From: Pseudomonadota bacterium
Lineage (GTDB): Bacteria; Desulfobacterota; Binatia; UBA9968
Direction: 5' to 3'
Assembly (NCBI GenBank): GCA_021324155.1
Contig: JAJPJQ010000049.1
Span: 1 to 64,000 of the forward strand
Length of the DNA: 64,000 bases
Part shown: one piece after another, positions 1-64,000 of the stretch
Layout of the letters: each line of letters begins with the position of its first letter
Position numbering within the stretch: the first letter of the stretch is position 1
Made by a program: the position numbers and the translations under genes
Notes under the pieces: model-generated
The model's database searches: none
What the model was told of the DNA's origin: nothing
What the model saw: only the letters and a program-made list of their open reading frames with translations

Positions 1-544
<544 letters not shown>

Positions 545-641
545 AATTTTTCAATTCCCCTTAACGGGGTTGATTGACTGGATGAATGATAACTGCCTCG
601 ATGTTACTCGTTGGCTTTAACAGAAGCCCTAAACCGTCTTC

Positions 642-693
642 CACTCGGTCTTGGCGGACCGAGTGAAACGCTACTATTTAGTTTTCAAAGACC
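642..693 (-). promoter_or_regulatory. rrn leader: boxA-like antitermination element and leader hairpin
   Basis: Reading the minus strand, GGTCTTTGAAAACTAAATA (about 675-693) closely resembles the boxA of Bacillus-type rRNA leaders. It is followed by a perfect 9-bp hairpin, with arms at 657-665 and 642-650 and a 6-nt loop. BoxA recruits the NusB/NusE antitermination complex. The hairpin may be an RNase III processing stem or an antitermination hairpin; which one is inference. Confidence 0.6.
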
Positions 694-722
694 AGAGGAG
701 AATGCCCGGAAGGCAAACACTA

Positions 723-751
723 AACTTAAGACAAACATCAATGTTTGTCAA
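723..751 (-). promoter_or_regulatory. rrn promoter P2 (sigma70 type)
   Basis: On the minus strand TTGACA (746-751) is followed after exactly 17 nt by TAAGTT (723-728). The spacer and -35 edge hold a perfect 8+8 inverted repeat (731-738 / 741-748, 2-nt centre), which could be an operator. It lies about 180 nt upstream of the mature 16S end and downstream of P1. Confidence 0.6.
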
Positions 752-807
752 GGTCGATTCCAGGAATTTTGAGAAGAATTTTTCGGAAAATTTCTGGACG
801 AAATGTT

Positions 808-836
808 TATATAACGGCGCGGCCGCCGCGAGTCAA
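808..836 (-). promoter_or_regulatory. rrn promoter P1 (sigma70 type)
   Basis: On the minus strand TTGACT (831-836) is followed after 17 nt by TATATA (808-813), a near-consensus pair. The spacer is pure GC with a palindromic core. AT-rich blocks just upstream (about 845-890) look like an UP element. It sits between the tyrS stop codon and P2, so it most likely serves the rRNA operon. Confidence 0.7.
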
Positions 837-898
837 GGGTGAAGTGGAACAATCTCGAAAATTAATCCCACACCGAAAATATTCCCTGCTTCCACGGC

Positions 899-2092
899 TC
901 ATTCGACAGCCTCGGCGATCCGCGTCTTGCCGACTTCGATCAAGCGGTGGAGGCTGCGCTGGAATTCGAAGTTGATGTCGCTCACCGCCCGCCCGTCGAC
1001 GCGCACCGCGCCCTGCGCTACGAGACCGCGCGCCTCACGTTTCGAGCGCGCGAATTTTAGATCGACCAAAAGCTGGCAGATCCCCATGCGCTCGGGCGCC
1101 GGGAATTGCGTGCGTACATTCTTAGGCACCTGGCGCTTCTGAAAGCGCGTCTCGAAGTATTCGCGCGCGAATTCGCCGGCTTTTGCGCCGTGAAATCGCG
1201 CGGCGATCTCCTCGGCCAGAGCTTTTTTGAACTCCATCGGATGCGCTTTTCCCTCGGCTACCTGCGCGCGCGTCCTCTGGATGTCGGCGAGCGGCCGCTC
1301 GCTGAGAAGCTCGGCGTAGCGCCACATGAGATCGTCGGAGATCGACATCATTTTTCCGAAGATTTCTTCCGGCGGCTCGTTGATGCCGATGTAGTTGCCG
1401 AGCGACTTGCTCATCTTGTTGACGCCGTCGGTGCCCTCCAGAAGCGGCATCGTGAGGACGACCTGCGGCTCTTGACCGTATTCGCGCTGGAGCTCGCGGC
1501 CGACGAGCAGGTTAAAGCGCTGGTCCGTACCGCCGAGCTCGACGTCGGCTTTGAGCGCGACGGAATCGTAGCCCTGCATCAGCGGGTAGAGAAACTCGTG
1601 GATCGTGATCGACTGCTGGTTTTGGTAGCGCGTTTTGAAGTCCTCGCGCTCGAGCATGCGCGCGACCGTATACTTCGCGGCCAGCTCGATCAGCGCGACG
1701 GCGTTCAACTGCTCCGTCCAGCGGCTGTTGAAGTCGACAATCGTCTTTTGCGGATCGAGGATTTTAAAAACCTGGTCTTTATAAGTGGCGGCGTTTTTTT
1801 CCACCTCTTCGCGCGTCAGCGGCTTGCGCGTCTCGGACCGCCCGGTCGGATCGCCGATCATTCCAGTAAAATCGCCGATGAGAAAAATAACTTCATGGCC
1901 GAGATCCTGGAACTGCTTCATCTTCTGAAGCAGCACTGTGTGGCCGAGATGAAGGTCGGGGGCGGTCGGGTCGAAGCCCGCCTTGATCTTGAGCGGCGTG
2001 CCGCGCTCGAGCTTTTTCAATAGCTCGTCTTCCAGGAGGATCTCGACTGCGCCGCGCCGAAGCAACTCGATCTGCTCGCGGCCGCTCTTCAC
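899..2092 (-). CDS. tyrS: Tyrosyl-tRNA synthetase
   Basis: Class I aminoacyl-tRNA synthetase, 397 aa, that charges tRNA-Tyr in the cytoplasm. The HIGH signature appears as HLGH in [13 protein letters not shown] (about residues 40-55) and the KMSKS loop in [12 protein letters not shown] (about 230). An S4-like RNA-binding tail ends the protein. The sequence type resembles the TyrZ-like branch. The open frame runs on to 2581, but there it only overlaps ymdB in another frame. I chose the GTG at 2092 because it shares GTGA with the ymdB stop codon and starts the conserved region. It is the last gene of a minus-strand run ending before the rrn promoters. Confidence 0.96.
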
Positions 2093-2886
2093 GCGTCCTC
2101 CCGGTTCCAAGGCACGCGGATGCGTCGGATGGTCTGCGCGCGACCGGTCGTCTCGTCGACTTCGGTAATGATGCCTTGCAGCGCCACGTTCTCTTTTGCG
2201 ACTTCGAATTTCCGCGGTAGACCCGACATGAAGCCTTCGATGACGAGGTCCTTTTCTATGCCGATAACCGAATCGAGCGGCCCGCACATGCCGAGATCGG
2301 TGATAAAGGCGGTGCCGCCGGGAAGAATTCGTTCGTCGGCGGTCTGCACATGAGTATGCGTGCCGAAAACGACCGACGCGCGCCCGTCGAGAAACCAACC
2401 CATGGCGATCTTCTCCGAGGTGGCTTCCGCGTGCATATCGACGATGACGACGCGCGAATAGCCGCCGTGCTCCTTGAGGATCGTCTCGGCGGCGCGGAAG
2501 GGATCGTCGACCTGACTCGGCATGAAGACGCGCCCCTGGACGTTCACCACCAGAGCGCGGAGCCCGCGCTCGCCGCGCCACTCGACCCAGCCTTGCCCGG
2601 GCGCGCCGGCGGGATAATTCGCCGGCCGGATGAGGCGGCTGCGGTTTTCGAGAAAAGGATAGATCTCCTTTTTTTTCCAGATGTGATTGCCGGACGTGAG
2701 CACGTGGACGCCGGCGGCGAGCATCTCCTCAGCGCTTTTGATGTCGACGCCCATGCCGCCGGCGGAGTTCTCCGCGTTGGCGATGGCGAGATCGATGCCT
2801 TCGCTCCTGATGAGATCAGGCACCAAGTCTCTGATCGCGCTCCGCCCCGGCCGCCCCACCACATCGCCTAAAATCAAAACGCGCAT
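2089..2886 (-). CDS. ymdB: YmdB-family metallophosphoesterase (2',3'-cyclic-nucleotide phosphodiesterase type)
   Basis: 265 aa, the usual length of the TIGR00282/YmdB family. Metal-ligand motifs visible in order are [11 protein letters not shown] (residues 4-14), [29 protein letters not shown] and [17 protein letters not shown]. In Bacillus YmdB hydrolyses 2',3'-cNMP and influences RNase Y-linked gene expression. Here it lies directly downstream of rny, the same association as in Firmicutes. The ATG at 2886 is chosen because the conserved [10 protein letters not shown] begins there; the upstream extension runs into a repeat. It is coupled to tyrS by a GTGA overlap. Confidence 0.93.
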
Positions 2887-2890
2887 AATC

Positions 2891-3000
2891 AGTTTCGAGT
2901 TTCGGGTTTCAGGTTTCGAGTACGGAAGTCGGAGCAAAAAAGGCCGTCGATAGAACTTCCGGGCTTTCCTCGAAACTCGAAACTAGCAACTCGAAACTTC
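2891..3000. repeat. Heptad-built palindromic repeat, locus 1 (rny/ymdB junction)
   Basis: Four tandem 7-mers of consensus RGTTTCR (2891-2918) face four matching 7-mers in inverted orientation (2971-2998). About 50 nt of unrelated DNA separates them. The right arm reaches into the rny stop codon. Transcribed from either strand it could fold into a long imperfect stem-loop. The same design occurs at four other gene junctions in this window. Confidence 0.8.
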
Positions 3001-4564
3001 ATCGTGCGTATTCCACCGACCTGACCTCGCGTATGACCGTCACCTTGATTTGGCCCGGATAGGTCATTTCGGCCTCGATCTTCTTCGCAATCTCACGCGC
3101 CATCCGCGCCGCCTCCTCGTCGCCGATCGTGTCGTGCTGGACGATGATGCGGATCTCGCGGCCCGCCTGGACGGCGTACGACTTCTCTACGCCGGGAAAC
3201 GAATGGCAGATCCGTTCGAGCTCTTCGAGGCGGCGCACATACGTCTCCAGCATCTCGCGGCGAGCGCCCGGGCGGGCGCCGGAAAGCGCGTCGGCGGCGT
3301 CCACCAGAGGCGCCAGAATCGTCTCCGCCTTGACGTCCTCGTGATGTGCGGCGATCGCGTTCACGATTTTCGGCGATTCGCCGTATCGGCGCGCGAGTTC
3401 CGCGCCGATGATCGCATGCGAGCCCTCGACCTCGTGGTCCACGGCCTTGCCGATGTCGTGCAGCAGAGCGGCGCGGCGCGCCTGCTTCTCGTTGAGCCCT
3501 AGCTCGGCGGCCATGTTGCCGCAAATAAAAGCCGCCTCGATGGAATGAAGCAGGACATTTTGCGCGTAGCTGTAGCGATATTTCAGGCGTCCCAGAAGCT
3601 TGATCAACTCGGGATGAACGCCGTGCACGCCGACATCGAAGATCGCCTTCTGCCCCGCTTCGCGAATCACCTCGTCAAGCTCCTGCTCGGACTTGCGCAC
3701 GACTTCCTCGATTCTGCCGGGATGGATACGCCCGTCCGAGAGCAGCTTATCGAGGGTCATCTTCGCGATTTCGCGCCGGATCGGATTGTGTCCGGAGATA
3801 ACCACCGATTCCGGCGTATCGTCGACGATCAGATCGATGCCGGTCGCCGCTTCGAGCGCGCGAATGTTCCGCCCCTCGCGGCCGATGATGCGACCCTTAA
3901 CGTCGTCGCTCGGCAGCGGCACAACCGTGACGGTGCGCTCGGCGACGAAGTCTCCCGCGAGCCGCTCGATGGCCAGCGCGACGATCTTCTGCCCTTTGCG
4001 CACGGCTTCTTCGCGCGCCTCCTCCTCGATGACACGGATGCGCTTGGCGGATTCGTGCTTCGCCTCCTCGATCATCTGATCCATGATGCTTCGCTTCGCC
4101 TCTTCGTGCGTCATGCCGGCTACGCGCTCGATCTGCTGCCGCGCTTCGACGGCGAGGCGATCGTATTCGGATTGTTTGTCCTCCGCGTTCTTCTCGCGCG
4201 CTTTGAGAGACTGCTCGCGCCGTAATACTTCTGCTTCGCGCTTCTCGATCGATTCGATACGCTTATCGATTCCTTCCTCTTTGCTGACCAATCGCTTTTC
4301 CAGATTTTGCAGTTCTCTCCGTGTCTCGCGTATCTCCTTCTCGAAGTCGAGCTTCGCCTGTACGTTACGCTCTTTACCCTGGATCTCGGCCTCTTTCGTG
4401 ATTGCGGCCGCTTCTTTCTTGGCCTCTTCGATAATCCGCGCGGCGTTGGCGCGCCCCTGTTCGAGCTCCTTTTGCTGATTTTTGTTTCGTATCCATGAGA
4501 TCGCAAGAAGCGCCAGGGCTCCAATGACAAAGCCCGCGATTCCAGCTGTTAGATATGCTTCCAA
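2999..4564 (-). CDS. rny: Ribonuclease Y
   Basis: Membrane-anchored endoribonuclease that initiates mRNA decay, about 521 aa, normal for the family. Domains in order: N-terminal transmembrane helix (about residues 5-25), a long charged coiled coil (to about 190), a KH domain ([19 protein letters not shown]), and an HD domain with [19 protein letters not shown]. The TTG at 4564 is preferred because AAGGGGGTG, a near-perfect Shine-Dalgarno, lies 6 nt upstream. A GTG at 4573 in the same frame overlaps that site. The start follows the ygfA stop by 2 nt, so the two genes are probably translationally coupled. Confidence 0.95.
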
Positions 4565-4566
4565 TG

Positions 4567-5196
4567 TCAACACCCCCTTTTCATGCTAAGAGTTTCCGGG
4601 ACGGCGGATGTGAGCGGCCGGTCCCGGCAGTCGACAATCCTCCCTTCGGTAATGAGATATTCAACACGTTGGTCCCAGGTATCGGTGGGAATCGGTCCTT
4701 CCTCCAATTGCGTTTCATAAGCCAATCCGATCGTATGAACAGCGCCGCCGAACGATGCGAGGGCTCGATCGTACCAGCCCTGGCCCCTGCCGAGACGGCC
4801 GCCCAAGAGATCGAAAGCGACGCCCGGCACAAAAACGACCAACCCGGCGGCTTCGAGCGAAGTGCGATAATCCGACCCCGCCGGCTCGAGAATTCCGTAT
4901 CGACCGCGGACAAAGTCAGTTGCGAGCCGGCAGCGGTTCCATCGCAAGGAGCCTTCCGGCGCGACGCTTGGATAAAATAATTCTTTGCCGGCACGCAGCG
5001 CGTGATCTCGGATCAGTTCGGTCGCGACTTCGCTGCCGGTTGCGCTGTAAAGCGCAACGGCAGCAGAATCGCCGTAAACCCGAAATTCGACCGCGCGGCT
5101 TTGAATGAGGCGGCTTTTCTGCTCTCTCGCGGTTGCGGACAGAGAATCGCGCCGCCTTAAGGCAGCGGCGCGTATGCTGGCTTTTGTCTCCCCCAT
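4567..5196 (-). CDS. ygfA: 5-formyltetrahydrofolate cyclo-ligase
   Basis: 209 aa, MTHFS family. It converts 5-formyl-THF to 5,10-methenyl-THF with ATP and so recycles a storage or inhibitory folate. Family hallmarks are the basic N-terminus with [41 protein letters not shown] (glycine-rich ATP/folate loop) and the C-terminal LAYETQ segment. It lies downstream of a predicted 6S RNA, matching the zapA-ssrS-ygfA order of Gammaproteobacteria. Its final codons contain the ribosome binding site of rny. Confidence 0.92.
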
Positions 5197-5474
5197 GAGA
5201 ATGCCGAGCCTCGTCGGCGAAACAGGCGGGGAGAACGGCAGGGAAGTGAGACCTACGTTACGCGATCTACGGAAATCGTACGCATGCTAAATCGAAACTC
5301 CTCGGAGAGCGGCTCCCCGAACGCGAAATCCGTTTCGGAGAACCCCTAATGATACAGACCGAGGGTTCATCAACAACAATTTGACAAATTTTGTCGATAT
5401 CCACAGATGCCAACATTACAAACACGTAACGATAGCCCCACAACTCTTACGTCCACTCAACGCCTGGTAAAGAA
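5197..5474. other. Intergenic leader between 6S RNA and ygfA
   Basis: No ORF is supportable here. On the minus strand the segment holds several potential hairpins. One has arms GAACCC/GGGTTC at about 5340-5371; another is a bulged stem around 5305-5340. A 6+6 inverted repeat with a single central base (GACAAA-T-TTTGTC) lies at about 5383-5395. These may be processing or regulatory structures of the 6S-ygfA transcript, but no known riboswitch is recognisable. Confidence 0.3.
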
Positions 5475-5650
5475 TTTTCCCCCGCTCATGCCGTGTCAAC
5501 GATCAACTTGAACCTGTTAACCAGGTGGACGCCATATTGCCGGTGTAGCCTTCCCCTCGAAGGGGCTTGACTGATGCGGCAAGGAACAGCTTCCTTTTTT
5601 TCTTCGTTGGTTAAAGTTGCCTCAGATGATCACGCACACAGCAGGGGAAA
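5475..5650 (-). ncRNA. ssrS: 6S RNA (SsrS)
   Basis: The call rests on fold and synteny. The 5' segment UUUCCCCUGCU (5650-5640) pairs with AGCGGGGGAAA (5486-5476) to close a 176-nt rod. Inside, CAACUUUAACC (5619-5609) pairs with GGUUCAAGUUG (5514-5504), and UUGCCG (5582-5577) pairs with CGGCAA (5542-5537). An apical hairpin CCCCU-UCG-AGGGG (5565-5553) sits at the exact middle. A competing 3'-strand hairpin ACCUG-GUUAA-CAGGU occupies the side of the expected central bubble, as in E. coli 6S. Length is typical, and the position between zapA and ygfA is the classic ssrS locus. 6S RNA mimics an open promoter and sequesters the sigma70 holoenzyme. Confidence 0.82.
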
Positions 5651-5665
5651 GGATCATCCGGTTTT

Positions 5666-5941
5666 TTATCCCTCCTCGGTTAAGTTCGTCACCTTTTGTA
5701 ACAATCGATCGAGTCTCTGAGACATCGTATTGTAATGGTCCTTGAGCCGTTGATACTCATCGGCGATGTTCAACGCCGCCAACATGGCAATGCTGGCTTT
5801 CGCCGACGGTCGTGTGTTTTTTTGGACTTCCTGCATTTTTTTATCGACATAGCCGGCTACGTTTCGCACGTAGCTTTCCTCGGCATCGGTGCGAAGCGTC
5901 AGGCGTTCGCCCATAATCTCCACCTCGACCGCTCGCTTCAT
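5666..5941 (-). CDS. zapA: Cell division protein ZapA
   Basis: 91 aa. ZapA binds FtsZ and bundles protofilaments in the Z-ring. The N-terminal beta region (VEVEIMGERLTLRTDAEESYV) and the segment KKMQEVQ...KASIAMLAALNIADEY followed by a C-terminal coiled coil match the family. Its ATG overlaps the stop of the preceding coiled-coil gene as ATGA, so the two are coupled. It precedes the predicted 6S RNA. Confidence 0.93.
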   Translation of the reverse strand: MKRAVEVEIMGERLTLRTDAEESYVRNVAGYVDKKMQEVQKNTRPSAKASIAMLAALNIADEYQRLKDHYNTMSQRLDRLLQKVTNLTEEG

Positions 5942-6159
5942 GCTATATCGAGTTCCTCTAAATGCCCGAGAATTTTGTCCAGGCGCTCGCGAATTTCATT
6001 GCGTTCGCGCTCAAATTGCCGTATCTGACCGCGCAGTTGATGCCATTCGGTCTCACGCTGCTGCAGCTTCTTTTCCGCCTGTTCCTTTTCTCTTTTGATT
6101 TTCTCGTGCTTTTCCAGCAGGCGGGTTATTTTCGTCTCCAGTTCTTCTAGCGTTTCCAT
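5938..6159 (-). CDS. zapB: ZapB-like coiled-coil cell division protein
   Basis: 73 aa, almost entirely one heptad coiled coil rich in Glu, Lys, Arg and Gln. It has no signal peptide or membrane segment. Size, composition and the overlap with zapA indicate the ZapB-like protein found upstream of zapA in many Gram-negatives, which links ZapA/FtsZ to the nucleoid-associated division machinery. Coiled coils are weak homology evidence, so the symbol rests mainly on context. A good sigma70 promoter lies about 31 nt upstream. Confidence 0.75.
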   Translation of the reverse strand: METLEELETKITRLLEKHEKIKREKEQAEKKLQQRETEWHQLRGQIRQFERERNEIRERLDKILGHLEELDIA

Positions 6160-6189
6160 CGAAAAAGTAACCAGATCGACCGCGAAATC

Positions 6190-6218
6190 AGTCTAAATTC
6201 ATGATTGCCGCTTGTCAA
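6190..6218 (-). promoter_or_regulatory. sigma70 promoter of the zapB-zapA-6S-ygfA transcription unit
   Basis: On the minus strand TTGACA (6213-6218) is separated by 17 nt from TAGACT (6190-6195). The expected start site is near 6183, about 24 nt before the zapB ATG. Confidence 0.65.
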
Positions 6219-6306
6219 GCTGATTTTAGTCTTTGAAAACCGCTATGTTACCGAAAAAACTGCATGTTCTAGGTCCGGCAAAAAGAACGCGGGGCGAGGC
6301 GTAGGC

Positions 6307-6337
6307 GGTAAACCTTTTTCGGGCCGTCCGCGTCTAA
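6307..6337 (+). promoter_or_regulatory. Candidate ECF-sigma promoter upstream of the sigma gene
   Basis: GGTAAACC (6307-6314) then 17 nt then GTCTAA (6332-6337). The -35 AACC/-10 CGTC pattern is typical of ECF sigma factors. A near copy (GGTAAACC, 16 nt, CGTCTAAG) lies at 8010-8039 before the first Tyr-rich gene. This supports autoregulation and a shared regulon. Assignment to this sigma factor is inference. Confidence 0.5.
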
Positions 6338-6423
6338 GTTATTGTAATTAAGAGCCTTAGAGGCCAAATGGGCGTATGATGACGCAGCAGAGAGCATCTA
6401 GTAGCCATATTTGGAGGCGCAGT

Positions 6424-6498
6424 ATGCCATTGGGCTGGAACGCCGACGGCGAACGTCGTAAACTCTTTTCGGTCCGGCCGGCGCCATCGTCGAATTGA
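6424..6498 (+). CDS. Possible 24-aa leader peptide (uORF) before the ECF sigma gene
   Basis: ATG at 6424 is preceded by GGAGG with 6-nt spacing. It opens a 24-codon frame (MPLGWNADGERRK...) that ends in TGA at 6496-6498. It lies in the roughly 240-nt leader between the candidate ECF promoter and the sigma gene. An inverted repeat (CCAAAT...ATTTGG, about 6364-6414) flanks its ribosome binding site. It could be a regulatory leader peptide or simply a chance frame. I know no homologue. Confidence 0.4.
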   Translation: MPLGWNADGERRKLFSVRPAPSSN

Positions 6499-6575
6499 CA
6501 AAGGGGTGCAACATTAACCGTGCCCTCGAAATAAGCTTAGAGGCTCCGGTCGGCCGACGTGAGCGTACATTGACC

Positions 6576-7145
6576 ATGAGCAGTCGGCCCGATGAGCTCG
6601 GCGATGACGCGCTTGTCGTCGCCGCGCAACAAGGCGAGCGACAGGCGTTCGAAATCCTCGTCGAGCGCTATAAGGAAAAGGCTTATCGCATCGCGTACGA
6701 TTTTACGCGCGACCGCGAAGAAGCCAAGGACCTTTCGCAGGAAGCGTTCTTGCAGGCGTTCAGCCATTTGAAAGGTTTCGACAGGCGATCCAGCTTCTAT
6801 ACGTGGTTTTATCGTATTCTGGTCAATCTGTGTCTCGATTATCGCCGTCGCAAGGCGAAAGTCTCCTGGGAATCGCTCGAAGAACGCGTCGAAAAGGGTG
6901 AAGGGTTTGCGAATCCCGGGCCGTCGCCCGTTGAGGAAACGATGCGCGGCGAAATCTCCGAGCGGATCGGGGCCGCGCTCGCCACACTGCCGCCCAAGCA
7001 GCGCGCCGTTTTTCTTTTGAAGAATCATCAGGGGCTTTCGATCAGCGAGATCGCCGGTGTCATGAAATCCGCCGAAGGAACGATCAAAGTTCATCTTCAT
7101 CGCGCCGTCATCGCCTTGAAGCAGAGATTAGCGGAATTGGCTTAG
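6576..7145 (+). CDS. ECF-family RNA polymerase sigma factor
   Basis: 189 aa with the two-domain ECF layout. Sigma region 2 spans about residues 20-90 (KEKAYRIAYDFTRDREEAKDLSQEAFLQAF). Region 4 spans about 125-185 (LPPKQRAVFLLKNHQGLSISEIAGVMKSAEGTIKVHLHRAV), with a helix-turn-helix for -35 recognition. The ATG at 6576 gives the usual N-terminus; the frame is open back to a TTG at 6495 that overlaps the uORF stop. It is followed 10 nt later by a zinc-finger anti-sigma gene, so the pair probably senses envelope stress or an extracytoplasmic cue. The likely regulon is the downstream exported-protein cluster. Confidence 0.92.
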   Translation: MSSRPDELGDDALVVAAQQGERQAFEILVERYKEKAYRIAYDFTRDREEAKDLSQEAFLQAFSHLKGFDRRSSFYTWFYRILVNLCLDYRRRKAKVSWESLEERVEKGEGFANPGPSPVEETMRGEISERIGAALATLPPKQRAVFLLKNHQGLSISEIAGVMKSAEGTIKVHLHRAVIALKQRLAELA

Positions 7146-7155
7146 GAGAGAGTTT

Positions 7156-7665
7156 ATGAGTCAAAGCAACGCGTGCAAAGATTTTGAGCAAGACCTCGTG
7201 CTTTATCATTACGGCGATTGTGTTGGGGCCGACAAGCAGCGCGTCGAATCGCACATCGAGGGCTGCGACGGCTGTCGTCAGTTCCTGCAAGAGCTCAAGG
7301 CGTTTCTTCCCGCGACGCTCGCCGTCGACGAGCCGCCGGCGTCATTTTGGCAGGACTACAGCCGCGAGATGCGCGTCAAGCTCGCTGCGGCGGATGAAAA
7401 GCCCGGCTGGATACGTTCGCTCGCGGCTCTCTTCCGCCCGTGGCCGGTGCCGGCGCTCGCGGCCGGAGCAATTATTGCGATCAGTCTAACCATGACGATT
7501 AATAAAGCGCCGCAAGCGCCGTCGGATCCGTCGTACACGGACATGGCATCCAACGCCGATTTCTTCAAATCGATGGATCTTCTCGATTCGATGGATTTGC
7601 TCGAATCTGTTGAAACACAAATGCAAGACACTGAGAAAAGTGACGCGACTGCTCAAAATCTATAG
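7156..7665 (+). CDS. Zinc-finger anti-sigma factor (membrane-anchored)
   Basis: 169 aa. The N-terminal ZAS-type motif HIEGCDGC (H-x3-C-x2-C, about residues 32-39) is the sigma-binding fold of RsrA/ChrR-like anti-sigmas. One transmembrane helix (about 95-115, PVPALAAGAIIAISLTMTI) is followed by an acidic periplasmic tail with a repeated motif (SMDLLDSMDLLESV). It probably holds the adjacent ECF sigma at the membrane until a signal releases it. The short tail suggests signal input by proteolysis or a partner protein; that is inference. Confidence 0.88.
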   Translation: MSQSNACKDFEQDLVLYHYGDCVGADKQRVESHIEGCDGCRQFLQELKAFLPATLAVDEPPASFWQDYSREMRVKLAAADEKPGWIRSLAALFRPWPVPALAAGAIIAISLTMTINKAPQAPSDPSYTDMASNADFFKSMDLLDSMDLLESVETQMQDTEKSDATAQNL

Positions 7666-8014
7666 CCTGTTCTTTTTGCTCGCCGTCCCGTCCGTGTCCT
7701 GGGCGCAGTCGCGCGAGCAATGGCAGCGCTTTACACCCGAGGAGAAGGCGCAGGTCGAGCGCAATTATCAGCGTTGGCAAAGCCTGCCGCCGAACGAAAA
7801 GGACCGCCTGAGAAAAGAATACCAATACTGGCAGAACCTGCCGCCTGATCGCCGCCAGCAGTTAAGACAGAATTATCAGCAGTTCCGTAAGCTCCCGCCG
7901 CAAGAGGCCGAGCAGTGGCGGGAAAAGTATCGCCAGCGCGGCTTCTCGCCGGAAGACAAGCGCGCTCTGCGCGACCGGATGAGAGGAGGCGGCAAAGACG
8001 GCCGCTTCAGGTAA
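7640..8014 (+). CDS. DUF3106 exported protein
   Basis: 124 aa from a GTG that overlaps the end of the anti-sigma gene. It starts with a signal peptide (MTRLLKIYSLFFLLAVPSVS, cleavage after WA). The mature part has three or four copies of a W/F-x2-LPP-x2-R/K repeat, typical of DUF3106. It is very hydrophilic and helical, with a basic C-terminus. DUF3106 genes commonly follow ECF sigma/anti-sigma pairs in Gram-negatives, and the function is unknown. A periplasmic scaffold or sensor role within the operon is plausible. The frame also allows a TTG start at 7610, but the signal peptide favours 7640. Confidence 0.8.
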   Translation: MTRLLKIYSLFFLLAVPSVSWAQSREQWQRFTPEEKAQVERNYQRWQSLPPNEKDRLRKEYQYWQNLPPDRRQQLRQNYQQFRKLPPQEAEQWREKYRQRGFSPEDKRALRDRMRGGGKDGRFR

Positions 8015-8039
8015 ACCATTTTTTGCCGAATCCGTCTAA
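8010..8039 (+). promoter_or_regulatory. Candidate ECF-sigma promoter before the Tyr-rich gene cluster
   Basis: GGTAAACC (8010-8017), 16 nt, then GTCTAA (8034-8039), followed by AG. The sequence including the T-run after the -35 box (AACCATTTTTT versus AACCTTTTT) matches the element at 6307-6337. It overlaps the DUF3106 stop codon and lies 35 nt before the next start codon. Confidence 0.5.
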
Positions 8040-8073
8040 GTACACAGATACAAGGAAGAAAGGAGGCATGGCC

Positions 8074-8301
8074 GTGGTCAAAGCATTATTGTTGGGCGTG
8101 GTTATGATGCTCCTGGTGCCGACTGTAAGTCACGCTTATCCGTGGCGCGGACACTATCATCATTATTACCGCCCCTATGTCTATGCACCGTACGTATACT
8201 CGCCGTTCCCGTACTACTACGCACCTTATCCCTATTACTACGGATACCGGCCGTACTATTACGGATACTACAGACCTTATCGGTATTGGTGGGGCTGGTA
8301 A
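8074..8301 (+). CDS. Tyrosine-rich small exported protein, copy 1
   Basis: 75 aa from GTG 8074. A signal peptide (VKALLLGVVMMLLVPTVSHA) is followed by a 54-residue mature chain of which 23 residues are Tyr, in YYYGYRPYYYGYYRPY-type repeats ending WWGW. The start is chosen by alignment with copy 2 (12539), which shares the ribosome binding site and signal sequence; an ATG at 8068 sits too close to AGGAGG. Coding of the signal peptide shares a 27-bp identical block with copy 2, indicating recent duplication. I know no characterised family. Low-complexity Tyr/Pro/Gly proteins can self-associate or be oxidatively cross-linked, but that is only a suggestion here. Confidence 0.75.
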   Translation: MVKALLLGVVMMLLVPTVSHAYPWRGHYHHYYRPYVYAPYVYSPFPYYYAPYPYYYGYRPYYYGYYRPYRYWWGW

Positions 8302-8313
8302 GGAGGAGGAAAG

Positions 8314-8508
8314 ATGAAAAAGTTGCTGCTCGCTGTATTCATGTTCGCTTTACTAGCGCCATTGGCGGGTTGTGTAGTTTATCCATATGGTTATTACGGC
8401 TACGGTTATGGCTACCCATACGCTTACTCATACGGCTACTATGGTTACGGATACCGACCGTATTATTACCCGTACCGTTATGCCTACCCGTACCGTTACG
8501 GCTACTAA
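8314..8508 (+). CDS. Tyrosine-rich small lipoprotein
   Basis: 64 aa preceded by a very strong ribosome binding site (AGGAGGAGG). The N-terminus is a lipoprotein signal peptide with lipobox LAGC (Cys at residue 20). The mature chain is almost only Tyr, Gly, Pro and Arg (YGYYGYGYGYPYAY-like). It would be lipid-anchored, so it could tether the secreted Tyr-rich proteins encoded on either side to a membrane. No recognised family. Confidence 0.75.
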   Translation: MKKLLLAVFMFALLAPLAGCVVYPYGYYGYGYGYPYAYSYGYYGYGYRPYYYPYRYAYPYRYGY

Positions 8509-8536
8509 GTGGATCGACGATGAAAGGAGTCCGACA

Positions 8537-8920
8537 ATGAAAAAGGTTTCTGCGCTGCTATTGGCAGCTATTTTTGCCGCAGTGCTGCTGATCCCGGCCC
8601 AGAGCTTCGCCTATTGGCGGGGTCCGTGCTGCGGCCCGCGCGTGGTCTATCGCGGCCACGGCTACCCTGGAGCCGCGATCGCCGCAGGAGTGCTGGGCGG
8701 CATAGCGACCGGGATCTTTCTCGGGGGTGTTCTGGCGCCGCCGCCGGTTGTTGCCGCGCCGGCCTATCCGCCTCCGCCGCCACCCGGCGACGCGTACAAT
8801 TCCGGCTATGCCGACGGCTACCAGCAGGGGATTGAGCGCGGGCAAGCGGAGCGCTACCGTCAGGGCCGCGACCGTGGCTATCAGGAAGGCTACGACGCTT
8901 CCCGCTCGGGGCGATACTAA
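8537..8920 (+). CDS. Exported glycine-zipper protein with Tyr/Arg-rich tail
   Basis: 127 aa with signal peptide (MKKVSALLLAAIFAAVLLIP, ending SFA). A Cys-Cys motif (GPCCGPR) is followed by a glycine-zipper hydrophobic segment GAAIAAGVLGGIATGIFLGG (about 46-65), a proline stretch, then a G/Y/Q/R-repeat tail (GYQQGIERGQ, YRQGRDRGYQEGY). The glycine-zipper core is identical for 15 residues to that of the larger protein at 12850, so these are paralogous. ATG chosen for AAAGGAG at 7-nt spacing. Glycine zippers often mediate membrane insertion or oligomerisation. Confidence 0.75.
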   Translation: MKKVSALLLAAIFAAVLLIPAQSFAYWRGPCCGPRVVYRGHGYPGAAIAAGVLGGIATGIFLGGVLAPPPVVAAPAYPPPPPPGDAYNSGYADGYQQGIERGQAERYRQGRDRGYQEGYDASRSGRY

Positions 8921-8953
8921 CTTCATTCGCAAGGGTTTTCTGGGGAGGCTAAA

Positions 8954-9292
8954 GTGAAGACGGCTCTACTCGCAATCGGTACGGCAGCTCTACTCTTCGT
9001 TTTTTCTCCTCCCGCGCGCGCGCAAGTGTCGTACGGATACGATCCGTACGGCGCTTATGCGCAGCCCGACTATCAGGCCTACGATCCATACTATCAGCTG
9101 CACGTGCTTCACTATCAGCTCTATCTCCAGCCGTACGGCTACTATTATTATGCCGCGCCGCCAATCGTTGTCCCCGGCGCGCCCGTTGTCGTCGCGCCGC
9201 GCGTCGCTGCCCCGGCTGTCGCAACGCCGGGTGTTGTCAGCCGCCCGGCGCCGGCGCTGAGATCCGCAATTCCCGTCGTAAAACGCAGATAA
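8954..9292 (+). CDS. Exported Tyr/Pro/Val-rich protein
   Basis: 112 aa from GTG 8954 with GGAGG upstream. The signal peptide (MKTALLAIGTAALLFVFSPP, ending ARA) is followed by a Tyr/Gln-rich block (YDPYGAYAQPDYQAYDPYYQ) and a Val/Ala/Pro-rich block. Its style matches the Tyr-rich neighbours, but it is not a close copy. No recognised domain; probably a periplasmic or surface protein of the same set. Confidence 0.72.
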   Translation: MKTALLAIGTAALLFVFSPPARAQVSYGYDPYGAYAQPDYQAYDPYYQLHVLHYQLYLQPYGYYYYAAPPIVVPGAPVVVAPRVAAPAVATPGVVSRPAPALRSAIPVVKRR

Positions 9293-9301
9293 GGAGAATT
9301 T

Positions 9302-9775
9302 ATGACGCTTAAGAAAATCGTGCTTACGGCGGGCGCTATCGCTCTTAGCGGATCGCTTGCGCTCTCCGCGGCGATTGCCGATTCCGGTTTCGGCCGCCCC
9401 GGCATAAGGGGAAGAATGGGCGCGCCGCTCTTTAGCCAGCTGCAATTATCGGATACACAGCGCTCTGAAATTCACGATATCTTTACGAACAGCCGCGACA
9501 CGATTCGCCCGCTGATGCAGCAGCTGCGCGAAAAGCAGGCCGCGCTCAGGCAGTCGTCCGAGGGCGCCTTCGACGAAGCCGCCGTAAAGGCGCAGGCGCA
9601 GGATATCGCGTCGCTGCAAGCGCAGTTGATCGTCGCGCGCGCGCACATCCGCAACCAGGTGCTCGGCGTGTTGACGGACGACCAGAAAGCACGATTGAGC
9701 GAGCTGCGCGCCGAGCGCATGCAGCAGTTCCGCGAATGGCGCCGGCAGCACTCCGCGCCTTCGGAGCAGTCGTAA
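9302..9775 (+). CDS. Spy/CpxP-like periplasmic protein (LTXXQ family)
   Basis: 157 aa with signal peptide (about 1-27). Two LTXXQ-type motifs, LSDTQRSEI and LTDDQKARL, frame a helical region, as in Spy, CpxP and the heavy-metal-resistance CnrX-like fold. Spy-like proteins are dimeric ATP-independent chaperones of the periplasm induced by envelope stress. Strong AAGGAG ribosome binding site. Its presence after an ECF sigma pair fits an envelope-stress regulon. Confidence 0.85.
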   Translation: MTLKKIVLTAGAIALSGSLALSAAIADSGFGRPGIRGRMGAPLFSQLQLSDTQRSEIHDIFTNSRDTIRPLMQQLREKQAALRQSSEGAFDEAAVKAQAQDIASLQAQLIVARAHIRNQVLGVLTDDQKARLSELRAERMQQFREWRRQHSAPSEQS

Positions 9776-9808
9776 ATTACGGCGTGAAGCCGTATCGGAC
9801 GGCGGCCA

Positions 9809-11128
9809 ATGGCGCTGACTGAAGATCAGAAGATACGCCATTTTTTAGGCCGCGCGAGCTTCGGTGCCACTGCGGCCGAGATCGAGAAAGTCAAAGCCAA
9901 AGGCATTCCCGCCTATCTCGAGGAGCAGCTCGAGCCCGATCGGCTCCCCGATCCTCTGGTCGAAGAAAAATTAAAAAGCCTCAAGACTTTGAGCCTCAGC
10001 GGCTCGGAGCTGCTGGAGCTCTATCCGCCCCAGCAGCAGGCTGCGGCGAAGGGGATGACGCCGGCGCGGGATCAGTCGCCGCGCTTTGTCATTGCCGAGC
10101 TCCAGCGCGCGAAGATCCTGCGCGCCGTCTACAGCGCGCGTCAACTACAGGAAGTCATGATCGACTTCTGGACCAATCACTTCAACGTTTTCGCCGCCAA
10201 AGGCGTCGACCGCTGGCTCGTCACCGAGTACGAGCGCGAAACCATCCGTCCGCGCGCGCTCGGCCGTTTTCGCGATCTGCTGCTGGCCACCGCGCAGAGC
10301 CCGGCGATGTTGTTTTATCTCGACAACTGGCTGAGCTCGAGTCCCGACGCGGCGCTTAGCCGCGCGCGCACCGGCAACGGCGCTATCCGCAAGGGGGGCA
10401 TCAACGAAAACTACGCCCGCGAGCTCATGGAGCTGCACACGCTCGGCGTCGACGGCGGCTATACGCAGAAGGATGTCGGCGAGGTCGCGCGCTGCTTCAC
10501 CGGCTGGACTATTCGCCAGCCGCGCGGCAGGCCGGAATTTCTTTTCGACTCGCGCATGCACGACCGCGGAGCCAAGACCGTGCTCGGAACGACGATCGCC
10601 GCCGGCGGGGGCGTCGAGGACGGCATTAAGGTCGTCGAGCTTCTCGCCAGCCACCCGTCGACCGCCCGCTTCATCTCCACCAAGCTCGTTCGCCGCTTCG
10701 TCCGCGACGATCCCCCGGCCGCCCTCGTGGCGCGGGCGGCGGATGTGTTCCGCGACAGCGGCGGCGACATGAAGGCGGTGCTGCGCGCGATTTTCTCGGC
10801 GCCGGAATTTTTCTCGCCGGAAGCCGTCGGCGCGAAAATTAAAAAACCGATCGAGCTCATCGCCAGCGCGCTGCGCGCCGCGGGGGGCGAGACCGACGCC
10901 GCGCAGCCGATTCTGCGCCATCTGGTCGCGATGGGCGAGCCGCTGTTTCTCTCGGTGCCGCCGACCGGCTTCCCCGATGTCGCCGCGACGTGGACCAGCC
11001 CCGATATGCTGCTCGCGCGCATCAATTTCGCCATCGACCTCACGGCCAACCGGATTCGCGGCACGCGAATCAAAGCCGGCGCAGCGACGGCTCTGGCGCT
11101 CGCCGCGCCGGAATTTCAGGTGAGGTGA
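9809..11128 (+). CDS. DUF1800 domain protein
   Basis: 439 aa. The N-terminal motif LGRASFGAT and internal NHFNVF...RWLVTEYERETIRPRALGRFRDLLLATAQSPAMLFYLDN are family hallmarks, as is ENYARELMELHTLGVDGGYTQKDV. No obvious signal peptide is visible. DUF1800 genes are nearly always followed by DUF1501, as here (1-nt gap). The biochemical role is unknown. Embedding inside a cluster of small exported proteins suggests an envelope or surface-assembly role. Confidence 0.9.
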   Translation: MALTEDQKIRHFLGRASFGATAAEIEKVKAKGIPAYLEEQLEPDRLPDPLVEEKLKSLKTLSLSGSELLELYPPQQQAAAKGMTPARDQSPRFVIAELQRAKILRAVYSARQLQEVMIDFWTNHFNVFAAKGVDRWLVTEYERETIRPRALGRFRDLLLATAQSPAMLFYLDNWLSSSPDAALSRARTGNGAIRKGGINENYARELMELHTLGVDGGYTQKDVGEVARCFTGWTIRQPRGRPEFLFDSRMHDRGAKTVLGTTIAAGGGVEDGIKVVELLASHPSTARFISTKLVRRFVRDDPPAALVARAADVFRDSGGDMKAVLRAIFSAPEFFSPEAVGAKIKKPIELIASALRAAGGETDAAQPILRHLVAMGEPLFLSVPPTGFPDVAATWTSPDMLLARINFAIDLTANRIRGTRIKAGAATALALAAPEFQVR

Positions 11129-11129
11129 C

Positions 11130-12350
11130 ATGGAACTCACGCGGCGGATGTTTTTAAAGACCTCGGGAATCGGGTTGTTGGCGCTCGGGCTGCCGCCCTC
11201 GTTCCTCGTGCGCGCCGCCGCAGCTGAAGCGGAAAGGAAGAACAAGGTCCTCGTGGTCGTCTTTCAGCGCGGCGGCATGGACGGTCTAAACGCCGTGATC
11301 CCATTCAAAGACCGCGCGTATTATGCTTTGCGGCCGACGATAGCCCTCGCGGAGCCGGGCTCCGGCAGCGATCGCGCCATCGATCTGGACGGCTTTTACG
11401 CATTGCATCCGGCGCTCGCGCCGCTCAAGCCCCTGTTCGCTGCCGGCCGGCTCGCCGTCGTCCATGCGGCCGGCTCGCCGGACAACAGCCGCTCTCATTT
11501 CGATGCGCAGGATTATATGGAGACCGGAACGCCGGGCGTGAAAAGCATTCGCGACGGCTGGCTCAACCGCCTGCTGCAATACGGCGCAGCCGGAGGGCCG
11601 CTGCGCGCGGCCGCGGTCACCTTTAGGATGCCGCGCATTCTCGCCGGCGACGCGCCGGCTCTGACGCTGACTTCGGTGGAGGAATTTCGCCTGCGCGATC
11701 CGCTGCTCGCGCCGGCGCTGGAACAGCGCTATGCGAATGTGAGCGATCCGCTGCTGCGCAAGAGCGCCGCGGGGCTATTCGACGCGATGCGGACGCTGCA
11801 AGCGACGGGCGCATTATCCGCGCCGCCGTCGAAAGAGGCATACCCGAGCGGCCGCTTCGGCGCGAGCCTGAAACAGATCGCGGCGCTGGTTAAATCGCAG
11901 GTCGGGCTCGAGATCGCCTTCACCGAAGTCGACGGATGGGATACGCACGTCGGCGAGGGCGGCGCGTCCGGCCAGATGGCGAATCGATTGAAAGAGTTTG
12001 GCGAGGGGCTGGCGACGTTTGCGCGCGACCTCGGCGAGCATATCGAAGACGTCGTCGTTGTGACGCTGTCGGAATTCGGCCGCACGGCGCGTGAAAACGG
12101 AAACCGCGGCACCGATCACGGCCACGGCAACGTGATGTTCGTCATGGGTGGAAAAGTCAAAGGCGGAAAAGTTTACGGCCGCTGGCCGGGACTCGACCCC
12201 GACGCCCTGTACGAAGGCCGCGACCTCGCTCTCACGACGGATTTTCGCGCCGTGTGCGGCGAGGTCCTTGCGCGTCATTTGGGCAGAACAGAACTCGACA
12301 AAATTTTCCCCGCATACCGGGCGCCGGCGCCGCTGGGCATCGTCACGTGA
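11130..12350 (+). CDS. DUF1501 protein (Tat-exported, sulfatase/phosphatase-like fold)
   Basis: 406 aa. A twin-arginine signal (TRRMFLKTSGIGLLALGLP) is followed by the DUF1501 core. RGGMDGLNAVIPF is near the N-terminus, SHFDAQDYMETG follows, and DGWDTHVGEGG, VVVVTLSEFGRTARENGNRGTDHGHGN and FVMGGKVKGGKVYGRWPGL are further on. The Asp/His-rich motifs suggest a metal-dependent alkaline-phosphatase-like fold, so a folded cofactor would explain Tat export. It forms a unit with the upstream DUF1800 gene. Confidence 0.9.
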   Translation: MELTRRMFLKTSGIGLLALGLPPSFLVRAAAAEAERKNKVLVVVFQRGGMDGLNAVIPFKDRAYYALRPTIALAEPGSGSDRAIDLDGFYALHPALAPLKPLFAAGRLAVVHAAGSPDNSRSHFDAQDYMETGTPGVKSIRDGWLNRLLQYGAAGGPLRAAAVTFRMPRILAGDAPALTLTSVEEFRLRDPLLAPALEQRYANVSDPLLRKSAAGLFDAMRTLQATGALSAPPSKEAYPSGRFGASLKQIAALVKSQVGLEIAFTEVDGWDTHVGEGGASGQMANRLKEFGEGLATFARDLGEHIEDVVVVTLSEFGRTARENGNRGTDHGHGNVMFVMGGKVKGGKVYGRWPGLDPDALYEGRDLALTTDFRAVCGEVLARHLGRTELDKIFPAYRAPAPLGIVT

Positions 12351-12538
12351 TTTGCTCAGCCATGAACGTTTTCGGGAACAGAACCTTTCCTGTACGCACA
12401 GGCATTTTACCTACCGGCAACCTTGACCTGCTCAAGCGAAGGTCTAAACTTTTAAATATAACCGCTTCGCAATGTGGACTTGTGGAGGGTAACAGAGGAA
12501 TAAAGAACATTCGACATCAGCCGGAAAGGAGACATGCC
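12351..12538. other. Intergenic region before Tyr-rich copy 2
   Basis: This contains a short hairpin (CCTGT-ACGC-ACAGG, about 12389-12402) followed by CATTTT, which could be a weak terminator for the DUF1800-DUF1501 unit. A GTCTAA at 12442-12447 resembles the ECF -10 box, but the nearest AACC box is 19 nt away, so a promoter here is doubtful. The last 25 nt are conserved with the region before copy 1. Confidence 0.35.
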
Positions 12539-12787
12539 ATGAAAAAGGCGTTTTTGTTGGGCGTGGTTATGATGCTCCTGATTCCGTCGGCCGGCTATGC
12601 GTGGCATAAACACTACTACGCGCCGTACTTCTATCCCTACGCATACGCTCCGTATCCTTATTTCGCTTACGCTCCGTATCCGTACTATCGACCATATCCG
12701 TATTACGGCTATGGACATTATTATCGGCCGTACCCATATTTCTACGGATATTACCCATCGTATCGTTATGGACCGTGGTACTGGTAA
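12539..12787 (+). CDS. Tyrosine-rich small exported protein, copy 2
   Basis: 82 aa. The signal peptide MKKAFLLGVVMMLLIPSAGY is nearly identical to copy 1. The mature chain is built of YAPYPYF/YRPYPYY units and ends WYW. Both DNA and protein show descent from the same ancestor as the gene at 8074, with the repeat region diverged more than the signal peptide. It has the same AAAGGAG ribosome binding site. A structural exported role is likely; no known domain. Confidence 0.78.
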   Translation: MKKAFLLGVVMMLLIPSAGYAWHKHYYAPYFYPYAYAPYPYFAYAPYPYYRPYPYYGYGHYYRPYPYFYGYYPSYRYGPWYW

Positions 12788-12849
12788 AGGCAGATCATTC
12801 TATTATAGTGGCGAATATTGTTGAGAGATTTTTGAAGGAGAGTCAGAAA

Positions 12850-13596
12850 ATGAAAAAGCTAGTTTCAACGCTGGGATTAATCGCCGCGCTGGCGTCGGCG
12901 TTACTGTTCCCGGCTCAGAGCTTCGCCGGCGGTCGCGGCGGCTTCGCTTCAGCGGGTCGCGGCGGCGCTGCCGCTGGGCGCGGCGGTTTTGCCTCTGCGG
13001 GTCGTGGCGGGTTCGCTTCCGCACCAGCTCGGGGGAACTTCGGTCCGAGTCGGGGAGGTTTTGCTTCGTCCGCGGGCCGTGCGTTCGCTGGAACTCCCCG
13101 TGGCTTCGCTCCGACCGCGGGGCGTGGGGGGTGGAATGGAGGCTGGCGTGGCGGCTCCTGGAACGGGGGCTGGCATGGCGGTTCATGGGGTGGCCGTAAC
13201 TTCTACGGTTCCCGTTTTGGTTTTTATCCTCGGTACGGCTACGGTCGTTTCCACTACGGCCACTGCTGCGGATACTATTACAACGGCGCCGCGATTGCCG
13301 CCGGGGTCTTGGGCGGCATCGCGACAGGCTTCTTGATCTCCCCTTTCTTGTATGGGCCGCCGGTCTATGCCGACCCGGGTTATTATCCGCCTCCGCCTCC
13401 ACCGGACTACGGGTATCCGCCGCCTCCCTATGATCCCGGCTATCCGCCGCCGTACGACCCTGGATACGACCAGGGACCGCCGCCGCCCGATCAGGAGCAA
13501 TACCAGAGCAATCCACCGCCTGCGCCGCAAAATCAGCAGTACCAGCAAAGCCCGTACTCGTCTGAGGGCTACAGGCCTGCTCAATATCGCTACTAA
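12850..13596 (+). CDS. Exported Gly-rich/glycine-zipper/Pro-Tyr-rich protein
   Basis: 248 aa with signal peptide (about 1-26, ending SFA). Segments in order: RGGFASAGRGG-type repeats (27-100), a WNGGWRGGSW Trp/Gly block, HCCGYY, the glycine zipper GAAIAAGVLGGIATG shared with the protein at 8537, then a Pro/Tyr tail (YPPPPPPDYGYPPPPYDPGY) and a Gln-rich end. It looks like an enlarged paralogue of that protein. Low-complexity Gly/Tyr/Trp composition is typical of structural or phase-separating surface proteins. Function unknown. Confidence 0.75.
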   Translation: MKKLVSTLGLIAALASALLFPAQSFAGGRGGFASAGRGGAAAGRGGFASAGRGGFASAPARGNFGPSRGGFASSAGRAFAGTPRGFAPTAGRGGWNGGWRGGSWNGGWHGGSWGGRNFYGSRFGFYPRYGYGRFHYGHCCGYYYNGAAIAAGVLGGIATGFLISPFLYGPPVYADPGYYPPPPPPDYGYPPPPYDPGYPPPYDPGYDQGPPPPDQEQYQSNPPPAPQNQQYQQSPYSSEGYRPAQYRY

Positions 13597-13617
13597 TTAG
13601 TTTGGGAGAGCGACTAG

Positions 13618-13648
13618 GCGATCGCGCCGGAAAACCCGGCGCGATCGC
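13618..13648. terminator. Bidirectional hairpin between convergent genes
   Basis: A perfect 13-bp GC-rich stem (13618-13630 with 13636-13648) and a 5-nt AAAAC loop lie between the plus-strand cluster and minus-strand glyQS. No T-run follows on either strand, so it may act as a bidirectional mRNA-end stabiliser or Rho-assisted terminator. Confidence 0.65.
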
Positions 13649-13661
13649 AGTCGTTGTGTGA

Positions 13662-15134
13662 TCACAAGCTGCTTGATTCTTTGGCGGGTATTTTGTAATC
13701 GGCGCTCGCCGCGATTTCGGCCCACGCACCTTCCATTAACTTAGACATAATCTCCGGAACGTTCGCGAGCGGTACGCGGATCTGCTGCATCGTATCGCGG
13801 TCGCGGATCGTCACCTTGTCATCCGCAGCGGCCTTGTCGTCGCCGACGGTCTGCACGTCGACGGTGACGCAGAACGGCGTGCCGACTTCGTCCTGACGCC
13901 GGTATAGGCGTCCGATCGAAGCCGTGTCGTCGTAAACGGAGTACCACCGCTTTCTCAGATCGGCGCAAAGTTTCTTCGCCGTCTCGACGATGCGGTCGTT
14001 TTTCTTGAGCAGCGGCAAGACGGCGATCTTCACCGGCGCAAGCTCGGGATGAAACCTCAGCACGACCCGCTTCTCGCCGCGCACCTCTTCCTGATTATAC
14101 GCGTCGACCATGAACGCCAGCGTCGCGCGGTCGGCGCCGGCCGACGGCTCGATGACGTAGGGAACGACTTTTTGTTTCGTCTCCTCGTCGAAATACTCCA
14201 GCGCCCTGCCGCTGAATTTCGCATGCTGTTTGAGATCGAAGTCGGTGCGATTGGCGATTCCTTCGAGTTCGCTCCAGCCCATCGGGAATTTATATTCGAT
14301 GTCCGCGGTGCGCTTGGCGTAGTGCGCGAGCTCGTCTTTTTCGTGCTCGCGGAGCCGCAGATTTTCCTTCGTCATGCCGTACTTCGGATACCAGGCGAAG
14401 CGCTCGTCGAGCCAGCGCTGGTGCCATTCCTCGTCGGTTCCCGGCATGACGAAGTACTCGATCTCCATCTGCTCGAACTCGCGCGTGCGAAACGTGAAGT
14501 TTCCCGGTGTGATTTCATTGCGGAAGGCTTTGCCGATCTGCGCGATGCCGAACGGCAGTTTCAGCCGCATCGACTGGAGCACGTTATCAAAATTGACGAA
14601 GATGCCCTGCGCGGTCTCGGGGCGTAGGTACGTCACCGCCGCCTCGTCTTCCACCGGCCCCATGAACGTCTTGAACATGAGGTTGAACTGGCGCGGCTCG
14701 GTGAGCTCGCCTTTGCCGCACGCGGGACAGAGCGACCGCCGATGGTTGCAATGCTTGCACGCCTCGCCGGCGGGAATGATGAATTTATTGCCCTTCGCCG
14801 CCTCGCAGTAGTGCGTCCACGGCTCCTCGTCGATCTTGTCGGAACGAAATCGCCGCTTGCACGCCTTGCAGTCCACCATCGGATCGGTGAAATGATCGAG
14901 ATGGCCGCTCGCCTTCCACACGCGCGTGGCCATGAGAATCGACGCGTCGAGACCGACCATGTCGGAGCGCAGCTCGACGTTGTCTCTCCACCACGCGCGC
15001 TTGACGTTATTCTTGAGCAGCACGCCGAGCGGCCCGTAGTCCCAGCACGACCCGGTGCCGCCGTAAATCTCGCTGGATTGAAAAATAAAGCCGCGCCGCT
15101 TGCACAGCGACACGATTGTTTCCATATCGGTCAT
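13662..15134 (-). CDS. glyQS: Glycyl-tRNA synthetase, single-chain alpha2 type
   Basis: 490 aa class II synthetase of the eukaryote/archaea/Firmicutes-like homodimeric type, not the alpha2beta2 type of most Proteobacteria. Visible class II features: [14 protein letters not shown] and CWDYGPLG at the N-terminus, a motif-2-like [25 protein letters not shown], and [13 protein letters not shown] near the C-terminal motif 3. A Cys-rich insertion ([17 protein letters not shown]) should bind zinc. An anticodon-binding domain ends the protein. It is probably cotranscribed with dapB. Confidence 0.95.
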
Positions 15135-15170
15135 AGATATCCAACCATTATAAGCGAATGCGTAGGGTCC

Positions 15171-15971
15171 TTACAGCCCGAGCACGTCCTGCATGCTGTA
15201 GAGGCCTTTTTTCTGCTTCGCAAGCCAGACGGCTGCGCGGAGCGCGCCGCGCGCGAAGGTCTCGCGGTTCTGGGCGCGGTGGATGAACTCGACGCGCTCG
15301 CCGAGCCCGCCGAAGATCACCGTGTGCTCGCCGACGATGTCGCCTGCGCGGACGGAGAGCAGAGCGATTTCCTCTTTCGTGCGCTCGCCGACGATGCCCT
15401 TGCGGCCCGACACGCCGGCGGCGCCGAGATCCCGCTTCAGCGCCTTCGCGATCGGCTCGGCCAGCGCCAGCGCCGTGCCGCTCGGCGCGTCTTTTTTGAA
15501 GCGATGATGCGCCTCGATGATTTCGACGTCGTAATCGTCGCCGAGAATGCCGGCCACTTTACCCATGAGACTGACAAGCAGATTCACGCCCAGGCTCATA
15601 TTGGCCGAGATGAGGATTCGACCGTTGCGCGCGAGCTTTTCGATCTCTTCGCGCTGCTTCGGATCGAGACCGGTCGTGCCGATGACGATCGGCGCGTTTT
15701 TCCGCGCCGCGATACGCGCGTGCTCGAGCGTCGCCGCCGGCGCGGTAAACTCGATGACGACGGCTTCCTTTTTGAGCAGCGGCTCGAGCTCGGCGACGAT
15801 CGGAATCCCGAGCTTGCCTATGCCGGCGACCTCGCCGGCGTCTTTGCCGATCTGCGGATTGTCGGCCGACTCGACGGCGCCGGCGAGCTTCAAGCTCCGG
15901 CCCTCGTGAATCAGCCGGACCAGCGTCGCGCCCATCCGCCCCGCCGCGCCGCAGACGATTGCATCCAGCAT
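15171..15971 (-). CDS. dapB: 4-hydroxy-tetrahydrodipicolinate reductase
   Basis: 266 aa. It reduces the DapA product in lysine/diaminopimelate synthesis using NAD(P)H. The Rossmann motif VCGAAGRMG is at residues 6-14. The catalytic segment EIIEAHHRFKKDAPSGTAL (about 155-173) has the conserved His pair and Lys. It lies 1 nt downstream of dapA and last in the Lys branch of the supercluster. Confidence 0.97.
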   Translation of the reverse strand: MLDAIVCGAAGRMGATLVRLIHEGRSLKLAGAVESADNPQIGKDAGEVAGIGKLGIPIVAELEPLLKKEAVVIEFTAPAATLEHARIAARKNAPIVIGTTGLDPKQREEIEKLARNGRILISANMSLGVNLLVSLMGKVAGILGDDYDVEIIEAHHRFKKDAPSGTALALAEPIAKALKRDLGAAGVSGRKGIVGERTKEEIALLSVRAGDIVGEHTVIFGGLGERVEFIHRAQNRETFARGALRAAVWLAKQKKGLYSMQDVLGL

Positions 15972-15972
15972 A

Positions 15973-16851
15973 TTAGTTTTTGAGCAGGCCGAAATCGGCC
16001 ATTGCCTGCCGGAGCTTTTTCACGTTGCCTTCCGCCATCGGCGTCAGTGGCAGGCGCAATTCGTTGCTGCATTTGCCCATCAGCGCGAGCGCCGCTTTGG
16101 ATGGAATCGGATTGGTCTCGATGAACACCGCGCGGATGAGCGGAATCAGCCGGAGTTGCAGCTCGCGGCCTTTTTCCCAGTCGCCTTTGAGGCATGCCGC
16201 CGTGAGATCGGCCATTGCCTTCGGGGCGATGTTGGCGACGGTCGAGATGACCCCTTTGCCGCCGAGCGCCATCAGCGAATAAGTCAGCGAGTCTTCGCCG
16301 GAAAAAACCGCCAGCCGATCGCCGCAAAGACGGATCACGTCGATCGCCTGATCGACCGAGCCGGTCGCTTCCTTTACTCCGGCAACGTTTTTGATCTCGC
16401 TCAGGCGCGCGAGCGTCTCCGGCTCGATCTTCGAACCGGTGCGCGCGGGAATATTGTAGACGATGAGCGGGATGCCGACCGCCGCGGCGACGGCCTTGTA
16501 ATGCTGATAGATCCCTTCCTGCATCGGCCGATTGTAATAGGGCGAGATCAGGAGCGCGCCGTCGGCGCCCGCTCGCTCGGCGCCGATCGTGAGATCGATC
16601 GCCTCCTGCGTCGAGTTCGAGCCCGTGCCCGCGATCACCGGAACGCGCTTCTTGACCGCTTTGACGACCGCCTTGATCACGTCATGGTGCTCCGCATGGT
16701 CGAGCGTGGCGGACTCGCCGGTGGTGCCGCACGGCACAATGCCGTTGGTGCCGTTCTGGATGTGAAATTCGACGAGGCTCTCCAAGCTTTGCCAATCGAC
16801 CTTGCCGTTTTTGAACGGCGTCACCAGCGCGACGATGGAACCGGAAAACAT
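15973..16851 (-). CDS. dapA: 4-hydroxy-tetrahydrodipicolinate synthase
   Basis: 292 aa TIM-barrel aldolase that condenses pyruvate with aspartate semialdehyde. Key residues are visible: PCGTTGES (Thr pair), IVYNIPARTG (Tyr and oxyanion Arg) and GVKEATGS (Schiff-base Lys, about 161). Length is standard. It follows a lipoprotein gene and dapF in the same orientation, separated by short gaps. Confidence 0.97.
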   Translation of the reverse strand: MFSGSIVALVTPFKNGKVDWQSLESLVEFHIQNGTNGIVPCGTTGESATLDHAEHHDVIKAVVKAVKKRVPVIAGTGSNSTQEAIDLTIGAERAGADGALLISPYYNRPMQEGIYQHYKAVAAAVGIPLIVYNIPARTGSKIEPETLARLSEIKNVAGVKEATGSVDQAIDVIRLCGDRLAVFSGEDSLTYSLMALGGKGVISTVANIAPKAMADLTAACLKGDWEKGRELQLRLIPLIRAVFIETNPIPSKAALALMGKCSNELRLPLTPMAEGNVKKLRQAMADFGLLKN

Positions 16852-16865
16852 TTTCGCCTCCTACA

Positions 16866-17702
16866 TTAGAGAATCGATTTTAGATGCGCGCCGAATTCCG
16901 CCTGGAAAGCGTCGACGTCCTCGCCGAAGGCGGCGGAGAAATGATCGCTGCGCGCGGCGGAATCGCGAAAGCGCGCAAAATAATCGAGCACGGCCGGAAG
17001 CCCTTTCCGCTCGATTAGAAAATCGACGGCAAGCAACGACTGCCCGTAAACCGCCTCTTTGCCGACACTACGCTCTGCGGCTTCCCATTCAGCTTCGGTT
17101 GCCAGTCCATCGAGCGGCGGCAGCGTGCCGGCGGAATAAAACGAGGCGGAATGCCGCGACGAAAGCGCCGCGCCTGCTGCATAGGTATGGAGCCCGAGAC
17201 GGTCCGTAACCTTATAAGCGCCCCACTGAGCGAATCCTTCCATCAGCCAGTAGTGCGGCGTGGCGCAGCGCCAGTCGGCGAGCGCGAATTCAGCCAAGTG
17301 GACCATTTCATGTGCGACCGTTCGAACACGATCCGGCCAGGATATTCTCGCGAGACGCTCGGCGTTGGCCAGAACCTTGCGCCGGTCACAACTCGCGATC
17401 GCGAGCGCTTGCTCTCTGCCGCCCGGGTCCGGGCGATCGCGCAGCTCGCTCTTTAATCCAGTCGTGTAATCAGCGCCGCTGGGGTACAGATAAAAAACCG
17501 ATTCCAGCCGCGGCAATCGCAAATCCTCTACCATCACCGACGCGATCGCTTTGACCGCCATCCCGTAATCATGGACTCCCGCCGATGGTCTTGCCGTCTC
17601 CGGCGCGTAGGCGAGCGGAATCTGCTGCGCCGTCGTCGCGCAGCCGGCGAGCATCACGATCGCAAGACCGGCAAAGCTCCAGCATTGGAGCGCGTTTGTC
17701 AT
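16866..17702 (-). CDS. Lipoprotein with HExxH metallopeptidase-like domain
   Basis: 278 aa. Signal peptide with lipobox MLAGC (Cys at about 21). The central motif VAHEMVHLAEF is HExxH, and a downstream EGFAQWGAY supplies the third zinc ligand Glu in the gluzincin arrangement (peptidase MA-like). The product would be a membrane-anchored zinc peptidase or an inactive relative. It is inserted between dapF and dapA with small gaps (7 and 14 nt), so it is cotranscribed with diaminopimelate genes. A link to peptidoglycan or envelope processing is possible but unproven. Confidence 0.75.
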   Translation of the reverse strand: MTNALQCWSFAGLAIVMLAGCATTAQQIPLAYAPETARPSAGVHDYGMAVKAIASVMVEDLRLPRLESVFYLYPSGADYTTGLKSELRDRPDPGGREQALAIASCDRRKVLANAERLARISWPDRVRTVAHEMVHLAEFALADWRCATPHYWLMEGFAQWGAYKVTDRLGLHTYAAGAALSSRHSASFYSAGTLPPLDGLATEAEWEAAERSVGKEAVYGQSLLAVDFLIERKGLPAVLDYFARFRDSAARSDHFSAAFGEDVDAFQAEFGAHLKSIL

Positions 17703-17709
17703 GAACGGA

Positions 17710-18531
17710 TTAAACTCGCGCCACGCCTTCGAACACTTCCACGGCGGCGCCGGTCATGTAGACGCGGTTGTTTTCGCGCCAGTCGATCAAGAGATCTCCG
17801 CCGCGAAGATGGACGGTAACTTTCCGTCCGTGCCGCTTCGTCAGTGCGCCGGCCACCGCCGCGCCGCACGCGCCGGTGCCGCACGCCCAAGTCTCGCCGG
17901 CGCCGCGCTCCCAGACGCGCATGCGGATCTCTTCCGGCCCGAGAACCTTCACGAACTCCGTGTTGACGCGATTGGGAAAGAACGCATGGTGCTCGAAGTG
18001 CGGCCCGAGTTTCTCCAGATCGAGCTTGTCGGGATCGTCCGGATAAAGAACGCAGTGGGGATTTCCCATCGACACGCACGTGACGCGATAAACCGCGCCG
18101 TCTACGTCGAGCGGATGATCGAGAATCTTTCCGTCGGCGTTGACCGGGATCTTCCGTCCTTCGAGAATCGGCTCCCCCATGTCGACTTCGACGAGGTCAC
18201 CGACCAGTCGCGGCCGGATAATGCCGGCGAGCGTCTCGACCGCGAGCTCGGTCTTTTTCGTGAGTCCGTGATCGCGCACGTATTTCGCGAAGCAGCGGAT
18301 GCCGTTGCCGCACATCTCGACCTGGCTCCCGTCGGCGTTGTAGATCTCCATCTTGAAATCGCCGACGGCGGAAGGGTGAATCGTCAGCAGCTGGTCCGCG
18401 CCGACGCCGAAGCGCCGGTCGCAGAGCTGCTTTGCGATCTTCGTGAGGTCGCGCTTTTCGCCGCCGAGGCAATCGATGAAAATGAAATCGTTGCCGCAGC
18501 CGTGCATCTTGGTGAAACGAAGCTCGCTCAT
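17710..18531 (-). CDS. dapF: Diaminopimelate epimerase
   Basis: 273 aa. It interconverts LL- and meso-diaminopimelate. Both catalytic cysteines are in place: MCGNGIRC (about 72-79) and ACGTGACG (about 216-223). The N-terminal KMHGCGNDFIFID is diagnostic. It follows lysA with a 12-nt gap; the lptM/lysA/dapF neighbourhood matches many Proteobacteria. Confidence 0.97.
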   Translation of the reverse strand: MSELRFTKMHGCGNDFIFIDCLGGEKRDLTKIAKQLCDRRFGVGADQLLTIHPSAVGDFKMEIYNADGSQVEMCGNGIRCFAKYVRDHGLTKKTELAVETLAGIIRPRLVGDLVEVDMGEPILEGRKIPVNADGKILDHPLDVDGAVYRVTCVSMGNPHCVLYPDDPDKLDLEKLGPHFEHHAFFPNRVNTEFVKVLGPEEIRMRVWERGAGETWACGTGACGAAVAGALTKRHGRKVTVHLRGGDLLIDWRENNRVYMTGAAVEVFEGVARV

Positions 18532-18543
18532 AGAACGATTCGC

Positions 18544-19815
18544 TTACTGCAGGGCCGGCGGAATCGTCTCGCCGCGAATCAGATCGTCGAGCGACTCGCG
18601 CTCGCGGACGACATAGTACTTGTCGCCGTCGACGAGCACTTCCGGCGGCCGGGGATGGGAATTGTAATTCGATGCCATAGTAAAACCATACGCCCCGGCG
18701 CTCATAACCGCCAGCAGATCGCCCGGCTTCGGGCGCGGCAGTTCGCGGTCTTTGGCGAAAAAATCGCCGCTTTCGCAGATCGGGCCGACGACGTCGGCGA
18801 CGATCGTCTCCCCCTTGCTCTCGGCCACCGGCAGGACTGCCTGATACGAGCCGTAAAGCGCGGGGCGGATGAGATCGTTCATGCCGCCGTCGACGACGAC
18901 GAACTTCTTCTCCTCGTGTTCCTTGAGATAGAGCACCTCGGTGACGAGCATCCCCGCGTTGCCGACCATCACGCGGCCGGGCTCGAGGATCAGCGTGACG
19001 TTCAGCCCTTCGAGGCCTTTGACGAGCGCGCCGGCGTACTCCTCCGGGCTCGGCGGCTCTTCGTCCTTGTAGCGGATGCCCAAGCCGCCGCCGAGATCGA
19101 GATAACGGATGTCGGCGCCTTCTTTTCTGAGATAGCCGACGAGCACGCGATCGAGATATTCGCGCACGCGCGCCAGCGCGTCGACGAACGGCCCGACGGA
19201 AGTAAGCTGCGAGCCGATGTGGCAGTCGACGCCGATCACTTCGAGATTTTTCAGCGTGAGCGCCTGCTTGTAGAGCTCAGCCGAACGTTTGATCTCGATG
19301 CCGAACTTGCTCTTTTTCATCCCCGTCGAGATGTAGGGATGCGTCTTGGCGTCGACGTCGGGGTTGATCCGCAGGCTGATCGGCGCGCGCTTTCCCAGCG
19401 CGCGGCCAACTTCGTCGATGAACATGAGCTCCTGCTCGGATTCGACGTTGAACATCAGGATGCCGGACTTGAGCGCGTACTCGATTTCGTCGCGCTTTTT
19501 TCCGACTCCGGAAAAAACAATCTTCCTGGCGTCGCCGCCGGCCTGGAGCGCGCGGAAGAGCTCGCCGCCCGAGACGATGTCGAAGCCGCTTCCCTCCTTC
19601 GCGAAAGCGCGCAGCACCGCCAGATTCGAGTTCGATTTGACCGAAAAACAGACGAGATGCGGCGTCTTGCCGAACGCCTGGTCGAAAACGCGGTAATGGC
19701 GCCTGAGCGTTGCGAGGCTGTAAATATAGGCCGGCGTGCCCACCTCGCGCGAGATTTTTCCGACGGGGACTTCTTCGGCGAACATCTCCCCGTTGCGGTA
19801 TTCGAAATGATTCAT
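18544..19815 (-). CDS. lysA: Diaminopimelate decarboxylase
   Basis: 423 aa PLP-dependent fold-III decarboxylase giving L-lysine. PLP lysine in CFSVKSNSNL (about 56), HIGSQ (about 200), the phosphate-binding region GGGLGIRY, EPGR, and substrate motif CESGDFF (about 346) are present. Its ATG overlaps the stop of the upstream lipoprotein gene (ATGA), indicating translational coupling. Confidence 0.97.
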   Translation of the reverse strand: MNHFEYRNGEMFAEEVPVGKISREVGTPAYIYSLATLRRHYRVFDQAFGKTPHLVCFSVKSNSNLAVLRAFAKEGSGFDIVSGGELFRALQAGGDARKIVFSGVGKKRDEIEYALKSGILMFNVESEQELMFIDEVGRALGKRAPISLRINPDVDAKTHPYISTGMKKSKFGIEIKRSAELYKQALTLKNLEVIGVDCHIGSQLTSVGPFVDALARVREYLDRVLVGYLRKEGADIRYLDLGGGLGIRYKDEEPPSPEEYAGALVKGLEGLNVTLILEPGRVMVGNAGMLVTEVLYLKEHEEKKFVVVDGGMNDLIRPALYGSYQAVLPVAESKGETIVADVVGPICESGDFFAKDRELPRPKPGDLLAVMSAGAYGFTMASNYNSHPRPPEVLVDGDKYYVVRERESLDDLIRGETIPPALQ

Positions 19816-20324
19816 TCAGTTCTCCAGGTAACCTCGGCCTCGTTCGACGGATCGCTCATGGAACTATCCGCTACCTTGGAAAAAACGCGGTAGCGGTAAA
19901 CCGTCCCGTTTTGCACTTCCTGATCGACGTAGCCGAATTGCTTTCGCTTGATGAATTTCTGCTGGTCCTCGACGTCGACCGTCGCGAGCTGCCGATACGG
20001 CGACGGGCATTCCGGGCAATTTTTCGCTATTTCCCTGCGAAAGATTACAAACGACACGAGATCGTTCAACTCTTTGCCGTCGACGTAGCGCGTCGGCCGT
20101 CCCCAGGTGAGCACAACGCCCTGCTTTCCGGCCTTGGCGCGCAAATCCGTGATCGGCTCCGGCACCGCGCCTTCGGGCGCGCGCAGCCCTCCTTTGCTAC
20201 CGCAGCCCGTCAAAAGCAGGCATAAGGCAACAGGCAACAGGCAATAGGAAATTAGCTGAACGGCATATTCCCGAGATCTTTGACTAATGCCGAATGCCTC
20301 ATGCCTATTGCCTAATCTATTCAT
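19812..20324 (-). CDS. lptM: LptM-like lipoprotein with fibronectin-III-like domain
   Basis: 170 aa. The lipobox region LLTGCGSKGGLRAPEG matches the CGxKGxL hallmark of LptM/YifL, the small lipoprotein that helps LptD maturation and is typically next to lysA/dapF, as here. Unlike the usual 50-70 aa proteins, it continues into an FN3-like domain (PEPITDLRAKAGKQGVVLTW...YRYRVFS...SNEAEVTW). The start at 20324 overlaps the argH stop (ATGA). The signal sequence (SYCLLPVALCLLL) is encoded by an array of degenerate 7-mers described separately. Outer-membrane anchoring is expected. Confidence 0.75.
   Translation of the reverse strand: MNRLGNRHEAFGISQRSREYAVQLISYCLLPVALCLLLTGCGSKGGLRAPEGAVPEPITDLRAKAGKQGVVLTWGRPTRYVDGKELNDLVSFVIFRREIAKNCPECPSPYRQLATVDVEDQQKFIKRKQFGYVDQEVQNGTVYRYRVFSKVADSSMSDPSNEAEVTWRTE
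20218..20313. repeat. Heptad-built palindromic repeat, locus 4 (inside lptM-like start)
   Basis: Five tandem 7-mers, AGGCATA, AGGCAAC twice, AGGCAAT and AGGAAAT (20218-20252), face four inverted ones (AGGCAAT, AGGCATG, AGGCATT and CGGCATT on the minus strand, 20286-20313). The core heptad differs from the GTTTC-type loci, but the period of 7 and the palindromic layout are the same. The array overlaps the lipoprotein coding start. Confidence 0.8.
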
Positions 20325-21694
20325 ACACCGAGCTCCTTCAGCCGCCGCCGCACGTTAACAGGGGCCGTGCCGCCTTCCGAACGTCTCCGGCCGACTCCGG
20401 CATCGGCAGTCAGATAAGCATAAACGTCCTTTTCGATCTTCGGCGAGAAGCGCTTCAGCTCGCCGAGCGGCAGGTCTTCTATTTTGACGCCGCGCTCGAC
20501 GCAGGAGCGCACGATGCGTCCGACGATGCCATGTGCCGACCGAAACGGCACACCGTGCTCAACGAGGTAATCGGCGAGATCGGTCGCATTCATGAACCCG
20601 TCGGCGGCGGCCTCCGTCATGCGCTGCTTTCTGACTTTGACGCCGGCCGCGAGCTCGCGCATGACTTCGAGACTCGCCTTGACGGTATCGACGGTGTCGA
20701 AGAGCGGCCGTTTGTCTTCCTGCAGATCGCGATTATAGGCGAGCGGCAGTCCTTTCATGATCGTGAGCAGCGCCTGCAGGTGGCCGAACACGCGCCCGGC
20801 TTTGCCGCGAACGAGCTCCGGCACGCCGGGATTCTTTTTCTGCGGCATCATCGAGCTGCCGGTGCAGTAGCGGTCGGGAAGCTCGATGAAACCGAACTCC
20901 GTACTAGACCACAACACCCACTCCTCCGCAAGGCGGCTCAGATGCACGAATAGGATCGCGGCGGCGGCAATGAATTCGATCGCGAAATCGCGGTCGGCGA
21001 CGCTGTCGAGGCTGTTTTTCGAGACCCGCGCGAAGCCCAGCAGACGCGCGACGTAGCGGCGGTCGATCGGCAGCGTCGTGCCCGCGAGCGCGCCGGAGCC
21101 GAGCGGCAGGACGTCCATTCGCTTCAAGCAGTCGCGCATCCGCTCGGTGTCCCGCTCGAGCATATCGGCGTAGGCGAGCAGATGGTGCGAAAAGAGCACC
21201 GGCTGCGCGCGCTGGAGATGCGTATAGCCGGGCATGACAACGTCGATATGGCGTTTCGCGGTCCGCGCGAGCTCGCGCTTGAGGCCGTCGACGGCGACGA
21301 TGATCGCTTTCACTTCGTCGCGAAGATATAACCGCAGATCGAGCGCGACCTGATCGTTGCGGCTCCGCGCGGTGTGAAGCTTCTCGCCGACGCGACCGAT
21401 GCGCTCGATGAGCCGCCGCTCGATATTCATGTGGATGTCTTCATCGGCGGCCGAGAAACGGAACTTGCCTTCGTCGATCTCGTCGCGGATCGCCTCGAGG
21501 CCGGCGACGATGCGGCGGGCCTCTCGCGGCGCGATGATGCGCTGCCGCGCCAGCATGCGCGCATGCGCGATACTACCGGCGATATCGTGGCGGTAAAGCC
21601 GCGCGTCGACGTCGATCGAGGCGGTAAAGGCCTCGACCGAGCCGGCGGTGGCGGAAACGAAGCGACCGCCCCATAATTTTTTACCCGGCGGCAT
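20321..21694 (-). CDS. argH: Argininosuccinate lyase
   Basis: 457 aa, fumarase/aspartase superfamily; splits argininosuccinate to arginine and fumarate. The signature GSSMMPQKKNP (about 287-297) contains the mobile catalytic loop. KLWGGRF at the N-terminus and HTARSRNDQVALDLRLYLRDE are typical. The ATG at 21694 is preferred over a TTG at 21700 because AGGG lies 6 nt before it. It starts 13 nt after argG. Confidence 0.96.
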   Translation of the reverse strand: MPPGKKLWGGRFVSATAGSVEAFTASIDVDARLYRHDIAGSIAHARMLARQRIIAPREARRIVAGLEAIRDEIDEGKFRFSAADEDIHMNIERRLIERIGRVGEKLHTARSRNDQVALDLRLYLRDEVKAIIVAVDGLKRELARTAKRHIDVVMPGYTHLQRAQPVLFSHHLLAYADMLERDTERMRDCLKRMDVLPLGSGALAGTTLPIDRRYVARLLGFARVSKNSLDSVADRDFAIEFIAAAAILFVHLSRLAEEWVLWSSTEFGFIELPDRYCTGSSMMPQKKNPGVPELVRGKAGRVFGHLQALLTIMKGLPLAYNRDLQEDKRPLFDTVDTVKASLEVMRELAAGVKVRKQRMTEAAADGFMNATDLADYLVEHGVPFRSAHGIVGRIVRSCVERGVKIEDLPLGELKRFSPKIEKDVYAYLTADAGVGRRRSEGGTAPVNVRRRLKELGV

Positions 21695-21707
21695 TTTCAA
21701 CCCTGAA

Positions 21708-22937
21708 TTAATTTTCCTTCAGCTGCTTCAGCCGCCGCAGACGAAGCCGCAGCGCGTTCAAGCGAATGAAGCCCTCGGCATCAGCCTGGTTGTAACCCGC
21801 GCCCTCTTCGAACGTCGCGATGCCGGGATCATAGAGCGAGACTTCCGACTTTCTGCCGGCGACGGAAGCGGCGCCCTTGTAGAGTTTAAGGCGCACACGG
21901 CCGGTGACGTTGGCCTGCGCCGCGTCGATCATCTGCTGCAGCACCTCGCGCTCGGGCGCGAACCAGTAGCCGTAGTAGATCATTTCCGCGTAGCGCGGCA
22001 CCAGCGAGTCGCGCAGCCGCATGACCTCGCGGTCGACCGTGATCGATTCGAGCGCGCGGTGCGCCGCATGGAGCAGCGTGCCGCCGGGAGTCTCGTAGAC
22101 GCCGCGCGATTTCATGCCGACATAGCGGTTCTCGACGACGTCCGCGCGGCCGATTCCGTGCGCGCCGCCGATGCGGTTCAGCTCGGCGAGCAGCTTCGCG
22201 GGCGAGAGCTTTTTGCCGTCGACGGCGACCGGATCGCCTTTCACGTAGTCGATTTCGAGATATTGCGGCTTGTCGGGCGCCTGCTCCGGAGATTTCGTCC
22301 AGACGAACATGTCGGCCGGCGGCTCGCTCCACGGATCCTCCAGGATGCCGCCTTCGTAGCTGATGTGAAAAAGGTTCCGGTCCATGCTGTAGGGCTTGGC
22401 TTTGGTGACCGGCACCGGAATTCCGTGTTTTGCCGCATAATCGATGAGCTTGCCGCGGGAGTCGAGATCCCATGTGCGCCACGGCGCGATGACTTTGACA
22501 TCGGGCTTGAGCGCATAATACGTCAGCTCGAAACGAACCTGATCGTTGCCCTTGCCGGTCGCGCCGTGAGCGACCGCGTCGGCGTTCTCTTGCAGCGCGA
22601 TCTCGATCTGCCGCTTAGCGATGAGCGGCCGGGCGATCGATGTGCCCAGGAGGTACGACCCCTCGTAAACCGCGTTCGCGCGCAGCATCGGGAAGACGTA
22701 GTCTTTCACGAACGGCTCGCGCAGGTCGTCGATGTAAACCTTGGTCGCGCCGGTCTTGAGCGCCTTTTCGCGAACGCCTTCGAGCTCCTCTTCCTGCCCC
22801 AGATCGGCGCAATACGCGACCACTTCGCAGTCATACGTCTCGATCAGCCAGCGCAGGATGACCGAAGTGTCGAGGCCTCCGGAATACGCCAGCACGACTT
22901 TGTTTACCTGCATGTCTTCGCGATCGATTTTCGGCAT
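21708..22937 (-). CDS. argG: Argininosuccinate synthase
   Basis: 409 aa. It joins citrulline and aspartate with ATP. The P-loop [10 protein letters not shown] lies near the N-terminus, and [17 protein letters not shown] and [13 protein letters not shown] follow in their usual order. The frame is open to 23096, but the ATG at 22937, preceded by AAGGGA, starts the conserved region. It lies 8 nt after argF. Confidence 0.97.
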
Positions 22938-22945
22938 TGTTTCCC

Positions 22946-23893
22946 TTAGCTCTTCAAACCCTTCATGCCTTTGAGCGCCCAGACCATAATGCCTTTCTGG
23001 ACGTGCAGGCGGTTCTCCGCCTGGTCGAAGATGATCGACTGCGGCCCTTCGATGACGTCGTGCGTGATCTCTTCGTTCCGATGCGCCGGAAGGCAATGCA
23101 TCACGACGGCATCGCGCTTCGCGCGAGCGACCAGCTCACGGTTGACTTGATAACGGCGAAAGGCGCGACGGCGCGCCTCCGCCTCGGCCTCCTGGCCCAT
23201 GCTCGTCCACACGTCGGTATAAATGACGTCGGCGTCCTTGACGGCCTCTTCAGGATCGGCGGTCACCTGAACGCGCGCCCCGGTCTCCTTAGCCTCTGCA
23301 ACCAGGAGCGCGTCCGGCTCGTAACCTTTCGGACTCGCGACAACGAGCGAAAAAGGAAGCCGCGAGGCCGCTTCGACCCAGCTGTTCGCCACGTTGTTGC
23401 CGTCGCCGACGAATGCGATCTTTAGTCCTTCGAGCCTGCGCTTTTTTTCGATCAACGTAAAGCAATCTGCCAGCACCTGACACGGATGGTACAGATCCGT
23501 CAGTCCGTTGATGATCGGCACCGACGCGCAGCGCGCCATCTCTTCGAGCGTATCCTGAGAAAAAGTCCGGACCACGATGAGATCCGCCCAGCGGCTCAAG
23601 ACGCGCGCGCCGTCGGCCGCGCTTTCGCGAAGCCCGAGCTGGATTTCGTCGGGGCCGAGAAAAATCGCGCTGCCGCCAAGCTGGATCATGCCGGTCTCGA
23701 AGCTCACACGCGTCCTGAGGCTCGGCTTTTCGAATACCATCGCGAGCGCTTTCTCGGGCAGCCGCGGCCGGACGATGCCGCGTTTCAGCTCGTGCTTGAG
23801 CTTGCGGCTGAAGGCGAAGATCGCCTCGATCTGCTTCCGTGCGAGCGGCTGGAAACTCAATAGATCGCGTTTCTGATTCCGATCGGTAGTCAT
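22946..23893 (-). CDS. argF: Ornithine carbamoyltransferase
   Basis: 315 aa. Carbamoyl-phosphate site [11 protein letters not shown] (Ser-Leu-Arg-Thr-Arg; Leu replaces the second Thr of the common STRTR). [17 protein letters not shown] (ornithine loop, SMG) and MHCLPAHR also match OTCases. The start at 23893 is the ATG before TTDRNQ; the longer frame only overlaps argD spacer DNA. Member of the arg operon. Confidence 0.96.
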
Positions 23894-23957
23894 GGCAAAT
23901 CCGGGGCTGGGAAAAAACCTTATGTTAGTTTCACGCGCGGGGCGATTCAAGAGGGAG

Positions 23958-27449
<3,492 letters not shown>

Positions 27450-27458
27450 TTTAGTTCC

Positions 27459-27989
27459 TTACGGCAGCTCTTCGTAGCTAAGTTGCTCGTTTGTATAGAC
27501 GCATATGTCCGCCGCCTGGCGCATCGCTTCCTCGGCGATTGCGCGCGCGTCCAATTCGGTGTGCTTCAGCAGCGCGCGCGCCGCGGCGAGGGCGTAATTG
27601 CCGCCCGAGCCGATCGCGATCGCGCCGCCGTCCGGCTCGACCACGTCGCCGGCGCCGGAAACCACCAGCGTATTCTCCGCGTCGGCGACGACCATCAGCG
27701 CCTCGAGCCGCCGGAGCACGCGGTCGGTGCGCCAGTCTTTCGCCAGCTCGACGGCGGCGCGCTTTAGATTGCCGTTGAATTGCTCGAGCTTCGCCTCGAA
27801 CTTTTCGAACAGCGTGAACGCGTCCGCGGTCGCGCCCGCGAAGCCGGCGATGACCTTATCGTGATAGAGCTTCCGCACCTTGCGGGCGGTGTGCTTCATC
27901 ACGGTCTGGCCGAGGCTTACTTGGCCGTCGCCGACCATCACCATCTTCCCGTTGCGGCGCACCGCCAATATCGTTGTCGCGTGAAACAT
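27459..27989 (-). CDS. hslV: HslV/ClpQ peptidase subunit
   Basis: 176 aa proteasome-like threonine peptidase. The catalytic Thr follows a short propeptide ([10 protein letters not shown]). [23 protein letters not shown] and [17 protein letters not shown] are standard. It forms the HslUV dodecamer-hexamer complex for ATP-driven proteolysis. xerC-hslV-hslU is a conserved neighbourhood also known from Firmicutes. Confidence 0.96.
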
Positions 27990-27997
27990 TGAAACTC

Positions 27998-28068
27998 AGG
28001 CGCGAGGCGCGAGTAGAGGCGTGAGTGAAAGATTTCTCACGCCTCCTGCCTCGCGGCTCTTGCCTCTA
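27998..28068. repeat. Heptad-built palindromic repeat, locus 5 (hslV/xerC junction)
   Basis: Degenerate 7-mers AGGCGCG, AGGCGCG, AGTAGAG, GCGTGAG (27998-28025) face inverted 7-mers AGAGGCA, AGAGCCG, CGAGGCA, GGAGGCG (minus strand, about 28041-28068). They form an imperfect stem around a TGAAAGATTT centre. It fills most of the spacer between xerC and hslV. Confidence 0.75.
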
Positions 28069-28971
28069 TGCCCTCGGATGAGCTTTATCGTAAACCGCCG
28101 TGAGCTGGTCCAGGTTGAGATGCGTGTAGCGCTGCGTCGTGGAGAGACTCGCGTGGCCCAGCAACTCCTGAATGACGCGGAGATCCGCGCCGCCATTGAG
28201 CAGATGCGTCGCGAACGTATGGCGCAGCCCGTGCGGCCCCATGCGCACGGGAACGTCCGCCGCTTTTAGATATTTATCCACGACCCGCGCGATACTCCGG
28301 GTCGTGATTCTTTTGCCGCGATGGTTCAAGAACACCGGCTGATTGCCTTTCGCCGCGCGCTTCCATACCAGTGCCTGCTCCGCGCCGTATTCTTCGAGCG
28401 CCTTCAGCGCGACTGCGCCGATCGGCACGATCCTTTCTTTCGAGCCTTTCCCCATCACTCTAATGATGCCGAGTCGAAAGTCAACGTCGCCCCAGTTGAG
28501 TCCGACGGCTTCGCTCACGCGGACACCGGTCGAATAAAGCGTCTCCAAAATCGCGCGGTCGCGAAGCGTGAGAATCCCCTCGCCCTCGACGCCGCCGAGC
28601 AGGCGAAAGACGTCGTCGACCGAAAGAAAAACCGGCAGCGGCTTTTCCTGCTTCGGCGTCGCGAAGAGCGCCAGCGGGTCGCGCGCTATGCGCTTCTCGC
28701 GCAAAAGATAACGGTAGAAGCCCTTCAAGGCGGCGAGCTTCCGGCCGATCGAACTCTTTTTGTTTTGCTTGGCGAGCGACGCGAGATAGGCGCGGACGAG
28801 ATGGACGTTCACGTCCTCGATCGAAGTCTTCTTCTCGTCATGTTCTTTGGCTCTCTGCTCGAGATACGCATCGAACTGCCTTAAGTCGCTCAAATAGTTC
28901 CGCAGCGTGTGCGGCGAGACGTTCTTCTCCAGCTTCAGATGATCGCCGTAGCGCTCGATCCAATCGTCCAA
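28066..28971 (-). CDS. xerC: Tyrosine recombinase XerC
   Basis: 301 aa, normal size. SAM-like N-terminal domain (to about 100), then the catalytic domain with STGVRVSEA (first Arg), the H-x-x-R HGLRHTFATH, LGHASLSTTQRYTHL (second His and the nucleophile Tyr, about 280). It resolves chromosome dimers at dif with XerD. Position next to hslVU argues for the housekeeping recombinase rather than a mobile-element integrase. A TTG start at 28971 follows GGAG at about 10 nt. Confidence 0.93.
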   Translation of the reverse strand: MDDWIERYGDHLKLEKNVSPHTLRNYLSDLRQFDAYLEQRAKEHDEKKTSIEDVNVHLVRAYLASLAKQNKKSSIGRKLAALKGFYRYLLREKRIARDPLALFATPKQEKPLPVFLSVDDVFRLLGGVEGEGILTLRDRAILETLYSTGVRVSEAVGLNWGDVDFRLGIIRVMGKGSKERIVPIGAVALKALEEYGAEQALVWKRAAKGNQPVFLNHRGKRITTRSIARVVDKYLKAADVPVRMGPHGLRHTFATHLLNGGADLRVIQELLGHASLSTTQRYTHLNLDQLTAVYDKAHPRA

Positions 28972-29132
28972 TAACTTGGGCTCCGGGAAAGTGGAACGAA
29001 ATCAGTGTAGCACGGAGGGAGGGGAAAAGAAAAATGGAGGAGCTCTCGATAATATTAATTACACTAGACCTCCTCGCTGACAGAGACGACGCGGTCGGGC
29101 GTGTGGCGACGATCAGAGGGAAGATCCAATCT

Positions 29133-31895
29133 TTATTGAATGGCGAATGGGCTGCTGTCGGCACAGACCACCGGAATCGTCACGCCACAAACACGGATGA
29201 TCGCCTGCCCCGTTGCCGGCTTCTTGACCTTCCAGAGGAGGTCGCCGACGTTAGGGGTCTTTTTCGAAATCACCGACCAGGTAGCGCCGCCGTTGCGGGA
29301 AATTAGAACAGCCATATTGCTCGCATCCGCCGTGCTCCAACGGATGGATTGTTTGCTACCCACGCGCCAGGCTGCACCGTTAGCTGGCGACAGAATTGAA
29401 ATAGGCGAGGGCTTCGCATACATCGCTGTCACGGTTTTGTCCTTGCTCATTGACAAGACACAGGTCGCACCCGAAACGCTGTCGCAACCTGTCCAGCTGA
29501 TGAAATTTTTATCTCCCGCTGTCGGCGGCGCGACCAAAGTCACCGAGGCGTTCTTGCTGAAAAGGCGTGTAAATCTCGTGGCACCATTGCCTTGACCGTT
29601 GCTATCGTTTGGGGTGACTGTGACGTTCAGAGCGGTCCCGGCGTTCGCATCCACCGTCAGTGTCGCCCCTACTTCATCAATTGTAAGGACAGCGCTGCTT
29701 TGACGCCCCAGGATTGCGCCGCCGAACGGGTTGCTTAGGTACAGATTGACCGTTTCCTTTCCTTCGACAATCGAGTCGTCGAGGATCGAAACCGAGAACG
29801 TCTTGCGCGTTTCGCCATCCGCGAATGACAACGTGCCGGACGTGGAATTGTAATCGCTTCCTGCGCGCGCCGTCCCATCTGCCGTGTGAAAATCGACGGA
29901 TACTGTTCCGGTCTTGCCGGCTTTGCGCAGCACACTTATCAATGCGGTTCCGCTGTTCTCGAGCGTGCTGAAGCCGGCCGATTCGAAGTGGAATTCGCCG
30001 GGGTTCGGCGCAAATTCGTGCGCGCCCATGTCGACGACGGCCTGGCCATTTGCGTCTCCATCGACAATCCGGTCCACGCCGTCGATGTCGAAGTCGGTCA
30101 GCTCGGGAACGCTGTTATCACCGCGGTCAACCACGGGCGAGCCGGGATTGAGGCGAAAGTCCCCATACGATGCGTCCACGAATTGCGGGTCGGCTGGGAT
30201 GTTGGTGAGGTCGATAGGGCATTCGTCGCCGATCAGCATGCCGGTCGGGTTGAACAAGTCGTTGAAGTTGAACATGGACGGTGTGGAACGCTCGCAGTAA
30301 ACGATCGGGGCCGTACCCTCGCCCGCGAAAATATTATTTGCTACCCGTCCGGTGAAGAAGTCCAAATAGAGCTGCGAGCCTTCTCGGCCTGAGTTCCCTA
30401 CTACCGTATTGTTTGTAATAACGGCGTTGCCCGTGGCCCAAATGCCTCCGCTGCAGACGCCGTAATTATCGAAGACGACATTCTGCGTAACTACACTATC
30501 GTTCATGGCGACAATGGCGGCGATGGCGTCGATGCAAAAATAGCCATAGCCCTCTGAGAAGAAACGGTTTTCAAAAAGAATGTTGCCGCGAATGACCGTC
30601 GGATGGCCGGGGCGGCCGCTGCCGCCGATCGCGCCGGCGTTGTCGTAAACGACGTTGTCGAGAATCTGCGCGGCCGACATCCACCCACCCGCGCCGATAC
30701 CCCCCGTCGGGCAAAGCGGGTTTTCATTGCCTTTCAGCGTATTCGCCTGAATGATCGGCTCGCCGTCTTCGATACCGATGCCGCCTCCGCCGCATGATGT
30801 TGAAGTCAAGAAGTTGCCGGTGACAATGGGATAAGAGCGTCGCACGAAAACGGCGCCATAGGCATCGCCGTTTTGAATCGTGAAGCCGCTAAGCAGCGAC
30901 TCGCGGCTTTGCCTGTTGCCGATCGTAACCGCCGGCGCGGCCCGGTTACCGTCGATGATCGTGACCTCGGGGCCCTCCTCGCTGACGAGTTTGATGTCCT
31001 TGTCGAGAAAGTCGACATTTTCCCGGTAGAAGCCAGGCGCGACGAGAATTCGGCTGCCGGAAAAAGCGGAGTTAATCGCGCCTTGAATCGTTGCCATGTC
31101 GGCAGGCACATGGATGAGCGTGCCTACGCTGATATCAGTCGTCGCGCTTTCAATCGCACCCAGGCCGTTATCGGCCTGGAAGGTTATCGCGAATGGTCCG
31201 TTCTGGGTCGCGTCAGGCGTCCATGCGAACGTACCGGTATTGTCGTGGTTGTCGGTGAACGTCGCGCCCGGTGGCAGTCCCGACACAGTCAGCGCGACGA
31301 TATTGCCGTTCGCTTCCGTGGCGTTAACGTTGAAGGTAAGGCCATGGCTTTGTTCAATCGTTTTTTTCTTGGGCGCGGTGATTGTAACGACGACATGAGC
31401 GTTGAAGCGGATTTCGCCGATGAGAGCGGGAGCGCCAGTTCCGCAATAATGCTCGAAAGTAGCCCAAAAGGAATCGATGGCGTCGCCGGCACCATAGGCG
31501 ATTTCACGAACCGTAAAACGTCCCGTGGAATCACAACCAATGGCACCGTAAACGGCCAATCCGGGGACCGGCGGCGCCTCAAATGGAAATCTGGTCGCGT
31601 TCTCGTACGTTCCAACTGTTAACGGCTGATTATTGGGTGCAGCGAAGTAAAGTTGCCAAAAGGGCCAAGCTCTCGTCTGGACACTGATGTAAACGGCATT
31701 GGAAGTCGACCAGGGTCGTTGCGCGGTGAAAGTACCGTCGGATGGCGTGAAAAAATATTGTTGTGCTAAGCCTGCGTAATCACCAAGCTCGCTATCAAGC
31801 TTCAGCGACGTTTCGACGGCGCGCGCTGGCGCTAGCGGCGCGAGCCAAAGCCCAAAGGCAATCGCTAGAAGACGAACGTAAAAGCTCCTGGCCAT
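29133..31895 (-). CDS. Large secreted beta-helix / Calx-beta / Ig-like protein
   Basis: 920 aa. Signal peptide (MARSFYVRLLAIAFGLWLAP, ending ARA). Order: N-terminal unique region; a putative cadherin/Ig-like domain (about 170-255); a right-handed beta-helix with many NNTV/GNIL-type turns (about 260-600); a Calx-beta domain (FESAGFSTLENSGTALISVLRKAG... to about 710); a bacterial repeat domain (LTVDANAGTALNVTVTP...TVTAMYA); and a C-terminal ISILSPANGAAWRVGSKQSIRW domain. Likely a cell-surface or released polysaccharide-binding or adhesive protein. It stands alone between xerC and a divergent ATPase gene. The GGGGTG ribosome binding site at 7 nt supports 31895. Confidence 0.82.
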   Translation of the reverse strand: MARSFYVRLLAIAFGLWLAPLAPARAVETSLKLDSELGDYAGLAQQYFFTPSDGTFTAQRPWSTSNAVYISVQTRAWPFWQLYFAAPNNQPLTVGTYENATRFPFEAPPVPGLAVYGAIGCDSTGRFTVREIAYGAGDAIDSFWATFEHYCGTGAPALIGEIRFNAHVVVTITAPKKKTIEQSHGLTFNVNATEANGNIVALTVSGLPPGATFTDNHDNTGTFAWTPDATQNGPFAITFQADNGLGAIESATTDISVGTLIHVPADMATIQGAINSAFSGSRILVAPGFYRENVDFLDKDIKLVSEEGPEVTIIDGNRAAPAVTIGNRQSRESLLSGFTIQNGDAYGAVFVRRSYPIVTGNFLTSTSCGGGGIGIEDGEPIIQANTLKGNENPLCPTGGIGAGGWMSAAQILDNVVYDNAGAIGGSGRPGHPTVIRGNILFENRFFSEGYGYFCIDAIAAIVAMNDSVVTQNVVFDNYGVCSGGIWATGNAVITNNTVVGNSGREGSQLYLDFFTGRVANNIFAGEGTAPIVYCERSTPSMFNFNDLFNPTGMLIGDECPIDLTNIPADPQFVDASYGDFRLNPGSPVVDRGDNSVPELTDFDIDGVDRIVDGDANGQAVVDMGAHEFAPNPGEFHFESAGFSTLENSGTALISVLRKAGKTGTVSVDFHTADGTARAGSDYNSTSGTLSFADGETRKTFSVSILDDSIVEGKETVNLYLSNPFGGAILGRQSSAVLTIDEVGATLTVDANAGTALNVTVTPNDSNGQGNGATRFTRLFSKNASVTLVAPPTAGDKNFISWTGCDSVSGATCVLSMSKDKTVTAMYAKPSPISILSPANGAAWRVGSKQSIRWSTADASNMAVLISRNGGATWSVISKKTPNVGDLLWKVKKPATGQAIIRVCGVTIPVVCADSSPFAIQ

Positions 31896-32151
31896 GCGGT
31901 CACACCCCGGTTCACCGGATCGTGAATGCACAACTTCCTCCCAAACCGCCCCAATGGATAGCATTGCCAATGTCCCGTCGTCAAATGGTCAATAGTGAAG
32001 ATAGTGTTACCATGCAATCGGGTAATTTGTTCATATACAGCCACGTTTTTGGGTTTTTCTTTGTAACCCGGCGCGCCGCTGCGACGATGGGGACGGCCCG
32101 TTTTCCCCGCCTTGCCTCGACTGTGCAAAGCCAGTAATCTCGTCGGCGGTC
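31896..32151. other. Divergent promoter region
   Basis: 256 bp between divergent genes, with lower GC than its flanks, consistent with promoters for both sides. No clear -35/-10 pair, operator or RNA structure stands out. Confidence 0.3.
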
Positions 32152-33036
32152 ATGGCGAACGGGCCGCTCAAATCCGAGGGCGCGGAGATCGACGGCTTCG
32201 TCGCCGCGCTCGAAGCGGCGCACGATGTGAGAGATGTCGCGGGATGGCGCTCGGGTTTCGCGGCGCTCGATCGGGCGCTGAACGGCCTTTCGCGCGGCCT
32301 GTACCTGCTGATCGGCCCATCCGGGTCGGGGAAGACGGCGTTCGCGAAGCAACTCGCCGATCAAATGCTTCGAGTGAATGACATCGCGGCGCTGTTTTTT
32401 ACGTTCGCGGAATTAAAGGACGATCTGCGCGTCCGCACGCTTGCGCGCTTGAGCGGCTTGGAGACGCACGAGATCCGCCGCGGCGCCGGATACCTGCTCC
32501 ACAACTATGGCGCCGCGAAGCAGCCGGGCGCGGATGAGCCGCCGGCGGGCTGGGACAAGGTCAAGGCGGTCGCCGCCGAGGCCAAGAGCTGGCTTGCGCG
32601 CCTGTACATCATCGAATGCGATCTCACGTCGACCTATGATGGCATCGAGCGGCAGGTTGCGGCCGTGCGGCAAGCGGCGAATACGCAACATCTGCTCGCG
32701 ATCATCGATGACGCGCAGCGCCTTGGCGATGGCTCGATTGCGATCGACGCGCGGCTACCGCTCGTCGTCGAACGGTTGAGCGATCTGGCCGCGCGATTGG
32801 AATTGCCGCTCTTGGCGACATGGCCGGAATCGGACCGGGACCCGCCGCAGCGATGGGCGGAGCGCGCGCCCGGCGCCGCCGCCGTCATGGTGCTCCGCGA
32901 CAATGGATCCAGCGACGCCTTCACGCGCCGCTTGGAGCTTCACATTGTGAAAAATCGCGGCGGCGAGAAGGCGAAAGTCGCTTTCGACTTTACAGAAAAC
33001 TTGTCAAAGATAATCCAAGTTGACCGCCCCCGATGA
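32152..33036 (+). CDS. DnaB/RecA-like P-loop ATPase
   Basis: 294 aa. FAALDRALNGLSRGLYLLIGPSGSGKTAFAKQLADQ is a RecA/DnaB-C-type core with Walker A at about 60-67. LLAIIDDAQRL is the Walker B strand. The final LHIVKNRGGEKAKVAFDFTENLSKI resembles the DnaB C-terminus. There is no N-terminal primase-binding domain, so it is not the replicative helicase. KaiC/DnaB-like regulators of this size have diverse roles. Its stop overlaps the ABC ATPase start (ATGA), so it is coupled to a Lol-type exporter, which is unusual. Confidence 0.75.
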   Translation: MANGPLKSEGAEIDGFVAALEAAHDVRDVAGWRSGFAALDRALNGLSRGLYLLIGPSGSGKTAFAKQLADQMLRVNDIAALFFTFAELKDDLRVRTLARLSGLETHEIRRGAGYLLHNYGAAKQPGADEPPAGWDKVKAVAAEAKSWLARLYIIECDLTSTYDGIERQVAAVRQAANTQHLLAIIDDAQRLGDGSIAIDARLPLVVERLSDLAARLELPLLATWPESDRDPPQRWAERAPGAAAVMVLRDNGSSDAFTRRLELHIVKNRGGEKAKVAFDFTENLSKIIQVDRPR

Positions 33037-33728
33037 CCTCGATCGGCGCTCCCGTTTTCGAAGCGCGCGGCGCAAGCCGCACTTTCACCGAACACGGCGG
33101 CGGCGCGCCTGTGCACGCCGTGCGCGGCGTTAGCGCCACGATCCATCCAGGCGAGTTCGTCGTCGTCGCCGGTCCTTCGGGCTCGGGCAAGACGACGTTC
33201 CTACACCTGCTCGCCGCGGTTGACGCGCCGAGTGCGGGTGAAATCCTCATCGAAGGCCAGCCGGTAAGCGCTCTCTCTCGCAATGCCAAGGCGGAGATTC
33301 GCCTGCAGCGAATCGGCTTGCTCTTTTCCGAGCACAACTTGAGCCCTGCATTGACGGCGGCGGAAAACGTCGACCTGCCGCTCGCGCTGCGCGGCCTTTC
33401 GGCGCGCGAGCGGCGCGAGCGCGTGCACTCGGCGCTCGCGCGATTGGGCGTCGCGCACCTGGCGCGGCGGTTTCCCGATGCGCTCTCGACCGGCGAGCAG
33501 CAGCGAGTCGCGATGGCGCGGGCCGTCGCCGGTCATCCGGCGGCGCTCATCGGAGACGAGCCGACGGCGCATCTCGACTCCGAGGCCGGCGCGGCGTTGC
33601 TCGATCTCGTTCAGGCGCTCGTCAGCGAGCGGCGCATGGCGGCGGTCGTCGCGAGCCACGATCCCGCCGTGATCGCCCGTGCCGATCGCGTGATTCGGTT
33701 GCGTGACGGCGCCGTTGTCGAGGATTGA
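33033..33728 (+). CDS. LolD/MacB-type ABC transporter ATPase
   Basis: 231 aa. Walker A GPSGSGKTTFLHLL (about 49-56), signature LSTGEQQRVAMARA, Walker B LIGDEPTAHLD and H-loop VASHDP are all present, so it should hydrolyse ATP. Together with the next two genes it makes a LolD - LolA-like - LolC/E set, suggesting lipoprotein release from the inner membrane or a related mechanotransmission exporter. Confidence 0.92.
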   Translation: MTSIGAPVFEARGASRTFTEHGGGAPVHAVRGVSATIHPGEFVVVAGPSGSGKTTFLHLLAAVDAPSAGEILIEGQPVSALSRNAKAEIRLQRIGLLFSEHNLSPALTAAENVDLPLALRGLSARERRERVHSALARLGVAHLARRFPDALSTGEQQRVAMARAVAGHPAALIGDEPTAHLDSEAGAALLDLVQALVSERRMAAVVASHDPAVIARADRVIRLRDGAVVED

Positions 33729-33729
33729 G

Positions 33730-34473
33730 GTGATACGCGCGCTGTTCGTTATCGTTTTGCTAGTATGCTTGCGGCTTGATGACAACCTGTCGTCCGCCGA
33801 AGCGCCGCCCTTGTTCGGTGCGGGTTATACGAAAGTGTTCGCGCGGCCGTTTACCGCGGGCGCGTCGCTGGCCATCCGGCGCCACAGCTGGAGCCGCAAC
33901 ATCTATCTTACGTTCTTTGTGCGCGACGCGTCGCGCGGAGTCATCCGAGTGACCGGGTCGCAGCGCGATCTCGGCAACATCGCCCTTAGAACCCACGGAC
34001 GCGTGTATCTTTATTTCCCGAGCGCCGAGCTTCTGCTCACTTTGCCGGCCGGCGTCGGCGCCCAGCCGCTCTTCGGCAGTGATTTTTCCGCTGACGACCT
34101 GCTCGCGTTCGGCGACGTCACCGGGCGTTTCGCGCCGGCGTCCGAAAGCGCCGAGACGCTTTCCGGGACTGCGGCGCGGCGCTTCGAGTTGAAGCCGCGC
34201 GACGCGAAGAATGCGCCCTACGCCGCGGCGCGGCTCTGGATCGCGCGCGACGGCGGCATGCCGCTGCGCCAGGAATTTTATTCGGCCGACGGCGCGCTCA
34301 TCCGCGAGGTCGTCGCGGAGAGCGGCGGCAGGATGCCGTTTCCTGTGCGGTGGTGGGCGCGGACCTTCGGTCCCCGAGGCGGAGAATCGGAACTCCGCTT
34401 CACCTCATATGAAGCCAACCGGCAGCTGGCGGACGATCTGTTCACCGTCGAGGGAATCCGGCGGTGGCGCTGA
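33730..34473 (+). CDS. LolA-like outer-membrane lipoprotein-sorting protein
   Basis: 247 aa. Signal peptide (VIRALFVIVLLVCLRL...SSAEA), then a LolA/LolB-like beta-sheet domain. GRVYLYFPSAELLLTLP, DDLLAFGDVTGRF and the late ARLWIARDGGMPLRQEFYSADGALIREVV match the lipoprotein-sorting family found beside MacB/LolE permeases. GTG 33730 (GAGG at 6 nt) is chosen over 33703, which lies inside the ATPase gene. Confidence 0.82.
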   Translation: MIRALFVIVLLVCLRLDDNLSSAEAPPLFGAGYTKVFARPFTAGASLAIRRHSWSRNIYLTFFVRDASRGVIRVTGSQRDLGNIALRTHGRVYLYFPSAELLLTLPAGVGAQPLFGSDFSADDLLAFGDVTGRFAPASESAETLSGTAARRFELKPRDAKNAPYAAARLWIARDGGMPLRQEFYSADGALIREVVAESGGRMPFPVRWWARTFGPRGGESELRFTSYEANRQLADDLFTVEGIRRWR

Positions 34474-34496
34474 CGGACATCGATCGAATTTTTATT

Positions 34497-34530
34497 CCGT
34501 TCGTCCTGAGCTTGTCGAAGGGCGGACGCG
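34497..34530 (+). repeat. REP-like palindrome of the GTCCTGAGCTTGTCGAAGG type
   Basis: TCGTCCTGAGCTTGTCGAAG followed by GGCGGACG is an imperfect palindrome lying between the LolA-like and permease genes. This exact core is familiar as a dispersed intergenic element in many soil bacterial genomes. It lies within an operon and may form a hairpin that tunes expression of the permease. Only one copy is seen in this window. Confidence 0.6.
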
Positions 34531-34549
34531 TATCGAGACGAGGCCCACG

Positions 34550-35788
34550 ATGAGCAGCTGCTCGCTGACGCTCGCGCGCTTCGCAGCACGCAACGTTTGG
34601 CGGAACCGCCGCCGTTCGCTCCTCACCATCGCCGCGATCGCCGGCGGGCTCTTCGTCCTGGTCTTCTTGAAAGGCTTGCAGGACGGTTACGTCGCCCAGC
34701 GGCTCGACCAGGGGCTCGGCCTCTCGATCGGCCATATTGTCGTGCGCTCCGCTGACGCGAATCAGCCGGGCATCCCGGACGGCGCCGCGATCGCAAAAAC
34801 GCTTCTCTCAGACACTGCAGTCGTCGCCGCCGCGCCGCGCGTGCGCTTCGAGGCTTTTGTGCAGGGTGCCGCGGGCTCCGCCGGTGTTTCGGTCGTCGGC
34901 TTCGACGCGGACGACGAGGCGAAAGTCACCTGGATTGCGCGCGCGATCGTCGAAGGGAAATTCCCCGATACGAATGTCATCGCACCGTATCCGATTCTCC
35001 TCGGCCGCGATCTCGCGCGCCGGCTCGGCGTCCCGCTGGGAGGCAAAGTGGCGCTCCTCGTCGAAGGCGAAGACCGCGAGCTCGTCGCCGAGCCGTTCAA
35101 CGTCGCGGGAATCTTCCATACCGGGGCGACGCTGTTCGACAGCGGCGTCGCCTACATTCCGCGGCGGATCGCCGCGCGCATGCTGCTCGTCCGCGGCGAC
35201 GCGACGGAGGTCGTCGCGCGCGTGCGCGAACCGCTCGCCGCGCCGGAGATCTCCGACCGTCTCGCGCGCGACCCTCGCCTCACCAATCTTAGCGTCGCGA
35301 GCTGGCGCGAGGCGGCTCCGGAGATGCAAGAGGCGATGGAAGTCCTCCGCGTCATGGAATCGATCCGCACGGGCGTCCTCTTCGCACTCGTCGGCCTCGG
35401 CATCCTCAACACGATTACGATGTCGCTCTACGAGCGGCGGCGCGAGTTCGGCACCCTCATGGCCGTCGGCATGTCGCCGGAGAAAATTTTTACGCTGCTG
35501 GTGCTGGAGGTCGCGGTGCTGGTCGCGGTGGGCGTGTTGCTCGGAGTCGGCGGCGCCTTCGGGGTCGTGGCGGGCTGGCTGGGGCGGACGGGCGTCAACG
35601 TCTCGGCGCTCGGCGCGCGCCTTCCCGGCGCGCTCGCCGGCACGAGCGTGATCTACCCGATCGTCACTGGAGAGAATTTACTGCTCGCGGGCGCGTGGGT
35701 GCTGGGAATCTCATTCGCCGTCCTGATCGTGCCGCTCTATCGGATATTGCGGCTCGACCCTGCGACGGCGCTGAGGGACCGGGTGTGA
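34550..35788 (+). CDS. LolC/E (FtsX/MacB-type) ABC transporter permease
   Basis: 412 aa. N-terminal RNVWRNRRRSLLTIAAIAGGLFVLVFLKG transmembrane segment, a large periplasmic MacB_PCD-like domain (about 55-280), then an FtsX domain with three transmembrane helices (TGVLFALVGLGILNTITMSLYERRREFGTLMAVGMSP is diagnostic). Partner of the ATPase at 33033. Start at ATG 34550, just after the REP-like repeat; the longer frame is not conserved. Confidence 0.9.
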   Translation: MSSCSLTLARFAARNVWRNRRRSLLTIAAIAGGLFVLVFLKGLQDGYVAQRLDQGLGLSIGHIVVRSADANQPGIPDGAAIAKTLLSDTAVVAAAPRVRFEAFVQGAAGSAGVSVVGFDADDEAKVTWIARAIVEGKFPDTNVIAPYPILLGRDLARRLGVPLGGKVALLVEGEDRELVAEPFNVAGIFHTGATLFDSGVAYIPRRIAARMLLVRGDATEVVARVREPLAAPEISDRLARDPRLTNLSVASWREAAPEMQEAMEVLRVMESIRTGVLFALVGLGILNTITMSLYERRREFGTLMAVGMSPEKIFTLLVLEVAVLVAVGVLLGVGGAFGVVAGWLGRTGVNVSALGARLPGALAGTSVIYPIVTGENLLLAGAWVLGISFAVLIVPLYRILRLDPATALRDRV

Positions 35789-35790
35789 GT

Positions 35791-36357
35791 TTAATGGTTG
35801 TGGCAGTTATCCACGGCCGCACCGACCGTCGCGACCGTTCCAACAGCCGAGTGCTGTTGACCTTCGGCAACGCCGAGGATGCTCGCTTTCTTCATGCTGG
35901 TCGGAGTTTTTGTGCCCTTCACGAATGAAACCGTTCCATGGATGACGAAGGTCGAGCCGGAAAGCGTGTGCTGTCCCTCCATGACGAACAGACCAGTTCC
36001 AGCCACGAGTCCATCGAGATGCGTGATCGATCCACTACCACAGGCTAGATCCGGCTGCGTCGCGATTCCCCATTCAGTATCGCTAAAGAAATACACGTAA
36101 GCCTTCCCGTCTGGGTCGGCAACAATGGTCACGCCGTCGGTACAACCGCCCGCCGTGCCTTGAATACACTGTACAATCATCGCGGCAGTTACTTTGTTGA
36201 CAAAAGGCTTCGTTCCAGCAGTAACATCGTGAAAGTGTGTTATCGTTCCCGAACCGGTAATCTCAAAAACCTCACCGTTAAACGCGAAAGCATTCTGCTG
36301 GTGGACAGCTAAAAAGCCTACGAATACCAAAACGACCGCAGCAATTTTAAGCGCCAT
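35791..36357 (-). CDS. Exported protein of unknown function
   Basis: 188 aa with signal peptide (MALKIAAVVLVFVGFLAVHQ, ending FAF). The mature protein is rich in Gly, Thr, Val and beta-strands, with two partly similar halves: GSGTITHFHDVTAGTKPFV and GSGSITHLDGLVAGTGLFV. This suggests an internal duplication. It has three or four Cys and a C-terminal NCHNH. Strong GGAGG ribosome binding site. No known domain recognised. It converges with the permease gene, 2 nt between stops. Confidence 0.7.
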   Translation of the reverse strand: MALKIAAVVLVFVGFLAVHQQNAFAFNGEVFEITGSGTITHFHDVTAGTKPFVNKVTAAMIVQCIQGTAGGCTDGVTIVADPDGKAYVYFFSDTEWGIATQPDLACGSGSITHLDGLVAGTGLFVMEGQHTLSGSTFVIHGTVSFVKGTKTPTSMKKASILGVAEGQQHSAVGTVATVGAAVDNCHNH

Positions 36358-36438
36358 AACCCCTCCCACCAAAGATGGACGGACGGCCCTTTATACCGAA
36401 AACGGGGATCGTGCTGCAAATATTTTTTTGTTCGACGT

Positions 36439-36744
36439 CTACGGCTTCACCATCGTGTACAGAAACACGTCGTCGCCCTGGACCGACTGGAAGCGGAAGC
36501 CTTTCTTGACCAGGCTCGAAAGCGCGGCGGCGCAGGACGAGTCGACGCTGAACAGCGGTGCCGCGACGCTGCTGTCGGTTTCCGCGACGGTGATGTCGCC
36601 GCCGCCGTTCGACGCGCAGCGGAGCAGCACGACATCGGCGGTCGGCACCGGCGTAAGCGCGCCCCGGCCGATAGCGAAATTCCCCGCCACCACGGCGGCG
36701 GCGAGAGCGACGACGGCCGCGGACATGACGATGCGACGCTTCAT
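36439..36744 (-). CDS. Small exported protein, unknown
   Basis: 101 aa with an N-terminal hydrophobic signal or anchor (VMSAAVVALAAAVVAGNFAI). The mature part holds two Cys (LLRCASNGG, DSSCAAAL) about 27 residues apart, which could form a disulfide. AGGAGG lies 6 nt before the ATG. No homologue recognised. Confidence 0.65.
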   Translation of the reverse strand: MKRRIVMSAAVVALAAAVVAGNFAIGRGALTPVPTADVVLLRCASNGGGDITVAETDSSVAAPLFSVDSSCAAALSSLVKKGFRFQSVQGDDVFLYTMVKP

Positions 36745-36939
36745 AGGAACCTCCTTTTTCGACGCAAATTCGTCGCTCTTATAGCGACGGGGCCGACGGG
36801 CGGCAATGAGGGGTAGGTCCTATTTTTGAAAGGTGATTGTGACCCAATTCGCCAAGCTGTGAGAGTACGGAAACCACGGAAAGCCTGGACTCCCGCTTTA
36901 GCCGGAATGCCTCACGGGCGGAAGCGTATCGGTTTTCCG
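36745..36939. other. Intergenic segment with degenerate repeat remnant
   Basis: No gene is supportable. Around 36889-36915 the sequence (TGGACTCCCGCTTTAGCCGG...) resembles a decayed member of the widespread CCCGCTTTCGCGGGAATG intergenic hairpin family. Confidence 0.3.
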
Positions 36940-37248
36940 TTACACCTGGGGCTCGCCCGCCCTCGTCCCGCGCACGACGACGTTGTCGCCTTCGCGGCGG
37001 ATCTCGATGTTGTGTGCGCCATCGAGATAGATCATCGTACGGGGCGGCTCGAAGAGGATGGTCTTCTGCGGCAATTCTTCGACGAAGACCTGCGCGGCGC
37101 TCGCGGGCAGCTCGAAGCGCTCGGTGTGCATGAGGTCGCCTTCGTAGCAGACCTCGATCCACGGCCGATTGCCCGAGACACCGAGGATGATCACGCCGGC
37201 GCGCTTGACGCGGCCGAGGAGGTTGTCGGTGTCGGAAGCGACCGCCAT
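36940..37248 (-). CDS. Hypothetical cytoplasmic protein
   Basis: 102 aa, no signal peptide or membrane helix. Predicted mainly beta (AGVIILGVSGNRPWIEVCYE, RTMIYLDGAHNIEIRREGDNVVVRG). Lies just downstream of the CoA ligase in the same orientation. Family not recognised; coding is supported by length, codon pattern and lack of a better antisense frame. Confidence 0.6.
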   Translation of the reverse strand: MAVASDTDNLLGRVKRAGVIILGVSGNRPWIEVCYEGDLMHTERFELPASAAQVFVEELPQKTILFEPPRTMIYLDGAHNIEIRREGDNVVVRGTRAGEPQV

Positions 37249-37296
37249 GTTTCGCGATTCCTAGGGCCGGTTCGCGAACCGCCCCTCAAAGAGAAT

Positions 37297-38823
37297 TCAT
37301 TCGCCCAAAAGCGTTTTGGCGTCGCGAATGACCTTGCCGGTCGCGTTCCGCGGCAGCGACTCGCGAATTGCAATCTTCTGCGGCACCTTGAAGCTCGCGA
37401 GATTCGAGCGCAGAAACGCGAGCAGCTCTTTTTCCGCGGGCTTCTGTCCCGGGCGCGGCATGACTGCGGCGCCGATCACATGGCCGCGCTTCGCGTCGTT
37501 GATCGGAAAAACCACGGCCTCGGCGACGGCGGGATGCTCGGCCAGCATGTTCTCCACTTCGGCGGGATAGACGTTCAGCCCGCCGGTGATGATCATGTCG
37601 TCCTTCCGCCCGAGGTGATAATAGTAGCCGTCCGCGTCTTTCCTGCCGATGTCGCCGGTATGAAACCAGCCGCCGCGGATGCGCTCGGCGGTCGCCGGGG
37701 CGCGGCGGAAATAGCCTTTCATCACGTGCGGCCCGCGCGTGACGATCTCGCCCGGCTCGCCGTCCGGCGCCTCGCTGCCGTTCTCGTCGACGATCTTCAC
37801 TTCAATGCCGGGCACCGCGCGGCCGATGCTCGCCATCTTGGCGTCGGCAACCTGCGGCTCCGTAAGCGTGATGAGCGGCGAAGTCTCGGTCAACCCGTAG
37901 CCCTGGATAACTTTCACGTGCAGCTGCGCGTTCTTGAACGCGCGCATCAGCGCTAGCGGCACCGTCGTCCCCATCATGCCGGCGAGTTCGAGCGTCGAGG
38001 TGTCGTAGGATTTGAGATTGGGCAGATTCAACAGTAGCTGAAAAATAATCGGCACGCCGTGGAAAAATGTGACGCGGTGTCTCTGGATGCCTTCGAGCAG
38101 CGTCACCGGATTGAATTGGTCGAAGATCACCATGCGGCTGCCCTTGTCGACAATCTCGTTCAAGTAAATCGGCCCGGAGATGTGCGACATCGGCAGGATG
38201 CAGCCCCAGATCGTATCCGCGTTCGTTTTGTGCATCGCCGCCATCACGCGCGGGAACTGCGCGAGATTGACGGCGGTGAGGACGACGCCCTTCGGCTCGC
38301 CGGTCGTGCCGGAGGTATAGAGAATCAGCGCGTCGTCATCGGACGCTCGCGCGGTCGGCGTGCAATCTCCGCCATTTTGCAGCCTGCGCTCGAAGCTCTC
38401 GACGCCTTCTCCTTCGGCAATCCACAGCGGAACGTTTTTCGATTCGCGCATCGCGTCGCGCGCGTCGGCTGCGAGCTTCTGATGCGTCACGAGCAATTTT
38501 AAATCCGCGTCGCGGAGCACGCCGGCTAATTCTTTGCCCTTGAGGCGCGCGTCGAGCACGACGGTCACGGCGCCGGCCCGCTGCGTGCCGTAATACGCGA
38601 GCGCGAACGCGATCGAATTCGGCAGCAGGACGCCGACGCGGTCGCCCGGCGCGATGCCTTCCATACGGAGATTGACGGCGAGCGATGACACTTGCTTGTC
38701 GAGCGCGCCGAAACTCAGCGATTCGTCCTTGAAAACGAGCGCGGTCTTGTCCGGCAGCCGCCGCGCCGTCGCGGCGAGAACCTGGTCCGGGAAAAATGCT
38801 AGCTGATGGGAATCGTTTGCCAT
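37297..38823 (-). CDS. AMP-forming acyl-CoA synthetase (class I adenylate-forming enzyme)
   Basis: 508 aa. It activates a carboxylic acid to acyl-AMP, then acyl-CoA. Motifs in order: LILYTSGTTGEPKGVVLT (P-loop, about 170-187), QGYGLTETSPLITL (about 303), GWFHTGDIGRKDADGYYYHLGRKDDMIITGGLNVYP (hinge, about 385-420), and NATGKVIRD with the catalytic Lys near the C-terminus. Fatty acid or aromatic acid specificity cannot be read. Its start overlaps the aldolase-SCP2 gene by 25 nt, so it belongs to the salvage-like operon. Confidence 0.92.
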   Translation of the reverse strand: MANDSHQLAFFPDQVLAATARRLPDKTALVFKDESLSFGALDKQVSSLAVNLRMEGIAPGDRVGVLLPNSIAFALAYYGTQRAGAVTVVLDARLKGKELAGVLRDADLKLLVTHQKLAADARDAMRESKNVPLWIAEGEGVESFERRLQNGGDCTPTARASDDDALILYTSGTTGEPKGVVLTAVNLAQFPRVMAAMHKTNADTIWGCILPMSHISGPIYLNEIVDKGSRMVIFDQFNPVTLLEGIQRHRVTFFHGVPIIFQLLLNLPNLKSYDTSTLELAGMMGTTVPLALMRAFKNAQLHVKVIQGYGLTETSPLITLTEPQVADAKMASIGRAVPGIEVKIVDENGSEAPDGEPGEIVTRGPHVMKGYFRRAPATAERIRGGWFHTGDIGRKDADGYYYHLGRKDDMIITGGLNVYPAEVENMLAEHPAVAEAVVFPINDAKRGHVIGAAVMPRPGQKPAEKELLAFLRSNLASFKVPQKIAIRESLPRNATGKVIRDAKTLLGE

Positions 38824-39791
38824 AATGCGAAGGCCCGCTGGAACGGCTTGAACCATTTGGAGAGCTTGTGCATCTCGCCGCGCTCGAGCTTGAGCTTGCC
38901 CTGCTGCGTCGCGAGAAACGCGTCGAGGCGTCCGCGGAAAACCGCCTCCCACCACTCGCGCGCGCCGCCGATGGAAAACTCGCCGTCGTCCGCCTGCTCG
39001 AGGCGCGTGATCGCGCCGCCGTCGAAATGCACCGTCCACGGCGCGCCGTCGCCTTCCATGCGGAGCGTGAGAGTCGTGCTGAGCGCGCTTTCCCGGCCGT
39101 GGCGGCGATACTCCAAGTCGGCGTTGGCAACGTCGACGAGCGCCTGCATGTGCGGGCGGGAAAACAGCGCATGCGCCGGGCCGTCGCGTCGCGGCGGCGG
39201 CGCGAGCTTCACCGGCTTCGGCTCGGCGGCCGTGGGACGGGCGACTCCTTGATCGCGTACGAGCTGGCAGTGGACAGCCTCTTCAAGGAGATCGGTCAGG
39301 AGAAACGCATCCTTTAAATCTTTGCCGATCGCGACGCTGCCGTGGCCGCGAAGGATGACGATCGGCCGGAGCTTCAGCTCCGCCACGACCTGCGCCGGGT
39401 CGGTCACGGTCGGCGTATCGTGGCTCACGACCGGCACTTCGCCGATCGTGTATTTCTCCTCGAAGGAGAGCGGCGCGAAGTTATCGTGCGTGAGCGAAAA
39501 CGTCAGCACGAGCGGCGGGTGCGCGTGCACGATCGCCTGCGCGTCGGTGCCTTTGTAGATCGCGAGATGCATTGGCGTCTCGCTCGACGGCCGCTTTTTC
39601 TTGTCTATCGCCTTGCCGTCGAGATCGATCTGGACGAGATCTTTCACCGTCAAAAAGCCGAGCGGCGCGTGCTGCCCTGTTATGAGGAAGCGGTTTTTCC
39701 CGAGCCGGCAGCTGATGTTGCCGCCCCAGCCGGTAATCAGCCGCCGCTCGAAGAGCAGCTTGCCCCAGCGGATCAGCTCCGCGGCTTTCAC
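38799..39791 (-). CDS. Class II aldolase / SCP2-like fusion protein
   Basis: 330 aa. Residues 1 to about 190 are a class II aldolase/adducin domain: GWGGNISCRL, SSETPMHLAIYKG (catalytic Glu), IVHAHPP and RGHG (zinc-binding His set). A proline-rich linker leads to a C-terminal domain (about 215-330, MQALVDVANADLEYR...GDGAPWTVHFDGGAITRLEQ...) resembling a sterol-carrier SCP2-type fold. The aldolase half could cleave 5-deoxyribulose-1-phosphate or methylthioribulose-1-phosphate, given the MtnA-like and phosphorylase neighbours. GTG 39791 overlaps the upstream stop (GTGA). The fusion is not one I know. Confidence 0.75.
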   Translation of the reverse strand: MKAAELIRWGKLLFERRLITGWGGNISCRLGKNRFLITGQHAPLGFLTVKDLVQIDLDGKAIDKKKRPSSETPMHLAIYKGTDAQAIVHAHPPLVLTFSLTHDNFAPLSFEEKYTIGEVPVVSHDTPTVTDPAQVVAELKLRPIVILRGHGSVAIGKDLKDAFLLTDLLEEAVHCQLVRDQGVARPTAAEPKPVKLAPPPRRDGPAHALFSRPHMQALVDVANADLEYRRHGRESALSTTLTLRMEGDGAPWTVHFDGGAITRLEQADDGEFSIGGAREWWEAVFRGRLDAFLATQQGKLKLERGEMHKLSKWFKPFQRAFALWQTIPIS

Positions 39792-41290
39792 GCGCCGCCC
39801 TCCTCCTTGAAGAGCGCCCACGGAACGATTTCCTTCTCCACGGGATAAATGTTTATCCCGTCGGTGATGACGCGGCGGCCCATGAACGTCGAGACGTCGT
39901 GGTCGACTGGCGCCGGCGCCGCTTCTCCGGCAAGCAGCTCGATCGGCACGCCGTGCGCCCGCGCGAGCAGCGCGGCGAGCAGCGAGCCGCAGCCGCCGAC
40001 CGGGCCTTGGCCGCCGATTTCATCGTAGAAGAGATATAATCGCCGGATCGCGCCGTCCGCGAAGAACGTCCCCATCATGTTGTCGGAGATAATTTGCACC
40101 GCAACGCCGCGCTCCGACAGCTCCCTTGCGACGGTCTGGAGCCCTGCGAGCCCTGGACGCATCTCGGGCACGAGAACATGCGGCGCTTTTTCGAGCTTAA
40201 GCGTGCGCGCGAGCGCGCTGTATTCCGATTTTTTCGGCACGCCGTAGACGAGCAGGTGATCGGCCGCTTTCTTCGGCTTCTCCAAAACATTCGCGGGTCG
40301 ATATTTCTCGCGAAACTCCTCGGGAGTATAGCTGTTCTCGAAACCAACGAGCCGCGTAATCAGTCCTGACGGGGTCGCGTCGAAGGCGGGATAACGTCCG
40401 GCGACGGGCGTCTCGATAAGCGAGCGGCCTTCGAGCTGATAGAGCTCGGCCGCCGGTCTTTCTTCGATATCGACGTCGGCGGCGCTGTTGAGCGCGCCGG
40501 GGTCCTGCACCAGCGGATAAAACGGCACGCCATAGCGCTGCGCCACGACGGCGATCGGATAAGTGCCGACTTTGTTGACGATGTCGCCGTTGCGCGCGAC
40601 GCGGTCGGCGCCGACGATGACGGCGTCGATCTTGCCGCCGGCTATGACCTGCGCGACCGCGCCGTCGGGAATGACTTCGACGGGAACGCCGGCCTGGCTC
40701 AGCTCCCACGCCGTCAGGCGCGAGCCCTGAAGATAAGGCCGCGTCTCGGTCGCGATGACAGTCAAATCTTTTCCTAAGTCGCGGCACGCCTGCGCCACGG
40801 CGACCAGCTCGCCGCTGACGTTGCAGTGCGTGAGCAGGCGACAGCGCGCCGGCAGAAGCTCGGCGGCCTTGCGGGCGCGGTAGAGCCGGGCGCCGACAAT
40901 GCGCCCGATGAACTCATGCACCTTCCCTTCGAACCAGGCTCCCGTTTGATTCCCATTCGGCTGCGCAAACCAGGGTTCGAAAAATTCCGCCAGCCCTTTG
41001 AAATCGAAAGTCGGCCGCGCCTCGGCGAACTCCTCGCCCAGCCGCTTCATGCGCGCGCGCAGACCCGCGCCGGAATTCTCGCGACGCGCGACCAGCGCCG
41101 CGGCGTAAAAGAAAGTCAGCACTTGGCCGAAGGCCCGCGTCTTCATGTCTTTGACCGCCGCGAGCGCCTGGGGCAGCGCGCGGACCTCTATGTATTCCGT
41201 ACGCCAGGGCAGCAGCGTCTCGTCGAGGATCTTGAATCCCTCGCCTTGCCACACGACGGGCTCGAAGAGCGGGCTTTGTTTGACGTTCAT
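39788..41290 (-). CDS. MtnA-like sugar-phosphate isomerase with extra C-terminal eIF2B-like domain
   Basis: 500 aa, about 140 longer than MtnA. Residues 1 to about 330 match methylthioribose-1-phosphate isomerase: LTHCNVSGELV (catalytic Cys) and VGADRVARNGDIVNKVGTY (catalytic Asp). The remaining 170 residues look like a second Rossmann domain of the eIF2B/MtnA type (VLVPEMRPGLAGLQTVARELSERGVAVQIISDNMMGTFF...). Predicted reaction: isomerisation of methylthioribose-1-P or 5-deoxyribose-1-P to the ribulose form. ATG 41290 is used; a TTG at 41299 overlaps the upstream stop. It is flanked by a nucleoside phosphorylase and an aldolase. Confidence 0.8.
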   Translation of the reverse strand: MNVKQSPLFEPVVWQGEGFKILDETLLPWRTEYIEVRALPQALAAVKDMKTRAFGQVLTFFYAAALVARRENSGAGLRARMKRLGEEFAEARPTFDFKGLAEFFEPWFAQPNGNQTGAWFEGKVHEFIGRIVGARLYRARKAAELLPARCRLLTHCNVSGELVAVAQACRDLGKDLTVIATETRPYLQGSRLTAWELSQAGVPVEVIPDGAVAQVIAGGKIDAVIVGADRVARNGDIVNKVGTYPIAVVAQRYGVPFYPLVQDPGALNSAADVDIEERPAAELYQLEGRSLIETPVAGRYPAFDATPSGLITRLVGFENSYTPEEFREKYRPANVLEKPKKAADHLLVYGVPKKSEYSALARTLKLEKAPHVLVPEMRPGLAGLQTVARELSERGVAVQIISDNMMGTFFADGAIRRLYLFYDEIGGQGPVGGCGSLLAALLARAHGVPIELLAGEAAPAPVDHDVSTFMGRRVITDGINIYPVEKEIVPWALFKEEGGA

Positions 41291-41295
41291 CGAAG

Positions 41296-42033
41296 TCAAT
41301 CCATGAAGCGGAGCGCTTTGAGCGCGATGTCGACCATCTTCTCTTCGGATTTAATGAACGCCGGGTCGCGAAAGCCGAATTTGCCGCACAGGCACTCGTC
41401 GGAGACCGCCATGATCGCGGCTGCGCGCTTGCCGCGCACCTGCGCGATGGTGAGAAATGCCGACGTCACCATGTCGATCGCGGCGATGCCCTGGCGCTCG
41501 AGGTCGCCGATCAGCTCCGGCGTCTCCTGAAAGAGCGCGTCGGTCGTAAAAACCGAGCCCAAGTGATAGCGCACCCCGGCCTCTTTCGCCGCCTTTTCCA
41601 ACGCGCCCACGGCGCGGGCATCCGAGACGGTCGAGAAATTTTTCGCGACGTAATATTCCGTCGTCCCTTCGCCGCGGCGCGCGCCGGTCACGATGACGAG
41701 ATCGCCGACCTTGATATGTTCTTGAAGCGAGCCGCAGCTGCCGATGCGCACGAGAATCTCGGCGCCGCCGGCGCAGAGGATCTCCGTCGTGATCGCCGTA
41801 TCCGGCGCGTAGCGGCCGCCGTTGCCGACCGTGACACTTTTCCCTCCGTAGCTGCCGGTGTGCATCTCGTAGTCGAGAAACGAGAAATTTTTTTTCGGAT
41901 TCTCGAGCAGGCCGCGGATCATGTCGCTCCGCTCTTTCGGCCCGGGGATCAGCGCATAACGGCCGAGCGAATCGGACTTGAGCCCGAGCATCGACAGCAT
42001 GCGGGCGGGCGTAAAATGCGGTTCTTTCACCAT
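41296..42033 (-). CDS. Nucleoside phosphorylase (PNP/UDP family)
   Basis: 245 aa. GRYALIPGPKERSDMI (phosphate-binding loop), TGSYGGKSVTVGNGG, GGAEILVRIGSCGSLQEHIKVGDLVIVTGA and the late MAVSDE are family hallmarks. In the usual EMET ribose-binding motif this protein has IDMVTSA, so the second Glu is apparently Val, hinting at altered ribosyl specificity such as 5'-deoxynucleosides. First step of the predicted salvage route; ends 3 nt inside the next frame. Confidence 0.85.
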   Translation of the reverse strand: MVKEPHFTPARMLSMLGLKSDSLGRYALIPGPKERSDMIRGLLENPKKNFSFLDYEMHTGSYGGKSVTVGNGGRYAPDTAITTEILCAGGAEILVRIGSCGSLQEHIKVGDLVIVTGARRGEGTTEYYVAKNFSTVSDARAVGALEKAAKEAGVRYHLGSVFTTDALFQETPELIGDLERQGIAAIDMVTSAFLTIAQVRGKRAAAIMAVSDECLCGKFGFRDPAFIKSEEKMVDIALKALRFMD

Positions 42034-42036
42034 CGC

Positions 42037-43251
42037 TTAGAGGCTTTCCGCGATGAATTCGAGCAGCTCCCGGGTCGGCAGGATTTTTCCAGCGAGGGCG
42101 AAGCTCCGGTGACAGACCGCGCTCGTGGTGAGCAGCAGTTCCACGCCCGCCGCCTTCGCCTCGGCGAGGCGGTCCTCCGCGCTCCACTTGGCGAGGTCGG
42201 GATAGGACTCCGGGACGCCGCCGCCCCCGCCGCAGCACGACGACCACCGACGGTTGCGCGGCATCTCGATCAGCTCAACGCCGGGAATCGCGCGCAGCAG
42301 ATTTCTCGGCGCGTCGTAGACACCGGCGCCGCGGCCCAAATGGCATGGGTCATGGTAAGCGACTTTTTTAGTGATCTTTTTACTGAATTTGAGGTTGCCG
42401 CTGCGCGCAAGCTCATCGAGATATTCCACGCCGTGAACGACGCGGACGCTCGGCAGATCGTCTTTGGGATATTCGCCCCAGATCCGCCGGCAGCTGCCGC
42501 ACGCGGTCACAACCGTGCCCACCCCGGCGCGGCGGATCGTCTCGATATTCATATCCCGCAAGCGCGTGTATTCGTCGCGAAAGCCGAGGTCGCGGGCATA
42601 CAGGCCGCAGCAACTCTCGTCCGCGCCGAGAATCGCGAAATCATCGCCGGCCTTCTGCATCAGCTTCGCGAGCGCGACCGCCGCCGCGCGGCCCTCCGGC
42701 CGGTCGGCCGAGCAACCGGCAAACAGTAATGTCGGCGCTTTATGCTCCCGCAGCGTTTTCAATCCTAGACGGGCGGCCCATGCGCCGCGCGCGTCCGTCC
42801 CCCACGGGTTGTTCGCGCGCCGGAGCGCCTCGTACATCGGACGATGCGGCTCGATCGGGCCTTCGGTATTGGCGATTTCCTCGCGCATCGCCACGGCGAT
42901 ATCCCACGGACCCGCGCCGTCGTCGCGCACGCCGCAGGTCTCCTGGCACATGAGGCAGTTCGTGCAGGTATAGATGACTTCCTTCAGCTCCGGCGTGATC
43001 GCATCGAGACCATGAAAAACACGCTGTGTCATGAGCCAGCGCGATTTCGGCGTAAAGCGCTGGAAGCGATAGTAGTCGTAAGGCGGGCATTTCGTCTTCG
43101 GACCGGGGTCGTCCTCCATCGGATTGACCGGTCCGTGGCCGTAACAGGAGCCGCAGAGGACGCAGCCCGTCCCCCGCTCGCCCGCGTCGGGAACGTAGAG
43201 CCAGCGCCTGACGCGCGCGAGGCCGGACGGCTCTTTCGTTTTTACATCCAT
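42037..43251 (-). CDS. (Fe-S)-binding reductase subunit with two CCG domains
   Basis: 404 aa. CVLCGSCYGHGP and CTNCLMCQETC are ferredoxin-like cluster sites (one shortened). CCG (cysteine-rich) domains follow, with ESCCGLYARDLGF and SSCCGGGGGVPES plus associated DPCHLGRG and TACGSC. The layout resembles GlpC/LutA/HdrD-type electron-transfer subunits. No catalytic partner is adjacent. It heads the operon of phosphorylase, isomerase and aldolase, so it may take electrons from or to that pathway. Confidence 0.85.
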   Translation of the reverse strand: MDVKTKEPSGLARVRRWLYVPDAGERGTGCVLCGSCYGHGPVNPMEDDPGPKTKCPPYDYYRFQRFTPKSRWLMTQRVFHGLDAITPELKEVIYTCTNCLMCQETCGVRDDGAGPWDIAVAMREEIANTEGPIEPHRPMYEALRRANNPWGTDARGAWAARLGLKTLREHKAPTLLFAGCSADRPEGRAAAVALAKLMQKAGDDFAILGADESCCGLYARDLGFRDEYTRLRDMNIETIRRAGVGTVVTACGSCRRIWGEYPKDDLPSVRVVHGVEYLDELARSGNLKFSKKITKKVAYHDPCHLGRGAGVYDAPRNLLRAIPGVELIEMPRNRRWSSCCGGGGGVPESYPDLAKWSAEDRLAEAKAAGVELLLTTSAVCHRSFALAGKILPTRELLEFIAESL

Positions 43252-43345
43252 GAAGATAGTTAAGGTATTAAATATATCGAAATATCGATGCGTGTTTCAA
43301 GTTTTCGCCCGGCGGATTATTCATCGGGCGAACGCGACAGTCAAT

Positions 43346-43798
43346 TTAAGCTGAGGAGCTAATTCGGATAAGCTTGCGCAGGAGGCCGGCGAGCTCTTTC
43401 TGCTGCGTTTTGCTGAGCGGCGAGAAAAACTGCGAGATGCTCTTTTCGAACACGGGAATCGTATTGCGATAGACTTTCGAGCCCTTGTCGGTGAGCGTGA
43501 CGCGCACCACGCGCCGGTCGCGCGCGTCGCGCTCGCGGACGACGAGTTTTTTCTCCTCGAGGCGGTCGACGATGCCCGTGAGATTGCTGACCGTTACCAT
43601 CATCTTTTCGCCGATCTCGCCGAACGGGAGGCCGCCAGCGTAGCCGATTGTCGCGAGCACGTAAAACTGCGGCGGTGTCAGGTCGAGACGCTCCAGCTCG
43701 TCTTGGAGTTTTTTATTCGAAACGAGATTGAAGCGCAGAAAGCGCACCCACAGGCTGGTCGTGTACCGCGTGAAAAAGGGATGCGTATTTACGGGCAC
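43346..43798 (-). CDS. MarR-family transcriptional regulator
   Basis: 150 aa from GTG 43798. The winged helix-turn-helix core is LTPPQFYVLATIGYAGGLPFGEIGEKMMVTVSNLTGIVDRLEEKKLVVRERDARDRRVVRVTLTDKG (recognition helix, wing with RDARDRR). Long helices at both ends form the dimer interface. It is divergent from a metallo-hydrolase. An alternative ATG at 43864 would overlap that gene's start codon and has no ribosome binding site. Likely represses the divergent gene or itself through the roughly 64-bp region between them. Confidence 0.88.
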   Translation of the reverse strand: MPVNTHPFFTRYTTSLWVRFLRFNLVSNKKLQDELERLDLTPPQFYVLATIGYAGGLPFGEIGEKMMVTVSNLTGIVDRLEEKKLVVRERDARDRRVVRVTLTDKGSKVYRNTIPVFEKSISQFFSPLSKTQQKELAGLLRKLIRISSSA

Positions 43799-43862
43799 GC
43801 CAAAAAGCTTAGACTTAGAGGTACGAAAAAGCAAGATTAAGTCCACGGCGGATGGAGTTCTC

Positions 43863-44597
43863 ATGAAGCTGACGATTCTGGGTTGCGGCGACGCTTTCGG
43901 CAGCGGCGGACGCAACAATAGCGGTTATCTCGTCGAAGCAGGCGACCGGGTATTTCTCCTCGATTGCGGGCCGACGACGCTGCTCGCGCTGAAGCGCGCG
44001 GGCTACGATCCCGGCCGCCTCGACGCCGTGTTTCTAAGCCACCTCCACGGCGACCACGCGGCGGGACTGCCGTTTTTCTTCACCGATTATCTGCACGAGC
44101 ATCCGCGCGCGCGGCCGCTCCACGTCGGCGGCCCGGCGGGCACCGAAGAGCGCGTCCGCGGCATGTTCCGCTGGATGTTCGGCGAGCGGGCGGAACCGCG
44201 CGACCCGCCGCCGACGGAGTTCCACGAGTTCGCGCCGGGTCGCGACGCGACGATCGCCGGCATCCATGCCTCGCCTTTCCGCGTGCCGCATCAGACGCGC
44301 GACGTCTCGCTCGGCCTTAGCGTTTCATGCGGCGGCAGGACGCTGCTCTTCTCCGGCGATTCCGCCTGGACGGAGGAATTCGTCGCGCGCTCGCGCGGCG
44401 CCGATCTCTTTCTCTGCGAGTGCTGCTTCTACGACCGCGACTCGGCGGTCCACATGAATTATCTAACGCTGCGGAAAAACCTGCCGCGTCTGGAGTGTAA
44501 AAAAATCCTGCTCACGCATTTGGGCGAGGAGATGCTCGCGCGCAAAGCCGATATCGACTTGCCGCTTGCTGAAGACGGGATGGTTGTCGAAATTTAG
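43863..44597 (+). CDS. Metallo-beta-lactamase-fold hydrolase (RNase Z-like)
   Basis: 244 aa. LGCGDAFGSGGRNNSGYLVE, then HLHGDHAAGLPFF (metal site HxHxDH), later GIHASPFRVPHQTRDVSLG, FSGDSAW and LLTHLG fit the MBL-fold tRNase Z/AtsA subgroup. Substrate unknown. The start at 43863 follows GGAG at 6 nt. It shares a short divergent promoter with the MarR gene. Confidence 0.87.
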   Translation: MKLTILGCGDAFGSGGRNNSGYLVEAGDRVFLLDCGPTTLLALKRAGYDPGRLDAVFLSHLHGDHAAGLPFFFTDYLHEHPRARPLHVGGPAGTEERVRGMFRWMFGERAEPRDPPPTEFHEFAPGRDATIAGIHASPFRVPHQTRDVSLGLSVSCGGRTLLFSGDSAWTEEFVARSRGADLFLCECCFYDRDSAVHMNYLTLRKNLPRLECKKILLTHLGEEMLARKADIDLPLAEDGMVVEI

Positions 44598-44600
44598 ACG

Positions 44601-45827
44601 CTAGCTCGGGTTCTGCGTCGACTGGCTCTGCGCGGCCGGTAGAATGATGGCGCGAAAACCGCTCTTGGTCTCGATCTCGCGCGCTACTTCCTGCGCGTCG
44701 GTGAGCTTGGTGTATGGCCCCACCTTAACGCGATAGGTCGTCTGGCCGTTCACCGGCGCGGGCTCGAGCAGCGTCGGAATGCCGTTCGAAGCGATCATCT
44801 TCTGCAAATTCTCCGCGCGGTCGCGCTCGCGGAAAGATCCGACCTGGAGCATGTAGCCGGGTGACGCCTCGAGACGGCGCTGCTCGTCCATCGTGAAGAG
44901 CACCGAGGTGCTGCGCTCGCTTGCCGCCGGGATTGCGGGTGCCGCGGCCGCGATCCCGCTGTCGCTGCGGCCGCCGGCGATTTTCAACGTCTCGTAATTG
45001 TTAAGGCCGTAGGCGAGGAGCTTCGTGCTGTCGCCCCAGAGGTTGTGCGAGCCCAACATCGAAATGATTACGGTGTTGCCATTGCGCTCGGCAGCGCCGA
45101 CGAAGCATTTCATCGCCGCGAGCGTGTAGCCGGTCTTGCCGCCGAGGGCACCTTCGAAATTCCACAGCATGCGGTTGTGGCTGCGCACCATGAGCTGGCG
45201 CGGCTTCGCGCCGCGGCCGGGTGGCGTCGTGGTGACGGCGCTCGCTTTGGCCGCGACGATGTCGCGGAACGTCGGATTTTTCATCGCGTAGTTGAAAATC
45301 AGCGCGAGGTCGCGCGCGGTCGAGTAGTGCTCGGCGGCGGTCAGGCCGTGCGGATTGACAAAGTGGGTATTGACGGCGCCGAGATCGTGCGCCTTTTTCG
45401 TCATCATCTGGCCGAAGCGCTCGACCGACCCGCCGATGCCCTCGGCGAGCACCATGCCGGCGTCGTTGGCGGAGGTGAGAAGCAGCGCGTAGAGCAGGTC
45501 GCGCACGCTCATCTTCTGCCCGGTCTTAAGATAGAGTTTTGAAGACGGCACCTGTGTCGCCGTTTTGCTGACGGTCAGCATATCGCTGAGCGGCCTGCCG
45601 CTCTCCAGGACGACGATGGCAGTCATGACTTTGGTCGTGCTCGCGGGCGGAAGCTCAACATCGGCGTCGCGCTGGAAGAGGATTTCGCCGGTTTTCGCGT
45701 CCATAAGGAGCGCGGCACGGGCGGTTAGGCCCTCGTCCGGAAAATCAGCGCGCGCCAGCGGCGGATTGGTGAGACAGACTGTGAAAAAAAGCAGAAAAAG
45801 CCAAGCTCGATGTCGTAGTGCTTTCAG
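44601..45827 (-). CDS. dacA: D-alanyl-D-alanine carboxypeptidase with SPOR domain, apparent CTG start
   Basis: 408 aa. Penicillin-binding-protein motifs PPASTTKVMTA (SxxK), TSANDAG (SxN) and GALGGKTGYT (KTG) are intact. A C-terminal SPOR domain (YMLQVGSFRERDRAENLQKMI...) binds denuded septal peptidoglycan. The first ATG (45704) would omit secretion and the strand before the active Ser. Reading upstream in frame gives a full signal peptide (LKALRHRAWLFLLFFTVCLT...ARA) starting at CTG 45825-45827. AAGGAGG lies 10 nt before it and an in-frame TAA before that; no ATG/GTG/TTG lies between. Confidence 0.85.
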   Translation of the reverse strand: MKALRHRAWLFLLFFTVCLTNPPLARADFPDEGLTARAALLMDAKTGEILFQRDADVELPPASTTKVMTAIVVLESGRPLSDMLTVSKTATQVPSSKLYLKTGQKMSVRDLLYALLLTSANDAGMVLAEGIGGSVERFGQMMTKKAHDLGAVNTHFVNPHGLTAAEHYSTARDLALIFNYAMKNPTFRDIVAAKASAVTTTPPGRGAKPRQLMVRSHNRMLWNFEGALGGKTGYTLAAMKCFVGAAERNGNTVIISMLGSHNLWGDSTKLLAYGLNNYETLKIAGGRSDSGIAAAAPAIPAASERSTSVLFTMDEQRRLEASPGYMLQVGSFRERDRAENLQKMIASNGIPTLLEPAPVNGQTTYRVKVGPYTKLTDAQEVAREIETKSGFRAIILPAAQSQSTQNPS

Positions 45828-45922
45828 AACAGACGAGCCTCCTTACACTTAGACGAAAAACGCCTCCCTTTATAACATAATGGAGGGCGGGCGAACAGAC
45901 TTATTGTGCAGTAATTAGCAAT

Positions 45923-46408
45923 TTATTGAAGCTGTTGCTGGACGGCATCGATCGCTTGGCGCGCTAGTGTGTACTTTGGCTCGATCGCGAGCGCTCGTTG
46001 GAACTCCTCGAGTGCCTTTTTGAGCATTCCTTTGCTCAAATAGACCCGCCCGAGATTGAAATGCGGATAGTGGTAGGCCTCGTAGCGGCGCGCGCGCGTC
46101 GCCCTCTCGAGCCAGGGGATCGCCTCATCCAGGCGACCGAGGCCGATAAGATAGGCCCCGATATCGTTGTAGGGGTTGCCGAAGTCGGGATCGACGGCGA
46201 TCGCCTTTTGACATTCGGCGATCGCTTCCTCGTATTTGCCCTGAAAGCTGTAGGTCCAGCCGAGAAAGGTATGCGCTTCGGCGGTGGGGCGGGACGCGAT
46301 CGACTCGCGGTAGAGGCGCACCGCTACGTCGAACTTCCCTTCCATCTGAAAGCGGTAGGCTTCGTGAAAGAGCCGGACCGCTTTTTCGAGGCTCTCTCGC
46401 TCGTCCAT
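45923..46408 (-). CDS. Tetratricopeptide-repeat protein
   Basis: 161 aa with about four TPR units (for example AHTFLGWTYSFQGKYEEAIAECQKAIAVDP and FNLGRVYLSKGMLKKALEEFQRALAIEP). No signal peptide. A generic protein-interaction scaffold; partner unknown. Lies downstream of a zinc-ribbon gene in the same direction. Confidence 0.85.
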   Translation of the reverse strand: MDERESLEKAVRLFHEAYRFQMEGKFDVAVRLYRESIASRPTAEAHTFLGWTYSFQGKYEEAIAECQKAIAVDPDFGNPYNDIGAYLIGLGRLDEAIPWLERATRARRYEAYHYPHFNLGRVYLSKGMLKKALEEFQRALAIEPKYTLARQAIDAVQQQLQ

Positions 46409-46412
46409 GGCT

Positions 46413-46601
46413 TTAGTTTTTTTTGAGCGGCGGCTCCGGCGTTACCCCGTGCTTTTTCAGCTCGCGCTCGGCGTCGCCGCGCTCGCCCGACTGGCGTCCG
46501 AGCGCTTCGTCACGGATGCGCTGCCGGCACGAGTCGCAGATGCCGCCCTGGAGCGTGCGCGCCTGGCCGCATACCATGCATTTTTTCGGCTCCGCCGCCA
46601 T
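46413..46601 (-). CDS. Small zinc-ribbon protein
   Basis: 62 aa. CMVCGQ and CDSC form a paired CxxC zinc site, followed by a charged tail. Frame is open to 46640, but the ATG at 46601 gives the compact domain. No family assigned. It sits 4 nt before the TPR gene. Confidence 0.6.
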   Translation of the reverse strand: MAAEPKKCMVCGQARTLQGGICDSCRQRIRDEALGRQSGERGDAERELKKHGVTPEPPLKKN

Positions 46602-46664
46602 CCCACTTATTGTACCCGAAAAGATCGCTTTGCCAAGCATATTCGTTCGGCGAAGCGAAAACCG

Positions 46665-47159
46665 TCAATCGGCGAGAATTTTTACTTGTGCGGGGTCTTC
46701 GAGAATCATTTCCAAGCCATATTGCGGGTGGTCTTTGACCTCGCCGGTGACCTGGATCTCTTTGCCTTCGAAACTTTTCGGCGCAAGGTTGCTTTGCTCG
46801 AAACGCTCGACGGCCGAGGCGAAGATCACGGCCGTGAACGCCGCACGCGACGGGCCGAAGTTGATGAAGTAAGTATTGCTCTTCGAGGATTTGCCGACGC
46901 GGTAGACGCGCCCGCGGATCTTCGCCTGCGCGCCGGCGAGCTCTTTGATCTTATCGACCTCGCGCGCCTGGACGACGTCGGACTCGGCGATGGGGGCAGG
47001 AGGCGGCGAGGCCGCCGTGACAACCGAGACCGGCGCGACCGCAGCCGGCGCCGTGGGATACCATCTCTGATAAAAAAAATGCACGAGAAAGCCGCCGGCG
47101 AAAGCGACGGCGATTACCGCGGGTACGACGGCCTTGCGCAGCAACTCCTTCGCGCTCAT
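46665..47159 (-). CDS. Membrane-anchored OB-fold (tRNA_anti-like) protein
   Basis: 164 aa. A short cytoplasmic N-terminus, one transmembrane helix (VVPAVIAVAFAGGFLVHFFY, about 11-30), a Pro/Ala linker, then an OB-fold-like domain: IRGRVYRVGKSSKSNTYFINFGPSRAAFTAVIFASAVERF and IQVTGEVKDHPQYGLEMILEDPAQV. Such domains occur as helix-hairpin-free nucleic-acid or ligand-binding modules in the periplasm. Overlaps the holA stop by ATGA. Confidence 0.75.
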   Translation of the reverse strand: MSAKELLRKAVVPAVIAVAFAGGFLVHFFYQRWYPTAPAAVAPVSVVTAASPPPAPIAESDVVQAREVDKIKELAGAQAKIRGRVYRVGKSSKSNTYFINFGPSRAAFTAVIFASAVERFEQSNLAPKSFEGKEIQVTGEVKDHPQYGLEMILEDPAQVKILAD

Positions 47160-48466
47160 TTTTCGCACAGACCGAGGATCAACCGCTCCATCGTAATGCG
47201 CGGCGAATGGTTGCTCGATTTGAGGCGGAGATCGGTCTCGTAGACGAGCTCCAAGTCGCGCGCGAGCTTCTTCGTGGTGAAGCTCTGCGCCTTGGAGACG
47301 GCGTGATAGGCCGCCTTCGGGTTCGACAGTATGCGCACGGTCTCTTCCGGCATGTTGCGCACGAGCTCGTCGGCGGACATGCGCTTTTTCGCGCGGCGCG
47401 TCTCCTGATCGATGAACTGGCGCGCGATAAGCAGTCGGCGGACGGAATGTGCGATCGGGCCCAGCAGCGCTAGCGGATGGCTCCCCTGCGCCATCAAGCG
47501 CGCGACCTGCGCTAGCGCGGCGACCGCGTTGCGCTCGCCGAGCGCATTGGTCATATCGAAGACCCACCCTTCGCCCTGGTCTATCACGACCGCCTCGACG
47601 TCCTCGGCACGGATCACCGGCGCCGCGCCAACATAGAGCAGGAGGTTTTCCACTTCCTGATGGAACGACCAGAGCTGCGTGCCGGCGCGCGCGAGCATCA
47701 TCTCCCGCGCCCGCGGCTCGATGCGCTTGCCGGCTTCCGTCACCCGGCGGTCGAGGAATTGCGCCAAGGTTACGGCGTCGATCTTGCCGGTGCGGTCGCG
47801 CTCGACCGCGAGATCGAGCGCCGCGCCCTTTTCGGCGAATTTCTTGTAGAGCCGCGTGCGGCGGTCGACGTGATCGGCACTCAGTAAAAGCACGCCCCAC
47901 ACCGGGGGGCCGCTGTCGAGCAGATCGGCCAGGCGGTCGACTTCGCCGCGCCCGCGGCGGATTTCCATATTCTGCGCGCGCGCATGCAGCAGAATCGCTT
48001 CCGCCGTGTCGCGCCCGCCCTCCCCGACAATGGCGGCGACTTCGGCCGCTTCGGCGCGCGGCTCGGCACGCTGCCAGCGATCCTGGGTCCAGCCTTCGAG
48101 ATTCAAGAGCTCGAGCAGCGCGCGCGCTGCGTCGTCCTTTTTACCGTCGTTCCAGAAACCGAGGATTTTCTCGCCGATCTCACCCTTGTTTTCGGCCGAC
48201 GCGAAATACGGCGCGTTCTCGACCCAGACGGCTTTGACCCCGGGAAAAAACGGCGCGGTCATGAGCGCGGCCTCGATCTGGTCCCATAGCGCGCTACGGC
48301 CGTCGAAGCGCTCGAGATTGAAGGCGCGGTTTTCCTCCGGCACGAGCGCATCGACGAGCGCCTGCGCCCCGCTCCGCACCTTGAAATCGTCGCCGTGAAG
48401 CAAGAGTAGCGGATGCGCGACGCCCTTGCGGATGTCGGATAGGATGGAGTCAACCGTAAGCTTCAT
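47156..48466 (-). CDS. holA: DNA polymerase III subunit delta
   Basis: 436 aa clamp-loader subunit that opens the beta clamp. HPLLLLHGDDFKVRSGAQALVDAL at the N-terminus, AFNLERFDG, APFFPGVKAVWVE, and the C-terminal domain (NALGERNAVAALAQVARLM...PLALLGPIAHSVRRLL) match HolA. It is about 90 residues longer than usual owing to an inserted helical stretch at about 110-200. Ends in ATGA shared with the next gene. Confidence 0.88.
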   Translation of the reverse strand: MKLTVDSILSDIRKGVAHPLLLLHGDDFKVRSGAQALVDALVPEENRAFNLERFDGRSALWDQIEAALMTAPFFPGVKAVWVENAPYFASAENKGEIGEKILGFWNDGKKDDAARALLELLNLEGWTQDRWQRAEPRAEAAEVAAIVGEGGRDTAEAILLHARAQNMEIRRGRGEVDRLADLLDSGPPVWGVLLLSADHVDRRTRLYKKFAEKGAALDLAVERDRTGKIDAVTLAQFLDRRVTEAGKRIEPRAREMMLARAGTQLWSFHQEVENLLLYVGAAPVIRAEDVEAVVIDQGEGWVFDMTNALGERNAVAALAQVARLMAQGSHPLALLGPIAHSVRRLLIARQFIDQETRRAKKRMSADELVRNMPEETVRILSNPKAAYHAVSKAQSFTTKKLARDLELVYETDLRLKSSNHSPRITMERLILGLCEK

Positions 48467-48479
48467 CGAAATGGGAATC

Positions 48480-48571
48480 AGGTTTCAAGTTGCAAGTTTC
48501 ACATTCTGATTAAATGCAGTGAGTAACCGCAACCTCTTTTCCTTGAAACTCGAAACCAAAACTTGAAACTA
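48480..48571. repeat. Heptad-built palindromic repeat, locus 2 (upstream of holA)
   Basis: Left arm AGGTTTC, AAGTTGC, AAGTTTC (48480-48500). Right arm, on the minus strand, AGTTTCA, AGTTTTG, GTTTCGA, GTTTCAA (48543-48570), with one base slipped in phase. About 40 nt lie between. Same RGTTTCR family as the locus at 2891. Confidence 0.75.
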
Positions 48572-48575
48572 TTTT

Positions 48576-48824
48576 TTATCGTCTCGGAACCCACATGCGA
48601 CTTTTTTCACTCCATATATAATCGGACTTCCAGACTTTCAGCCCGATGGTGAAGTTGCCGCCGGATTTCGTTACGAAGATTTTTTCTGTCGAGTGCGGAA
48701 TTTCGGTGCGCGCGATCAAATAGACGCGCTTGGCGATGCCCTTGTTCACGAGGATGCGGTCGCCGACCTGCATCTCCGGCTTCGGCTCGCGCCTGGGCTC
48801 TCTTCGGTGATCGCGTCTGCGCAT
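48576..48824 (-). CDS. Hypothetical small protein
   Basis: 82 aa with a very basic N-terminus (MRRRDHRREPRREPK) and a beta-rich remainder (GDRILVNKGIAKRVYLIARTEIP...GLKVWKSDYIWSEKSRMWVPRR). No signal peptide. An internal ATG at 48773 is an alternative start. No family recognised. Confidence 0.5.
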   Translation of the reverse strand: MRRRDHRREPRREPKPEMQVGDRILVNKGIAKRVYLIARTEIPHSTEKIFVTKSGGNFTIGLKVWKSDYIWSEKSRMWVPRR

Positions 48825-48871
48825 AGATGAAAATTAACATCGGCAATTCCGGCACGCAAACAGCGCCGCGC

Positions 48872-49828
48872 TCACCGCAGCTTAAGCTCCTTCTGGACTT
48901 CGACGAGCAGGGAAAAATCACGCAGCTGCGACAGCGGCACGCGCTTATCGGATTTGAGCTCCCTCAGCCGCGCGTCAACGGCGAATTGATAGGTCGCGTC
49001 GCTCACGCCGCCGTCGGCGCTGAACGACGGCAGGATCAAGTCGTACGATTCGCTCGCGACCTCCTTTGTCTGCTGCAGCCACCGGCCCATAATGGGCACG
49101 ACCTCTTCCTTGCGCTCGCGCACGACGCGGAGCCCGCGGACGATCGCGCGCACAACGCGCTTCGCCTAATCTCTATGCTCTTTCAGGCGCTGGTCGGTGA
49201 TCGAGATCGCCGAGATCGGGCTGCCGACCTTTAAGTCCTTCGGCCCGCCGACGATGTTATATGCCTCGCGCTGGAGCCGGATCGGCCCGGGCGGCGACAC
49301 GCAGACCGCGTCGACGAGGCCTTTTTTCAGCATCTCGACGCGCACGGGCTCGTCGGCGCCGAGCGTGACCATCCGCACGTCTTTCATATCGAGGCCCTTC
49401 GCGTGCAGGATCGCCTCAGCCGCGAGATAATCCGAGCCGCCGATTCGCTGCGTCCCGAGCCGCTTGCCTTTCAAGTCGGCGATCGTCTTGATCTCCGGCC
49501 GCGCGACGATGTGGTGCAGCGGCTTTTCCGTCAAAACGGCGAGTTGCTTGAACGGCATGCCCTGGAGCGCCGCGGTCATGATGTTGCCGAATGTGAGCGT
49601 GTATTGAATGTCGCCGTTCATCATCGCCGGCACGGAGATCTGGCTGCGCATCTGCACCAGCACCGGCTCCATGCCCTCGTCGCGGAAGAACCCTTTCACC
49701 GCCGCAACTTCCGCCGGCAGAAAGGCGTACGTCCGGCTTGAATAAGAGATCAGAACTGTCTCGGCCGCGAAAATCGGCGGTTGCAAAACGGCGCAAAGTA
49801 GCAGCGCGGCCAACGTGATGCGTTTCAT
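48872..49828 (-). pseudogene. NMT1/SsuA-type ABC solute-binding protein, broken by an in-frame amber codon
   Basis: A 319-codon frame that would encode a complete periplasmic binding protein. It has a signal peptide (MKRITLAALLLCAVLQPPIF...A), ISYSSRTYAFLPAEVAAVKGFF, LKGKRLGTQRIGGSDYLAAEAILHAKGL, and C-terminal GVSDATYQFAVDARLREL. A TAG at 49166-49168 interrupts it after KEHRD. Reading resumes in the same frame as AKRVVRAIVRGLRVVRE, so a single substitution is enough to explain it. Intact paralogues are at 54056 and 61956. Confidence 0.82.
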
Positions 49829-49966
49829 CGGCGATGCTCCTCGTTGTAGACGGCAAGCTACCATGAAGCCGCCTCGCGGCCAATCGCTTCCATCAGCTTG
49901 ACAATCCCGGCCGCCGCTCCTATAGGTGAGGGTCTTGTACCTTCGAAAACTTCGTGGAGGATGCCG

Positions 49967-50914
49967 ATGCGATTCGTCACGTTCATAAAAAACAATCAGC
50001 AGCGCCTAGGCCTCATGGCCGGCGATGACCAGGTGATCGACTTGGCAGAACTCAACCGGCGCTACATGAAAGCCGGCGCCGCGCCTTATTTGAGCGGCAT
50101 GCAGGAGTTCATCGAGGCGGGCGGCGCCGCCGTCGCGTTGGCCAAGAAGGCGGCGAAGTACGTCGACGGCCGCGACGAGGACGGGCAGAAGAAGCTCCGA
50201 CAGGGCGGCGCGCTGTACAAAGCGAGTCAGGTGAAAATCATCTCGCCGATTCCGCGGCCGGCGAAGAACGTCGTGCTCCTCGGCGTCAATTACAAGGAGC
50301 ACATCGAGGAAGGCGCGCGGGCGCGCTCAATCGAGCTCAAGTATCCCGAAGCCCCGGTCTTCTTCACCAAGCCGAAGACATCGGTCATCGGCCACATGGG
50401 CAAAGTCGTCCACTGGAAGGCAACCGAGAAACTCGACTACGAAGTCGAACTCGCCGTCGTTATGGGCCGCAAGGGCCGCGATATCCCGAAGGACAAAGTC
50501 TACGACTATATCGTCGGCTACACGATCTGCCTCGACATGACCGCGCGCGACCTGCAGCGCAAGCACGGCCAGTGGTTCAAGGGCAAGTCGCTCGACACCT
50601 ATTGCCCGCTCGGGCCATGGATCGTGCACAAGAGCGCGCTCCCGAATCCGCAGGAGCTGCGGCTCATCTGCCGCGTCAACGGCGAAACGATGCAGGACGA
50701 CCGGACCTCTAACATGATCTTTGACATCGCGACGACGATCGAGGCGCTGTCGGCCGGCATGACGCTCGAGCCCGGCGAGATCATCAGCACCGGCACGCCG
50801 TCGGGCGTCGGGTTCGCCCGCGTCCCGCCGTTTTTCTTGAAGCCCGGCGACAAAGTCGAGGCGGACATCGAGAGCATCGGCGTGCTGCAGGTCGAGATCG
50901 CAGCGGCGCCATAA
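49967..50914 (+). CDS. Fumarylacetoacetate hydrolase family protein
   Basis: 315 aa. N-terminal domain (MRFVTFIKNNQQRLGL), then the FAH core: NVVLLGVNYKEHIEE, APVFFTKPKTSVIGH, DYEVELAVVMGRKGRDI (metal Glu pair), GYTICLDMTARDLQ, GKSLDTYCPLGPWIV and ISTGTPSGVGFARVPP. Likely hydrolyses or decarboxylates a 2-oxo or acylpyruvate product of aromatic degradation. The second ATG (49967) is chosen since GGAGG is 6 nt upstream. Confidence 0.92.
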   Translation: MRFVTFIKNNQQRLGLMAGDDQVIDLAELNRRYMKAGAAPYLSGMQEFIEAGGAAVALAKKAAKYVDGRDEDGQKKLRQGGALYKASQVKIISPIPRPAKNVVLLGVNYKEHIEEGARARSIELKYPEAPVFFTKPKTSVIGHMGKVVHWKATEKLDYEVELAVVMGRKGRDIPKDKVYDYIVGYTICLDMTARDLQRKHGQWFKGKSLDTYCPLGPWIVHKSALPNPQELRLICRVNGETMQDDRTSNMIFDIATTIEALSAGMTLEPGEIISTGTPSGVGFARVPPFFLKPGDKVEADIESIGVLQVEIAAAP

Positions 50915-50928
50915 GGCACACGTCTGCT

Positions 50929-50979
50929 AGTTTCAGTTTGCACGGGGCTTGAAACTCAACACCTGAAACTAGAAACTTA
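50929..50979. repeat. Heptad-built palindromic repeat, locus 3 (FAH/amrB junction)
   Basis: Left arm AGTTTCA, GTTTGCA (50929-50942). Right arm, on the minus strand, AAGTTTC, TAGTTTC, AGGTGTT, GAGTTTC (about 50951-50978). The shortest copy; it fills the spacer between the FAH gene and amrB. Confidence 0.7.
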
Positions 50980-50983
50980 CGTG

Positions 50984-51829
50984 ATGGAGCGCGTGCGGCC
51001 TGCTGCCGTGGCGGGCTCGTTCTATCCCGCCGATGCCGAAGAGTTGAGCGCACTGCTCGACGAATGCTTCGACGCTCACCCGCTCGGCCCTCAAGGAAAC
51101 CGCTCCCCTACGCGTTCGCTTCTCGGCGGCATGGCGCCGCACGCCGGCTATATGTACTCCGGCCCGTGTGCGGCGCATCTTTATTCCCGCATCGATACAG
51201 CCGCCGGACTCGCGATTGTCGTCGGCGTGAATCATCGCGGGCGCGGCGCCCGCGCCGCTTTGAGCCCGGCGGAGTTCTGGGAGACGCCGCTCGGCCGCGT
51301 TCCGATCGACCGTGAAGCCGGCGACTGTCTCCGTGGCGAAGTCGATTTTCTCAGTGTCGACGAGCGCGCGCATCGTGACGAGCACAGCATTGAAGTCCAG
51401 CTGCCGTTCCTGCAGACACTCCTGGACGAATTCACTTTTTTACCGATCAGCCTCGCGCATGTCTCCGAGGACGAATGCCGCCGGCTCGGCGAGGCGCTGG
51501 CGCGGCTCTATGAGGCGCAAACTGCTGCCGGCCAGAAGGTGCTGCTCGTCGCGAGCAGCGACTTGAACCATTATCGCTCACCCGCGGAGACCGAGCGCCT
51601 GGACGGCCTCGCGCTGGAAAGTATCCTCGCGCTCGACCCGGCCGGTCTGCTTCACACCGTCGCGGAAAATCGCATCACGATGTGCGGCGCCGCGCCCACC
51701 GCGGTGATGCTCTTCGCTGCGGCGGAGCTCGGCGCGAAGCAATCGCGTCTTCTCAAGCACTGTCACTCGGGCGACGCCAAGCCGATGGACGAGGTCGTCG
51801 GTTATGCGAGCGTCGCCATCGAAGTTTGA
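50984..51829 (+). CDS. amrB: AmmeMemoRadiSam system protein B (MEMO1 family)
   Basis: 281 aa. PAAVAGSFYPADAEEL, GGMAPHAGYMYSGPCAAH (metal-like His), VVGVNHRGRG, EHSIEVQLPFLQ and LVASSDLNHY are MEMO hallmarks. In bacteria AmrB occurs with AmmeCR1 and a radical SAM protein in a poorly understood system; neither partner is next to it here. ATG 50984 follows immediately on the repeat. Confidence 0.92.
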   Translation: MERVRPAAVAGSFYPADAEELSALLDECFDAHPLGPQGNRSPTRSLLGGMAPHAGYMYSGPCAAHLYSRIDTAAGLAIVVGVNHRGRGARAALSPAEFWETPLGRVPIDREAGDCLRGEVDFLSVDERAHRDEHSIEVQLPFLQTLLDEFTFLPISLAHVSEDECRRLGEALARLYEAQTAAGQKVLLVASSDLNHYRSPAETERLDGLALESILALDPAGLLHTVAENRITMCGAAPTAVMLFAAAELGAKQSRLLKHCHSGDAKPMDEVVGYASVAIEV

Positions 51830-51853
51830 CTTGCCCGGACCCATTTGTTAGGT

Positions 51854-51964
51854 GTGATCTTGATGCTAGGGGTGTCCGTCGAGGCGGACTGAGAGCCCGA
51901 AAACATCGGGCAACCCTCCGAACCTGATCCGGATGACACCGGCGTAGGGAAGCGCGAGAGTCAC
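51854..51964 (+). promoter_or_regulatory. Thiamine pyrophosphate (TPP) riboswitch
   Basis: The THI-box core is clear: AGGGGTG (51868-51874), CTGAGA (51889-51894), and AACCTGATCCGGATGACACC followed by GGCGTAGGGAA (51921-51951). An extended P1 (GTGATCTTG, 51854-51862, with GAGAGTCAC, 51956-51964) closes the aptamer. The last P1 bases overlap an anti-terminator arm (ACGGTC, 51963-51968), so ligand binding should favour the downstream terminator. It controls thiS-thiG-thiE. Confidence 0.95.
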
Positions 51965-51991
51965 GGTCCCGTAGTTTGGGGACGAGCTTAG

Positions 51992-52042
51992 ACCGTATTC
52001 CCTGGCCAGACGCTGGCCGAGTTGAATACGGTTTTTTATTTT
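51992..52042 (+). terminator. Riboswitch-controlled intrinsic terminator before thiS
   Basis: ACCGTATTC (51992-52000) pairs with GAATACGGT (52024-52032) around an inner GGCCAG-ACG-CTGGCC hairpin, followed by TTTTTTATTTT. The alternative anti-terminator pairs ACGGTC (51963-51968) with GACCGT (51991-51996). The thiS ATG is directly after the U-tract, leaving no Shine-Dalgarno. Confidence 0.9.
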
Positions 52043-52043
52043 C

Positions 52044-52244
52044 ATGCTGGTTCAGATCAACGGCGAGAAAAAAGAGATCGAAAACGGACTCAGCGTCGCA
52101 CAGCTGCTCGACGCGCTCGGCATCCGGTCCGGACGGGTGGTGGTCGAACTCAACCGCGACATCGTCGCGCGCGCCGCGCACGAGGAAACATTTTTAAAGG
52201 AAGGAGACGCCGTCGAGATTGTGCATTTCGTCGGCGGCGGATAA
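52044..52244 (+). CDS. thiS: Sulfur carrier protein ThiS
   Basis: 66 aa ubiquitin-like protein ending in the Gly-Gly tail (VHFVGGG) that carries thiocarboxylate sulfur for the thiazole ring. [18 protein letters not shown] at the start is typical. First gene of the thiamine operon. No ribosome binding site is evident upstream because the terminator U-tract abuts the ATG. Confidence 0.93.
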
Positions 52245-52254
52245 GAGGTCTTTT

Positions 52255-53028
52255 ATGAACGATGCGTTCAAATTAGGAGACAAGACGTACCGCTCGCGCC
52301 TCATCGTCGGCACCGGGAAATATAAGGATTTCGAGGAGACGAAAAAGGCGATCGAGGCCTCGGGCGCCGAGATCGTGACCGTCGCGGTTAGGCGCGTCAA
52401 CATCACGGATCCGAACAAGGAAAATCTGCTCGATTATCTCGATCCTAAAAAATTCACGATTCTCCCCAACACCGCAGGCTGCTATACCGCGGACGACGCC
52501 GTGCGCACCTGCCGGCTCGCGCGCGAAGCGGGGGTCGGCAATCTCGTCAAGCTCGAAGTGATCGGCGACGACCGTACGCTCTTTCCCGACATTCCAGCCA
52601 CACTCGACGCAGCGCGGCAGCTGATCAAGGAAGGCTTCGTCGTGCTGCCTTACATCCACGACGATCCGGTCACGGCAAAGAAGCTTCAGGAGATGGGCTG
52701 CGCGGCCGTGATGCCCCTCGCGGCGCCGATCGGCTCCGGCCTCGGCATCCGCAACCCCTACAACATCCGTATCATTCTCGAGCACGCGACGGTGCCGGTC
52801 ATCGTCGACGCCGGTGTCGGCACGGCCTCCGACGCGGCGGTCGCTATGGAGATCGGCTGCGACGGCGTCTTGATGAACACGGCGATCGCCGGCGCGCGCG
52901 AGCCGATCCTCATGGCGGAGGCGATGCGGCTTGCGGTCGATGCCGGTCGCAAGGCGTTTCTCGCCGGGCGCATCCAGAAAAAACTCTACGCGACCGCGTC
53001 CAGCCCGCTGGAAGGCGTCCTCGGCTAA
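52255..53028 (+). CDS. thiG: Thiazole synthase
   Basis: 257 aa TIM barrel. [37 protein letters not shown] (Schiff-base region with VAVRR), [44 protein letters not shown] and [27 protein letters not shown] are hallmarks. It condenses DXP, dehydroglycine and ThiS-COSH. Start ATG 52255 with AAGAGG at about 6 nt; the next gene starts directly after its stop. Confidence 0.97.
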
Positions 53029-53667
53029 GTGCCGCGCCCCGATTTCGACCTTTATCTGGTCACAGACCGCACGCTAACAGGCGGGCGCGATCTCGTCGAG
53101 GTCGTCGAGCAGGCGCTGATTGGCGGCGTCAAATCCGTCCAGCTGCGCGAGAAGGATCTCGGCGGCGCAGAGCTTTTTCATCTCGCCGAGAGGCTTAAAG
53201 CTGCTTGCGCGCGCCATGGCGCCCGCCTTTTCATCAACGACCGCGTCGACGTCGCGCTCGCCGTCGACGCCGACGGCGTCCAGCTCGGCGCCTCCTCGAT
53301 GCCGGTCGGCGCGGCGCGCGCGCTTTTAGGCGAAGAAAAATTCGTCGGCGCGTCGGTCCATACGCTCGAAGAAGCGCGAGCGGCGGCGCGCGCCGCCGCG
53401 GACTTCCTCCTTTTCGGACCGGTCTATTTCACGCCGTCGAAGGCCGCCTACGGCGCGCCGCAAGGTTTCGAGAAACTGAAGGAAGTAGTGGAAAAAATTT
53501 CGATTCCCGTTTATGCTATCGGCGGTATATCGAAGGAGAACGTCGAATCGACAAGGCAGACCGGTGCCCGAGGCGCGGCTTTGATCTCGGCGATCATTGC
53601 CGCGCCGGATCCTGCGGCGGCGGCGAAAGTGATTTTACGGCGGCTTAAGACGAACCCCGACGAATGA
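53029..53667 (+). CDS. thiE: Thiamine-phosphate synthase
   Basis: 212 aa TIM barrel. YLVTDRTLTGGRDLVEVVEQALIGGVKSVQLREKD, FINDRVDVALAVDADGVQLGASSMPV, GASVHTLEEA, FGPVYFTPSKAAYGAP and YAIGGISKENV are characteristic. Joins HMP-PP and thiazole phosphate. Starts at GTG 53029 immediately after the thiG TAA; its stop overlaps the next gene (ATGA). Confidence 0.96.
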   Translation: MPRPDFDLYLVTDRTLTGGRDLVEVVEQALIGGVKSVQLREKDLGGAELFHLAERLKAACARHGARLFINDRVDVALAVDADGVQLGASSMPVGAARALLGEEKFVGASVHTLEEARAAARAAADFLLFGPVYFTPSKAAYGAPQGFEKLKEVVEKISIPVYAIGGISKENVESTRQTGARGAALISAIIAAPDPAAAAKVILRRLKTNPDE

Positions 53668-53969
53668 ACGAGAGCGCGACGGAAGCCCTAACCTACCTGC
53701 AGGACAACGTCCTCCTTGCGCTCTTTATCGCGTTCGTCGTGGGCTTTCTAGCGAGCAAGACCGTAGCGCAGTCGGGCAAATCGAATTTCGCCCTTTACTT
53801 GATCGTCGGCGCGTTAGGAAGCTTCGTGGGGCAGTTCGGCGTCCGGTACATCGGCCTGCAGCCGATCCTCGATCAAGTTGCCGGCATGGCGCTGCTCTTC
53901 GATGTCCTGATCGCGTACCTCGGCTCCTTCATCGTCGCCGCGCTCGTGCACATGTTCAAACCGATGTAA
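53664..53969 (+). CDS. Small membrane protein, transglycosylase-associated (YeaQ-like) family
   Basis: 101 aa with three transmembrane helices (about 17-35, 42-60, 75-97). The helix-gly pattern FVVGFLASKTVAQSGKSNFALYLIVGALGSFVGQFGV is like GlsB/YeaQ/YmgE proteins, though divergent. ATGA overlap with thiE and zero-gap junction with tRNA-Thr place it at the end of the thiamine transcript. Function unknown. Confidence 0.7.
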   Translation: MNESATEALTYLQDNVLLALFIAFVVGFLASKTVAQSGKSNFALYLIVGALGSFVGQFGVRYIGLQPILDQVAGMALLFDVLIAYLGSFIVAALVHMFKPM

Positions 53970-54045
53970 GCCACCCTAGCTCAGTTGGTAGAGCAGCTGA
54001 TTCGTAATCAGCAGGTCGCCGGTTCGAGTCCGGCGGGTGGCTCCA
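53970..54045 (+). tRNA. tRNA-Thr (anticodon CGT)
   Basis: Full cloverleaf: acceptor GCCACCC/GGGTGGC, D arm GCTCAGTTGGTAGAGC, anticodon arm GCTGA-TTCGTAA-TCAGC with anticodon CGT at 54003-54005, T arm GCCGG-TTCGAGT-CCGGC, discriminator T and encoded CCA. It reads ACG (threonine). It begins on the base after the preceding stop codon, and a T-run (GTTTTTTC) follows. Confidence 0.98.
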
Positions 54046-54055
54046 GTTTTTTCAG

Positions 54056-55039
54056 TCACTGATAAACCGAACTTAAAAATCCTTCGCGCTGCAGCTCTTC
54101 CATTATCGAGAAATCCACGAACTCTTTTGGGTCGTGCGCTTCCTTGACTCCCGCCATGACGAGAAAAACGCTTGCGTCTTCCGGCCCGACGAACGGAAGC
54201 TTCGGAAAAACCGTCAACCAGAAGTCATAGGTCTCGTCGAGCACCTTGCCGTCGTTCTCGCGCAGATTTTTGGCCAAGACTTTGATCGCAAAGCTCCTGT
54301 CGCTGCGAAAGCGCGCGAGACCCGCGACCATCGCGCGCATGAAACCCTTCACCGTCTCCCGCTGGCTCTTGATGAAAGCCTGTCGCGTGGCGATCTGGTT
54401 GATCGGATACTGGATGCCGCTACCAACGAGATCGTAAAGTGGTCTGAGCCCGAGCTCGCGCGCCTTGATCGTAAACGGCGGCTGCAACAGTGTTGCTTGG
54501 GCGGCCGCCGTCGCGACCGCGCCGAGGCGCGTGCCGAAATCGCCCATCTGCAGCATGGTCACGTCTTTGTTCGCGTCGAGTCCCATCTGCTTCAAAGCGT
54601 AAATCGTGGCGACGTAGCCGGAGCCGCCGATCGCGCTTACCGCGAGCCGCTTGCCTTTCAAGTCCGCAGGCTCGTGGATGTCTTTGGAGACGTAGAGCGT
54701 GTACGGAAAAACGCCGACGGTGCGGGCGATCACCATCGCATCGGCGCCTTTTAGCCGTGCATTGATCACCGCCGCGCCGCCGGTCGTGCTGACCTGGATG
54801 TCTCCGGCGATCAACGACCGGGTCACCGGCTGTCCGCCGGAAAAGCGGATAACCTCGACGTTCCTGATGCCGTACTTTTCAAAGAGCTTGGCCTCGACGG
54901 CGACCCAGAGCGGCGCCTGCGTGACACTGAAGATCGTGCCGACGCGAAGCGGCGCTTCCGCGCCCAATGCTGCCGAGACGGCCGCGAGAAGAATCAAGCA
55001 GGCGAGCGCGGCGGCCTTCCTCTTAGCCGAAGATTTCAT
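54056..55039 (-). CDS. NMT1/SsuA-type ABC transporter solute-binding protein
   Basis: 327 aa with signal peptide (about 1-26, ending LGA). APLRVGTIFSVTQAPLWVAVEAKLFEKYGI, FSGGQPVTRSLIAGDIQVSTTGGAAV, LKGKRLAVSAIGGSGY and LQPPFTIKARELGL fit the NMT1/THI5-like family. Periplasmic capture of an unknown organic acid or amine. It overlaps the UbiD gene by 17 nt, suggesting that the ligand is the UbiD substrate. No permease or ATPase is nearby, common in such genomes. Confidence 0.9.
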   Translation of the reverse strand: MKSSAKRKAAALACLILLAAVSAALGAEAPLRVGTIFSVTQAPLWVAVEAKLFEKYGIRNVEVIRFSGGQPVTRSLIAGDIQVSTTGGAAVINARLKGADAMVIARTVGVFPYTLYVSKDIHEPADLKGKRLAVSAIGGSGYVATIYALKQMGLDANKDVTMLQMGDFGTRLGAVATAAAQATLLQPPFTIKARELGLRPLYDLVGSGIQYPINQIATRQAFIKSQRETVKGFMRAMVAGLARFRSDRSFAIKVLAKNLRENDGKVLDETYDFWLTVFPKLPFVGPEDASVFLVMAGVKEAHDPKEFVDFSIMEELQREGFLSSVYQ

Positions 55040-56504
55040 TTTTCCATTTCTCCCGGATCTTATTTTTCAGCTCCTCGCTCGACTCGGCGATGGGCGGGAA
55101 CTGGTGGCGGCGGTCGTAAGGCATGCAAGCGTCGATGAGGCAGCGCGAGCTGTGGCCTTTGTTCTCGGGCGGAATGCAGACGTCGAGCGAGCCGCTCGCC
55201 GCGCGCCGGATAATTTCGACCGCCTGCTCGGGATCGCAGCGCGTCGCCATTGCCCACAGCACGTCGAATTCGCTGGTTGGGTCGATGTCTTCGTCGACCA
55301 CGACGACGAAGCGCCCGTTGTAGGCGCCGCCGAGACACTGCGACGCAAGAATCAGCGCCTGGCGCGAGTGGCCGGGGTAGGCCTGCTTGATGGAGATGAC
55401 GTTGAAGAGGCTTCCGATGCCCGGCTCCAGGGACCAGACGCCCCTCACGTTGGGCAAACCCGCTTTCTCCACGCGGTCCCAGAGCTGCGCCGCGCGGATC
55501 ATTCCCTTCGACAGCGAATAGTCCGTCGGCGGCCGGCCGGGGCGCGCGACGCAGAGGATCGGATCGTTGCGGTGATGAATTCGTTCGATGCGGAGCACCG
55601 GCGTGTCTTCCATGCGCGTGCCGTAGTAGCCGAGCCATTCGCCGAACGGGCCGTCGGCTTTGACGTCGCCGGGATGCAGAAAGCCTTCGATGGCGATCTC
55701 CGCAGACGCTGGGAAAGGCAGGCCCGTGACTTCGCCCTCGACGAGATCGTACGGCCGCCCGCGGATGCCGCCGCAGTAATTGTATTCCGAATAGCCGAGC
55801 TCGATGGGATTGCCCGCTGCGAGCAGCAGCAGCGGATCCTGGCCGGCGCACAGCACGACGGGACACGGTTTCCCCTTTTTAAAATATTTTTCCATGTGCT
55901 GGCGCCCGTGCTTGCCCGCGGACGACATGAAAAGCCCGACGGATTTTTTATCGTGCACCATGGCGCGATAGGTGCCGAGGTTGAGCCAGCCTTCGTCGGG
56001 ATCGCGCGTGATGGCGATGCACGCGGTACCGATGAACCGGCCGCCGTCGAGCTCGTGCACTTTCGGCACGGGGAACTTGAGCACGTCGACGGCGTCGCCG
56101 GACATCGTGTTCTCGAATACGGGCCCCTGCTTCACGATGCGCGGCGGCAGAGGACGGAGCGCGGCGAGCTTTTCCTTGAAGCGCGCGACGAGCTTCAATC
56201 CAACGCTGTCCAGCGGCAGGCCGGCCATCAGCGCCAGCCGGCGATAGGAGGTCTGCTGGCCGAAGAGAATCCGAAAGCCTTTGGGATATCCTTTAATTCG
56301 GTCGAAGAGCAGCGCCGGAATCGCGCCCTTGCGCTCGCGGTAGATGACCTCCGCGATCGTGCCGATCTCGAGGTCCCAGTCGGCGCCGTCGATGCGTTTT
56401 AACTCGCCGATCGACTCGACGACCTTCAGCCATTCCCGCACGTCCTCGTACGGCGACGGCAACACGCCGGCCGCGCGCGCATTATTTTTTTTCGGCAGTG
56501 ACAT
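55023..56504 (-). CDS. UbiD-family (prenyl-FMN) decarboxylase
   Basis: 493 aa. VESIGELKRIDGADWDLEIGTIAEV, FRILFGQQTSYRRLALMAGL, GTYRAMVHDKKSVGLFMSSAGKHGRQHMEKYFKKGKPCPV and PFGEWLGYYGTRMEDTPVLRIERIHHRNDPI show the UbiD fold, with the prFMN site and Glu/Arg residues. It reversibly (de)carboxylates aromatic or alpha,beta-unsaturated acids. No ubiX flavin prenyltransferase is visible nearby. Upstream molybdenum hydroxylase subunits suggest an aromatic or heterocyclic acid pathway. Confidence 0.93.
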   Translation of the reverse strand: MSLPKKNNARAAGVLPSPYEDVREWLKVVESIGELKRIDGADWDLEIGTIAEVIYRERKGAIPALLFDRIKGYPKGFRILFGQQTSYRRLALMAGLPLDSVGLKLVARFKEKLAALRPLPPRIVKQGPVFENTMSGDAVDVLKFPVPKVHELDGGRFIGTACIAITRDPDEGWLNLGTYRAMVHDKKSVGLFMSSAGKHGRQHMEKYFKKGKPCPVVLCAGQDPLLLLAAGNPIELGYSEYNYCGGIRGRPYDLVEGEVTGLPFPASAEIAIEGFLHPGDVKADGPFGEWLGYYGTRMEDTPVLRIERIHHRNDPILCVARPGRPPTDYSLSKGMIRAAQLWDRVEKAGLPNVRGVWSLEPGIGSLFNVISIKQAYPGHSRQALILASQCLGGAYNGRFVVVVDEDIDPTSEFDVLWAMATRCDPEQAVEIIRRAASGSLDVCIPPENKGHSSRCLIDACMPYDRRHQFPPIAESSEELKNKIREKWKNEIFG

Positions 56505-56537
56505 CTTTCCCCCGTGTTCGCCGAGCCGTTCAACGCG

Positions 56538-57017
56538 TTACTTTTTTTCCCGGCGGTAGTGCTTCGCCCCTTCCATAATCGACTCGACGATTTTTTGATA
56601 GCCGGTGCAGCGGCAGAGATTGCCGTCGAGCGCGCGGCGGACCTCCGCCTCGCTGGGATCGGGATTTTGCAGCAGCAGCGCGCGCGCAGCAAGGATCATT
56701 CCCGGCGTGCAATAGCCGCACTGAAAACCGTTGCGCTCGATGAACGCTTGCTGCAACGGATCGAGAGCGGCGCCGCGCGCAAGCCCTTCGACCGTGGTGA
56801 TCTTGCGGCCGGCGACGAGCGCGGCGAGGAGCGTACAGGAGTGGGCGGTTCGCTCGTCCAGGAGCACGGTGCACGCGCCGCAGTAGCTCGACTCGCAGCC
56901 GCGTCGGGCGCCCGTGAGCCCCATCTGCTCTCGGAGCACGTCGAGGAGCAGTGTGGAAGGCTCGATCGCGAGCTCGACCTCCTCCTCGTTCACGCAGAGG
57001 CGGACGATGCGCTTCAT
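56538..57017 (-). CDS. Molybdenum hydroxylase, [2Fe-2S] small subunit
   Basis: 159 aa. Plant-type cluster CESSYCGAC (about 41-49) and the second cluster site CGYCTPGM...CRCTGY (about 100-145). Family of CoxS/XdhC/HcrC small subunits. It overlaps the FAD subunit by ATGA. Electron acceptor unit for the molybdopterin subunit, probably the one at 59701. Confidence 0.94.
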   Translation of the reverse strand: MKRIVRLCVNEEEVELAIEPSTLLLDVLREQMGLTGARRGCESSYCGACTVLLDERTAHSCTLLAALVAGRKITTVEGLARGAALDPLQQAFIERNGFQCGYCTPGMILAARALLLQNPDPSEAEVRRALDGNLCRCTGYQKIVESIMEGAKHYRREKK

Positions 57018-57871
57018 CGCTCTTCCCCAGCCGCCGCCCGGCGGAGCGCGCGCCGCACGAACACGCGCGCCATCTTTTTCCGGTATTCCGCCGGCGCGTG
57101 CGCGTCGTCGATCGGGTCGCACATTGCCGCCGCGGCCTCGGCCGCCGCGTCGATCGCTCCCTCGTCGAGCCGCGCGCCGCCGAGCAGCTTCTCCGCTTCG
57201 TACGCGCGGAAGGCGACCGGGCCTACGCCGCCGAGCGCGAGCCGCGCACGCCGGCAGACGCCGCCGTCCATTTCGAGAAGCGCCGCGACGCCGACGATCG
57301 CCAGATCTCCCGGCCGCATCGCGTGCTTGAGATAAAGGGCTCGGCTGCCCGCAGGCTGCCGCGGGATCGCGATGCCCGTCAGGATCTCGTCAGCCGCGAG
57401 CGCGGTCGAGAAATAGTCGGTGAAGAAATCCGCCAGCGGAATCCTGCGGCGGCCGCGCGGGCCCGCACATTCGGCTTCGGCTCCGAGCGCCAGCAGAGCC
57501 GGCGGCGGGTCGCCGCCCATCTCGTTATGGCAGAGATTGCCTCCGAGAGTGCCGAAGTTTCTCACCGGCGTCGAGCCGATCCTTTCGACCGCCATCGCGA
57601 GCAGCGGAGCGCGCTCGCGCACGAGCGGCGAGGCCAATATATTCGCGTGCGTCGCGAGAGCTCCGATCGAGAGACCGTCCGTCGGCCCTGCTGTGATTTC
57701 CGCCAGGCCGCCGACGGCGTTCAAGGAGACGAGCGTCGCCGGCCGCACCAGTCCGGAGCGGATCATGAGCAGCAGCGACTGTCCTCCCGCGAGAATGCGG
57801 GCATCGGCTCGCGCGCTCAAAAGCGCGGTCGCCTCGCCGATCGTCGCCGGCTCCAGCAGATCGAATTTCAT
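57014..57871 (-). CDS. Molybdenum hydroxylase, FAD-binding medium subunit
   Basis: 285 aa, CoxM/CutM family. ILAGGQSLLLMIRSGLVRP (FAD pyrophosphate loop), GALATHANI, VGSTP-like RIGSTPVRNFGTLGGNLCHNEMGGDPPPALLALGAE (second FAD motif) and RRIPLADFFTDYFSTAL are typical. Works with the small and large subunits encoded around it. Confidence 0.94.
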   Translation of the reverse strand: MKFDLLEPATIGEATALLSARADARILAGGQSLLLMIRSGLVRPATLVSLNAVGGLAEITAGPTDGLSIGALATHANILASPLVRERAPLLAMAVERIGSTPVRNFGTLGGNLCHNEMGGDPPPALLALGAEAECAGPRGRRRIPLADFFTDYFSTALAADEILTGIAIPRQPAGSRALYLKHAMRPGDLAIVGVAALLEMDGGVCRRARLALGGVGPVAFRAYEAEKLLGGARLDEGAIDAAAEAAAAMCDPIDDAHAPAEYRKKMARVFVRRALRRAAAGEER

Positions 57872-57893
57872 CGGGCGTGGCTGCGAGCCTTCG

Positions 57894-58898
57894 TCAATTC
57901 AGGTTGAAGGCCCGGCGAAAATCCTTCACGTGCTCGGTGTTGGTGGGGATCTCCGGATCGAGCGGCACGAGCTTCAGCTTGCGCTGGTCCATGTCGGGAA
58001 CGAGCGGCGCAACATCGAGGCGGGCCGACGCACGCCGCGTTTTCTGTAGAATATTCTGCCCTTCCCTAGAAATGCTGTAGTTCATGAAGAGCTTGCCCGC
58101 GTTCGGATGCGGCGCCTTGGCGGCGATGCCGACGGGCGCCAAGTTTACCAGGATGGGATCCGTGGTCTTGACCCAATCGACCGGCTGGCCTTTCGCTTTC
58201 ATCTGCTCCATTTGATCCGGGTACACGACGACGACAACCTGGAACTCGCCGACGGACATCAAATCGGACAATAGGGCGTGACCGTTGCGGAACTGGAGAT
58301 CCTGCCGACTCAGCGCCTCCATATATTTCATTCCCTTTTCGGCGCCCCAGTATTGCAGCATGCCCGCATGCCAAAAATACTCCTCGTTGTCCATCCCCAA
58401 TTTGCCCTTCCAACGCGGGGCCAGAAGATCCTCCCAGTTTCTCGGAGCATCCGCTTTGCTCACGAGCTTGCTATTGTAGCCGATCACGTTATAGCCGCTG
58501 TAGAGCGATACCCAATGATGTTGCGGGTCTTTGAATCCGGCGGCGTAATGGACCGCCTCGGGCGCGGCGTAGGGCTGCAGCAGGCCGCGATTCTGGATCA
58601 CTTTCAACGCAAACGCGTTGAGAACGTCGTACGTCGGTTTTCCAGACAGATCCTCGGTAATCGCGCGGTTGACGATCTGCTCTCCTCCGGCGCGGAAGAT
58701 GTCGACCTTGAGAAACGGGTATTTCGCCTCGAATCCCGCGACGAGCGCGCGCGAGTCTTCGATGCGCATCGAGCTCCAAAATAAGACTTGTCCTTCTTTT
58801 TTTGCGCCGCGGATGAGCTCGTCCTCCGATTGCGCCGCGGCGCGCGACGTGAACGCGAGGCCGACCAGCAAAGCCAACAGGATCGACACATGACGCAT
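57894..58898 (-). CDS. Iron-transport-type extracellular solute-binding protein (SBP family 8/13)
   Basis: 334 aa with signal peptide (about 1-22, AAA|Q). SEDELIRGAKKEGQVLFWSSMR, DSRALVAGFEAKYPFLKVDIFRAG, YSGYNVIGYNSKLV and PNAGKLFMNYSISREGQNIL match AfuA/PotD-like proteins, distinct from the NMT1 type at 54056. Ligand may be an organic acid or metal complex. Located between the hydroxylase subunits and an SDR. Confidence 0.88.
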   Translation of the reverse strand: MRHVSILLALLVGLAFTSRAAAQSEDELIRGAKKEGQVLFWSSMRIEDSRALVAGFEAKYPFLKVDIFRAGGEQIVNRAITEDLSGKPTYDVLNAFALKVIQNRGLLQPYAAPEAVHYAAGFKDPQHHWVSLYSGYNVIGYNSKLVSKADAPRNWEDLLAPRWKGKLGMDNEEYFWHAGMLQYWGAEKGMKYMEALSRQDLQFRNGHALLSDLMSVGEFQVVVVVYPDQMEQMKAKGQPVDWVKTTDPILVNLAPVGIAAKAPHPNAGKLFMNYSISREGQNILQKTRRASARLDVAPLVPDMDQRKLKLVPLDPEIPTNTEHVKDFRRAFNLN

Positions 58899-58926
58899 CG
58901 TATCCTCTCCTTTCGATTCCGTCCGG

Positions 58927-59679
58927 TCACCACATGATGGAGCCGCCGTTCACCACGATCATCTGCCCGGTGACGTACTCCGACCAATGGCTCGCGAGAA
59001 AAAGCGCCGGGCCGACGAGGTCCTCGGGCTGCCCGACGCGGCGCAGCGGGATCTTCTTCGCTTTCGCGTAAAACTCCTCTTCGCTCTTCACGTGCGCTTT
59101 GGGCTGCGGCGTGTCGATCGCTCCGGGGCAGATGCTGTTGACGGTGATGCCGTGCGGCGCGAGCTCGAGCGCGAGCGATTTGGTGAAGCTGATGATGCCG
59201 CCCTTCGACGCCGCGTAGTGCGCGCCGTGCGCGGAGCCCGCGAGCGCGCGGCCGGAGGTGAAATTGATGATGCGTCCGGCGCGGTTCTGCTTCATCGTCG
59301 GCATCACCGCCCGCGCGCAAAAAAACGTGCCGGTGAGATTGGTCCTGAGCACCTGGTCCCACTCCTCGTTCTTCATCTCCGCGACGGACGAGGCGGGAAA
59401 GACCGCCGCATCGTTGATCAACACGTCGATGTTTTTGTAAGCTCGAAGCGTCTCGGAGACCATCGCATTCACCGACGATTCGCTCGAAACGTCGGTGCGA
59501 ACCGCAAGGGCGGTTCCGCCGGCCGCTTCGATGTCCTTGGCGACCCGCGCGCCGTTCTCCCCGTTGAGCTCGGCGACGACGACTTTCGCGCCTTCCGCCG
59601 CGAGCCCTTTGGCGAGCGCGCGCCCGATGCCCTGGCCCGCGCCGGTCACGATAACGACTTTATTCTCCAACAACTTCAC
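58927..59679 (-). CDS. Short-chain dehydrogenase/reductase (FabG-like)
   Basis: 250 aa classical SDR. TGAGQGIGRALAKGLA (cofactor, residues 12-27), NDAAV, catalytic triad Ser in NFTSGRA, YAASKGG (Tyr, Lys about 155-159), and C-terminal GQMIVVNGGSIMW. Likely oxidises or reduces an alcohol or ketone in the same degradation pathway. Follows the molybdenum hydroxylase large subunit. Confidence 0.93.
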   Translation of the reverse strand: MKLLENKVVIVTGAGQGIGRALAKGLAAEGAKVVVAELNGENGARVAKDIEAAGGTALAVRTDVSSESSVNAMVSETLRAYKNIDVLINDAAVFPASSVAEMKNEEWDQVLRTNLTGTFFCARAVMPTMKQNRAGRIINFTSGRALAGSAHGAHYAASKGGIISFTKSLALELAPHGITVNSICPGAIDTPQPKAHVKSEEEFYAKAKKIPLRRVGQPEDLVGPALFLASHWSEYVTGQMIVVNGGSIMW

Positions 59680-59700
59680 GCCAACCCCTCCATTCTTTTT

Positions 59701-61947
59701 TTATCGGCCTTGTTTCGCCAAAGCGGCGTATATCTTTTCCGCCGTCACCGGCAAAGAGAACAGGCGCGCCCCGACGGCGTCGGCGACGGCGTTGGCAATC
59801 GCCGCCGGCGGACAGTTGTTGGCGAACTCGCCGATCGGCTTCGCGTTGAGAGGCCCGACTCCGCCGGCCGATTCCAACAAGACCGTGTCGAGGTTCGGGA
59901 TGTCCTTGATCGACGGCAGTTTGTATTCGCCGAGATTGCTGTTGAGGACCCGTCCGTTTTCGATCACCAGCTCTTCCATAACGCCCTGGCCGAAGCCCAT
60001 GACCGTGGAGCCGTCGATCTGTCCCTGATGGCCGATCGGATTGATGATCGTGCCGACGTCGTGCGCGCTCACGATGCGGCGCACGCGCACCGCGCCGGTC
60101 TCCGGGTCGACCTCGACCTCCGCAACCTGAGCGCAGAAATAGCTCACGCCGTCGGGATAGGGATAATCTTCGTAGACGGTGACGGAGCGGCGGCCGTCGA
60201 GCTGCGCGAGCACGCGGTTGTGGCTCACCTGCTGCGCGGGCTCTTGCGCCAGCCAGAATTTGCCGTCGCCGTACTCGACGTCGCCCGGAGCGCATTCGAG
60301 CAGGCGCGCGGCCTGGTTCAAAAAGTTTTTGCGGAGCGTATCGCATGCCTGCACTACGGCATGGCCGGCGACGTAAGTCACGCGGCTCGCCCGGACCCCG
60401 CTGTCCTTCGTCGTCGTATCGGTGTCGCCGACGACGACGGTGACCTGATCGACCGAGACCCGCATGCGCTCGGCGACGAGCTGCCGCAAGATCGTGTGCG
60501 TGCCCGAGCCCTGATCGATCGTGGGGCTCAGCACGACGAATTTGCCGTCGCGCTCGGCCGTGAGCACAACGCCGGTGTCGCCGCCGCTGATATGCCGCGC
60601 GGTGAGCGCGACACCGCGGCCGACGCGAGCGGGTTTGGGCTTTTTCCAGCCCGCCGCGTCCAGCGCGGCCTTGAACACCTCGCGGAAGCGCACGTCGGTT
60701 AACCGGTGGCCGACCGCATCCTCCTCGCCGTCGCCGATCAGATTCTTCAGGCGAAATTCCGCGGCGTCCATCGCCAGCTCTCGGGCGATGAGATCCGTAT
60801 GCGACTCGAGTGCGAAGACCGTCGCGATCGCGCCGGGGCTCCGATAGTAACCTCCGGGTACCGTGTTCGTGTAGATCTGCAAAAATTCGAATTCGGAATT
60901 CTCGACGCGATACGGCACACCGACGTAATGGCCGGTGGCGAGAGAGGCCTTCGACTTGAGCGCGCCGTAGGCGCCGCTCGCGTGCACGGCGCGGAGCCTG
61001 CGCGCGACGATGCGGCCGTCGCGCATGACGCCGCTCTTCACCGTCACGATCGTGGGATGGGCGGGATTGCCGGCCGTCAACTCCTCGGCATACGTCATCA
61101 CGATCTTGACCGGCCGCCCCGCTTTACGCGCGAGCAGGTACGCGATGGGCAGATCGATGCCATCGCCTTTGCCGCCGAACTCGCCGCCGACGTTCACGGC
61201 GTTGATGCGGATCGATTCCTCAGGGACGCCGATCGCATAAGCGAATTGACTGCGCACGCCGAAGGGATTCTTGGCCGACATCCACACTTGAATGCGCCCG
61301 CCGTCTTCGATCGCAACGACGCTAGCGTGCGGCTCGAGGTATCCTTGATGGCGCGCGGGGATGCGGAACGTGTGCTCGATGACGAGATCGGCGGCGCGGA
61401 AGCCGCTCTCGACGTCGCCCTTCTTCCACGCGAGACGCGTCAGGCCGTTTTGGAAGTCGGTCGCGAGCGTGTCTTTGGGCGCGCCGCCGTAAGCCGCGAC
61501 GTTCGCGTGCAGCAACGGCGCGCCGGGCTTCATCGCTTCGAGCGGATCGAAGACCGCCGGCAGCTGCTCATATTCGACGTCGATCGAGTCCACCGCTTCT
61601 TCCGCCGCTTCGCGCGTATCCGCCGCGACCGCGGCCACGCGATCGCCGATGAAGCGGGCGACGTCCCAGCAGAGCACCGGCATATCGCGGATCTGCTTGC
61701 CGATGTAGCAAGACTTCGCGTCTTCGCCCGTGACGACGGCGCGGACTCCCGGGACGCGAACCGCGCGCGAAGCGTCCACCCGGACGATGCGCGCGTGCGG
61801 ATAGGGACTGCGGAGAATCTTGCCCCACAGCGCTCCCGGCAGCTCGACGTCCGCGGCGTAGCGCGTGCCGCCGCTCACTTTTCCGTCTCCGTCGGCGCGC
61901 GGTACCGGCGCGCCGACGACTTTGAAGCTTTTTTCTTTTCGGTTCAT
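59701..61947 (-). CDS. Molybdenum hydroxylase, molybdopterin-binding large subunit
   Basis: 748 aa, xanthine dehydrogenase/CoxL family. VPRADGDGKVSGGTRYAADVELPGALWGKILRSPYPHARI, GEFGGKGDGIDLPIAYLLARKAGRPVKIVMTYAEE, GSGTHTILRQLVAERM and YFCAQVAEVEVDPETGAVRVRRIVSAHDVGTIINP are present. A late KPIGEFANNCPPAAIANAVADAV carries the catalytic Glu. It probably completes the small/medium subunits at 56538/57014, hydroxylating an aromatic or N-heterocyclic substrate. ATG 61947 overlaps no upstream coding. Confidence 0.93.
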   Translation of the reverse strand: MNRKEKSFKVVGAPVPRADGDGKVSGGTRYAADVELPGALWGKILRSPYPHARIVRVDASRAVRVPGVRAVVTGEDAKSCYIGKQIRDMPVLCWDVARFIGDRVAAVAADTREAAEEAVDSIDVEYEQLPAVFDPLEAMKPGAPLLHANVAAYGGAPKDTLATDFQNGLTRLAWKKGDVESGFRAADLVIEHTFRIPARHQGYLEPHASVVAIEDGGRIQVWMSAKNPFGVRSQFAYAIGVPEESIRINAVNVGGEFGGKGDGIDLPIAYLLARKAGRPVKIVMTYAEELTAGNPAHPTIVTVKSGVMRDGRIVARRLRAVHASGAYGALKSKASLATGHYVGVPYRVENSEFEFLQIYTNTVPGGYYRSPGAIATVFALESHTDLIARELAMDAAEFRLKNLIGDGEEDAVGHRLTDVRFREVFKAALDAAGWKKPKPARVGRGVALTARHISGGDTGVVLTAERDGKFVVLSPTIDQGSGTHTILRQLVAERMRVSVDQVTVVVGDTDTTTKDSGVRASRVTYVAGHAVVQACDTLRKNFLNQAARLLECAPGDVEYGDGKFWLAQEPAQQVSHNRVLAQLDGRRSVTVYEDYPYPDGVSYFCAQVAEVEVDPETGAVRVRRIVSAHDVGTIINPIGHQGQIDGSTVMGFGQGVMEELVIENGRVLNSNLGEYKLPSIKDIPNLDTVLLESAGGVGPLNAKPIGEFANNCPPAAIANAVADAVGARLFSLPVTAEKIYAALAKQGR

Positions 61948-61955
61948 GGGCACGT

Positions 61956-62945
61956 TCAGCGGATTCCGTATTTCTTGTTGGTCTCCTCGAAGAAGCCTTC
62001 GCGGTCCAATTCGATGAGGATGGAGTTGTCGACGAAGTCCTGCGGCTTCGCCTTAATGTTGCTCATCGTGAAATAGGTCTCAATCTCCTCCGGATCCGCG
62101 TTGTACTTCGGCTTGTAGACCGAGACCCAGAAATCGTAAGCCTCCGAGAGCAGCTTGGGGTCGGAGATGCGGAGATACTTCTCCATGACTTTCATCGTGA
62201 ACGTCCGGTCGGCTTTGACCTTGGCCAATCCCGCGATCGCGGCCATCATGAATCTTTTCACGCTGTCGCGATTGCTCCGCAGGTAGCTGAGATTGGCGGT
62301 GATCTGGTTGCCGGGAAATTTAACTCCGCTTTGCGCCAGGTTGAAAATGGGATTGAGCCCGAGCTCTCTCGCCTTTAACGATTCCGGCGGCTGCACGAGC
62401 GTCGCCGAAATCGTGCCGCTCACCGCCGCCGCGAGGCGCGCGCCGGCGTCGCCGATGGTTGTCAACGTTACATCGGTATCAGGATTGAGGCCCAGCTTTC
62501 TCAGCGCAAAGATCATCGCGAAGTGCGTCACGCCCCCGAGGCCGGCGATGCCCACGCGCTTGCCCTTCAAGTCCTCGGGTTTTTTGATCGCCGGATGCGC
62601 GTAAAGAATATACGGGAACACGCCGACGTTGGTCGCGATGATGACGACGCCGCCGCCTTTCATCATCGCGTTGATCGCCGCCGGGCCGCCGGACGTGTTG
62701 AGCTGTACGTCGCCGGAGATCAGCGCCATCAACGACTGCGTGCCGCCGGAGAACTGGACTGGAGCGACGTCGAGGCCGTGGCTCTTGAAGAGTCCCGCCT
62801 CGGCCGCGACGTAGTAAGGCGTCTGGGTCGCGCTGCGGAGCATCGCGACGGTCAGCTTGTTCTCGCCGGCCCCGCGCGCCGGCGCCGGTGAAATCCAGAG
62901 GCAAACGAACGCCAAAACTACAATCGGCTTTACATAACGCGCCAT
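61956..62945 (-). CDS. NMT1/SsuA-type ABC solute-binding protein
   Basis: 329 aa with signal peptide (MARYVKPIVVLAFVCLWISP...ARGA). LTVAMLRSATQTPYYVAAEAGLFKSHGL, FSGGTQSLMALISGDVQLNTSGGPA, LKGKRVGIAGLGGVTHFAMIFALRKLGL are family features. Clear paralogue of the protein at 54056. It sits between two molybdenum hydroxylase large subunits, implying substrate capture for them. Confidence 0.9.
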   Translation of the reverse strand: MARYVKPIVVLAFVCLWISPAPARGAGENKLTVAMLRSATQTPYYVAAEAGLFKSHGLDVAPVQFSGGTQSLMALISGDVQLNTSGGPAAINAMMKGGGVVIIATNVGVFPYILYAHPAIKKPEDLKGKRVGIAGLGGVTHFAMIFALRKLGLNPDTDVTLTTIGDAGARLAAAVSGTISATLVQPPESLKARELGLNPIFNLAQSGVKFPGNQITANLSYLRSNRDSVKRFMMAAIAGLAKVKADRTFTMKVMEKYLRISDPKLLSEAYDFWVSVYKPKYNADPEEIETYFTMSNIKAKPQDFVDNSILIELDREGFFEETNKKYGIR

Positions 62946-62947
62946 GC

Positions 62948-64000
62948 TCAAGGCCTCGCCGCCGCCGCTTCCAGCGCGGCGAGCACCTTGTCGGGCCGCA
63001 TCGGCAGCTCCGTCATGCGAACGCCGGAGGCATTGTATAGCGCGTTGGCGATCGCCGGGGCGATTGCGAACAAGCCGATCTCGCCGATGCCTTTGGCGCC
63101 GAAGGGGCCGTCCGCGAGCGGCGACTCCAGAAGAATCGTTTTCATGGGCGGCACCTGCTCGGCGAAAGCTATCGCGTAATCGGAAAAATCGGTGTTGAGA
63201 ATGCGCCCGTCGTCGAGCGCGAGCTCTTCGGCGAGCGCGTAGCCGAGCCCCATGACAATGCCTCCCTCGAGCTGCCCGACGACGAGCGGCGGGTTCACCG
63301 CCTTGCCCACGTCGTGCACCGATATCACGCGAAGGACTTCGATCTGACCGGTCTCGCGGTCGAGCGCGATCTCCAGCGCCTGCGCGCCGAAGCGCCAGCC
63401 GCTCTTCTGCCCGTCGTCGACGAACGACGCCGTCGCGACGATGTTCTTCCGCTTGCAGCGGCGGTCGCGAAAAATCGCTTCGACGGTCGCGGCTTCGGCG
63501 CCGCTGCGGCGGTATATCTTCTTCTGCCTGAGCGTCAGCGACGACGGTTCTTCGTCGAGAATCTCCCCCGCGACCTCGAGCAGCTCCGCGCGCGCATCGG
63601 CGGCCGCGCGCAGCACGGCCATGCCGCTCGATACGAGCACGCGGCTCGAATAGGTGCCGTGATCGAACGGGACCGTGGCGGTGTCGGCGCTCGCGACGCC
63701 GACGTCGCCGACCTCGACACCGAGCTCTTCGGCGGCAATCTGCGCGACTGCCGTCTCCATGCCGCCGCCGACGTCCGAAGAGCCGACGAGCACCTGGATG
63801 CTGCCGTCGCGCTGGATTGAGACGACGGCGCTCGACGACCCGCCGGCGCCGGTCGGCGTTTTATAAACCATGCTGAGGCCGATCGCGCGGTCGCCGTGCC
63901 GCGCGCCGGCTTTGCGGTAGCCGATCTCGTCCACGGCGTGCCTGAGGCATTCTTTCGCCATGACGCCGTCGACCACGTCGCCGTTCGGCGAGACATCGCC
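62948..64000 (-). CDS. Molybdenum hydroxylase large subunit, C-terminal part (cut by window edge)
   Basis: 350 residues in frame to the edge of the window, so the N-terminus lies beyond 64000. VDGVMAKECLRHAVDEIGYRK, GSSDVGGGMETAVAQIAAEELGVEVGDVGVASADTATVPFDHGTYSSRVLVSSGMAV, SVHDVGKAVNPPLVVGQLEGG and PFGAKGIGEIGLFAIAPAIANALYNASGVRM (catalytic Glu) place it in the CoxL family. A second, different large subunit beside that at 59701. It may use small subunits outside the window. Confidence 0.93.
   Translation of the reverse strand, partial: GDVSPNGDVVDGVMAKECLRHAVDEIGYRKAGARHGDRAIGLSMVYKTPTGAGGSSSAVVSIQRDGSIQVLVGSSDVGGGMETAVAQIAAEELGVEVGDVGVASADTATVPFDHGTYSSRVLVSSGMAVLRAAADARAELLEVAGEILDEEPSSLTLRQKKIYRRSGAEAATVEAIFRDRRCKRKNIVATASFVDDGQKSGWRFGAQALEIALDRETGQIEVLRVISVHDVGKAVNPPLVVGQLEGGIVMGLGYALAEELALDDGRILNTDFSDYAIAFAEQVPPMKTILLESPLADGPFGAKGIGEIGLFAIAPAIANALYNASGVRMTELPMRPDKVLAALEAAAARP

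Follow-up and report, generated by a model that had tools for sequence, protein, structure and literature searches.

A Conserved Promoter Places Tyrosine-Rich Exported Proteins in a Predicted ECF Sigma Factor Regulon of an Uncultured Bacterium

The small tyrosine-rich exported proteins encoded in a draft genome assembly of an uncultured bacterium are new effectors of a regulatory system whose type is already known, and the sequence features described below make it likely that their gene cassette belongs to an ECF-type regulon of envelope stress. Positions 6576-13596 of the window (the whole 64,000-nucleotide stretch of DNA that was analysed) code, on the forward strand, for an ECF sigma factor, a zinc-finger anti-sigma factor, a DUF3106 protein, the six proteins Y1-Y6, a Spy/CpxP-like protein, and a DUF1800-DUF1501 pair. 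The start and the ribosome-binding site of each gene are plausible. The gene content agrees with the inventory of an earlier reading made from the sequence alone: each gene it named was found, the families were assigned by Pfam, and six of the products are small, exported and rich in Tyr, Gly or Pro, one of them being a lipoprotein.

Results

The sigma factor (6576..7145, + strand; 189 amino acids) harbors the Pfam domains Sigma70_r2 (residues 28-95) and Sigma70_r4_2 (residues 129-179), and orthologues sharing 54-81% identity occur in most family members. With regard to the hallmarks of ECF sigma factors (PMC8103513), it contains sigma2 and sigma4 domains only, connected by a linker of less than 50 residues, its cognate anti-sigma gene adjoins it, and a promoter with an AAC -35 and a CGT -10 element lies upstream of its own operon. 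The zf-HC2 anti-sigma factor (7156..7665, +) is composed of a cytoplasmic ZAS domain, one predicted transmembrane helix (~residues 97-115), and a short periplasmic tail carrying a conserved LEFFxxMDxLDxLDxLE motif; alignment of 19 sequences revealed that His33, Cys37 and Cys40 are invariant. Its gene overlaps by 26 bp with that of the exported DUF3106 protein (7640..8014, +; GTG start), which was assigned by Pfam (1e-15; 58.5 bits against a curated cut-off of 24.3) and is predicted to form a chain of short helices. An ECF gene lies at most 1.5 kb away from 19 of the 27 DUF3106 loci in the phylum, where ECF sigma factor, anti-sigma factor and DUF3106 protein constitute a widespread signalling triad; DUF3106 belongs to the signalling side and not to the tyrosine-rich system in which it had previously been included. 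A Spy/CnrX-type fold for DUF3106 was rejected (hhalign probability of 1.7 against the Spy profile), a PDB fold search returned no match at E 0.001, annotated plasmids gave no match, and no paper on DUF3106 was found in the literature library searched.

Upstream of the sigma operon lies the ECF-type promoter GTAAACC-N16-CGTCTAA (6308..6337, +), whose score of 28.8 was not attained in any of 3000 random 250-bp windows and from which autoregulation of the operon is predicted. The sequence-only reading had set the start of the locus at 6307, one base ahead of this promoter. A second promoter, GTAAACC-N15-CGTCTAA (8011..8039, +; score 28.3, 0 of 3000 random windows), is located 28 nt before Y1 at the head of the tyrosine cassette. 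The bipartite, 14-base consensus is GT(A/T)AAC(C/A)-N15/16-CGTCTAA. Of the 25 family genomes, 20 contain matches to GTAAACC-N15..18-CGTCTAA, 29 sites in all, compared with 2 matches in the control, and the spacer was 15 in all 26 sites outside the window's own genome, although 15-18 was allowed.

All eleven Tyr-rich/zipper cassettes examined (the window's and those of ten relatives) have an upstream site with at most three mismatches. The site is exact in the window, L036 and L038; it has one mismatch in L041, L053, L054, L156 and L065, two in L052 and L056, and three in L063, the background rate of a site with at most two mismatches being 3 in 2000 random 200-bp windows. The L156/L193 cassette and the sigma gene of the same genome lie on separate contigs. 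The exact motif is present ahead of the cassette, and absent ahead of the sigma gene, in L036 as well as L038. The conserved promoter upstream of eleven loci, one of them unlinked to the sigma gene, supports the earlier proposal that a single ECF sigma factor governs the tyrosine-rich battery. The accompanying idea of shared promoter-like elements holds for the sigma gene and for Y1 and is not convincing for Y5, since the candidate site at 12417 has the wrong spacer and is equalled by 2.6% of random windows; Y5 and Y6 are paralogues of Y1 and Y3 that are not tied to the promoter. Other promoter sites precede small exported proteins, several of them Spy-like. Since the products of the predicted target genes are small and exported, and some are Spy-like, the regulon appears to be of the envelope-stress type, and the stress-induced envelope system first envisaged survives in outline, as a type of regulon.

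The first gene behind the 8011 promoter encodes the exported protein Y1 (8068..8301, +; 77 amino acids), in which 23 of 54 mature residues are Tyr, exactly as originally counted. It is followed by Y2 (8314..8508, +), a lipoprotein of 64 amino acids with 23 Tyr that lacks an Asp retention signal, since Val follows the lipid Cys; by the exported Y3 (8537..8920, +; 127 amino acids), with a Gly-zipper segment and a C-terminal YxxGYxxG helix; and by the exported, Tyr/Pro-rich Y4 (8954..9292, +; 112 amino acids, GTG start). Y3 has six homologues (mean column identity 59%) and a predicted structure of three helices at low confidence (pLDDT 60). Further downstream, the exported Y5 (12539..12787, +; 82 amino acids, 27 Tyr) is a diverged duplicate of Y1, to which its DNA is near-identical across the ribosome-binding site and signal peptide, and the exported, Gly/Tyr/Pro-rich Y6 (12850..13596, +; 248 amino acids) carries the Y3 zipper and is a diverged duplicate of Y3, matching its profile at E 5.3e-10. 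None of Y1-Y6 passes a Pfam or NCBIfam cut-off. The tyrosine-rich proteins are composed of Tyr, Arg, Pro, Gly, Trp and His, have a pI of ~9, contain very few Met or Cys residues in their mature forms, and are probably disordered.

The Tyr richness of the locus is not due to chance: among 882 called genes in 900 kb of the same genome, only Y1, Y2, Y4, Y5 and one other gene reach 10% Tyr. The fifth encodes a 60-amino acid lipoprotein on another contig, which was included on account of its one-mismatch copy of the sigma promoter. Tyr codons TAT and TAC are mixed (10/13, 8/15, 15/12), and a DNA microsatellite as the source of the Tyr tracts was rejected for this reason. No paper in the library searched connects tyrosine-rich proteins with an ECF sigma factor.

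The Spy/CpxP-like LTXXQ protein (9302..9775, +; PF07813, 54.7 bits against a curated cut-off of 24.3) matches Pfam LTXXQ/Spy at 1.8e-14, also matches Metal_resist, and aligns with the CpxP structure 3itf at E 4.3e-10. Behind it lie the genes for the DUF1800 protein (9809..11128, +; Pfam 4e-130) and the DUF1501 protein (11130..12350, +; Pfam 1.6e-35), the latter with a twin-arginine signal, TRRMFLK, read from its sequence. A DUF1501-DUF1800 pair known beside bacterial chitin synthases (PMC5122149) resembles the present one in adjacency and in the twin-arginine signal on DUF1501, whereas the setting here is the region between zapAB and glyS, with an ECF gene upstream of the pair. Earlier counted with the tyrosine-rich system, the pair also accompanies the ECF gene in relatives without Tyr genes and is part of an older core of the locus.

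Conservation in relatives had been put forward as a check, and the cassette and its promoter do recur. The complete order promoter-Y1-Y2-Y3-Y4-Spy-DUF1800-DUF1501 is found in one relative, L038, where the positional homologue of Y1, absent from the gene calls, was recognised in the stretch separating promoter and lipoprotein gene and starts 24 nt after the same promoter. Y2 and Y4 each have homologues in L036 and L038, and further Tyr-rich lipoproteins occur in L041 and L156. L065, from another family of the order, retains the arrangement ECF-anti-sigma-DUF3106, promoter, His/Tyr-rich protein and zipper protein. Phylum-wide, the zipper protein was detected in 2 of 395 genomes, the window's own being one, and a scan of named genomes revealed one locus, whose DNA is the same as that of a contig from relative G019. 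Many family members lack the cassette beside their ECF gene, and it is therefore not essential to the circuit. In the phylogenetic tree, Tyr cassettes are scattered over both sigma clades (seven changes, clustering not significant), a distribution that fits repeated loss of an old cassette as well as repeated acquisition.

Discussion

From these observations we infer recognition of the promoter by the sigma factor, the signal sensed, the localisation of the products, and the role of the tyrosine-rich proteins as follows. The sigma factor would be held by the membrane-anchored zinc-finger anti-sigma factor, and periplasmic trouble would most likely be sensed jointly by the anti-sigma tail and the exported DUF3106 protein encoded alongside it. 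Freed sigma factor would fire its own promoter and the 8011 promoter, giving rise to Y1, the lipoprotein Y2, the Gly-zipper protein Y3 and Y4, and by read-through to the Spy-like chaperone; unlinked targets would probably be a DR-repeat helical protein and the second Tyr-rich lipoprotein. A protective or coating function at the cell envelope is probable for the tiny exported proteins. Their composition suggests, tentatively, that they serve as an abundant cationic, aromatic filler, which the lipoprotein would hold at the outer membrane and the zipper protein in a membrane, and which would act next to Spy by binding envelope material that is polyanionic or damaged. Somewhat more doubtful is the larger proposal of an undescribed system for protecting the envelope: an ECF sigma factor would deploy cationic, tyrosine-rich mini-proteins as a mesh with lipid and membrane anchors, the sequences of these proteins evolving fast and their composition, order and control being conserved.

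The predicted circuit resembles RpoE-RseA and Cpx in its ECF sigma factor, membrane anti-sigma factor, predicted autoregulated AAC/CGT promoter and Spy/CpxP-like targets, but differs in having a zinc-finger anti-sigma factor with a tiny periplasmic tail, DUF3106 at the place of RseB, and Tyr-rich, Gly-zipper and DR-repeat effectors. With SigAb-AabA-AabB of Acinetobacter it shares a small direct regulon (predicted here) and an operon comprising sigma factor, membrane protein and exported protein; however, SigAb directly controls its own expression, relA and a small RNA (PMC12153292), rather than exported proteins.

In BcrS-AbcS/bcrXQP of Brucella and MrpX of Azospira, an ECF/anti-sigma switch turns on a tiny Met-rich exported protein (PMC8315932). 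The same layout, with a tiny low-complexity exported protein under a sigma promoter, is predicted here and would suit tyrosine-rich proteins that intercept oxidants or metals in the periplasm and are sacrificed in doing so, as a Tyr-based version of that scavenger; the reactivity of Tyr, Trp and His and the Metal_resist match of the Spy-like protein would also suit this. We nevertheless regard such a sacrificial role as unlikely. The Brucella and Azospira proteins are Met-rich, co-regulated with a Met sulfoxide reductase and controlled by a different promoter, whereas ours are Tyr-rich, very scarce in Met and Cys, and without an MsrPQ-type repair enzyme behind the promoter sites examined, and membership in the MrpX/BcrX type was rejected. 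Moreover, oxidation of Tyr is not readily reversed.

Still less probable is a structural role, in which the proteins would make up a surface coat or matrix and oxidative Tyr-Tyr cross-links would harden it. The extremely high share of Tyr, interspersed with Gly/Pro spacers, and the joint encoding of several different tyrosine-rich proteins, one lipid-anchored, would fit such a material, but no oxidase or peroxidase was found behind the promoter sites examined in the window's own genome and the family (an enzyme under other control is possible), and the Spy-like proteins and the anti-sigma circuit suggest stress relief over construction. That the cassette merely adjoins the ECF gene, is expressed independently, and encodes repeats born of neutral low-complexity drift is very improbable, for the fast divergence of the sequences, the many relatives lacking the cassette and the want of a good sigma promoter before Y5-Y6 are outweighed by the promoter's recurrence, once at an unlinked cassette, the mixed Tyr codons and the conserved gene order.

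The findings suggest that DUF3106 generally serves as the third component of an ECF/anti-sigma signalling triad, which occurs in many parts of the phylum. Through the 14-base promoter, Tyr-rich and zipper proteins are linked with one sigma factor, both across the family and in a second family of the order, and their control is predictable even though no curated family covers them. Uncharacterised low-complexity exported proteins thereby gain a regulatory address.

Gene content of the locus

Every gene listed by the sequence-only reading was located in the window: an ECF sigma factor (6576-7145), a zf-HC2 anti-sigma factor (7156-7665), DUF3106 (7640-8014, with a GTG start within the anti-sigma gene), the small exported Tyr/Gly/Pro-rich proteins Y1 (8068-8301), Y2 (a lipoprotein, 8314-8508), Y3 (a Gly-zipper protein, 8537-8920) and Y4 (8954-9292), a Spy-like protein (9302-9775), DUF1800 (9809-11128), DUF1501 (11130-12350), Y5 (12539-12787) and Y6 (12850-13596). 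A 366-aa open frame antisense to DUF1800 (10145-11245) resembles a GC-rich shadow frame. The Tyr count claimed for Y1 is also borne out (23 of 54 mature residues). Searches of Pfam and NCBIfam with Y1, Y2, Y4, Y5 and Y6 returned nothing over the cut-off, and Y3 gave only weak sub-threshold matches to Yae1_N and FliH across its YxxG helix. Y1 and Y5 are near-identical in DNA over the ribosome-binding site and signal peptide, Y3 and Y6 have a zipper in common, and Y5-Y6 is a diverged duplicate of Y1 and Y3.

Among 882 called genes of the same genome (900 kb, ~19% of the total), at least 10% Tyr is found only in Y1, Y2, Y4, Y5 and a lipoprotein of 60 aa encoded on a different contig, the last being a biased find because its DNA was fetched for its promoter. 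An unlinked 166-aa lipoprotein (L140, 2520-3020) carries a Tyr-rich stretch at its N-terminus.

A shared promoter motif

The sigma gene and Y1 are preceded by GTAAACC-N16-CGTCTAA and GTAAACC-N15-CGTCTAA, respectively, and both sites outscore all 3000 random windows with a matrix built without this genome. Across 25 family genomes the pattern gave 29 sites versus 2 with the reversed control, with a spacer of 15 in all 26 sites outside the window's genome (15-18 being permitted); a GTTAAC(A/C) variant gave 12 sites in 58 genomes, every one inside the family (control, 0). Accepting either -35 variant, a site lies upstream of the first gene in 11/11 Tyr-rich/zipper cassettes (mismatches: none in three, one in five, two in two, three in one); a site with at most two mismatches turned up in 3 of 2000 random windows. 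G007 and G019 each have one site inside a coding region, so not all matches are promoters.

The best argument that the sigma-cassette link is regulatory and goes beyond neighbourhood is a cassette unlinked to the sigma gene. It occurs in L156 (Deltaproteobacteria bacterium NC_groundwater_356), which contains the fetched stretch of G019 contig C224 whole and identical; the G019 sigma gene is on C494.

Within the window's genome, sites that match exactly or with a single mismatch and lie no more than 60 nt from a start are found ahead of Y1, an exported DR-repeat protein of 102 aa and the 60-aa Tyr-rich lipoprotein; another, 52 nt before a ketoacyl-synthase-like gene, may be chance. Family sites precede Spy-like proteins, exported DR/RKEIRQD-repeat proteins and the sigma gene itself. 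Exported helical proteins with these repeats stand behind the motif in L108, L085, L195 and L200, as they do among genes upstream of the ECF gene in L037, L039, L045, L050 and L051; two scanned against Pfam had no significant match.

History of the locus

Sigma orthologues are 54-81% identical across the family and split into two main groups in the tree. Where the contig shows it, group A loci are flanked by zapAB and glyS or lie close to glyS, in the order ECF, anti-sigma, DUF3106, (Spy), DUF1800, DUF1501. Tyr genes are mostly absent from them, which argues for DUF1800-DUF1501 as an old core and for the Tyr cassette as a lineage feature. In many group A loci (L037, L040, L044, L045, L046, L048, L050, L051, L055, L066) the anti-sigma and DUF3106 genes are separated by one for a further small exported protein (DREMLRMMEFLREMEMIK...), which the window lacks. 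Three genomes combine the lipoprotein, zipper protein and Y4: the window's own, L036 and L038. Of these, L038 additionally has Y1, Spy, DUF1800 and DUF1501 arranged as in the window. Further Tyr-rich or zipper genes lie downstream of ECF in L041, L052, L053, L054, L056, L063 and L065, the last of which represents another family in the order; with 7-8% Tyr, L052 and L063 are weak examples. The G009 sigma gene is in two contig pieces (C13, C67), both having a TGA within the matched region, and is possibly broken or misassembled.

Signalling and function

In the anti-sigma factor, H33, C37 and C40 are invariant in 19/19 sequences; the protein also has a TM helix and, on the periplasmic side, a LEFFxxMDxLDxLDxLE tail. 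At some loci of a phylum-wide draw (L169, L170, L190) an LEFFxxMD-like version of the tail motif sits on a tiny ORF of its own. The structure prediction for DUF3106, of good confidence, is a chain of short helices with no recognisable structural relative. ECF sigma, anti-sigma and DUF3106 recur as a triad in this draw (L163-L191), and because an ECF sigma lies within 1.5 kb in 19/27 DUF3106 loci, DUF3106 is best read as a sensing partner of ECF systems.

Under the enteric +2 rule, residues other than Asp after the lipid Cys direct lipoproteins to the outer membrane; Asp is absent there in every lipoprotein checked, and an outer membrane location is therefore predicted. Once mature, the Tyr-rich proteins have a basic pI of about 9. 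The main rival to our reading of them is that they would act as an oxidant or metal sink; the cross-linked dityrosine coat suggested earlier would be less likely, because no oxidase is known within the regulon. We prefer to regard the Tyr-rich proteins as a possible cationic aromatic filler, and the company of the regulon (Spy, DUF3106) points to envelope stress as the setting.
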